DNA from: an uncultured Actinomycetes bacterium
Lineage (GTDB): Bacteria > Actinomycetota > Acidimicrobiia > Acidimicrobiales > RAAP-2
Assembly: GCA_903900235.1 (NCBI GenBank)
Contig: CAIUMH010000102.1
Coordinates: 1-32,840 of the forward strand
DNA length: 32,840 bases
Direction of reading: 5' to 3'
Shown here: one piece after another, positions 1-32,840 of the stretch
Numbering within the stretch: position 1 is the first letter of the stretch
Layout: every line of letters begins with the position of its first letter
The notes under the pieces: model-generated
Told to the model about the DNA's origin: nothing
Seen by the model: the letters and a program-made list of their open reading frames with translations, nothing else
The model's database searches: none
Translations under genes and position numbers: made by a program

Positions 1-1
1 C

Positions 2-349
2 GTCGGCCACTGGTCGATCACCATCGGTGACGACATCATGACGGGCCCGTACGTCTACATCACTGATCAGAACCACACCTATGACGACGTTGAGGCCCCG
101 ATCGGCCGCCAGTGGCCGGTCGAGGCGGCCGTGTCGATCGGCGCCGGGAGCTGGCTTGGGGCCAACGCGGTGATCCTGCCCGGCACGACCCTCGGCCGCA
201 ACACCGTGGTGGCGGCGGGGGCGGTGGTGTCCGGGGAGTTCCCAGACTGCTGCGTCATCGGTGGCGTACCGGCGCGGATCCTGCGCCGCTGGGTCGACGG
301 TGAGGGCTGGGTCCGAGGGAGCGCCGACTTGGCACCGGGTGAGGCGTAA
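2..349 (+). CDS. Hexapeptide-repeat (LbH) O-acetyltransferase, 3' part
   Basis: The gene runs in from the left edge; the frame is open from base 2 and ends at TAA 347-349, so only the C-terminal 115 residues are seen. The sequence shows the left-handed beta-helix pattern of the WbbJ/maltose-acetyltransferase superfamily: hydrophobic-G-x(4) hexapeptides (SIGAGSWLGANAVILPG, then TLGRNTVVAAGAVV) and the usual closing motif VIGGVPARILRR. An upstream piece, DQNHTYDD, carries a His typical of the acetyl-CoA site in these trimeric enzymes. The acceptor (sugar, polysaccharide or amino acid) cannot be told from this fragment. The serB start follows after 9 nt, and the stop codon forms part of its probable -10 box. 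Family confidence is high; substrate unknown. Confidence 0.85.
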   Translation, partial: VGHWSITIGDDIMTGPYVYITDQNHTYDDVEAPIGRQWPVEAAVSIGAGSWLGANAVILPGTTLGRNTVVAAGAVVSGEFPDCCVIGGVPARILRRWVDGEGWVRGSADLAPGEA

Positions 350-352
350 CCT
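347..352 (+). promoter_or_regulatory. Leaderless -10 box TAACCT before serB
   Basis: TAACCT fits the actinobacterial -10 pattern TANNNT and lies exactly 6 nt before the serB GTG at 359, so transcription would start at the start codon. No Shine-Dalgarno sequence is visible. The box overlaps the TAA of the upstream gene. Confidence 0.45.
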
Positions 353-358
353 CAGACC

Positions 359-1546
359 GTGCCCGATGACCGCTTCCTGCTGACCATCTCAGGGCGGGAC
401 CGACCGGGCTTGGCCGGCGAGTTGTTCGGCGCGGTGACGGCGGTGACCTCAGAGATCACCGATATCGGCCAGATCACCATCCGAGGCCATCTGGTGCTGT
501 GCATCGAGGTCCAGCTCCACTCATCAGCCACCCGAGGAGAGCTCGCCGAAGCCATCGCCCGGACGTCGATCGATGCCGATGACTCGCTCAGCATCGAAAT
601 CAGCTCATCCACCGAACGCGTCGAGGCAGAGGGTCGCCGACTCCTCGTGACCCTGGTCTCCCGAGTGATCGAGCCGGGCAGCCTCGGTGCGGTGTTCTCG
701 ACCATCGCGGCGTGCGGCGGTGACGTCGAGCGCATCGTGCGCCTCGCCGATCGACCGGTGCAGGCGTATGAACTGCTGGTGCGAGGCTCCCATCCTGAGC
801 ACCTGCGCACGGAGCTGGGCCAGGTGGCGGTGACCGAATCGCTTGACATCGCCGTGCAGCGCGCCGGACTCCATCGTCGGGCCAAGCGGCTCATCGTCAT
901 GGATGCCGATTCAACCCTGCTCAAGGGCGAGGTCATCGACAAGCTGGCCGCCCGGCTGGGCATCGAGGAACGCGTCGCGGCGATCACGGAGGCCGCCATG
1001 GCCGGTGACCTCGACTTTGCCGAGGCCCTCGCCGAACGGGTGTCGCTCCTCGCCGGCTTGGCCGTCGCCGAGATCGAGGGCGTGGCGGCCGAGCTCGAGC
1101 TGATGCCCGGAGCGAGGACTCTCCTTCGAACTCTGCAGCGCCTGGGCTATCTGACGGCTGTGGTCTCGGGCGGATTCACCCAGGTCATCGCGCCACTCCT
1201 GGCCGAGCTCGGCATTGATCACCTGGCCGCCAACGAGCTCGAGGTGGTCGATGGGGTGGCCACCGGCGGCCTGGTGGGACCCATCATCGACCGCCAAGCC
1301 AAGGCCGAGGCACTGATCCGCTTCGCGGCCGAAGAGGGCGTGCCCGTGAGCCAGGTGGTGGCGGTCGGCGATGGTGCCAACGACATCGACATGCTCCAGG
1401 TGGCCGGTCTCGGGATCGCCTTCAACGCTCGACCCATCGTGCGCGAAGCAGCCGATACCGCGTTGTCGGTGCCCTATCTCGACGCAGTCCTGTTCATGCT
1501 CGGGATCAGCCGCCAGGAGATCGACGCCGCGGACCAAGACGGCTGA
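359..1546 (+). CDS. serB: Phosphoserine phosphatase SerB
   Basis: Converts O-phospho-L-serine to L-serine, the last step of cytoplasmic serine synthesis. The 395-residue protein has two N-terminal ACT-like regulatory domains (about residues 5-80 and 95-165). A HAD phosphatase domain follows, with motif I DADST at 182-186 (Asp182 nucleophile, Asp184 acid/base), motif II as VVSGG, and motif III/IV as VGDGANDIDML. The GEVID stretch just after motif I is typical of SerB. The length matches the two-ACT form of actinobacteria. The GTG start at 359 is chosen because the ACT domain begins immediately and a TAACCT box sits 6 nt upstream, suggesting a leaderless mRNA. The following gene begins 69 nt downstream with its own ribosome binding site. 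Serine feedback through the ACT domains is likely but inferred. Confidence 0.93.
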   Translation: MPDDRFLLTISGRDRPGLAGELFGAVTAVTSEITDIGQITIRGHLVLCIEVQLHSSATRGELAEAIARTSIDADDSLSIEISSSTERVEAEGRRLLVTLVSRVIEPGSLGAVFSTIAACGGDVERIVRLADRPVQAYELLVRGSHPEHLRTELGQVAVTESLDIAVQRAGLHRRAKRLIVMDADSTLLKGEVIDKLAARLGIEERVAAITEAAMAGDLDFAEALAERVSLLAGLAVAEIEGVAAELELMPGARTLLRTLQRLGYLTAVVSGGFTQVIAPLLAELGIDHLAANELEVVDGVATGGLVGPIIDRQAKAEALIRFAAEEGVPVSQVVAVGDGANDIDMLQVAGLGIAFNARPIVREAADTALSVPYLDAVLFMLGISRQEIDAADQDG

Positions 1547-1615
1547 CTTTCCGGCAGGCGAGCGCGCGGGCTCGGGGGCTACGGTCGAGGAACCGACAAT
1601 GGGGAGGAGGGTTCG

Positions 1616-3085
1616 GTGCAGAAGGTCGACGTCGCCATCATCGGATCAGGGTTCGGGGGGCTGGCCATGGCAGTCACCCTGCAGAAGGCCGGCATCGGCC
1701 CCGTCGTGATCCTCGAGTCAGCCGATCGCGTTGGGGGCACCTGGCGAGACAACACCTACCCTGGTGCGGCCTGCGACGTGACCTCGGCGCTTTACTCGTA
1801 TTCATTTCACCCGCACGTGTGGACGCGCAAGTACCCCCAGCAGGCCGAGATCCTCGAGTACATCGAGGAGGTGGTCGATGCCTTCGGCCTGCGGCCCCTG
1901 ATCCGCTTCGGCGCCATGGTCGAGACCTTGGCCTATGCCGATGATGCCGGCCGCTGGACCATCGGCCTCGCTGATGGGACCACCGTGGATGCTCGGGTGG
2001 TGGTGTCCTCAGTGGGACAGCTGAATCAGCCGGCCTTCCCTTCGGTCGACGGGGTTGAGTCCTTCGCCGGTCCGGCCTTCCACTCGGCCCGTTGGAACCA
2101 CTCTGTGGACCTTGAGGCCAAGCGAGTCGGAATCATCGGCACAGGGGCGAGCGCTATCCAGTTCGGCCCCCAAGTTGCCAAGGCGGCTCGGGCGACCACC
2201 ATCTTCCAGCGCTCCGCGCCCTATGTGCTGCCCAAGCCCGACCCGGAGACGCCGACGTGGAAGAAGCGGCTCTACACGATGCTTCCGCAGGCACAGTTAC
2301 CGGCCCGGGCGAAGAACTTCGCCCTCAACGAGTTGTTCGGCTCCTCCATCCTCGGCAATGTCAAGATGCGCCGACGCATCAAGGCCCAGTGGCGCAAGTA
2401 CATGGAGTCCCAAGTCTCGGACCCGGCACTGCGCGAGGTCTGCACGCCGGACTACGCGTTGGGCTGCAAGCGAGCACTGATCGCCGACGACTGGTACTCC
2501 ATGGTGGTGCGTGACGACGTCGAGATGGTCACGCCGGCGATCGTGTCGATCGACGCCACCGGGGTCACCACGGCCGATGGGGTCCATCACGAACTTGACG
2601 TGCTGATCTACGCGACGGGTTTTCGTTCCACTGACTTCCTCACCCCCATGACGGTGACGGGCCGCGACGGCATCGACCTCAACGAGCGCTGGAGAGACGG
2701 GGCCACGGCCTATGGCGGCGTCGCCGTATCGGGCTTCCCGAATCTCTTCCTGCTCTATGGTCCAAACACCAACTTGGGCGCTAATTCCATCATCTACATG
2801 CTCGAGACCCAGGCCACGTACATCACCGGTCTGCTCTCGGCGGCGCGCCATGCCGAGATGGCAACGCTCGAGGTCCTGGCCTCATCTGAGGAGCGATGGG
2901 AGTCGATGATCGAGTCCGAGAGCGCATCGACCGCCTGGGTCACAGGTTGCAACAGCTGGTACACGGCGAATGGCCGGAACACGAACAACTGGCCCATGCC
3001 GACCCGGAAGTACCGGCAGGCATTGAAGGACCCAACCCTGCTCGACTACGACGTGCGACCTGCTCCTTCGCCGGTGCCGGCATGA
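1616..3085 (+). CDS. Baeyer-Villiger-type flavin monooxygenase
   Basis: A 489-residue FAD/NADPH-dependent class B monooxygenase. The N-terminal FAD Rossmann motif is GSGFGG (residues 10-15), followed by GGTWRDNTYPGAACD. The Baeyer-Villiger fingerprint FxGxxxHxxxW is intact at F150-W160, directly before the NADPH Rossmann motif GTGASA (175-180). A late YATGF-type motif (IYATGFRSTDF) is also present. Known enzymes of this group insert oxygen next to a ketone to give an ester or lactone; cyclic, steroid and linear ketones are all possible here. The GTG start has a strong Shine-Dalgarno (GGAGGAGG, 1603-1610) 5 nt upstream. The stop overlaps the ATG of the next gene (ATGA), implying coupled translation with an esterase, which fits hydrolysis of a Baeyer-Villiger product. 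Fingerprint certain, substrate unknown. Confidence 0.9.
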   Translation: MQKVDVAIIGSGFGGLAMAVTLQKAGIGPVVILESADRVGGTWRDNTYPGAACDVTSALYSYSFHPHVWTRKYPQQAEILEYIEEVVDAFGLRPLIRFGAMVETLAYADDAGRWTIGLADGTTVDARVVVSSVGQLNQPAFPSVDGVESFAGPAFHSARWNHSVDLEAKRVGIIGTGASAIQFGPQVAKAARATTIFQRSAPYVLPKPDPETPTWKKRLYTMLPQAQLPARAKNFALNELFGSSILGNVKMRRRIKAQWRKYMESQVSDPALREVCTPDYALGCKRALIADDWYSMVVRDDVEMVTPAIVSIDATGVTTADGVHHELDVLIYATGFRSTDFLTPMTVTGRDGIDLNERWRDGATAYGGVAVSGFPNLFLLYGPNTNLGANSIIYMLETQATYITGLLSAARHAEMATLEVLASSEERWESMIESESASTAWVTGCNSWYTANGRNTNNWPMPTRKYRQALKDPTLLDYDVRPAPSPVPA

Positions 3086-3984
3086 AGCCACCCACCCTGC
3101 CCATTGGGATTGCCCGAGGCTCAGCCCGCCTCATGCGGCGCATGGTCTTCAACCACGGTCTGTCCTGGGAAGATCAGCGTCGACGGCTCAACCGTGTGGC
3201 GGCCTCGAGCAAGCCCCCTGCGGGCCTTGAGTTGTCCACTGACGCTGTCGCCGGGGTACCTGTCGAGGTGCTGACTCCGTCGAGCCGGACGCCGGAGGGA
3301 ACCCTCGTGCATTTCCACGGTGGCGGGTTCACGGTCGGTTCTCCGGCCCTCGGTCGGGGGTGGGTCGGCGCCTTGGCGCTCCGGCTCGGCCTTGAGGTGA
3401 TTCTCCCTGACTACCGGCTGGCACCGGAAAATGCCTTTCCGGCAGCCTTCGATGATGCCTATGACGTCGTGGCCGACGTGCTGACTCGTTTCCCTCCGGC
3501 GTCGGTGGCGGTGAGCGGCGACTCTGCGGGGGCCAACCTGGCGCTCGGTGCCGTGCAGCAACGGGTGGCTCGAGGCGAGTCCGTACCCGGCTCGGTGGTG
3601 CTGGTCTCGCCGTGGCTCGACCTGACCGTCGATCGCCGAGCGGACCGCAGCCTCGTCCGGCGCGATCCCCTGCTCAGCCCCGAGTGGCTGGCTACCGCGG
3701 CCGTCGCCTACGCGCCTGGCCAACTAGAAGATCCCCGCGTGTCCCCCCTGCTCGGAGTACTCGAGGGTCTCCCACCAGTGTTCATCCAAGGTGGGACCGA
3801 TGACATCTTGGCCCCCGATGCAGCGAGGCTGGCGACGGGTATCGGTGAAGCGGCCACGTTGTCGGTTGCTCTGGGGATGTGGCATGACTTCTCGCTTCAG
3901 GTCGGGATGCTGGCGGCCGCCGACCGTGCACTCGAAGCGGTCGTCGGTCACCTCGCCGCTACCATGGCCCTCAGCGGCGACTGA
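3082..3984 (+). CDS. Alpha/beta hydrolase, HSL family (family IV) esterase
   Basis: A 300-residue carboxylesterase-like protein of the hormone-sensitive-lipase group. The oxyanion-hole motif HGGGF is at residues 79-83 and DYRLAPE follows about 27 residues later. The nucleophile elbow GDSAG has Ser148, an acid is present at Asp240/241 (GGTDDIL), and His268 (MWHDF) completes the triad. The ATG at 3082 is chosen because it overlaps the monooxygenase stop (ATGA) and gives a normal family length; the same frame is open further upstream but only as antiparallel overlap with the monooxygenase. Its position suggests that it hydrolyses the ester or lactone made by the preceding enzyme (inference). The CoA ligase gene follows after 27 nt. 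No signal peptide is seen, so the protein is probably cytoplasmic. Confidence 0.9.
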   Translation: MKPPTLPIGIARGSARLMRRMVFNHGLSWEDQRRRLNRVAASSKPPAGLELSTDAVAGVPVEVLTPSSRTPEGTLVHFHGGGFTVGSPALGRGWVGALALRLGLEVILPDYRLAPENAFPAAFDDAYDVVADVLTRFPPASVAVSGDSAGANLALGAVQQRVARGESVPGSVVLVSPWLDLTVDRRADRSLVRRDPLLSPEWLATAAVAYAPGQLEDPRVSPLLGVLEGLPPVFIQGGTDDILAPDAARLATGIGEAATLSVALGMWHDFSLQVGMLAAADRALEAVVGHLAATMALSGD

Positions 3985-4011
3985 CCCCGATCACCCGTAC
4001 AGGAGCGACTG

Positions 4012-5541
4012 GTGGAGACCCCCCTCGTCATCAATGACTTCCTAGCCCGTGCCGAAGTGGCCTATGGCGACCGGGTGGCCGTCATCGACGAGGCCGATCA
4101 GCCGGCGCCATCGCTTGGGGATTTGACCTGGACGGAGTTCGCGGAGCGATCTCGCGGGCACGCGGCCTGGCTTGATTACCTCGGTGTGCCCGTCGGTGGA
4201 CGAGTGGCGATCATCTCGCAGAACTCGGCGCGGATGCTGCTGTCATTCTTCGGGGTCTGCGGGTCGGGCCGCGTGCTGGTACCGATCAACTTTCGGCTGG
4301 TCGAGGAGGAGATCGCCTACATCGTCGAGCACTCCGGTGCCGAGGTGCTCCTCGTCGACCCCGAGCTCGTCGACCACGTGACGGGGATCGGGCACCCCCG
4401 AGTGGTGGTGCTCGGCGACGATGACGACCTCGTCTACGGCCTCGGACGCACCCCCGAGCCCTGGACGCGAGACGAGGCGGCCACCGCCACCATCAACTAC
4501 ACCTCGGGGACCACGGCTCGGCCCAAGGGTGTGCAGTTGACCCACCGGAACCTGTGGATCAACGCCGTGACCTTCTCGCTCCATCTCGGCGTGTCCGACC
4601 GCGACATCTATCTGCACACCCTGCCGCTGTTCCACGTCAATGGCTGGGGCGTGCCCTTTGGTCTGACGGGCATGGGTGGGTCGCACATCGTGCTTCGCAA
4701 GGTCGACGGAGCCGAGATCCTCCGTCGGATCGACGAGCACGGCGTGACCCTGCTCTGCGGAGCCCCGGCAGTGATCTCGATGATCCTCGAGGCGGCGGCC
4801 GAATGGGAGGGACCGATCCCGGGCCGGGACCGCGTGCGGGTCGTTGTGGCTGGTGCGCCACCGCCCACCACCGTGATCGAAGCGGTTGAGATGACGCTTG
4901 GCTGGGAGTTCATCCAGATCTACGGGCTCACCGAGACCTCGCCCCTCCTGACGATGAACCGGCGACGGGCGGAATACGACGACCTCACCCCGAATGAGCG
5001 AGCCCGACTGCTCGGCCGGGCCGGAACACCCTCGCTGGGCACGGCACTCGATGTCTCGCCAGACGGTGAGGTCCTGGCTCGTTCCTCGACCGTGCTCGAG
5101 GCCTACTGGGACAACCACGCCGCCACCGAGGAGGCCCTCGAGGGCGGGTGGTTCCACACCGGTGACGGTGGGACCATCTCGGCTGACGGGTATCTCAGCA
5201 TCACCGACCGGAAGAAGGATGTCATCATCACCGGAGGGGAGAACGTCTCGTCCATCGAGGTTGAGGACGCGCTCCTCCATCATCCGGCCATCCGCGAGGT
5301 GGCGGTCATCGGGATCCCTGACGAGCAGTGGGGCGAGCTGGTCACTGCCCTGGTGGTCACCGACGGCTCTGCCGTCAGTGCTGAGGAGATCGTGGCCTTC
5401 TCGCGTCAGCACCTGGCCGGCTACAAGATTCCTCGCAAGGTGCTGTTCCGAGACGAGCTGGCACGAACGGCCACCGGCAAGCTGCAGAAGGCCAAGCTGC
5501 GCGAGCCCTTCTGGTCCGGCAGTGACCGCCAGGTGCATTAG
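4012..5541 (+). CDS. Acyl-CoA synthetase (AMP-forming, FadD-like)
   Basis: A 509-residue member of the ANL superfamily: it adenylates a carboxylic acid and transfers it to CoA. The P-loop-like motif YTSGTTARPKG is at 163-173, YGLTET at 304-309 and GWFHTGD at 379-385. DRKKDVIITGGENVS marks the hinge and core. The C-terminal catalytic lysine is K490 in ATGK. The GTG at 4012 has AGGAG 6 nt upstream (4001-4005). The gene is third in a likely operon after the monooxygenase and esterase, so a plausible role is activation of the acid released by the esterase for beta-oxidation. Chain length and substrate class cannot be read from sequence by eye. A GC-rich hairpin follows the stop. Confidence 0.92.
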   Translation: METPLVINDFLARAEVAYGDRVAVIDEADQPAPSLGDLTWTEFAERSRGHAAWLDYLGVPVGGRVAIISQNSARMLLSFFGVCGSGRVLVPINFRLVEEEIAYIVEHSGAEVLLVDPELVDHVTGIGHPRVVVLGDDDDLVYGLGRTPEPWTRDEAATATINYTSGTTARPKGVQLTHRNLWINAVTFSLHLGVSDRDIYLHTLPLFHVNGWGVPFGLTGMGGSHIVLRKVDGAEILRRIDEHGVTLLCGAPAVISMILEAAAEWEGPIPGRDRVRVVVAGAPPPTTVIEAVEMTLGWEFIQIYGLTETSPLLTMNRRRAEYDDLTPNERARLLGRAGTPSLGTALDVSPDGEVLARSSTVLEAYWDNHAATEEALEGGWFHTGDGGTISADGYLSITDRKKDVIITGGENVSSIEVEDALLHHPAIREVAVIGIPDEQWGELVTALVVTDGSAVSAEEIVAFSRQHLAGYKIPRKVLFRDELARTATGKLQKAKLREPFWSGSDRQVH

Positions 5542-5584
5542 GGATCTGCGACCGCAACTGGAGCTGATCGTGGCAAGGGTCCGT

Positions 5585-5600
5585 CCGCCGGAGCCGGCGG
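5585..5600 (+). terminator. Possible terminator hairpin after the acyl-CoA ligase
   Basis: A perfect 6-bp stem, CCGCCG/CGGCGG, with a GAGC loop lies 44 nt after the stop of the ligase gene. No T-run follows, so it is at best an actinobacterial-style hairpin terminator. Confidence 0.3.
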
Positions 5601-5882
5601 GGTTGGGGCACGACACGATCCCACGAACCACTGGTGATTCGCCGGCGCCATGCGCATGATCAACGATGGCATCGGGATCTTCGGCGACATCACGGTCCAT
5701 GTCCTCGCAGGGAAGGTGACGATCTCTGCGCCACCATGCGGTGGCGAGCGTCAGGGGCGCTTGTGTTCACCGATTGGACATCGTCAACGCGCACCGCGGC
5801 TCGAGACAACGCGGCGATGGTGGTGCGAGGGATCAGTGTTCGCTCGACGATGCCAAGCGATCGATGACGCGTCACACACTGC

Positions 5883-5903
5883 TGGACCATGGGATCTGGT
5901 CCA
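5883..5903. promoter_or_regulatory. Inverted repeat, possible operator
   Basis: TGGACCA, 7-nt spacer TGGGATC, then TGGTCCA. The arms are perfectly complementary, a size and symmetry usual for TetR- or GntR-type dimer sites. It lies about 130 bp upstream of the ferredoxin start. No regulator gene is adjacent. Confidence 0.35.
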
Positions 5904-5979
5904 CGACGGTCTCGACCTCATGGAACCACGTGACCGATGCAGCGCGTTGGCCTTTGCAGCATCTTGGCAGGATGGCTTG

Positions 5980-6008
5980 ATGAGACACCGAGACACGATT
6001 AGTCTCAT
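5980..6008. promoter_or_regulatory. Inverted repeat over the putative ferredoxin/P450 promoter
   Basis: ATGAGAC (5980-5986) and GTCTCAT (6002-6008) form a perfect 7-bp dyad with a 15-bp spacer, about two helical turns centre to centre. The left arm also begins an 8-bp near-tandem repeat, TGAGACAC-CGAGACAC. A weak promoter TTGATG (5977-5982), 17 bp, TAGTCT (6000-6005) coincides with the dyad, and a GGGAGGG ribosome binding site follows before the ATG at 6032. An operator that blocks RNA polymerase is a reasonable guess. Confidence 0.4.
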
Positions 6009-6031
6009 AGCATCACCAGGGAGGGAAACTC

Positions 6032-6226
6032 ATGAAGGTCACCATCGATCCCGACAAGTGCGAGGGGCACGGTCGTTGCTTCGGTCAGGCGCCAGCCCTC
6101 TTCGACGCTGACGAGCTCGGTCAGGGGATCGTGATCGGCGACGGCTCTGTGCCGGTCGAGCTCGCCGAGGCCGCACGACTCGCCCAGGCCAACTGTCCTG
6201 AGTACGCCATCGAGATCACTGAGTAG
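6032..6226 (+). CDS. [3Fe-4S]-type ferredoxin, probable P450 partner
   Basis: A 64-residue small acidic ferredoxin. The cluster motif is CEGHGRC near the N terminus and NCPEYAI near the C terminus. This is the C-x2-H-x2-C-xn-CP pattern in which a His replaces the second Cys; such proteins in actinobacteria usually carry a [3Fe-4S] (or His-ligated) cluster and pass electrons to cytochromes P450. It starts with ATG after GGGAGGG and is followed 14 nt later by a P450, the classic partner arrangement. No ferredoxin reductase gene is visible in the window, so electrons must come from elsewhere. Upstream dyads (5883-6008) probably control expression. Confidence 0.9.
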   Translation: MKVTIDPDKCEGHGRCFGQAPALFDADELGQGIVIGDGSVPVELAEAARLAQANCPEYAIEITE

Positions 6227-6240
6227 TAGGGAAACACGGC

Positions 6241-7449
6241 ATGACCATTTCCAAGCCGCCGGTCGAGGACTTCGCGACCGATTTCGACCACACCGACCCG
6301 GTGTACGTCGCCGACCCGTTCCCCATCTGGGACGAGCTGCGAGAGACGTGCCCGGTGGCCCACACCACCCGCTACGGAGGTGCATGGCTGCCCACCCGCT
6401 ACGCCGACGTCTCCGCCATCGCCCACGACACCGAGCACTTCACCTCGCGTACCGTGGTCATCGGCAACGGCAGGCCCGGCGAGGATGCACCTCCCGCTCC
6501 CATGGGCGTGGCGCCCCCCATCTCGTCTGACCCACCGTTCCACGCCATCGCTCGTCGCCTCATGCAGCCGGCATTCAGCCCCAAGTCGATCGAGCCCTAC
6601 CGCGAGTTCACTCGGAGCCTGTGCCGTCGTCTGCTGGCGCCGTTCACCGACGCCACCCAGATGGACATCTCGGTTGACTACGCCGAGCACATCCCGACGC
6701 TGGTGATCGCGCACATGATCGGGTTCCCACCAGAGGACGAGGCGCTGTTCCGAGAGTTCGTGCACATCGTGCTCGAGGCGGTTGACGCACCGGTCGAAGA
6801 GCGCATCGAGATGTTCGAGCCGGTCCGCATCTACTTCGAGCGCCAGCTCATGGACCACTTGGAGAACCCCCGCGACGACCTCACCGATTTCTTGCTCAAT
6901 GCCGAGATCGGCGGCCAGAAGTTGGCTCCCGAGCACGTCTTTGGCTCTATGGTGCTGCTGATCGTGGCCGGCATCGACACCACGTGGTCGGCGATCGGAT
7001 CATCGCTCTGGTACCTCGCACAGCACCCTGACGAGGCCGAGCGTCTCCGTCACGACCCTGAGCTGATGACCTTGGCCATCGAGGAGTTCCTCAGGGCCTT
7101 TTCACCAGTCAACATGGCCCGTCTGGTCAAGGATGACTTCGACTTCAACGGGTGCCCGATGAAGAAGGACGACTGGATCCTGCTCTCGTTCCCCGCCGCC
7201 AATCGCGACCCGGAGGTCTTCGAGGATGCCGACAAGGTGATCATCGACCGGAAGGTCAACCGCCACGCCGCCTTCGGCCTCGGCATTCACCGGTGCCTGG
7301 GGTCGAACCTGGCTCGCATGGAGATGCGGATCGCCATCGAGGAGTTCCTGGCTCACTTCAGCACCTTCACCCTTGCCGACCCTGACGACGTCGTCTGGTC
7401 GCAGGGCCAGGTGCGCGGGGTGCGCAAGGCCTTGGTCAACATCAGCTGA
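6241..7449 (+). CDS. Cytochrome P450 monooxygenase
   Basis: A 402-residue soluble bacterial (class I) P450. The I-helix oxygen-activation motif AGIDTT is at 243-248, the K-helix ExxR is E282-R285, and the heme-binding loop FGLGIHRC runs from F345 to the cysteine ligand Cys352. HAIARRLMQPAFSP at about 101-114 is the usual C-helix region. The preceding ferredoxin gene ends 14 nt upstream and an alpha/beta hydrolase gene follows at once, so the three are likely one operon. The substrate is unknown; the nearby monooxygenase, esterase and CoA ligase suggest breakdown of a hydrophobic compound such as a terpenoid, steroid or alkane derivative, but that is inference. Family assignment is certain; the CYP subfamily is not assigned. 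Confidence 0.95.
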   Translation: MTISKPPVEDFATDFDHTDPVYVADPFPIWDELRETCPVAHTTRYGGAWLPTRYADVSAIAHDTEHFTSRTVVIGNGRPGEDAPPAPMGVAPPISSDPPFHAIARRLMQPAFSPKSIEPYREFTRSLCRRLLAPFTDATQMDISVDYAEHIPTLVIAHMIGFPPEDEALFREFVHIVLEAVDAPVEERIEMFEPVRIYFERQLMDHLENPRDDLTDFLLNAEIGGQKLAPEHVFGSMVLLIVAGIDTTWSAIGSSLWYLAQHPDEAERLRHDPELMTLAIEEFLRAFSPVNMARLVKDDFDFNGCPMKKDDWILLSFPAANRDPEVFEDADKVIIDRKVNRHAAFGLGIHRCLGSNLARMEMRIAIEEFLAHFSTFTLADPDDVVWSQGQVRGVRKALVNIS

Positions 7450-7475
7450 GCGAGCTCACCGCCCCCGGGCTCTTC

Positions 7476-8228
7476 GTGGCCGATCGGGGAGCAGGGCCCA
7501 GTGTCCTGCTCCTCCATGGCCAGCCCGGCACCCATGATCACCTGATGCCGGTGGCCGAGTTGCTCTGGGATGACCATCGGACGCTCTGCCCGGACCGCCC
7601 CGGCTACGGCCGCTCGGCACTCGGGCCGGAATCGTTCGGCCATCAAGCAGACCGGTTCGCTGCGCTGCTGCGAGAGCGGGCGGGGGCGCCGGCCATCGTC
7701 GTCGGTCACAGCCTCGGTGGGGCGATTGCCCTGCTCATGGCCACGCTTCACCCTGATGTGGTCGGTGGCCTCGTCCTCGTGGCCTCCGTGGGGGGCCAAG
7801 GGTCCGTCGAGCTAACCGATCGGATCCTGGCTGCCCGGTTCGTCGGGCCGGTGCTGTCGGCTGGCTCGCTGGCGGTCTACGGACTGCTTGGCCCGCTGGC
7901 TGCCAAGATCGGCCCCTTTCGATCACTGCAGGGCAATGTTCCAGTCACTCCGACGCTTTCGGTTCTAGAGGATCGCACGACCTTCCTGGCTGAGCAGCGC
8001 GAGCTGGTGGCCACCGCTGCCGAGGTGCGGGCGGCCGCCTCGCTGGTGGACTGTCCGACCGTCGTGCTCCAAGGTGACGCCGACACGCTTGTCCTGCCTG
8101 CCGCCGGTCGAGACCTGGCGGAGCGAATCGATGCGAGTCGCTACGTTGAGCTTGCCGGTCAAGGCCACCTCGTCATCCGTGATGACCCGTTGGCGGTGGC
8201 CGACGCCGTGCGTTCCCTCGAGACCTAG
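7476..8228 (+). CDS. Alpha/beta hydrolase fold protein
   Basis: Counted from GTG 7476 the protein has 250 residues. LLHGQPG (12-18) forms the oxyanion region, GHSLGG holds Ser79, the acid is Asp201 or Asp203 (GDADTLV), and His231 sits in GQGHLV. The core is complete. The true start may be further upstream: the frame continues without a stop to CTG 7446, which overlaps the P450 stop as CTGA and would add ten residues ending LFVA that resemble a usual first strand of the fold. Neither start has a good ribosome binding site. The gene directly follows the P450 and may act on its product or a downstream ester. Esterase, lactonase, epoxide hydrolase and haloperoxidase-like activities are all possible. 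Confidence 0.85.
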   Translation: MADRGAGPSVLLLHGQPGTHDHLMPVAELLWDDHRTLCPDRPGYGRSALGPESFGHQADRFAALLRERAGAPAIVVGHSLGGAIALLMATLHPDVVGGLVLVASVGGQGSVELTDRILAARFVGPVLSAGSLAVYGLLGPLAAKIGPFRSLQGNVPVTPTLSVLEDRTTFLAEQRELVATAAEVRAAASLVDCPTVVLQGDADTLVLPAAGRDLAERIDASRYVELAGQGHLVIRDDPLAVADAVRSLET

Positions 8229-8470
8229 GGACATCGACCGACCAGTGCGCGGTGGCGCGGGCGCATCCCATCGACGAGGTGCCCTTCGGGCATCAGGGTG
8301 AGCGGGGCCTCGTCACCAGGGGCCGCCTCGTCGCAATCCTCGCTGGGCGACGGGTCAAGGTGGTGATCAGCCATGTCCGCGGCCGCTCGCAATCGGTCCC
8401 TGCCAGCACCCAGATCCTCCGTGGTCGGACCGGCGTGCCACCCTCGCCACCGTCCTGACCGACACTTCGG
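8229..8470. other. Intergenic stretch without a clear gene
   Basis: About 240 bp between the hydrolase stop and the promoter of the glycosyltransferase. A plus-strand frame (GTG 8252 to 8458) and a minus-strand frame (ATG 8374 to stop 8225, 49 residues with GC-rich third positions) are open, but neither resembles a family I know and neither has a ribosome binding site. Confidence 0.4.
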
Positions 8471-8476
8471 TACGCT
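8471..8476 (+). promoter_or_regulatory. Leaderless -10 box TACGCT before the GT4 gene
   Basis: TACGCT lies exactly 6 nt before ATG 8483 and there is no Shine-Dalgarno sequence. The same hexamer at the same distance precedes the ATG at 9703. Confidence 0.5.
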
Positions 8477-8482
8477 TCGTCG

Positions 8483-9643
8483 ATGCAGACCGCAGCTGAC
8501 GGCGAGGTGCGCCCTCGGGTGATCGTGGTCGCCCACTCCCTCGTCGCCACCGACGGCGGGATGGAGACGGTTCACGTACGTCTGATCACAGAGATGCTCG
8601 ATCGCGTTCGGGTGGTGGCGGTGACGAGTCGGCTCGATCCGAGTCTCGTCGGGCGCGTCGAATTCGTCCGGGTGCGGGTCCCGGCCACCCCGGCACCGCT
8701 GCGCTTCGCAGCCTTCTTCGTGGTGGCCAGCCTGCTGCTGCACCGGCTGCGGCGTCGCGGAGACATCATCCACACCTGCGGAGCGATCGTGGCCAACCGA
8801 GTCTCGGTCGCCAGCATCCACACCCTCTCGGCCGCCATCGTCGACGCCCGTCAGGGCCGGTTGGCTCCGCCGGGGCTCCCACTGCTGCGACGAGTGAACT
8901 CGGGACTCCTTCGGTTCTTGGCGTTGCGGGCCGAGCGCCATGTCTACCGAGCTGGTCACCTCGGACTGGCCGCTGCGGTGTCGGCGGTCACCGCCTCCGA
9001 GGTCGAGCGGTTCTACCCCACGGTGCCGGTGGTGGTGACTCCCAATGGCGTCGATCCCGGCCGCTTCCATCCAGACCCTGAGGTCGGCGCCGCGGTGCGC
9101 AGGGAGCTCGGGATCCCGACCGAGGCGGTCGTGGCGCTCTTTGTCGGAGGGGACTTTGAACGAAAGGGTCTTGGCCTGGCGATTGAGGCGCTTCGACTTG
9201 CTCCCTCTGTGACCCTGGTGGCTGCCGGGCCGGGTGACGTCGAGGGCGCTCGTCGCCGAGCGATTGGTGCAGGCGTGGCCGACCGAGCCCATATCCTCGG
9301 GACCCGCCGAGATGTCGAGCGACTCGACCAGGCGGCCGACATCTATCTGTGTGCCTCGGACTACGAGGCCGATTCTCTGGCCCTGCTCGAGGCAGCGGCC
9401 ACCGGTCTGGCGCTTGTCTCAACACGGGTGGGCTCCGCCGAAGAGCTCCTCGGCGATGGGGTGAATGCCGCTGGGCTGCTGGTCGATCGCACGGTGCCGG
9501 CCATCGCAGCTGCCCTTGAGGGGCTCGCGGCTGACTCGAGCCTGCGCCGGCGTCTCGGCGCCGAGGCGCTCGAGCGCTCGAAGCTCCGCCGTTGGTCGGT
9601 GGCGACGGACCAGATGCTGGGCCTCTTCGATCAGCTCCGCTGA
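8483..9643 (+). CDS. GT4-family glycosyltransferase
   Basis: A 386-residue GT-B fold retaining glycosyltransferase. The N-terminal Rossmann half starts VIVVAHSLVATDGGMETV, with the glycine-rich acceptor-side loop. The C-terminal half has the donor-binding VGGDFERKGL motif (the usual R-K pair) and the EX7E motif at 295-303 (EADSLALLE). These features place it with PimA/WcaA-like GT4 enzymes that use nucleotide-diphospho-sugars to build lipids or polysaccharides at the inner membrane face. No membrane helix or signal peptide is present. Donor and acceptor are not predictable here. It starts at ATG 8483 just after a TACGCT box and appears to be a single-gene unit, followed by a small membrane protein with its own promoter. 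Confidence 0.88.
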   Translation: MQTAADGEVRPRVIVVAHSLVATDGGMETVHVRLITEMLDRVRVVAVTSRLDPSLVGRVEFVRVRVPATPAPLRFAAFFVVASLLLHRLRRRGDIIHTCGAIVANRVSVASIHTLSAAIVDARQGRLAPPGLPLLRRVNSGLLRFLALRAERHVYRAGHLGLAAAVSAVTASEVERFYPTVPVVVTPNGVDPGRFHPDPEVGAAVRRELGIPTEAVVALFVGGDFERKGLGLAIEALRLAPSVTLVAAGPGDVEGARRRAIGAGVADRAHILGTRRDVERLDQAADIYLCASDYEADSLALLEAAATGLALVSTRVGSAEELLGDGVNAAGLLVDRTVPAIAAALEGLAADSSLRRRLGAEALERSKLRRWSVATDQMLGLFDQLR

Positions 9644-9690
9644 GCCGCTGCCGATTCCCCCTCGGAGCAGAGCAACGAGGCGGTGACGCC

Positions 9691-9696
9691 TACGCT
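9691..9696 (+). promoter_or_regulatory. Leaderless -10 box TACGCT before the small membrane protein
   Basis: TACGCT, 6 nt, ATG 9703. It is identical in sequence and spacing to the box at 8471, and no ribosome binding site precedes the ATG. It supports the short start for this gene. Confidence 0.5.
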
Positions 9697-9702
9697 GCGA
9701 GC

Positions 9703-9948
9703 ATGAGTCGAGCCGCTGCCTGGGTCCTGCGAGCTGCCGCGATGTGGTCGCTGTGGGTCTGGGCCGTACTGATCCGCAACATGCTCATCGACACGACGCA
9801 TTCGCTGGGCTTCCGCGTCGTTCATTTCGTGTTGGCGGCGATCTCGATCCTCTTCGCGGTCGCCCTTCTGGTCATCGCCCAGGGCCCTCGATCATCAGAC
9901 GGCCCCCGGCATCCCGGCGGCCCGGGTCCAGCCCGACCACCGGGATGA
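9703..9948 (+). CDS. SCO4848-like small membrane protein
   Basis: An 81-residue protein with two predicted membrane helices (about residues 5-22 and 37-60) and a Pro/Gly-rich polar tail. The pattern W-x2-W-x5-RN, then D-T-x-HS-G, then VHFVLAAIS resembles the small SCO4848-family membrane proteins of actinobacteria, from memory. Function is not known for that family. The frame is open upstream into the glycosyltransferase gene, but ATG 9703 is preferred because of the TACGCT box 6 nt before it and because the first helix begins there. It is convergent with the F420-type oxidoreductase gene that ends at 9971. Confidence 0.7.
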   Translation: MSRAAAWVLRAAAMWSLWVWAVLIRNMLIDTTHSLGFRVVHFVLAAISILFAVALLVIAQGPRSSDGPRHPGGPGPARPPG

Positions 9949-9964
9949 TCTCGGCCGGCCGGAC

Positions 9965-9980
9965 CTTGGACTAGGCCAAG
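9965..9980. terminator. Weak hairpin between convergent genes
   Basis: CTTGG, 6-nt loop, CCAAG overlaps the stop codon (TAG, minus strand, 9971-9973) of the oxidoreductase gene. The stem is short and there is no T-run, so this is only suggestive. Confidence 0.25.
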
Positions 9981-10903
9981 AGCGGGGCGACCTCGCGGCC
10001 GATGAGCCGGACATGGTCGAGGTCCTTCTGGTCGAGGACCTGCAGGTAGGCGGTCTCCGCACCGGCGTCTCGCCAGCGGCTGAGGGACTCGGCTACTTCG
10101 GCCGGGCTGCCGCAGGCACCGAAGGCCTTGAGGTCGGCCACGGACCAGCCGACGGCTGCGGCCCGCCGAGCCACTGTCGCCTCATCTTCGCCACACACGA
10201 CGATCATTGCCGACGACATGCGCATCGAAGCGGGGTCTCGGTCGCGTCGCTCGCAGGCCTCACGCACGCGAGAGAACTGGGCGGCGGCGTCGTCGGGCTG
10301 GAGGAACGGGGTGTTGAACTCGTCGGCGAAGGTGGCCGCCAGCCTCGGTGTGCGCTTGGGCCCACCACCGCCCACGATGATCGGCGGGCGGGGGGACTGG
10401 ATGGGCTTGGGCAGGGCTGGCGAGTCGACCAGCTGGTAGTGATCGCCCTGGAAGGAGAATGTTTCGCCGACTGGGGAAGTCCAGAGGCCCGAGATGATGG
10501 CCAATTGCTCCTCGAGCCGGTCAAATCGCTCGGCGAGATCGGGGAACGGTATCGCGTAGGCGGCGTGCTCCTCGGTGAACCAGCCTGCCCCGAGGCCGAG
10601 CTCGACCCGCCCGCCGCTCATGGCGTCGACCTGGGCGACCGAGATGGCCAGTGGCCCGGGGAGCCGGAAGGTGGCCGAGGTCACCATGGTCCCGAGGCGG
10701 ATGGTCGAGGTCTCGCGAGCGAGGCCGGCCAGGGTGATCCAGGCATCAGTGGGACCGGGCAGGCCGTCGACGCTTCCCATCTTGAGGTAGTGGTCGGAGC
10801 GGAAGAGGGCGTCGAAGCCCTCAGCCTCGGCAACTCGGGCGACGCCAAGCTGGCTGTCGTAGGTGGCGCCCTGCTGGGGCTCGAGGAAGAGACGGAGTTT
10901 CAT
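9971..10903 (-). CDS. LLM-class F420-type oxidoreductase
   Basis: A 310-residue luciferase-like TIM-barrel protein. The start MKLRLFLEPQQG, the RSDHYL strand, and the block VELGLGAGWFTEEHAAYAIPFP followed by the F-D-R-L-E-E helix are the standard landmarks of the F420-dependent class. GGGGPKRTPRLAA contributes the cofactor phosphate loop. Such enzymes reduce or oxidise varied substrates with F420 (less often FMN). ATG 10903 is preferred over the in-frame ATG at 10930, which lies inside the upstream gene; at 10903 the gap from the acyltransferase stop is 7 nt with TGAGGA as a weak ribosome binding site. It is co-transcribed with the acyltransferase, with no obvious functional link. Family sure, substrate unknown. 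Confidence 0.88.
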   Translation of the reverse strand: MKLRLFLEPQQGATYDSQLGVARVAEAEGFDALFRSDHYLKMGSVDGLPGPTDAWITLAGLARETSTIRLGTMVTSATFRLPGPLAISVAQVDAMSGGRVELGLGAGWFTEEHAAYAIPFPDLAERFDRLEEQLAIISGLWTSPVGETFSFQGDHYQLVDSPALPKPIQSPRPPIIVGGGGPKRTPRLAATFADEFNTPFLQPDDAAAQFSRVREACERRDRDPASMRMSSAMIVVCGEDEATVARRAAAVGWSVADLKAFGACGSPAEVAESLSRWRDAGAETAYLQVLDQKDLDHVRLIGREVAPLLA

Positions 10904-10910
10904 ATCCTCA

Positions 10911-12956
10911 TCATCGCCCAGCGGCGGCATCGCGCGCGTCGAGGCCCAGCTGGTCGACGGTCGGATAGAGGCGGGGTCGAAGCCACAATCCAGCGGCCAG
11001 GGTCAGGTGGACCCCATCGGCCCAGCGGGTGGTGAGATCTCCGATCGCCGAGGTGTACCGCCCGTCAGGGTTGAGCATCGCGTTGAGGTCCACGACGGTC
11101 ACGATCCCCGGCCGACTCGCCGCCACGCCACCGAGGATGCGGTTGTAGACGTCGGTGCGGGCGGGGAGGTTCTCGGGATAGGTGGAGCCGTCAGGGGCCT
11201 TGGCCGGGTCGATGTAGGGCATCGTGTAGAGGATCACGTTGGCTCCGTGAGCTGAGACGATGTCCACGGCCCGTCGGAGATCTGCGGCGACGTGGGCGTC
11301 CCACCGGGGTTCTCCGAGATGGGTCCAGCGGCCTTCGAACCGATGGTCGAGAGCCTCCCATCGACCGAGCACGATCCCGACAACCTCAGGGCGATCGGTG
11401 GCCACATACGAGGCCCACCGAGCCGGCCAGTCTCTGCAGCCGGCGGTGGCCGGAGCCACGACCCCCTGGAGGTTGTTGAGCAGGGTGGGGTCGAGGTCGC
11501 AGCCCAAGGCGGGGTGAGAGAACAGTGGACTCACGCCCCATCGTCGATGGGCGCCCACCTTGAGTCCTCGACGGAGTGTCACCGCCATCGAGTCGCCGAG
11601 CAGCATGAATCGCACCGGGTGGGAGCCGAAGGCGTCGGCCGCGTGCAGGCGAGCGGATAGCGCCGGAGAGAGGCCAGTCCGACCAGCCGAGACCGAGGGA
11701 GCAGGGACCATGGTGGCGACGACAATCAGCACGGCGGTCAACCCGAATGCCACCGGGGCCAGGATCCATGCCCGAGGACCCCGGAGGGCGGTGCGACGGA
11801 TAGGCATCTCGAGGAACCGGTAGCTCAGGGCAGCCAAGGTGAACGTCAGGGCCAGGCGCACGACGAACAACGGCCATCGGGTCAGGCCGGTCTGCTCTGA
11901 CCCCACCACCACGAAGATGGGCCAGTGCCACAGATAGAGGCCGTAGGAGATGGATCCGATGTAGCGGATGGGCCGCAGGGAGAGCAACCGGGCCCACGGG
12001 GTCTCGGGGACGAGCGCCACCGAGGCGATCAGTGCGGCGGCCGCCATCGAGGCGATGGCGAAGCCGCCGAGATAGGGCCAGGCATCGCTCGACGAGATCG
12101 TGAAGAACATGGTGAAGAGCACGGCAAGACCGACGAGTCCGAGGCCACCGATCAGGACCCGTCGGAGGCCTGTGGGTTCTGTGACGGGGGCGATGCTCAG
12201 GTGGCCATCACCGAGACCGGCGGGTCGCCGGCGCCCGGACAGCGGCTCGGCGAGGATCACGGCCAGCGTGGCCCCGATGAGCAGGGCTTGGACCCGGGTG
12301 TCGGTGCCGTAGTAGGCCCGGGCGGCTCCGGCGCCGCCGTTGTAGGCGACTCCCATGGCCGCGGCGCTGGCGATCGTGCCGGCGACACAGAAGACCAGCA
12401 GACCGCTGAGCGAGCGGGTGAGGCGGAGCAGGGCGAGGACGATCAGCGGCCAGACGATGTAGAACTGCTCCTCGATCGAGAGCGTCCAGGTGTGGAGCAG
12501 CAGCCGAGGGGTGTGGATCTCGGCGAAGTAGCCGGTGCCGCCCCAGGCTTGGTGCCAGTTGTTGGAATACAAGAGCGTGGCCAAGCCATCGCTGCGTAGC
12601 TGGGCCAGCGTGTCAGGCGGTGAGAAGAGCCACGCCCAGACGGCTACCCCGACGAGCAGCGCCAGCATGGCCGGCAGGAGTCGCCGGATGCGATGACCCC
12701 AGAATCGCTTGAGCCCGATGGTCGACGAGATCCGGAACTCCGAGACGAGCAGGCCGGTGATCAAGAAGCCCGACAACACGAAGAACACATCGACGCTGAA
12801 GAAGCCTCCGATCAGCCACGAGAACCCGGCGTGGAAGAAGAGGATGAGGATGATGGCCATCGCCCGGATCCCATCGAGGGCCGGCAGGCGACGGACGGTG
12901 GCCTCAGGATCCCGGCGCAGCTGGATCTCGTCGCTCACCGGGGTCTCGACAGGCAT
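10911..12956 (-). CDS. Acyltransferase-3 / SGNH O-acyltransferase (OatA-like)
   Basis: A 681-residue integral membrane protein that would move acetyl or other acyl groups across the membrane onto an envelope glycan. The N-terminal acyltransferase-3 domain begins LPALDGIRAMAIILILFFH with the conserved His. GFFSVDVFFVLSGFLIT and the R-R-LLPAML segment follow, and about ten membrane helices reach to roughly residue 415. A C-terminal extracytoplasmic SGNH-hydrolase domain follows: GDS with Ser456, and the Asp647/His650 pair in WADGVHLT. The two-domain arrangement is that of OatA and related O-acetyltransferases acting on peptidoglycan or exopolysaccharide. The ATG at 12956 has TAGCAT 6 nt upstream (leaderless). 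The downstream oxidoreductase gene follows within 7 nt. Confidence 0.92.
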   Translation of the reverse strand: MPVETPVSDEIQLRRDPEATVRRLPALDGIRAMAIILILFFHAGFSWLIGGFFSVDVFFVLSGFLITGLLVSEFRISSTIGLKRFWGHRIRRLLPAMLALLVGVAVWAWLFSPPDTLAQLRSDGLATLLYSNNWHQAWGGTGYFAEIHTPRLLLHTWTLSIEEQFYIVWPLIVLALLRLTRSLSGLLVFCVAGTIASAAAMGVAYNGGAGAARAYYGTDTRVQALLIGATLAVILAEPLSGRRRPAGLGDGHLSIAPVTEPTGLRRVLIGGLGLVGLAVLFTMFFTISSSDAWPYLGGFAIASMAAAALIASVALVPETPWARLLSLRPIRYIGSISYGLYLWHWPIFVVVGSEQTGLTRWPLFVVRLALTFTLAALSYRFLEMPIRRTALRGPRAWILAPVAFGLTAVLIVVATMVPAPSVSAGRTGLSPALSARLHAADAFGSHPVRFMLLGDSMAVTLRRGLKVGAHRRWGVSPLFSHPALGCDLDPTLLNNLQGVVAPATAGCRDWPARWASYVATDRPEVVGIVLGRWEALDHRFEGRWTHLGEPRWDAHVAADLRRAVDIVSAHGANVILYTMPYIDPAKAPDGSTYPENLPARTDVYNRILGGVAASRPGIVTVVDLNAMLNPDGRYTSAIGDLTTRWADGVHLTLAAGLWLRPRLYPTVDQLGLDARDAAAGR

Positions 12957-12962
12957 CGCCCG

Positions 12963-12968
12963 ATGCTA
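12963..12968 (-). promoter_or_regulatory. Leaderless -10 box TAGCAT before the acyltransferase
   Basis: On the minus strand TAGCAT is followed by 6 nt and then ATG 12956. No Shine-Dalgarno is present. It lies in the 86-bp divergent region shared with the SCO6745-like gene. Confidence 0.45.
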
Positions 12969-13028
12969 CGTCCCGTCCCGATCGATCCGTCGGGAGGCGG
13001 GCTCGGGGCGCGGAGGGCGCCGTTCCCC

Positions 13029-13034
13029 TAGAGT
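13029..13034 (+). promoter_or_regulatory. Leaderless -10 box TAGAGT before the SCO6745-like gene
   Basis: TAGAGT lies 8 nt before ATG 13043. There is no ribosome binding site and no clear -35 element. Confidence 0.4.
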
Positions 13035-13042
13035 CGGCGTCC

Positions 13043-13801
13043 ATGAACGCTCTTGACTGCACCACCGCCATCGCCGAACCGCTCGGGACCCTCGGCGCGT
13101 CCTTCTACTTCTCGCCCCAGGCCATCGCCATCGGCGAGACCATCGAGCTCGACGTCGTGACCTTCTACGCCGCGGGTCGCGGTGGTGTGCTTGGCGACAT
13201 CGACGTCATCGAGGTGGACGAAGTCTTCTTCTTCTTCAAAGACGGCATGGTCGCCTCCATCATGGAGAAGGCCCGGGCCGGGGCGCCTCGTGACCTTGCG
13301 GTCACCAAGCACCTTGAGGCGGCCAGCGCCTTCGCCAACGACACCTTCGGCGGGATCGATGAGAGCACCCTCGACGCCTTCATCGCCGCCGCCTCGGCAC
13401 TGGTCGGCACCCTTCCGACCGGACGCTGGCCAATTGTGGATGGCTACCGATCCCTGCCGATTCCCTCGGGAAGTGCTGCGGCCGCCTATCAGTTCGCAGT
13501 GATCATCCGCGAGGTGCGCGGTGGGGTTCACACCGATGCCATCAAGGCCGCGGGCCTGAGTGACGCCGAGGCCGTGCAGCTCTATGCCGGTGGCTCGATG
13601 CTCGGCCTCCATGGCTATGGCGAGGACGACACCGTCGAGGAGACGCCAGAGCTCATCGCCCGGCGGATTGCCGCCGAGGATGACACCAACGCTCGGATGG
13701 TGAGCCTCCTTGAGTCACTCTCTGACACTCAGCGCGAGGCGTTGGTTGCTGGTTCCGATGCCATGCTCGCCGCCCTGGCCAACCCGGTCCCGATCAACTG
13801 A
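13043..13801 (+). CDS. SCO6745-like conserved protein
   Basis: A 252-residue soluble protein rich in Ala and helical segments. The N-terminal half carries EPLGTLGASFYFSP, then FYAAGRGGVLG, then a hydrophobic FFFF strand, which matches my recollection of the SCO6745 family of actinobacterial proteins. That family has paired helical repeats, often described as helix-turn-helix-like, and no established function. The C-terminal half repeats the helical pattern (AAAYQFAVIIREVRGGVH and later GLSDAEAVQLYAGG). There is no signal peptide or membrane helix. The gene stands alone, divergent from the acyltransferase, and ends in a strong hairpin shared with the convergent DUF2079 gene. It is surely coding; the family name is moderately sure. 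Confidence 0.65.
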   Translation: MNALDCTTAIAEPLGTLGASFYFSPQAIAIGETIELDVVTFYAAGRGGVLGDIDVIEVDEVFFFFKDGMVASIMEKARAGAPRDLAVTKHLEAASAFANDTFGGIDESTLDAFIAAASALVGTLPTGRWPIVDGYRSLPIPSGSAAAAYQFAVIIREVRGGVHTDAIKAAGLSDAEAVQLYAGGSMLGLHGYGEDDTVEETPELIARRIAAEDDTNARMVSLLESLSDTQREALVAGSDAMLAALANPVPIN

Positions 13802-13823
13802 GGTCCCTGAGCCGTTGAGGCGA

Positions 13824-13844
13824 TCGTCGCTCAAGGAGCGACGA
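13824..13844. terminator. Hairpin between convergent genes
   Basis: TCGTCGCT, loop CAAGG, AGCGACGA: a perfect 8-bp GC-rich stem located 23 nt after the plus-strand stop and overlapping the minus-strand stop codon at 13831-13833. The position between two convergent genes suggests a bidirectional terminator, although no T-tract is present. Confidence 0.5.
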
Positions 13845-15300
13845 GGAGGGTCTGGCGCCCAGTCGGAGGGTGCCACTCGATGGCCTCGACCCCGTCAGCA
13901 TTGATCAGGAGCTTCGCCCCCTGGTGGCGCAGTCGTGTCACGGTGGGGTTCTCCGGGGTGCCCGAGGCATGCAGGAGCACGAGCACCACCTGTCTGGCCT
14001 GGAGGGGAAGTCGGCGGGGCGCACCGAAGAAGGCCCACTCAACATGTCGGCGGGCCGAGAAGCGGCCGACCACTTGGGCCTGGGCGATGACTTGGGCGTC
14101 GGCTGGTGTGGCTGCGAGGGCGGCGTCGAGGCCTCGAGCCACGACGGGGCTGATCATGGTGGGGTTGGCCGAGCTCGTCAGCAGCCAGCTGCTCGGAGAA
14201 GCCGACAGCCCGAGGCTCGAGACCACCAGTACGAGACCAGCCGCTGCGGCCAGCCGTGCCGCCAATGGTCCCCGACCGCTCAATCGGCGTGAACCCCAGA
14301 GCAGTGCCATGACGGAGCCGACGAGGAGCAGGGGGATGGCTGGGACCAGCTGGAATCCCGCGCGCACATAGTCGACGTGTGACTCGAGACCCGCTGACGC
14401 CAGGACGATGACGGGAGCACCCAGCCCGAGCGGGGTGACCAGACCGATGATGCCGCCGGCCCGCAGGTTGGCGAGCAGCAGGTCAGAGCGATGTGCGAGG
14501 AGAGAGATTGCTCGTCCGGGGTGGGTCACAAGGCCCAACGCGAGGTGGACGAGGCCGGAGAGTCCGGGGTGCAGCGTCGTGCCGGCCAGGGATGAATAGT
14601 CGCGCAGGTGGCTGGCATGGTTGGCGCCGATGAGACCGACGAGTCCGAGCCAGGCGGCCCCGGCGACCACCACGAGCACACCAGTGCGTCGTCGACCCTG
14701 GGTCAGCAGCCCGGTGATCCCGAGGCCGACCACCAGGAGAGCTGCGACATCGCCACAGAGCAGGCAGAGCGACACCATCAGCCACATCCGGCGCTGGCGA
14801 CCATCGATGAGATCGCGTGCGGCGAGCAGGATGAGGAGGCCGGCGAGCGCCTGGAAGTGAAAGTCCTCGGCGACGGTGCGCCAGAACACCTGGTTGGCCA
14901 CCACCATCATCACGACGCCTCCGAGCGCCACCGCTCCCCATCGGGGAGTGAGTCCCCGGGCCTCGAGGAGCCGAGCCGACCAGGCGACGACGACGAGGCC
15001 GCACCCGCCAAGAGCGAGCGCCTGGATCCAGAGCAGTCCAAGGCCTCCCGGAGTCACCCAGGACAGCAGCGACAGCGGCCACATGATGAGCTCGAAGTGG
15101 GAGGTGAGGAACGAGCCGTGCTTGAGGGTGTTCTCGGGGTTGAGGTTGCCTCGTCCGATGAGGACGAACGCCTGGGCGAAGATGCCGAAGTCCACGGACT
15201 CCATGAAGCGGTTGTAGAACAAGGTGCTCACACCGACGAGTCCGACAGTCTGCAGGCCGACCAGGGCGAGTGCGGCGCGTCGGACGTGCTGCCATCTCAT
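13831..15300 (-). CDS. DUF2079 multi-pass membrane protein
   Basis: A 489-residue protein with about ten predicted membrane helices. The N-terminal block SVDFGIFAQAFVLIGRGNLN, then NTLKHGSFLTSHFELIMWPL, is the signature of DUF2079, a family related to GT-C polyprenyl-linked glycosyltransferases: an acidic residue after helix 1 and a conserved SHFE/DHF motif in the first outer loop. The function is not established; a role in envelope glycan assembly is plausible. The frame is open for 100 residues upstream, but ATG 15300 is chosen because the first helix starts a few residues later and the upstream extension is proline- and polar-rich and overlaps the divergent gene. Divergent from a GT-C-like gene 82-109 bp away. 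Confidence 0.82.
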   Translation of the reverse strand: MRWQHVRRAALALVGLQTVGLVGVSTLFYNRFMESVDFGIFAQAFVLIGRGNLNPENTLKHGSFLTSHFELIMWPLSLLSWVTPGGLGLLWIQALALGGCGLVVVAWSARLLEARGLTPRWGAVALGGVVMMVVANQVFWRTVAEDFHFQALAGLLILLAARDLIDGRQRRMWLMVSLCLLCGDVAALLVVGLGITGLLTQGRRRTGVLVVVAGAAWLGLVGLIGANHASHLRDYSSLAGTTLHPGLSGLVHLALGLVTHPGRAISLLAHRSDLLLANLRAGGIIGLVTPLGLGAPVIVLASAGLESHVDYVRAGFQLVPAIPLLLVGSVMALLWGSRRLSGRGPLAARLAAAAGLVLVVSSLGLSASPSSWLLTSSANPTMISPVVARGLDAALAATPADAQVIAQAQVVGRFSARRHVEWAFFGAPRRLPLQARQVVLVLLHASGTPENPTVTRLRHQGAKLLINADGVEAIEWHPPTGRQTLLVAP

Positions 15301-15408
15301 CGCCCGAGTCTTGCCGACGGCGGCCGTCGAGGAGGGGCTTGGGGTGCAACACTCTGGCCGAGGGCCATTGGGAGGACCGGGGTGACGGATGGAGAGGTGG
15401 ATGGGGTG

Positions 15409-17001
15409 ATGCGGCCTACCGGATGGCGCGTCCGTCTGCTCGGCACCGATGATCGCCGCCAATGGCGAGACGTGGGAATCCTGGCCCTCGCCATGATCCT
15501 CGCCCGTCTGCTCGCCACCTTCGTGCTCAGCTCGGCGTTCAACACCTGGCCGGCCCGGATCGGCTGGGACATGCACCTCGTCGACCTCGGTGCGGTGCGG
15601 GCTCACCCGGTCACGTCATTGCTGCACCTGCACAGCCAGCCGCCCCTCTTCACTGTGGTGTCCGCCGTCGTCTCAGCGCTCCCGAGTTGGCTGGCCACTA
15701 TCTCGCTCTACCTCGGCTCGATCCTGCTCGGCGTCCTGACCACGTCAGCCACCTACGTGGTCGCCCGGGCGATGGGTGTGCGGCGCTGGCTCAGCCTCGC
15801 CGTCGTCGTGGTGGGCGTGGTGCTGAGCCCGGCCTGGCTGCTTTGGGCCTCGATCGCCTTCTATCCCTATCCGACGGCGTGCCTGATCTCGTTGAGCCTG
15901 CTGGCGCTGCTGCGCTTCGCCGAGCGAGGGACGTGGGGCTGGGGGCTGACCTTCGCCAGCCTCCTGGCTGGACTAGTTCTGCTCGACAGCCTCTATCAGG
16001 TGCCATGGATGCTGGCAGCCCTGGCTCTGGTCGTCCTCGTGGCCAAGGTCCCCTGGCGCAAAGTGCTCCTGGTGAGTCTGGTCCCGCTGGTGCTGGTCTT
16101 GGGGTGGACGGCCAAGAACATCGTGATCTTTGGCGTACCGTCAACCTCGAGCTGGGTGGGGATCAACCTGTCAAAGACGGCCATTATCGGTCTGGATCAC
16201 CGCGATGTCACCAGGCTGGTGGCACAGGGAACGCTGAGCCCGCTGGCCGAGTATCCCGGATTCCGTCCTCTGCCGAGCTATCCGGCCGGCCTGGTGCACA
16301 TCGGCCTGCCGACGGGAGTGGCGGTCCTCGACGAGCAGGTCAAGCCCGACGGTCAAGTGAACCTGAACAACCTGGCCTATGTCGGCATCTCGAAGGACTT
16401 GCTTGGCCAGGACCTGCGAGCCATCGGGGCTCGACCGGGCCACTACGCCGCCAATGTGGGGCGTGCTGGCGCGATCTGGTTCAGCCCGTCGGATGACAAC
16501 GTCCTGTTCCGCCGCGGCGGGGTCGACGGGACCTCGACCGCCGCTCGGTCCTATGGCGCATGGCTGGCCCAACATCAGACGCTCTCTCCCGCCATGGCCA
16601 CCTATCGCGATGCCTACGACACCGTGGTGGGGATCGAACCCCGAGGGCACTTGGGCACGTCGTGGCTGTCGGTCACGCTGCGATCCGGCTCGCGTCCTCG
16701 GCAGGTCTCGCTCACGGCGGTAGTGGGATGTTCCCTCTGCCTGCTCGGTGTGCCCTTGCTTGCGTGGCGCCGCCGCCATCATCGTGCCGAAGGAGTGCTG
16801 CTGGTCTATCTCTGGGGCACGGTGGCAATGGTGGCGACGACCTCGACCTTTCTTGAGCTCGGCGAGAACGATCGATTCCGCTTCATGCTTGGCACTCTGG
16901 TCCTCCTTGGTGCCACCGTGGTCCTTGACGCGCTCCTCACCGGCCTCACCGGCTGGCGGGAGGGCCGCCACCAGAGGTCACCCACGGGGGCCAGCCATTA
17001 A
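15409..17001 (+). CDS. GT-C-like multi-pass membrane glycosyltransferase (putative)
   Basis: A protein of about 530 residues with roughly nine to ten membrane helices. After the first helix the loop IGWDMHLVDLG contains acidic residues, and HSQPPLF follows before the second helix; this D-x(n)-H-x-PPL arrangement is common in GT39/ArnT-like GT-C enzymes that use polyprenyl-phosphate sugars. The rest alternates hydrophobic helices with a long extracytoplasmic segment (about residues 240-430). Start choice is uncertain: ATG 15409 (GGAGAGG 11 nt upstream), GTG 15397, or GTG 15382, which has the best spaced Shine-Dalgarno (GGGAGG 15369-15374, 7 nt). It lies opposite the DUF2079 gene, suggesting a joint envelope role. 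Stop TAA is 30 nt before mftD. No specific substrate can be named. Confidence 0.72.
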   Translation: MRPTGWRVRLLGTDDRRQWRDVGILALAMILARLLATFVLSSAFNTWPARIGWDMHLVDLGAVRAHPVTSLLHLHSQPPLFTVVSAVVSALPSWLATISLYLGSILLGVLTTSATYVVARAMGVRRWLSLAVVVVGVVLSPAWLLWASIAFYPYPTACLISLSLLALLRFAERGTWGWGLTFASLLAGLVLLDSLYQVPWMLAALALVVLVAKVPWRKVLLVSLVPLVLVLGWTAKNIVIFGVPSTSSWVGINLSKTAIIGLDHRDVTRLVAQGTLSPLAEYPGFRPLPSYPAGLVHIGLPTGVAVLDEQVKPDGQVNLNNLAYVGISKDLLGQDLRAIGARPGHYAANVGRAGAIWFSPSDDNVLFRRGGVDGTSTAARSYGAWLAQHQTLSPAMATYRDAYDTVVGIEPRGHLGTSWLSVTLRSGSRPRQVSLTAVVGCSLCLLGVPLLAWRRRHHRAEGVLLVYLWGTVAMVATTSTFLELGENDRFRFMLGTLVLLGATVVLDALLTGLTGWREGRHQRSPTGASH

Positions 17002-17031
17002 GGTTGGGCTCGGCCCCAAGGAGGTCCCCAG

Positions 17032-18204
17032 ATGGCAGACAAGTGGTTCGAGAGCGTCGCAGTCGCCCAGCGTCGTGCCGAGAAGCGCCTCCCCAAGTCC
17101 GTCTACGCAGCCTTGATCGCCGGCGCCGAGAAGGGGGTCTCATTGGCCGACAATCTCTCGGCGTTCGCCGAGCTTGGGCTCTCTCCTCACATCGCTGACC
17201 TTCCCCGGGAGCGCCATTTTGCTACCACGGTGATGGGTCAAGACCTCTCGATGCCGGTGTTCATCTCGCCCACCGGCGTCCAAGCAGTCCACCCTGACGG
17301 TGAAGTGGCGGTAGCTCGGGCGGCGGCCAACCGGGGCGTGCCCATCGGGCTGAGTTCCTTCGCGTCCAAGCCCATCGAGGAGGTCACCGCGGTCAACAGC
17401 CAGGTGTTCTTCCAGATGTACTGGTCGGGAGACCGCGACACGATGGTCCAGCGCCTCGACCGCGCCAGGGCCGCCGGCGCCAAGGGCATCATCTTGACCC
17501 TTGACTGGTCCTTCTCGAATGGCCGGGACTGGGGCAGCCCGTGGATCCCCGAGAAGATGGATCTCAAGGCGATGATCAAGCTCGCCCCCGAGGCATTGAG
17601 CCGGCCCCGCTGGTTCTGGGAGTTCATCAAGCGCGCCCACATCCCGCCGCTACACACGCCGAACATGGCCCTGCCGGGGACCACGCCCCCGACCTTCTTC
17701 GGTGCCTATTACGAGTGGATGCAGAGCCCATTGCCGACCTGGGACGACATTGCCTGGCTCATCGGTGAGTGGAACGGCCAGTTCCTGGTCAAGGGTGTCT
17801 CCCGGGTGGATGATGCGCATCGCGTGGTGGCGGCCGGAGCCACGGCATTGTCGGTCTCGAACCACGGGGGCAACAACCTCGATGGGACCCCGGCCTCGAT
17901 CCGCGTGCTCCCCTCGATCGTGGCGGCGGTGGGCGACGACATCGAGATCATTCTCGACGGCGGAATCCGACGGGGAAGCGACGTCGTCAAAGCCGTCGCC
18001 CTCGGGGCACGAGCGGTGATGATCGGCCGGGCCTACCTGTGGGGACTGGCGGCCAACGGGCAGGCCGGAGTCGAGAACGTCCTCGACGTGCTGCGCGGTG
18101 GCATCGATGCCACGATGACCGGCATCGGAAGGGCTTCGTTGGCTGATCTCGAACCCAGTGACGTCATCGCTCCGGAAGGCTTCTTCCGGACCCTCGGCGC
18201 ATGA
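17032..18204 (+). CDS. mftD: MftD-type FMN enzyme (pre-mycofactocin synthase)
   Basis: A 390-residue member of the FMN-dependent alpha-hydroxyacid oxidase superfamily that resembles mycobacterial MftD over its whole length, by memory: AQRRAEKRLPKSVYAALIAG, then SPTGVQAVHPDGEVAVARAA, then SNHGGNNLDGTPASIR, then GRAYLWGLAANGQAGVENVL. The active-site HGGR of lactate and glycolate oxidases is HGGN here (His278 to Asn281), as in MftD. MftD oxidatively deaminates the peptide-derived intermediate AHDP to pre-mycofactocin, a redox cofactor precursor. The ATG has AAGGAGG 7 nt upstream. Normally mftA, mftB, mftC, mftE and mftF lie beside it, but here the flanks are a GT-C-like gene and an asparagine synthetase on the other strand. 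It could serve a distant mft locus or be a paralogue with another substrate. Confidence 0.88.
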   Translation: MADKWFESVAVAQRRAEKRLPKSVYAALIAGAEKGVSLADNLSAFAELGLSPHIADLPRERHFATTVMGQDLSMPVFISPTGVQAVHPDGEVAVARAAANRGVPIGLSSFASKPIEEVTAVNSQVFFQMYWSGDRDTMVQRLDRARAAGAKGIILTLDWSFSNGRDWGSPWIPEKMDLKAMIKLAPEALSRPRWFWEFIKRAHIPPLHTPNMALPGTTPPTFFGAYYEWMQSPLPTWDDIAWLIGEWNGQFLVKGVSRVDDAHRVVAAGATALSVSNHGGNNLDGTPASIRVLPSIVAAVGDDIEIILDGGIRRGSDVVKAVALGARAVMIGRAYLWGLAANGQAGVENVLDVLRGGIDATMTGIGRASLADLEPSDVIAPEGFFRTLGA

Positions 18205-18343
18205 GGAACTGGCCCTTCTGATCTCCATTCGGGCCACCCTGCTCGACCATCGGGAGAGTGGTGGGTCGGACACGGCGACCGACGTGGCAGCGCAATTGAC
18301 GGCTGATGGGACCCTCGACGCCATTGAGGCATCCGTGGGCTGA
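18158..18343 (+). CDS. Possible small protein overlapping the mftD 3' end
   Basis: A frame of 61 codons from GTG 18158, overlapping the last 47 bases of mftD, to TGA 18341. The part beyond mftD (46 codons) has GC-rich third positions and encodes an amphipathic helix, EELALLISIRATLLDHRES, and a second short helix near the end. No ATG and no convincing ribosome binding site is present, and I know no such protein in mycofactocin clusters. It could be chance, a decayed gene, or a small translationally coupled product. Confidence 0.3.
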   Translation: MTSSLRKASSGPSAHEELALLISIRATLLDHRESGGSDTATDVAAQLTADGTLDAIEASVG

Positions 18344-18351
18344 GCGAGGCC

Positions 18352-19941
18352 CTAGGAGCGGCTTGAGCGCCCGGGGTGGAGTGCGTTGGTCACATTCCAG
18401 CGCACGGCCCCGATGAGGTCCCGCGCTCGTTCTGACAAGGTGTAGTCAGTGGGCGTAGCGGCGGACTCGAGGGCTGCCTCGAAATCGTTGTTGGCACGGA
18501 GCAGCTCGACCGAGAAGTCTCGCCGCATCGGTCCGGCAAGGTCGTAGCCGAAGCTCCGATACCACCGGGGCATCATCGGCTTGAACAGGCGAACCCGCTC
18601 GTGGAGGCCTGAAGAGTGGCTCATTGGGTTCTTGTGTCGGGCGAGGATGTAGCCGGGGAGGTCGTCGGCGAAGGCGTGGCGGACGATCCACTTCTCGTAG
18701 CCGTCTCGCACCTTGAGTTCGACCGGGATCCGCATCGACAGCAGGAGCAGGTCGAGGTCGAGGAAGGGCACGCGCGCCTCGACGCACTGGCCCATCGAGG
18801 TGCGGTCGACCCGCTGGAGCTCGGTGCGCGAGAGCTGGCGGATCTTGTGGAGGAACAGCCTCCGGGTGGAGGCGGCGTCCACGCTCTTATACATGTCGTA
18901 GCCACCGAAGAGCTCGTCGGAGCCGTCGCCGGTCAGGACCACCTTGATCCCCGCCGCGTGGACGGCCCGGAAGACCTCCATCGACACCACGGCATTGATG
19001 GCGTCCCCGTACTCGGTGGCCTCCGAGACGCGCACGGCCTCTCGGACCTGAGCGGCCTTGATGGCTCGGGGCGAGAGCTCGATCACCTCATGGCGGATCC
19101 CGAGGTCGGCCGTGAGCCGTCGGGCGTACTCGAGGTCCTCGCTGCCGGGGGCGCCGACGGTGAAGGCGACGCAGTCAGGGTGGAGACGAGACACCAAGGT
19201 GGCCACGAGCGACGAGTCAAGACCGCCCGAGAGGATGACCCCGACCGGCAGGTCGGTGTCGACTCGGCGGCTGACGGCCGTCAGCACTGCCGCGCGCACT
19301 GCCGCCGCCGCCTCCTCGACCCCCTCGATCATCGGGTCGCCCTCGCCCAGTCGGGCCAGGTCGATGTAGGGGTGGAAGACCGGATCGGCATCGGCGGATC
19401 CGGTGCCGCAGTGGCCGGGAGGAACCTCGTTGATCGGCAGGCCGAGGCTCGTGAGCGACTTGATCTCGGAGGCCACGTAGAGCCGTCCAGCGCCACGTGC
19501 CCAGTAGAGGGGCTTGATCCCCGCTGGGTCGCGGGCGAAGAAGACCGAGCCGTCTCGGTGATCGACGATGCAGAAGGCGAACTCGCCCCGGAAGGCCAGC
19601 AGGGCATCGGTGCCCCAGGCCAGCCAGGCCTCGACCACGACCTCGGTGTCACTCTCGGAGCGCAGGGGGTGGCCCTCGGACGCCAGGCGGGTCCGGAGCT
19701 CGGCGTGGTTGAAGACCTCGCCGTTGTAGCAGAGCGAATGGTTGCCCGACGAGGCGGCCCAGGGCTGGACGGCCCGGTCCCGGTCAACGATCTTGAGGCG
19801 GGAAGTGGCGAGCAGGCCACCGGCGTGTTCGGCGGTCTCGAGTGACTCTCCTCGGGGGGTGATCCCTGCGCTGATCTGGGTGAAATGCTGTCGGTCGGCG
19901 TCGTTGAGGGTGTCAGTCAGGAGCAGAGCGATGCCACACAT
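18352..19941 (-). CDS. asnB: Glutamine-hydrolysing asparagine synthetase (AsnB family)
   Basis: A 529-residue two-domain amidotransferase. Cys2 (MCGIA) is the N-terminal nucleophile of the class II glutaminase domain, with YNGEVFNH (72-79) as the glutamine site and the RDPAGIKPLY segment near 137-146. The synthetase domain has the PP-loop SGGLDSS at 238-244 and GDGSDELFGGY at 338-348. It would make an amide from an Asp-type carboxylate using ATP and glutamine. It is shorter than the 550-640 residues of many actinobacterial AsnB proteins, and some members amidate peptidoglycan diaminopimelate instead of free aspartate. It starts 10 nt after an M15-like peptidase gene with a good GAGGGGG ribosome binding site and lies downstream of an amino acid ABC importer. 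Enzyme class certain; acceptor uncertain. Confidence 0.9.
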   Translation of the reverse strand: MCGIALLLTDTLNDADRQHFTQISAGITPRGESLETAEHAGGLLATSRLKIVDRDRAVQPWAASSGNHSLCYNGEVFNHAELRTRLASEGHPLRSESDTEVVVEAWLAWGTDALLAFRGEFAFCIVDHRDGSVFFARDPAGIKPLYWARGAGRLYVASEIKSLTSLGLPINEVPPGHCGTGSADADPVFHPYIDLARLGEGDPMIEGVEEAAAAVRAAVLTAVSRRVDTDLPVGVILSGGLDSSLVATLVSRLHPDCVAFTVGAPGSEDLEYARRLTADLGIRHEVIELSPRAIKAAQVREAVRVSEATEYGDAINAVVSMEVFRAVHAAGIKVVLTGDGSDELFGGYDMYKSVDAASTRRLFLHKIRQLSRTELQRVDRTSMGQCVEARVPFLDLDLLLLSMRIPVELKVRDGYEKWIVRHAFADDLPGYILARHKNPMSHSSGLHERVRLFKPMMPRWYRSFGYDLAGPMRRDFSVELLRANNDFEAALESAATPTDYTLSERARDLIGAVRWNVTNALHPGRSSRS

Positions 19942-19951
19942 GGGATCCCCC

Positions 19952-20815
19952 TCAGGCGCCGCTGGCGTAGCGGTGAGCGAATTCGGGACTGAGACAGACG
20001 TGCCAGGCCCGCCCTTCGTCGATCACGTTGAGGATCCCACGATCGAGGTATTCGAGGAGGACTTCGCGCAAGGAGTCGGCTGCGTCGAAACGCTCAAACC
20101 ACGTGACCTCGATGTCGGCCGCCCATCCTCGGCAGTGAGCACTCGGTGAGAGGGCCGAGAAGCCAAGGGCCTTGAGGTGGTTCTGGTGTTCGACGGTTCG
20201 GACGATGGAGTTGACCCGGATCGGTGGCGTCCCGCTTGGGGCGATGGCGGCCACTGCTGCGGCGATCTCGTTGAGGAGGCCGAGCATCTCGGGACGAATG
20301 CCGGTGTAGGCGAGCCCAGCACCGCGGGGCTCCCGATGTGGGGTGAGTCGTTGGACTACGAAGTCTCGGCCTCGGCGCAAGATCCCGTCGGAGGCAATGC
20401 CGAAGCTGAAGTGAACTCGGCCAGATCGCTTCAGTCGCCGCAGGTCGAGGAGCCCCGCCGCTCTCGCTTCGGCCTCGGTTGCGAAGTCCTCAACGTCCTC
20501 CCACCAGAGCAGATCGACATTTTGGAGGAGCAGGATCCGCACCAGACCGGCGGCCGACGATGCATTGGAGGCTTCTGATGGAGCAAAACGGCGGTAGTCC
20601 TCGACGGCCTGGGCCACGATGCGCTCTCGGCCGCCCCGCAGGTGGGCGAGTTCGTCGAGGGGTGCCTCTTCGAGGGCTGCCGAGATGAGGGCTGCCACAA
20701 CGTCGGGGTCGGCACCGTTGCCGAGGGCTTCGATGGCGAGGTAGACCTGCTCGACCGAGGCGCGACGTTCACGGAGCTGTTGCGCCGGATCGACGTCGGA
20801 GGCCGGGTGCGGCAT
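19952..20815 (-). CDS. M15-like zinc peptidase domain protein
   Basis: A 287-residue protein. The C-terminal third has the layout of D-Ala-D-Ala carboxypeptidase/M15-like enzymes: SIVRTVEHQNHL (the usual conserved Arg region), SAHCRGWAADIEV with zinc-ligand candidates His227 and Asp234, and AWHVCL with His272. The N-terminal part (1-150) is helical and unassigned; DUF5715-type proteins have a similar C-terminal block, as far as I recall. No signal peptide or membrane helix is visible, which is odd for a cell-wall enzyme. ATG 20815 is chosen because a TAGCCT box lies 8 nt upstream and no gene-like sequence precedes it. The asparagine synthetase gene follows in 10 nt. Catalytic activity is inferred from three residues only. 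Confidence 0.65.
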   Translation of the reverse strand: MPHPASDVDPAQQLRERRASVEQVYLAIEALGNGADPDVVAALISAALEEAPLDELAHLRGGRERIVAQAVEDYRRFAPSEASNASSAAGLVRILLLQNVDLLWWEDVEDFATEAEARAAGLLDLRRLKRSGRVHFSFGIASDGILRRGRDFVVQRLTPHREPRGAGLAYTGIRPEMLGLLNEIAAAVAAIAPSGTPPIRVNSIVRTVEHQNHLKALGFSALSPSAHCRGWAADIEVTWFERFDAADSLREVLLEYLDRGILNVIDEGRAWHVCLSPEFAHRYASGA

Positions 20816-20823
20816 GGGAACGA

Positions 20824-20829
20824 AGGCTA
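20824..20829 (-). promoter_or_regulatory. Possible leaderless -10 box TAGCCT before the M15-like gene
   Basis: On the minus strand TAGCCT is followed by 8 nt and ATG 20815. No ribosome binding site is present. If active, it makes the M15-like/asnB pair partly independent of the ABC genes upstream. Confidence 0.35.
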
Positions 20830-20894
20830 CCACCGCCCCTTGGACCGACTCCCATGCTCGCCGTTGCGATGCCCTGGCCGAGCGGTGGAAGCGC

Positions 20895-21656
20895 CTAGAG
20901 CCGGCCGGCGTCGATGATCCGCTGGAGGAAGCGCCTGGTGGCCTCCTCGTCAGGATCCTCGAAGATCTTCGTCGGAGTCCCCGACTCGACGATCCGACCA
21001 TCCTCGAGGAAGCACACGGCGTCGGCCACCTCACGGGCGAAGCCCATCTCGTGGGTGGCCAGCAGCATGGTCATCCCCTGGTCGGCGAGCTCGGCCACCA
21101 GTCCGAGCACCTCGGAGACGAGCTCGGGATCGAGGGCCGACGTGATCTCATCGAGCAACAGGAGCCTGGGGCTCATGGCCAAGGAGCGGACGATGGCCAC
21201 CCGCTGCTGCTGGCCGCCGGAGAGGCGGTCGGGATACTCAGCAGCCTTCTGCGCAAGGCCGATGCGGTCGAGCAGCACCATGGCCTCGGCCTCCGCCGTG
21301 GCCTTGGAGGTGCCGAGCACGCGACGGGGCGCCAGCGTCACGTTGTCGAGGACGCTGAGGTGGGGGAAGAGGTTGAACGACTGGAACACCATGCCGGTGT
21401 GCCGCCTCACGAGGTCTTCGTCGATCCGCTCGTGGGCGAGGTCGTGGCCGAAGAGCTCGATCGAGCCGCCGTCGATCGTCTCGAGGAGGTTGCAGCAGCG
21501 CAGCAGCGTCGACTTGCCAGAGCCCGACGAGCCGATCAGGCAGACGACCTCGTTGGCTCGCAGCTCGAGGCTGACTCCTCGCAGGACCTCGAGGTCGCCG
21601 AAGCGCTTGTGGACGTCGTCGACTCGCAGGACGACCTCAGGGGTGCCGGCCGTCAC
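20895..21656 (-). CDS. Polar amino acid ABC transporter, ATP-binding protein
   Basis: A 253-residue ABC ATPase of the GlnQ/HisP type. Walker A is GSSGSGKST (about 42-50), the Q-loop lies in GMVFQSFNLFPHL, the signature is LSGGQQQR, and Walker B is LLLLDEITSALDPE. In this last motif Ile replaces the more usual Pro of DEPTSALD, a mild oddity. The H-loop is in LLATHEMGFAREVAD. It energises the import of a polar amino acid through the permease encoded just upstream. The GTG start overlaps the permease stop (GTGA), so translation is coupled. Substrate cannot be decided; the downstream glutamine-using asparagine synthetase makes Gln, Glu or Asn reasonable guesses. Confidence 0.92.
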   Translation of the reverse strand: MTAGTPEVVLRVDDVHKRFGDLEVLRGVSLELRANEVVCLIGSSGSGKSTLLRCCNLLETIDGGSIELFGHDLAHERIDEDLVRRHTGMVFQSFNLFPHLSVLDNVTLAPRRVLGTSKATAEAEAMVLLDRIGLAQKAAEYPDRLSGGQQQRVAIVRSLAMSPRLLLLDEITSALDPELVSEVLGLVAELADQGMTMLLATHEMGFAREVADAVCFLEDGRIVESGTPTKIFEDPDEEATRRFLQRIIDAGRL

Positions 21657-22549
21657 TGGGCACCTGCGAGCCGCCGGCCGCGATCCTTGGCCATGATCCG
21701 GTCGGTGTAGCGGGTCAGCGGGATCGTCACTGCCAAGAAGAGGAGCGAGGCGATGGTGAACCCGGAATAGTTGAAGGTGACTCCCCCAGCGATCTGGGCG
21801 GCGTGGACCGCATCGAGCACTCCGACCACTGACACGATGGCGGTGTCTTTCTGCAGGGAGGTGAAGTCGTTGAGAAGGGCGGGCAGGACGTTGCGGACGG
21901 CCTGAGGGAGCACGACGCTGCGCAGGGTGGCAGTCGAGGAAAGGCCGAGGCTGCGGGCGGCCTGGACCTGGTTCCGCGGGACCGACAGGATGCCGGCCCG
22001 GTAGACCTCGGCGACATAGGCCGTGTAGGCGAAGACGAGGACGAAACCGGCATAGACCACCGGGGACTGTGTCGAGAGCCCGGGGACGTTCAGCGAGGGC
22101 ACGCCGAAGCCCACCCAGAGCATGACCAGGATCACGGGCACCCCGCGTGCGAAGTCGCAGTAGGCGACGGCCAGGACTCGGAACGGCAGCAGCACGGGAC
22201 TCGTCGACAGTCGCAGCGTGGCGATCCCGAGCGCCAGGATGAGGACGATTACCTCGCAGATCAGCGACAGCCAGAGGTTGAGCAGGAAGCCTTTGCCAAC
22301 GGAGAGGATCCCCTTGGTCGGGTCACCAATGAAGGCGATCCACATCTGGTGGACGTCGAGGAACCCCCGGCGAAAGGCGGCAGCCGATGGGCTGGCGAGC
22401 ACGGCGATGCCGACGGCAATGACCGTGAGGGTCGAGATGGCGCTGACGACGGACCCTGCCCGTCCTCGCAGGCGGGGCCGCGAGCTGCGATAGAGCGAGA
22501 ACGTGTCGCCCTCAGCTCGGACGGAGGCCGCCGAGCGGGTGCTGTCCAC
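21653..22549 (-). CDS. Polar amino acid ABC transporter, permease
   Basis: A 298-residue inner-membrane protein of the HisM/GlnP type. After an unusually long polar N-terminal region (about 35 residues) there is a first helix, a loop, and a core of about five helices. The cytoplasmic EAA loop is recognisable: AEVYRAGILSVPRNQVQAAR, then SLGLS and VVLPQAVRNVLPAL, with QKDTAIVSVVG after it. Only one permease gene is present, so it probably acts as a homodimer with the GlnQ-like ATPase. The GTG start at 22549 lies 6 nt after the binding-protein stop codon, and its own stop overlaps the ATPase start. Start could be further inside, since the N-terminal polar part is unusually long. Confidence 0.9.
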   Translation of the reverse strand: MDSTRSAASVRAEGDTFSLYRSSRPRLRGRAGSVVSAISTLTVIAVGIAVLASPSAAAFRRGFLDVHQMWIAFIGDPTKGILSVGKGFLLNLWLSLICEVIVLILALGIATLRLSTSPVLLPFRVLAVAYCDFARGVPVILVMLWVGFGVPSLNVPGLSTQSPVVYAGFVLVFAYTAYVAEVYRAGILSVPRNQVQAARSLGLSSTATLRSVVLPQAVRNVLPALLNDFTSLQKDTAIVSVVGVLDAVHAAQIAGGVTFNYSGFTIASLLFLAVTIPLTRYTDRIMAKDRGRRLAGAQ

Positions 22550-22555
22550 TCGGGT

Positions 22556-23452
22556 CTAGGGCTGGATCTTCGGGACGGAGTTGTAGATCCCGAGGTACTT
22601 GTTCGACAGGGCCGTCAACGTGCCGTCGGCTGTGAGCTGGGCGAGGGCCGTGTTGACGCACGACACCAGCGGGTTGTTCTGCGCGAAGAGGAGGCCGAAG
22701 TGCTCGCCGTTCTCCGGGAACTGCCCGACCTGGACACCGCCCTTGACCTGCTGGCTGGCCATGTACTGGCCATCAGGGGTGTCGACAACGATGGCGTCAA
22801 TCTGGTGGGTCTCGAGGGCCGAGACCGCCTGGTCGAGCGTGTTGTAGACCCGCGGCTGCTGAGTGGGCTGGATCTCCGAGTTGATGTAGGCGAGGCCTGT
22901 GGTGCCGATCTGGTCGCCGTAGAGGTAGCCCTTGAGGTCGGAAGGCGAATGGGCCGTGGTGATGGGGCTGCCCTTGAGCGCCACGATGGATTGGGTGGTG
23001 TTGTAGTAGCTGCTCGAGAAGGTCACGACCTTGGCGCGATCTGGCGTCGCCGAGACCTCGTTGATGTCGAAGTCGAACTTCTTCGGCCCCGGGGCGTAGC
23101 TCGAGGAGAAGGCCTGGGTGACCCACTTGACGTGGGTGTTGTCGAAGCCAAGCAGGGCCGCCACGTCGTAGGCGACAGCCGACTCATAGCCCCGGCCATT
23201 CGACGGGGTGTTGTTGATGAACCACGGCTCGTACACCGGGCTGTCGGTGGCGACGGTCAGCACGCCCTTGTTGAGGGTCTGGGACTTCACCGTCGACTGG
23301 CAGGCCAGCAGGGCGCCGGTGGCGGCCGTGGTGGTCGTCGCCGGGAAGCCCAGCGTGGTGGTGGTCTTGGCCGTCGAGGTCGACGAGCTGCACGCCGCTG
23401 CGGTGAGGGTGAGGCCCAAGAGGGCGGCGACGAGGGGGGCGGTGCGGCGCAT
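22556..23452 (-). CDS. Amino acid-binding lipoprotein (SBP_bac_3 type)
   Basis: A 298-residue extracytoplasmic solute receptor. The N terminus is a lipoprotein signal: MRR, a hydrophobic core, then LTAAAC with Cys21 as the lipidated residue. A Ser/Thr-rich linker with STAKTTTT and a second TTTT run follows. The mature domain has TDSPVYEPWF and YESAVAYDVAALLGF near its start, the DFDINEVSATPDRAKVVTFSS hinge region (split here for length), and ends in LTALSNKYLGIY. This is the family-3 solute-binding pattern for polar amino acids. ATG 23452 has GGAGA 6 nt upstream. It is first in the operon, before permease and ATPase. Family sure; ligand unknown. Confidence 0.9.
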   Translation of the reverse strand: MRRTAPLVAALLGLTLTAAACSSSTSTAKTTTTLGFPATTTTAATGALLACQSTVKSQTLNKGVLTVATDSPVYEPWFINNTPSNGRGYESAVAYDVAALLGFDNTHVKWVTQAFSSSYAPGPKKFDFDINEVSATPDRAKVVTFSSSYYNTTQSIVALKGSPITTAHSPSDLKGYLYGDQIGTTGLAYINSEIQPTQQPRVYNTLDQAVSALETHQIDAIVVDTPDGQYMASQQVKGGVQVGQFPENGEHFGLLFAQNNPLVSCVNTALAQLTADGTLTALSNKYLGIYNSVPKIQP

Positions 23453-23478
23453 GGTGTCTCCGATGATCGAGGTGCGAC

Positions 23479-23484
23479 CTTATA
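23479..23484 (-). promoter_or_regulatory. Possible -10 element TATAAG of the ABC importer operon
   Basis: TATAAG on the minus strand, 26 nt before ATG 23452, in an unusually A+T-rich patch (TTTATAAG). The best -35 at 17 bp is poor (TTCCCG), so only the -10 is supported. Confidence 0.4.
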
Positions 23485-23514
23485 AATCCTACCGATCAGG
23501 TCGGGAATTCACAA

Positions 23515-23540
23515 CTGCCGGGCCGTCCTCGGTCTGGCAG
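23515..23540 (-). terminator. Possible terminator after arsC
   Basis: CTGCC and GGCAG pair as an outer stem with an inner CCG/CGG stem, 26 nt after the arsC stop, followed on the minus strand by TTGTGAATT. Imperfect, and the T-run is weak. Confidence 0.3.
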
Positions 23541-23565
23541 CTCGCTCAGGACCCTCGACGCCGAC

Positions 23566-23973
23566 TCAGCTGTCGCCGAGCAGTTGGGCCACGAGCTGGT
23601 CGACTCGTCGGAGGATCTCGTCTCGGATGGGCCGGATCTCCTCAAGGGTCCGACCAGCCGGATCGGTGAGCTCCCAGTCCTCGTAGCGCTTGCCGGGATA
23701 GACCGGACAGGCATCGCCGCAGCCCATGGTGATGATGACGTCGGCCGACTTGGCCATCTCGTCGGTGAGCATCTTCGGCGACTGATCTGCGAGGTCGATG
23801 TCCCACTCGGCCAGTGCGGCAACGACCCCGGGGTTGAGCTGCTCGCCGGGCGCTGAACCAGCGGAGTGGACGATGATCCGACCCTGAGCGGCTCGGCGGA
23901 GCAAGGCCGCGCCCATCTGCGACCGACCTGCATTGTGCACGCAGAGGAAGAGGACTTCGGGGGTGGTGGTCAT
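23566..23973 (-). CDS. arsC: Arsenate reductase, low-molecular-weight phosphatase type
   Basis: A 135-residue cytoplasmic reductase of arsenate to arsenite. The phosphatase loop CVHNAGRS has Cys11 as nucleophile (CX5R). The block GCGDACPVYPGKRYEDWELTDPAG is diagnostic of the ArsC branch and carries two further Cys that could act in a thioredoxin-type disulfide relay; a mycothiol mechanism as in Corynebacterium is the alternative. The ATG overlaps the stop of the channel gene upstream (ATGA), so the two are translated together. It is last in the cadI-aqpS-arsC operon under the ArsR promoter. Arsenite formed here would leave by the co-encoded channel. Very secure family call. Confidence 0.93.
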   Translation of the reverse strand: MTTTPEVLFLCVHNAGRSQMGAALLRRAAQGRIIVHSAGSAPGEQLNPGVVAALAEWDIDLADQSPKMLTDEMAKSADVIITMGCGDACPVYPGKRYEDWELTDPAGRTLEEIRPIRDEILRRVDQLVAQLLGDS

Positions 23974-24698
23974 CGGGAGCCTCCGTCGAGGTTGTGGTGG
24001 GGGACGAGGAGGTCGCTGGCCTCTTGTGGGGTGATGCCCGGGTAGAGGGCAGCGATGAGACCGATGGCGAGGATGGCCCCGACGATCTGGGCTCCCACGA
24101 AGCCGGGGACCGAGGCGGGGGCGATCCCGGCGAAGCTGTTTGAGAACATCCGACCGATGGTGATGGCGGGGTTGGCGAAGCTTGTCGAGGAGCAGAAGAA
24201 GTAGGCGGCGGTGATGTAGGCACCAACAGCGGCCGGAGTGATCGACGAGCGCTCCGAGCGAGCGAGGCTGAAGATGACAAGAAGGAGCCCGATGGTGGCG
24301 ACCACCTCGGAGAGCAGGTGCGGTGCGGACGCACGGTGGTGGGTGGAGATCGAGACCGCGGAGAGGGAGAACATCACATTGGCCAGCACAGCACCGGAGA
24401 TGCAGCCGGCCACCTGGGCGGGCAGGTAGGCCGCAGCGTCGCGCAGCGAGATCCCACCGAATGCCGCATCGACGAAGGAGACCACGGGGTTGAGGTGAGC
24501 ACCGGAGACTGGTCCGAACATCAAGATGATGGCGAAGAGTCCAGCCCCGGTGGCGAGAGCGTTTTCGAGCAACTCAAGGCCGACGTCGCTCGGGGACAGC
24601 TGTGCGGCGGCGATGCCAGAGCCGATGACCAGGGCGGCGAGCAGCGCGCTTCCGAGGTATTCGGCCAGCAGTCGTCGCCAAAGTTGGACGTCATTCAT
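23970..24698 (-). CDS. aqpS: AqpS-like MIP-family channel (metalloid efflux)
   Basis: A 242-residue aquaglyceroporin-type protein with six membrane helices. The first half-helix motif is NPV (70-72, GAHLNPVVSF) in place of NPA, and the second is NPA (176-178, SFANPAITIGR). The residue right after the second NPA, usually the selectivity-filter Arg, is Ile; a basic Arg occurs only at 183. In ars operons of other bacteria such AqpS proteins let arsenite flow out down its gradient after arsenate reduction, and I recall a non-Arg residue at this place there too. No ArsB or Acr3 pump is present here, so this channel is the only visible exit. Start ATG 24698 is 27 nt after the cadI stop; its stop overlaps arsC. 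Confidence 0.88.
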   Translation of the reverse strand: MNDVQLWRRLLAEYLGSALLAALVIGSGIAAAQLSPSDVGLELLENALATGAGLFAIILMFGPVSGAHLNPVVSFVDAAFGGISLRDAAAYLPAQVAGCISGAVLANVMFSLSAVSISTHHRASAPHLLSEVVATIGLLLVIFSLARSERSSITPAAVGAYITAAYFFCSSTSFANPAITIGRMFSNSFAGIAPASVPGFVGAQIVGAILAIGLIAALYPGITPQEASDLLVPHHNLDGGSR

Positions 24699-24725
24699 GA
24701 GGTGAACCTGCTCGTGATGGCGACG

Positions 24726-25190
24726 TCAGCAGCAGCCGGACTGGGCGGCAGCGGTCGGTGCCGAGGTCAGTGTCACCGAGTCGGCGGTGCAGCACCGCTC
24801 ATCACCGCCAAGCGCCTCGGCACCGTCGGCATCTGCCAGCACGGTGTAGACCTCCCAACGCTCGGCATCAGGCCCGTCCACCCAGACCTTGTCCTGCACG
24901 GCGAAGCAGCAGGTGGTCTGCTCTTCGATGTCGGTGGCCAAGCCCTTGGCGGCGAGAGCCAGTGTGGCCTTTTGGACCTCGGCCGTCGTTGCCACCTCGA
25001 CGCCGAGGTGGTTGATCGATCCGGGCTCGCCAGCACCCTCGATCAGCACCAACTTGAGCGGCGGCTCCACGATGGCGAAGTTGGCGTAGCCCGGTCGGAT
25101 CTTGGCTGGCGTGGTGCCGAAGAGCTTGGAGTAGAAGTCGATGGCCGCGTCGAGGTCGGAGACATTGAGGGCAAGCTGCACACGAGACAT
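24726..25190 (-). CDS. cadI: ArsI/CadI-family vicinal-oxygen-chelate protein
   Basis: A 154-residue protein of the glyoxalase/VOC fold that resembles mycobacterial CadI from its first residue: MSRVQLALNVSDLDAAIDFY, then SKLFGT, RPGYANFAI and EPPLKLVLIEG. The hallmark TTCCFAVQDKVWV holds the vicinal pair Cys94-Cys95 that binds organoarsenicals in ArsI C-As lyases. Of the His-His-Glu metal set known for ArsI, His61 and Glu113 are present, but position 5 is Gln. Two further Cys pairs (133-134, 153-154) lie in the C-terminal tail. Roles could be cleavage of methylarsenite or metal binding and detoxification. It starts at ATG 25190 with AAGGA 7 nt upstream and is first in the minus-strand ars operon. 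Confidence 0.88.
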   Translation of the reverse strand: MSRVQLALNVSDLDAAIDFYSKLFGTTPAKIRPGYANFAIVEPPLKLVLIEGAGEPGSINHLGVEVATTAEVQKATLALAAKGLATDIEEQTTCCFAVQDKVWVDGPDAERWEVYTVLADADGAEALGGDERCCTADSVTLTSAPTAAAQSGCC

Positions 25191-25205
25191 GGTGGAGTCC
25201 TTCGA

Positions 25206-25221
25206 ATCGATAGGTGTCGAT
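25206..25221. promoter_or_regulatory. ArsR-type operator, copy 1
   Basis: ATCGATAGGTGTCGAT: a perfect ATCGA/TCGAT inverted repeat with a 6-bp spacer. It lies where the minus-strand transcript should begin, 5 bp past the -10 element. It matches copy 2 at 14 of 16 positions. Confidence 0.65.
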
Positions 25222-25225
25222 GTAA

Positions 25226-25254
25226 AGTATGCTCAACACATCGATAGATGTCAA
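25226..25254 (-). promoter_or_regulatory. Promoter of the cadI-aqpS-arsC operon
   Basis: On the minus strand: a perfect -35 TTGACA (25254-25249), a 17-bp spacer and -10 CATACT (25231-25226), four of six consensus matches. Transcription would start near 25219, inside operator copy 1, while copy 2 covers the -35. ArsR bound to both sites would block polymerase. Confidence 0.65.
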
Positions 25255-25255
25255 T
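25240..25255. promoter_or_regulatory. ArsR-type operator, copy 2
   Basis: ATCGATAGATGTCAAT: ATCGA and TCAAT half-sites with a 6-bp spacer, one mismatch in the dyad. It starts 34 bp after copy 1 and overlaps the minus-strand -35 element. It also lies 41 bp before the arsR start, so arsR is probably autoregulated. Confidence 0.65.
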
Positions 25256-25296
25256 ATGGAAGAGGTCGAGAGATCTCGTGAGGGAAGGAGCAAGCG

Positions 25297-25644
25297 ATGG
25301 TGCCGGACGATCCTGCCGATTTGCTGTGCGGTGACCCCATCACGGAGCACACGCTCGCAGAGCCCGATGCCGTCGAATTGGCCGGGGTGTTCGCTGCATT
25401 GGCCGATCCGGTGCGCCTTCGCTTGCTCTCGATCATCGCCAGCAATGACGAGACCTGCAGCTGCAATCTCGAGGCGCCGCTAGCCAAGAGCCAGTCGACG
25501 ATCTCTCATCACACCGCCAAGCTCGCGGCAGCCGGTCTGATCGTCGGCGAGCGCAGAGGCCGGTGGACCTGGTGGCGAGTTGTGCCTGAGCAGCTCGCCG
25601 CTCTGCAATCGTCGTTGCGGGTGGTCCAAGACCATCAGGCCTGA
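25297..25644 (+). CDS. arsR: ArsR/SmtB-family metalloid-responsive repressor
   Basis: A 115-residue winged helix-turn-helix repressor. LAGVFAALADPVRLRLLSII is the usual first part of the fold. ETCSCNLEAPLAKSQSTISHH spans the metal-sensing CxC (Cys54 and Cys56) at the start of the DNA-recognition region, equivalent to the ELCVCDL motif of plasmid ArsR. The last strands, GLIVGERRGRWTWWRV, form the wing. A third Cys at residue 11 could complete the arsenite site. Strong ribosome binding site AAGGAG (25285-25290) lies 6 nt before the ATG. It is divergent from cadI-aqpS-arsC and shares two operator copies in the 106-bp gap. It should release DNA when arsenite or a similar soft metal binds. Confidence 0.92.
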   Translation: MVPDDPADLLCGDPITEHTLAEPDAVELAGVFAALADPVRLRLLSIIASNDETCSCNLEAPLAKSQSTISHHTAKLAAAGLIVGERRGRWTWWRVVPEQLAALQSSLRVVQDHQA

Positions 25645-25649
25645 TCAGT

Positions 25650-25871
25650 TCAGGGATCTGTTCTTCGCGTCGCTCTCCATCGCCCCAGCGCGATCATCGA
25701 CCAGAGCATCTCGATGACGCCAAAGGGCCAGGCTCCGGAGGCGAAGCCATAGAGGCTCGACAGGAGGCATCCGAGAGCGAAGAGCCCGACATAGCGGGAC
25801 CCCCGGTGCTCGAGGGCGTACATCCCCATCATGAAGGAGAGGGCGACGACACCCGCCACCGTCAGCATCAC
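25650..25871 (-). CDS. Small conserved membrane protein
   Basis: A 73-residue protein (72 if ATG 25868 is used rather than GTG 25871) with two or three hydrophobic helices and a short basic C terminus. The pattern GMYALEHRGSRYVGLFALGC, then LSSLYGFASGAWPFGVIEMLW, resembles small actinobacterial membrane proteins I have seen without a function (YALE near the start, GxWPFGxxE-W in the second helix). Its stop is 6 nt from the arsR stop, convergent. A 12-bp palindrome ATCAGGCCTGAT at 25634-25645 overlaps the arsR end. Likely a real gene; function unknown. Confidence 0.62.
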   Translation of the reverse strand: MMLTVAGVVALSFMMGMYALEHRGSRYVGLFALGCLLSSLYGFASGAWPFGVIEMLWSMIALGRWRATRRTDP

Positions 25872-25893
25872 CGACAGGTTCCCCTATCGCGCA

Positions 25894-27618
25894 TCATGAG
25901 GATTCTGATGCCTCAGCGACCTCGAGCCACTCGTCTTCGGCGGTGCTCTTCTCGGCGCGCACGGCGGCGAGCTCATTACCGAGGCGACGGAGCTCGACAT
26001 GGTCGGTGGTGGCGAGGAGCTGCGTGGTCAATTGTTCGGAGCGACGATCGAGCTTGGCGACAAGCTTGTCGAGCTCGCGCAGGCGACGCCCCGCTCCCGT
26101 CATGTCGGTTGACGGAGGCGTGCGGGCCGGCTGCTTCGATGGCGCCGCTGGTCGCGGCGACCTCGAACGCTGCTGGGCGGCCACCCACGACGCCACTCCT
26201 CCAGGCACCGCCGTGATCGAGCCGTCCACTCCGATGGCGAGCGGGACCTCGATCATCCGGTCAAGGAAGGCCCGGTCGTGGCTGACAACGATCAAGGTTC
26301 CCGGCCAGTCATCGAGCAGATCCTCAAGGACCCGGAGCGTCTCGAGATCGAGATCGTTCGTCGGCTCGTCGAGCAGCAGAACGTTGGGGTGAGTGGCGAG
26401 CACCCGCAGGAGCTGGAGCCGCCGACGCTCTCCTCCCGAAAGCGTCCCCACCTTGGCAAAGGGGAGGTTTCCGGTGAACCAAAACCGCTTCATGAGCGCT
26501 ACGTCGTCGAGCGATCCCGGGGTACCGCTCGTCCCGGCCACCACGTCTTGGACTCGGGCATCGGGATCGAGGGCCTCGGCATGCTGGTCGTAGTGCCCGA
26601 TGGCCACGGTGGGGCCGACCTCGATCGTTCCCGATGCCGGAGCAAGCGCCTGAGCGATCAGGCGCAGCAGGGTGGACTTGCCGGTGCCATTGGCGCCGAG
26701 GATGCCGATGCGATCGCCGGGACCGATGAGCAGATCGACGCCGTTGAGCACGGGCTGTTCGTCGCCGTAGGCGAAGGAGACTCCGGAGAATTCGATCACC
26801 TTGTCGCCGAGGCGGGTCATGTTGGCCTCAAGGAGCAGGTCGGTCGGACGGGCTGCCTCGAGTGGTTCATGGGCGAGCAGCGCCACTGCCGCATCGACCC
26901 GGGAGCGGGGTTTCCTCGTGCGCGCCTTGGCGCCCCGACGAAGCCAGGCCAGTTCGCGTCGAGCAAGGTTCTTGCGAGTGGCTTCGGCTGACGCTGCGAG
27001 CTCGTCGCGGCGAGCAGCAGCCTCGAGGTAGGAGGCGTAGCCGCCCTCGTGCAGATAGCCCGAGCCTCGATCAAGCTCAAGCATGCGAGTCGTGACCCGA
27101 TCGAGCAGGTAGCGATCATGGCTGACGATGACCAGTCCGCCCCGATAGGTGGCCAACCAGTCCTCGAGCCAGGCAATCCCCTCGAGATCGAGGTGGTTGG
27201 TCGGCTCGTCGAGGATCAGCAGCTCGCTTGGGGCGGCCAGCGCGGCGGCCAGCGCCACGCGCTTGGCCTGACCTCCGGACAGCTCGCTCACTGATCGGTT
27301 GATGTGGCTGCTCATCCCGAGGCGGTCGAGCGCCGCCTCAGCCTCCCATCCAGGTCCGATGGCTTCGCGGACGCTTGACCCGGCGAGGTCGGGGACCTGG
27401 CCGAGGAAGATCGTGCGGGCACCGCTCCCTCGGCGGATGTCGCCGCCATCGGGTGTGACGAGGCCGGCCATCACGCGCAGCAGGGTGGACTTGCCAGTGC
27501 CGTTGATGCCCAAGACCCCAAGGCGGTCACCGGTCGAGACGGTCAGCGACAGCTCGTCGAAGAGCACCTTGTCGGGCTCGGCCATGCTCACGCGCTGCAG
27601 GTCGATCAGCACGCTCAC
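25894..27618 (-). CDS. ABC-F ATPase, Uup-like
   Basis: A 574-residue soluble protein with two ABC domains and no membrane part. Domain 1: Walker A GINGTGKST (37-45), signature LSGGQ (113-117), Walker B LILDEPTNHLD (134-144). The linker contains AWLRRGAKARTRKPRSRVD, the basic element of the Uup branch. Domain 2: GANGTGKST, LSGGERRR, and LLLDEPTNDLDLE. A charged C-terminal helical hairpin (about 500-570, REL-x-KLVAKLDRRSEQL) matches the Uup coiled coil. ABC-F proteins act on the ribosome to relieve stalls or antibiotics. The first domain lacks a long arm insertion. GTG 27618 has TACGGT 7 nt upstream. The Uup branch call is by linker and C-terminal coil only, so the symbol is left blank. Confidence 0.88.
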   Translation of the reverse strand: MSVLIDLQRVSMAEPDKVLFDELSLTVSTGDRLGVLGINGTGKSTLLRVMAGLVTPDGGDIRRGSGARTIFLGQVPDLAGSSVREAIGPGWEAEAALDRLGMSSHINRSVSELSGGQAKRVALAAALAAPSELLILDEPTNHLDLEGIAWLEDWLATYRGGLVIVSHDRYLLDRVTTRMLELDRGSGYLHEGGYASYLEAAARRDELAASAEATRKNLARRELAWLRRGAKARTRKPRSRVDAAVALLAHEPLEAARPTDLLLEANMTRLGDKVIEFSGVSFAYGDEQPVLNGVDLLIGPGDRIGILGANGTGKSTLLRLIAQALAPASGTIEVGPTVAIGHYDQHAEALDPDARVQDVVAGTSGTPGSLDDVALMKRFWFTGNLPFAKVGTLSGGERRRLQLLRVLATHPNVLLLDEPTNDLDLETLRVLEDLLDDWPGTLIVVSHDRAFLDRMIEVPLAIGVDGSITAVPGGVASWVAAQQRSRSPRPAAPSKQPARTPPSTDMTGAGRRLRELDKLVAKLDRRSEQLTTQLLATTDHVELRRLGNELAAVRAEKSTAEDEWLEVAEASESS

Positions 27619-27625
27619 TGAGCCA

Positions 27626-27631
27626 ACCGTA
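27626..27631 (-). promoter_or_regulatory. Possible leaderless -10 box TACGGT before the ABC-F gene
   Basis: TACGGT on the minus strand, 7 nt, then GTG 27618. There is no ribosome binding site. It lies in the 64-bp gap after the Fe-ADH stop. Confidence 0.4.
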
Positions 27632-27682
27632 TCGGGCGCGATGAAGTCACCGAAAGGGCCACCGGGGCTTGCGGCGTGCGGG

Positions 27683-28861
27683 TCAGACGACCCGTGCCTC
27701 GAGCGCCAGGGCGGCGCTGAAGGCGGCGATCACCTCGTCCTTGGTCCAGGGGACCGGGGCCATGGTGATGAAGTAGTCCTCAAGGGCGAGGTCTGCCAGG
27801 GTGTCGAGGTCGTTGGGTCCAATGTCGAGGCTGCGCAGGACGGGGAAGTCAAGCTCGGCGAGGATGCGGTCGACCGCTCGGACTGCTCGGCTGCCGTCTC
27901 CCGAACCATCGTCGGGCTCGCCCATGGCATCGGCGACCCGCTCGAGGACGGCGGGGACGTGCGCCGCCTCGCGCGCAAGGGTCTGAGCGAGCATGAGGCC
28001 GATGGTGAGGCCGTGGGGAACGTGGCGGATCCCGCCGATGGCTTGGCCGAGGGAGTGCTCGGCCGAGCAGTCCGAGACGTTCATGGTGAGCCCGGCCATC
28101 ATCGAGCCACACGACATGGCGGCCCGAGCCTCGGCGTCGGAGCCATCACGGTAGGCCGACACAAGGGCCGGAGTCATCATGCGGATCGCCTCGAGGGCGA
28201 TCGCGTCACCGATGGGCGTCCGGCAGGTGGCCACCATGCCGGCGATGGCCTGGGCGAGAGCGTCGATGCCGGTGTTGGCAGTCATCGAAGGCGGCATCGA
28301 ATGGGTGAGGAGTGGATCGACCAGGGCGTATTGGGCACGCAGGTTGGCATTGGCGATGCCGTTCTTGCGTCCCGCCTCCGGGTCGGAGACCACGGAGCCA
28401 CCGGAGACCTCTGAACCCGTCCCGGCGCTGGTGGGGACAGCGATGAGCGCTACCTGAGGAGCGGGATAGCCCGGGCTGGAGGCGAGGAAGCCACGGAAGT
28501 CGGTACCGAGCTGAGCGCACAGGCGTGCTGCTTTGGCCGTGTCGATGACGGAGCCACCACCGATGGCCAGGACACAGGTTGCTCCGGAGGCCGCCAACGC
28601 AGCGGTGGCCTCATCGACCATGGCGATCGTGGGCTCGGCGGCCGGCTTGTCGAACCGAGCGATACGAAGGTCGTCAATGGCGTCAAGATCACGAAGTAGA
28701 AGGGCGACTGCGGGGTTGTGGGCCTCAATGCCCTCGTCGACCATCACAAAGACCGAGGAGGTAGCGAGCTCGGCAAGGACGGCGGGAATGGTGCTGGCGA
28801 TGCCCTCGCCGAAGCGGATCTTCACAGGAAGGTGGTTGGCGAAGGATGCGATAGCAGTCAT
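27683..28861 (-). CDS. Iron-containing alcohol dehydrogenase family protein
   Basis: A 392-residue type III alcohol dehydrogenase fold protein. The N-terminal part has the IRFGEGIAS start and the NAD(P)-binding GGGSVID at 101-107, with PTSAGTGSEV following at 143-152. Three of four expected metal ligands are present: Asp200 (TGIDAL), His269 (AEHSLGQ) and His283 (VPHG). The second, normally His four residues after the Asp (DALxH), is Gln204 here. The family includes NAD-dependent alcohol, lactaldehyde and maleylacetate reductases and the mycofactocin-linked methanol dehydrogenases; which one this is cannot be told. Its start ATG 28861 faces a DUF4436 gene across a 150-bp gap. Fold certain, activity uncertain. 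Confidence 0.88.
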   Translation of the reverse strand: MTAIASFANHLPVKIRFGEGIASTIPAVLAELATSSVFVMVDEGIEAHNPAVALLLRDLDAIDDLRIARFDKPAAEPTIAMVDEATAALAASGATCVLAIGGGSVIDTAKAARLCAQLGTDFRGFLASSPGYPAPQVALIAVPTSAGTGSEVSGGSVVSDPEAGRKNGIANANLRAQYALVDPLLTHSMPPSMTANTGIDALAQAIAGMVATCRTPIGDAIALEAIRMMTPALVSAYRDGSDAEARAAMSCGSMMAGLTMNVSDCSAEHSLGQAIGGIRHVPHGLTIGLMLAQTLAREAAHVPAVLERVADAMGEPDDGSGDGSRAVRAVDRILAELDFPVLRSLDIGPNDLDTLADLALEDYFITMAPVPWTKDEVIAAFSAALALEARVV

Positions 28862-28957
28862 CGTGCTCTCTCTGGCTAGCGGGAAGGTTCCCCCACTCTT
28901 ACCGGTTATCGCCCCGCCGCCAAGCCTCCGACATGGCCCGACAGAAGCTCCATAGCG

Positions 28958-28963
28958 TAGAGT
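28958..28963 (+). promoter_or_regulatory. Possible -10 element TAGAGT before the DUF4436 gene
   Basis: TAGAGT in the 150-bp divergent gap, about 55 nt before the likely start. No good -35 at 16-18 bp is present. The gap otherwise shows no clear operator. Confidence 0.3.
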
Positions 28964-29018
28964 CTGGATCTCTTGAGCACGGAGGAATGGGCGTCAAGCG
29001 AGGCGAAAGGGCATGTCC

Positions 29019-29954
29019 ATGGAAGTCGAGGAAGCACCGAGGGGTGGAAACTCCGCCGAGACGGTGGCCGGTCGCCGTCGGATCGCCAAGATCCTGCTGA
29101 TTGTCCTCGCCGTGTTCATCGTGTTGGTACAGGTGGCCACGTTCGTCTCTCGGGCCAAGACCGCATCGTCCGACGCATCTCCGGAGATCTATCGCGACGC
29201 CGGCTGGTGGGCTGGTCACAGTTACATCGAGATTGACGCACAGGTGCTCGCCGTCACCCCAACCAACGCCAGTGAGACCGTCCGACTGACCGTCGTACCT
29301 CATGGCCGATTCGCCAAGAATGGCGGCGAGTTGGCCCAGTCGATCAACCTCGATGCCGACGGCTACGCCGGTGGAACCATCACCCTGCTCGCCGGGGAGA
29401 TTCCGCCACCAGTGATGTTGACGCTCGATCTGGTGGGAGACCTGAGCCAGTACCCCCTCGATAAGTACACGGCGAACCTGACAATCAACCTGCGGCCGGT
29501 GGTCGCCGGACAGCGGGCAGAGGTCGCAGTGCCCACGGTGCTGTCGGTGGACTCGATCAAGCACGATTGGAAGACAAATAGCAGTCTGATTCAAACGACG
29601 AACCGGGAGATCGCGGTCCAACTCACGTCAGAGCGCGGGACAGCGACGATCGGCTTCGCCCTCTTTGAACTCCTCATCATGTTGTTCCTGGCTTGCATCG
29701 CAGTGGCGATTACCTATGCCGCCATCGTGAGTCCAAAGCCCCTTGAGTTCTCGCTGTTCGTCTGGCTCGGGGCCATGCTCTTCGCCCTGCCGGCCATCCG
29801 GGGAACAATGCCGGGCGTGCCGGGTGTCGGGACCATGGCGGACTTCGGTATCTTCTTCTGGTGCCTGTTCGCGGTGGCCAGCTGCCTCATCGTGGCGGCG
29901 ATCACCTTTGTGCGCACCAGCCTGCGGTCACACCGCGAGCAACCTGACGACTGA
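29019..29954 (+). CDS. DUF4436 membrane protein
   Basis: A protein of about 311 residues. One N-terminal helix (about 24-42) is followed by an extracytoplasmic beta-rich domain (about 45-200) containing LVGDLSQYPLDKYTANLTI, and then three C-terminal helices. This topology and the YP-x-DKY motif fit DUF4436, a family known from mycobacteria and other actinobacteria without a defined role. In-frame ATGs lie at 29013 and 29019; GAAAGG (29005-29010) is only 2 nt before the first but 8 nt before the second, so 29019 is preferred. The C terminus is charged and faces the cytoplasm. Divergent from the Fe-ADH and followed 35 nt later by exonuclease III with its own promoter. Function unknown. Confidence 0.75.
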   Translation: MEVEEAPRGGNSAETVAGRRRIAKILLIVLAVFIVLVQVATFVSRAKTASSDASPEIYRDAGWWAGHSYIEIDAQVLAVTPTNASETVRLTVVPHGRFAKNGGELAQSINLDADGYAGGTITLLAGEIPPPVMLTLDLVGDLSQYPLDKYTANLTINLRPVVAGQRAEVAVPTVLSVDSIKHDWKTNSSLIQTTNREIAVQLTSERGTATIGFALFELLIMLFLACIAVAITYAAIVSPKPLEFSLFVWLGAMLFALPAIRGTMPGVPGVGTMADFGIFFWCLFAVASCLIVAAITFVRTSLRSHREQPDD

Positions 29955-29976
29955 ACCGGGGCTGACGGGAGCCTCG

Positions 29977-29982
29977 TAGGAT
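29977..29982 (+). promoter_or_regulatory. Leaderless -10 box TAGGAT before exonuclease III
   Basis: TAGGAT, 7 nt, ATG 29990, with no ribosome binding site between. Confidence 0.45.
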
Positions 29983-29989
29983 CCTGCGG

Positions 29990-30790
29990 ATGCGCATCGC
30001 CTCGTGGAACGTCAATGGGATCAGGGCCGTCCAGCGGAAGGGTCTGTGGGACCCCTTCGTGGCCGAGGTCGCACCAGACGTCATCTGCCTCCAGGAGATC
30101 AAGGCGGATCAGTCCCAGGCAGACGTGGATCTCGAGGGCTACCACGAGATCTGGCACTCAGCCGAGAAGAAGGGCTACTCAGGCACGGCGATCTTCTCGA
30201 AGATTGAGCCTCTCCGCACCACCACGGGCCTGTCGGCCCGACTGGCGAAGAAGCACGGCCTAGCGGAGGACTCATTCGGCGATCCCAATGCTGAGGGACG
30301 GGTGATCACCGCGGAGTTCGAAGACTTCTACCTCGTCACCGTCTACACCCCCAACGCCAAGAGCGACCTGAGCCGCCTCGCCCTTCGTCACGAGCGATGG
30401 GACCCGGCCTTCCTCGACCACCTCCGTGCGCTTAAGAAAAAGAAGCCGGTAGCGGTGTGCGGCGACCTCAATGTGGCTCACACCGAGGACGACCTCGCTC
30501 ACCCAAAGCCCAATGTCGGTAAGGCCGGCTTCACCAACGAGGAGCGAGCCGGGATTCAGGCCTTCCTCGACGCAGGGTTCGTCGACAGCTTCCGGATGTT
30601 CACGCAAGGCAATGGCCACTACACGTGGTGGTCGAACTTCTCCAAGGCACGGGAACGAAACGTGGGATGGCGAATCGACTACTTCTTGGTCTCCGATGAC
30701 CTGGCCCCGAGAATCGAGGCTGCAGCGATCCACGCCCACATCATGGGCAGCGACCACTGTCCGGTGACCATCGATGTCCGGACCGCCTGA
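29990..30790 (+). CDS. xthA: Exodeoxyribonuclease III / AP endonuclease
   Basis: A 266-residue member of the EEP nuclease family, normal length for ExoIII/ExoA. All landmark motifs are seen in order: IASWNVNGIR at the start, CLQEIKAD (catalytic Glu), KKGYSGTAIF, EGRVITAEF, YTPNAKSDLSR, CGDLNVAH (Asp and Asn of the active site), GWRIDYFLVS, and the final GSDHCPVTID with catalytic Asp-His. It cuts DNA 5' of abasic sites and trims 3' blocking groups in base excision repair in the cytoplasm. Start ATG 29990 is leaderless by the TAGGAT box. No neighbour is functionally linked. Very secure. Confidence 0.95.
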   Translation: MRIASWNVNGIRAVQRKGLWDPFVAEVAPDVICLQEIKADQSQADVDLEGYHEIWHSAEKKGYSGTAIFSKIEPLRTTTGLSARLAKKHGLAEDSFGDPNAEGRVITAEFEDFYLVTVYTPNAKSDLSRLALRHERWDPAFLDHLRALKKKKPVAVCGDLNVAHTEDDLAHPKPNVGKAGFTNEERAGIQAFLDAGFVDSFRMFTQGNGHYTWWSNFSKARERNVGWRIDYFLVSDDLAPRIEAAAIHAHIMGSDHCPVTIDVRTA

Positions 30791-30882
30791 TCCGCTGTCG
30801 CGGCGGACTCGCCACTGATCGCGTCGAGGTCGAGGCGTGCCTCGCCCCGATTGGCTCACTGTCATCTCGGGACATGGATGCC

Positions 30883-30888
30883 TATCCT
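30883..30888 (+). promoter_or_regulatory. Leaderless -10 box TATCCT before the MBL pseudogene
   Basis: TATCCT, 6 nt, ATG 30895. It supports the ATG at 30895 over the in-frame ATG at 30874 and shows that the promoter of the broken gene is still intact. Confidence 0.45.
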
Positions 30889-30894
30889 CGAGAG

Positions 30895-31654
30895 ATGAGC
30901 AACCACGATCAGCGTCGCAGCATTGAAGCCGACGACACTCGGACCGCCACTTCACCGACGGGGGCGCTGGTTCATGAGGTTGCCCTCGAGCAGAGTCGCC
31001 GGCTCGAGCGTCGCCTCCATGAGGTGATCCCCGGAGTGGCGTGGAATCTCGTGGGCAACGGACTTTCCAATCAAAGCTTCATCCTCGGCCCCGAAGGAAT
31101 CATCTGCATCGACACCGGTGAGTCAAGGGAGGAAATGGAGGCCGCTGTTGCCGAACTGCGCCGGGTCTGCGATGCACCGCTGGCCGCAGTCCTCCTGACG
31201 CACTTCCACGATGTGGGTGGCACGCCGGACGCCTGCGGCCAACATCCGCAGCTGGTGCCTGACTCGGGCCCTCGAGCTTGAGGGAGCACTCGATCTCTCA
31301 TCGCTGCGCCATCCGAGCCTCAGCGCAGGTTCGGTGACGTTTGCTCCGCTCGATGACACTGTCGAGCAGCTCAGGGTCCTGGTGGATCCGGTACTCCTTG
31401 GAGATGTTGACGCCAAACTCCAGCTGCGATGCGGCGACGAGGTCGTCGCGATGCACCTGCGCCATGGCGTGGTGGTCCCCTGCGAGGACCGTTCTGATGC
31501 TGGCCTCGAGGTGCAGTGCTCGAAGGAGGTGCTTGGTGGGATCCTGACCGGCTCTGTCCGCGTCAGCGACGCGCTCGGGGCTGCTGAGCTCGAACTCCAG
31601 GGAGACGCCACGCTCCTCGCAATCCCCCTCAAGGCACTAGATACGGCAGCCTGA
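30895..31654 (+). pseudogene. Alkylsulfatase-like MBL-fold protein, internal deletion and frameshift
   Basis: Two parts of one gene in different frames. From ATG 30895 the first frame gives GVAWNLVGNGLSNQSFILGP, CIDTGES and VLLTHFHDVGGT: the first strands and first metal motif of the MBL domain in alkylsulfatase-type enzymes (SdsA1 relatives). It then loses similarity and stops at 31279-31281. From about 31230 the +1 frame reads AANIRSWCLTRALELEG and then the C-terminal SCP2-like sulfatase domain (LVDPVLLGDVDAKLQL, MHLRHGVVV, ELELQGDATLL), stopping at 31652-31654. The second metal motif, the rest of the MBL domain and the dimerisation helices are absent; probably 150 or more residues were deleted. 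The product would be inactive. An assembly join is an alternative. Confidence 0.72.
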
Positions 31655-31755
31655 GTCGCAGGAATGGACCTCGCTCGGCAGCGTCGGCCCTGACGCTCGG
31701 TGACCCGACGGCCAACGTGAGGAGGTCTGGTGTTCCTTCGGCGGAGCGACTGCGC

Positions 31756-31761
31756 CATAGT
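31756..31761 (+). promoter_or_regulatory. Possible leaderless -10 box CATAGT before the lipoprotein gene
   Basis: CATAGT, 6 nt, ATG 31768. A GGAGG sits within those 6 nt but is only 1 nt from the ATG, too close for normal use, so leaderless start is favoured. Confidence 0.35.
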
Positions 31762-31767
31762 GGAGGT

Positions 31768-32241
31768 ATGCGACGCACCCAGATCCTCCTTGCCAGCATG
31801 CTGGTCTCCCCGCTCCTTCTTGCCGCGTGTTCGTCGACCCCATCGTCGACGGCCAAGACGACCACCACGATCGACCCAGACGTCGAACAGGTGATCGCTG
31901 CTGCCACCGCGCAGGCGGTGGCTGCGGGGATCCCAGCCTCGAGCATCACGGTGAACGCAACCGTGTCGACCGCCAATGACTCGTGGATGCGCTTCACCGT
32001 CGCGGCGAAGGATCCGACATCGGCGGCCTTCCAGCCGTATTACGGCTATGCCCAGCAGACCTCGAAATGGAGTGTCATCGCCATCGGAACCGCGCAGGTC
32101 GGCTGCCCGACGACGAGCAGCGGCTCCCTCGGGGGCATGACGACCACGACCACTGCTGCGGGGGCGGCACCGAGTGGCACCGTGCCGACAGATGTCCTCA
32201 AGTCCTTCGGCGAGTCCTGCCCACCGATGAATCACGCTTGA
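31768..32241 (+). CDS. Small secreted lipoprotein
   Basis: A 157-residue protein. The signal has MRR, a hydrophobic core and the lipobox LLAAC, followed by a Ser/Thr-rich linker with STAKTTTT. A helical segment (DPDVEQVIAAATAQAVAAGI) and a beta-type region (ITVNATVSTANDSWMRFTV, then YYGYAQQTSKWSVIAIGTAQ) follow. A second linker with TTTTT precedes a tail with two Cys (one before and one after). No family recognised. The frame is open up to GTG 31717, but ATG 31768 puts the signal peptide at the N terminus. The STAKTTTT linker also occurs in the ABC binding lipoprotein at 22556-23452. Part of this gene is repeated just downstream. Confidence 0.78.
   Translation: MRRTQILLASMLVSPLLLAACSSTPSSTAKTTTTIDPDVEQVIAAATAQAVAAGIPASSITVNATVSTANDSWMRFTVAAKDPTSAAFQPYYGYAQQTSKWSVIAIGTAQVGCPTTSSGSLGGMTTTTTAAGAAPSGTVPTDVLKSFGESCPPMNHA
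31871..31996 (+). repeat. Direct repeat, copy 1 (inside the lipoprotein gene)
   Basis: This 126-bp segment recurs at 32238-32363 at a constant offset of 367 bp without gaps and with roughly 14 differences, several of them near the right end. The core from CAGGCGGTGG to GCATCACGG is identical. Confidence 0.85.
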
Positions 32242-32363
32242 CCCTGACCTCGAGCAGGTGATCGCTGCTGCCGCAGCCCAGGCGGTGGCTGCGGGGATCC
32301 CAGCCTCGAGCATCACGGCGAACGCAACAGTGTCGACCGGCACTGACTCGTGGAGGCAGTTCG
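32238..32363 (+). repeat. Direct repeat, copy 2 (begins at the lipoprotein stop codon)
   Basis: Copy of 31871-31996. Its left edge coincides with the stop codon of the lipoprotein gene. The offset is not a multiple of three, so the copy is read in another frame than the upstream gene. Confidence 0.85.
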
Positions 32364-32506
32364 CTGCATGCTGTCGCCCTCGGATTCTCGTCAACGAAAC
32401 GGCAATCAGCTCTTTCTTGGCCCCCGAGCGCTCTGCGCGCCGATCTCGATGCCAAGGTCTGACCGGCCGGGGCCGCCGCCTCACCGAGGAAAGCGTCGAT
32501 CGGTGA
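32240..32506 (+). pseudogene. Truncated second copy of the lipoprotein gene
   Basis: An open frame reading DPDLEQVIAAAAAQAVAAGI, then PASSITANATVSTGTDSW, aligns with the lipoprotein (DPDVEQVIAAATAQ and so on). It has no signal peptide, no lipobox and no promoter, and after TDSW the sequence no longer matches and becomes Arg/Cys-rich to TGA 32504-32506. Many of the differences between copies are conservative, hinting that the second copy was once a separate working gene before its 5' and 3' parts were lost. A GTG at 32258 could start a short peptide but has no good ribosome binding site. Confidence 0.65.
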
Positions 32507-32563
32507 GACCGCTAGACGGCCGGGTTTCCGGTGAGTATCGACGCCCTCGTCCGACCCATGGGC

Positions 32564-32840
32564 CTATGTCCCGCTTGCTGTGTCGACCACTGCGTCGAGA
32601 GCCAGGTTGGCTGCCTCGGGTTCTGGAATGCCAAGCGCCTGGAGGAGCCGTTGAAGGATGCTGCAGCGATACGCCATCGCGTCTTGGCCGTCCGCAATCC
32701 TGCGAGCGGCGAGGAGGAGGGACCCTAGGACGACGTCGAGCGTCCCGTCGTCAGGTGGGCTGCTGAATCGACCGCTCGTGAATCCGTCCGTGAGGTCTTG
32801 GCGCAGATGGGCGAGGGGCCCCTCGTCGAGCAGTCCATGC
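32564..32840 (-). CDS. C-terminal part of a probable TetR-family regulator
   Basis: An open frame with no start inside the window runs in from the right edge on the minus strand for 92 codons to TAG 32566-32564. It reads HGLLDEGPLAHLRQDLTDGF at the edge, then GTLDVVLGSLLLAARRIADG, and ends AYRCSILQRLLQALGIPEPE, AANLALDAVVDTASGT. The helix spacing, the LLLAAR helix and the LLxALGxxxxEA-LA ending are typical of the ligand-binding half of TetR proteins. The DNA-binding domain lies outside the window, so the family call is moderate. Third codon positions are GC-rich, which supports coding. Confidence 0.55.
   Translation of the reverse strand, partial: HGLLDEGPLAHLRQDLTDGFTSGRFSSPPDDGTLDVVLGSLLLAARRIADGQDAMAYRCSILQRLLQALGIPEPEAANLALDAVVDTASGT

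Follow-up and report, generated by a model that had tools for sequence, protein, structure and literature searches.

The closest described relatives of the gene considered here are the type III alkylsulfatases SdsA1, SdsAP, Pisa1 and YjcS. In the account of SdsAP, Glu322 is given as the acidic ligand common to both zinc ions (PMC5426288). As for the way in which such a gene may be lost, the nearest precedent is found among the pseudogene-making deletions of Haloquadratum walsbyi, in which a segment between short direct repeats disappears and one repeat copy remains at the join; direct repeats of 4-20 bp are documented there as deletion sites, some of them with imperfect repeats in the intact strain (PMC3119063). 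At the level of expression, the TAnnnT element is described as a signal of leaderless transcription in high-GC Actinobacteria (PMC3160421).

The window, that is, the whole stretch of 32,840 bases analysed here, represents one entire contig (C102) of a draft assembly that totals 2.40 Mb in 157 contigs and is 96.55% complete. Its positions 30895-31654 contain, according to the list of open reading frames and the comparison with orthologues, the start and end pieces of a single alkylsulfatase-like gene lying in different frames. This locus is very probably an ordinary deletion pseudogene, in which 950 nt would have been deleted, in this lineage, from the middle of a gene of about 580 codons, most likely through a repeat-mediated event, leaving a product that should be inactive.

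Two colinear pieces of one gene

When searched separately, the N-terminal and C-terminal pieces match the same ORF, in the same order, in each of two genomes, G081 and G034. These nearest relatives carrying the gene are MAGs titled uncultured Acidimicrobiaceae. In G081 (contig C275, CAININ010000275.1) the ORF is intact and encodes 579 amino acids, with 68% identity to the N piece (E 1.0e-50) and 59% to the C piece (E 3.9e-44); in G034 (contig C69, CAIQOJ010000069.1) the intact ORF encodes 592 amino acids, and the respective values are 71% (E 1.4e-50) and 60% (E 1.0e-35). The first-pass annotation, which had described an N-terminal metallo-β-lactamase (MBL) part and a C-terminal SCP2-like part joined in different frames, is thus borne out, since both parts match one ORF. 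Trees built separately for each half from 77 rows (76 family members plus the window, taken from the best 80 of 352 loci with L081, L122, L133 and L141 excluded) place both halves with L065 and L066, the loci of G081 and G034. This group has support 100/99 in the N-piece tree and 100/100 in the C-piece tree. Which of the two loci lies nearer to the window differs between the N and C trees, the former retaining only 109 columns. A fusion of two different genes is rejected, as each half, in its own tree, lies beside the same two orthologues.

All parts of the remnant lie on the forward strand. The N-terminal MBL remnant (30895-31224) comprises 110 codons, which correspond to residues 1-110 of the full-length orthologues and end in THFHDVGGT, and is followed by an out-of-frame tail (31225-31281) that has no equivalent in the orthologues and closes with the stop codon at 31279-31281. 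The C-terminal remnant (31217-31654), which includes the end of the dimerisation region and the SCP2-like domain, runs from orthologue residue 425 to the stop. An ORF beginning with the ATG at 31211 stays open for 147 codons up to 31654 and matches Alkyl_sulf_C with an E value of 6.1e-08. By either relative, taking V107 and V425 of the orthologues as anchors, the missing segment measures 950 nt, and the frame change arises because 950 nt equals 2 mod 3. The comparison with a full-length orthologue that had been proposed at the outset therefore gives the same answer twice. The deleted part corresponds approximately to residues 109-424, so that most of the MBL domain past the first zinc motif is gone, together with nearly all of the dimerisation domain (Alkyl_sulf_dimr spans residues 311-446 in the intact G081 protein), in agreement with the absence of central catalytic and dimerisation regions reported initially. 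The join itself is real, but as read from the draft assembly sequence it falls within 31209-31224, slightly to the left of the position near 31230 first assigned to it. On the other hand, neither piece carries internal stops beyond the frame change, which counts against the reading of the locus as a deletion pseudogene.

The start and the promoter form are shared with the intact proteins of G081 and G034. A -10-like element, TATCCT (30883-30888), lies 6 nt upstream of the start codon and is predicted to be a promoter of the leaderless type; the whole TATCCT-N6-ATG unit occupies 30883-30897. At the same distance G081 has TAGTGT and G034 has TAGCCT, so that TANNNT-N6-ATG is common to all three and the initial description of this promoter as intact stands. 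BLASTN similarity to both relatives begins 16 nt upstream of the ATG. Among the 79 of the best 80 loci with an identifiable start region, TANNNT precedes the candidate start with spacers of 5, 6 and 7 nt at 14, 27 and 15 loci, respectively, and at each other spacer from 0 to 13 nt at 0-3 loci, it being possible for one locus to count at several spacers. Judged from the sequence, this conserved spacing is consistent with leaderless transcription.

At the join, the ten bases GGGTGGCACG (31215-31224) are compatible with both sides when compared with the two orthologues: in the left frame they provide G108, G109 and T110, the conserved G-G-T after HFH-V, and in the right frame V425 and A426, the V-A of the conserved R-V-A-R-R-T-P. 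An overlap of about 10 bases that fits both sides points to a deletion between direct repeats, and this stretch is the probable scar of such an event. The likeness to the Haloquadratum walsbyi cases lies in the disappearance of the sequence flanked by short direct repeats, one copy of which remains (PMC3119063); what differs is that the second copy is here inferred. Counting against the repeat mechanism, the junction sites of L065 and L066 have only a 2-nt common run in the needed register, which implies either that the repeat arose in this lineage or that chance accounts for part of the overlap. In the 77 intact members compared, drawn from the best 80 of 352 relatives, the longest in-register run is 7 nt and occurs once, and a common word of at least 8 nt anywhere in the two 55-nt neighbourhoods is found in 6 of the 77.

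The series of events that we favour would start from an intact single gene of about 580 codons bearing two short direct repeats of approximately 8-10 nt, between which slippage or illegitimate recombination would have removed 950 nt of the middle. Translation would then yield a truncated peptide of 128 residues, the last 18 of them foreign, with the C-terminal piece left out of frame. Because the MBL domain of this protein would stop short of its second half and almost the entire dimerisation domain would be missing, it should be inactive.

Age of the break and rival readings

The divergence of the two halves provides an indication of when the gene broke. For the N half, the remnant has dN values of 0.183 and 0.186 to its orthologues, compared with 0.166 between the intact orthologues themselves; for the C half the corresponding values are 0.330 and 0.361, compared with 0.344. 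Synonymous sites are near saturation. Residues unique to the window are in slight excess in both halves, with 11 against 9 and 8 in the orthologues for the N half, and 17 against 10 and 15 for the C half, an excess small enough to count against the pseudogene reading. One of these residues is the D at position 106, where all 80 loci compared have Y, and this departure counts in its favour. Since the dN of the remnant is barely above that found between intact copies, little drift would have accumulated after the break, and on the basis of this protein divergence the loss of the gene is probably recent. Through most of its existence the gene was probably functional, and the break came late.

It is unlikely that the contig misrepresents an intact gene, either by having been wrongly closed over 950 nt or by belonging to a minority strain. 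This alternative, already raised as an assembly collapse in the first-pass annotation, draws some weight from the draft state of the genome, from the contig end lying 1.2 kb from the locus, and from a repeated segment close downstream, near that end (a direct repeat of 130 nt, 88% identical, at 31866-31995 and 32233-32362). Assembler k-mer sizes usually exceed about 10 nt, however, and the overlap at the join is no longer than that. In addition, a search of the assembly with a full-length orthologue yielded nothing but the two halves and two distant paralogues, and no third piece of the gene, so that the missing middle is on no contig. The join also alters an otherwise invariant residue, position 106 being D in the window and Y in 80 of 80 loci (the best 80 of 352 relatives), and the C piece lies in another frame; all of this disfavours a collapse.

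Less probable still is a split gene in use, in which the SCP2-like C piece would be translated from the ATG at 31211, or +1 frameshifting would join the two frames, to give a lipid-binding protein. Its open frame of 147 codons at 31211-31654 with a retained Alkyl_sulf_C match, and a C-piece divergence resembling that of an intact gene, would suit such a product. Nevertheless, inspection by eye reveals no -10-like element or ribosome site upstream of 31211, and a sigma-70 scan, which is not designed for this promoter type and misses TATCCT as well, predicts no promoter on the forward strand in 30700-31900. Nor was a stand-alone C piece seen among the relatives: the five short open frames checked (in G379, G402, G528, G229 and G077) all run off contig ends, and none has a central deletion. 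A further frame of 494 amino acids, in G050, adjoins a contig end. The deletion pseudogene remains the preferred reading; annotation pipelines may label the 31211-31654 ORF as a sterol-carrier-like protein, overlooking its nature as debris.

The intact family and its metal site

The family from which the remnant derives is of more interest than the remnant itself. Alkyl_sulf_dimr and Alkyl_sulf_C are found in the three intact proteins scanned, with the Alkyl_sulf_C score of G034 below the curated cut-off, and Lactamase_B is above threshold in one of the three. The intact orthologue is related to type III alkylsulfatases with phmmer E values of 8.1e-33 to 7.3e-23 and identities of 20-24%. Its predicted model (mean pLDDT 86.4, with low confidence at 233-247) resembles SdsA1, SdsAP, Pisa1 and YjcS in having the three-domain fold, and superposes on these structures with Z scores of 31.7-35.9 over 532-543 aligned residues, nearly its whole length. 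The Foldseek list contained no solved structure closer to the family than about 24% identity.

Unlike these enzymes, the family does not have the HxHxDH zinc motif, in place of which [TS]HFHY[VI]xG stands at all 80 loci examined (the best 80 of 352 relatives); in the phmmer alignment the loop is two residues shorter and without the Asp-His pair. Moreover, the residue aligned with the acidic ligand of SdsAP, as that ligand is given in the account of the enzyme, is an asparagine (N231), found by pattern in 80 of the best 80 of 352 relatives and invariant in an alignment of 40 rows. In this alignment, whose rows were picked by hand for spread and which was used for folding, His103, His105, Tyr106, Asp213, Asn231 and His273 are invariant; the His273 pattern matched 59 of 80 loci and the PSDA[DE]D pattern 76 of 80, and invariance was taken from the alignment columns instead. 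The remnant, in addition, is without the middle. Since HxHxDH is replaced by HFHY and the acidic ligand by Asn in the family, alkyl sulfate cannot be taken for granted as the substrate.

These features bear on the proposal that the break reflects a recent loss of alkyl sulfate use, of which the recent loss of a gene by deletion is retained and the metabolic part is rejected. The same assembly encodes, at C67:56548-58650, an intact canonical alkylsulfatase ORF of the SdsA1 type with the motif THSHIDHFGG, which matches Lactamase_B, Alkyl_sulf_dimr and Alkyl_sulf_C strongly. Because this canonical enzyme persists and the broken clade is without the canonical zinc ligands, the loss of alkyl sulfate use is unsupported; a deletion pseudogene in such a family should not be equated with the loss of the activity. 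A third, distant relative in this genome (C22:7958-8686; L155, L159), within a frame of 488 amino acids, has a dimerisation domain and the motif TQGHYDHVGG.

On grounds that we consider evenly balanced, the broken gene would belong to a widespread and apparently uncharacterised clade with an alkylsulfatase fold, leaderless promoters and a rebuilt metal site without the Asp-His pair or the bridging acid, which may bind a single metal or have a substrate different from alkyl sulfates, and of which the window would hold one natural loss. No paper on an HFHY-type alkylsulfatase clade was found by title or abstract start, which is a weak test of novelty. If the metal site is truly altered, the intact family would be a tractable target in the search for a new MBL activity among uncultured actinobacteria that are abundant in aquatic settings.

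Distribution and genomic setting

Relatives are encoded by 352 stretches in genome_contigs, of which the best 80 were retained, and 14 of these 80 have proteobacterial record titles. HFHY and the Asn are invariant across Acidimicrobiia and some records titled Caulobacteraceae (L065-L144). Two records, L144 (CAMDEC010000035.1) and L135, are titled 'Bifidobacterium breve' and 'Acidobacteria', yet in the trees they group with actinobacterial sequences and are probably misnamed bins. Viral carriage was considered as the source of the gene and rejected, as none of 44 pattern matches in viral_contigs encodes a relative. Closer to the window, 39 of 148 relatives match the N piece at all with E <= 0.001, many at paralogue level. 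At E <= 1e-12 the N piece has a match in 15 of the 172 genomes in its family, and at E <= 1e-10 the C piece has one in 65 of the 397 genomes in its order, the own genome included in both counts.

In the five other genomes of the same genus (G001-G005), neither half finds a match as strong as an orthologue would give: for the N half, G001 and G003 give weak matches at paralogue level (E 9.3e-5 and 4.7e-6), and the C half has no match in any of the five. G003 (contig C20, L061) matches window positions 24380-30774 with 76% identity over 6.4 kb, and this synteny ends right after the gene of the Exo_endo_phos family (an exonuclease gene, 29990-30790), the upstream neighbour of the remnant; beyond the equivalent of 30774 the G003 sequence is unrelated to the window. 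The lack of orthologue-strength matches in G001-G005 and the end of synteny at 30774 place the remnant in a variable region (30800-32840). G081 and G034 show no match to the window outside the gene, and synteny support for its vertical descent was obtained from none of G003, G081 and G034. Either this lineage acquired the gene, or the sister genomes lost it. Within the same region, the 130-nt direct repeat corresponds to a lipoprotein-like gene (31717-32241) whose beginning recurs directly downstream, at the contig end, as a partial, frame-broken copy, which adds another mark of decay next to the remnant.
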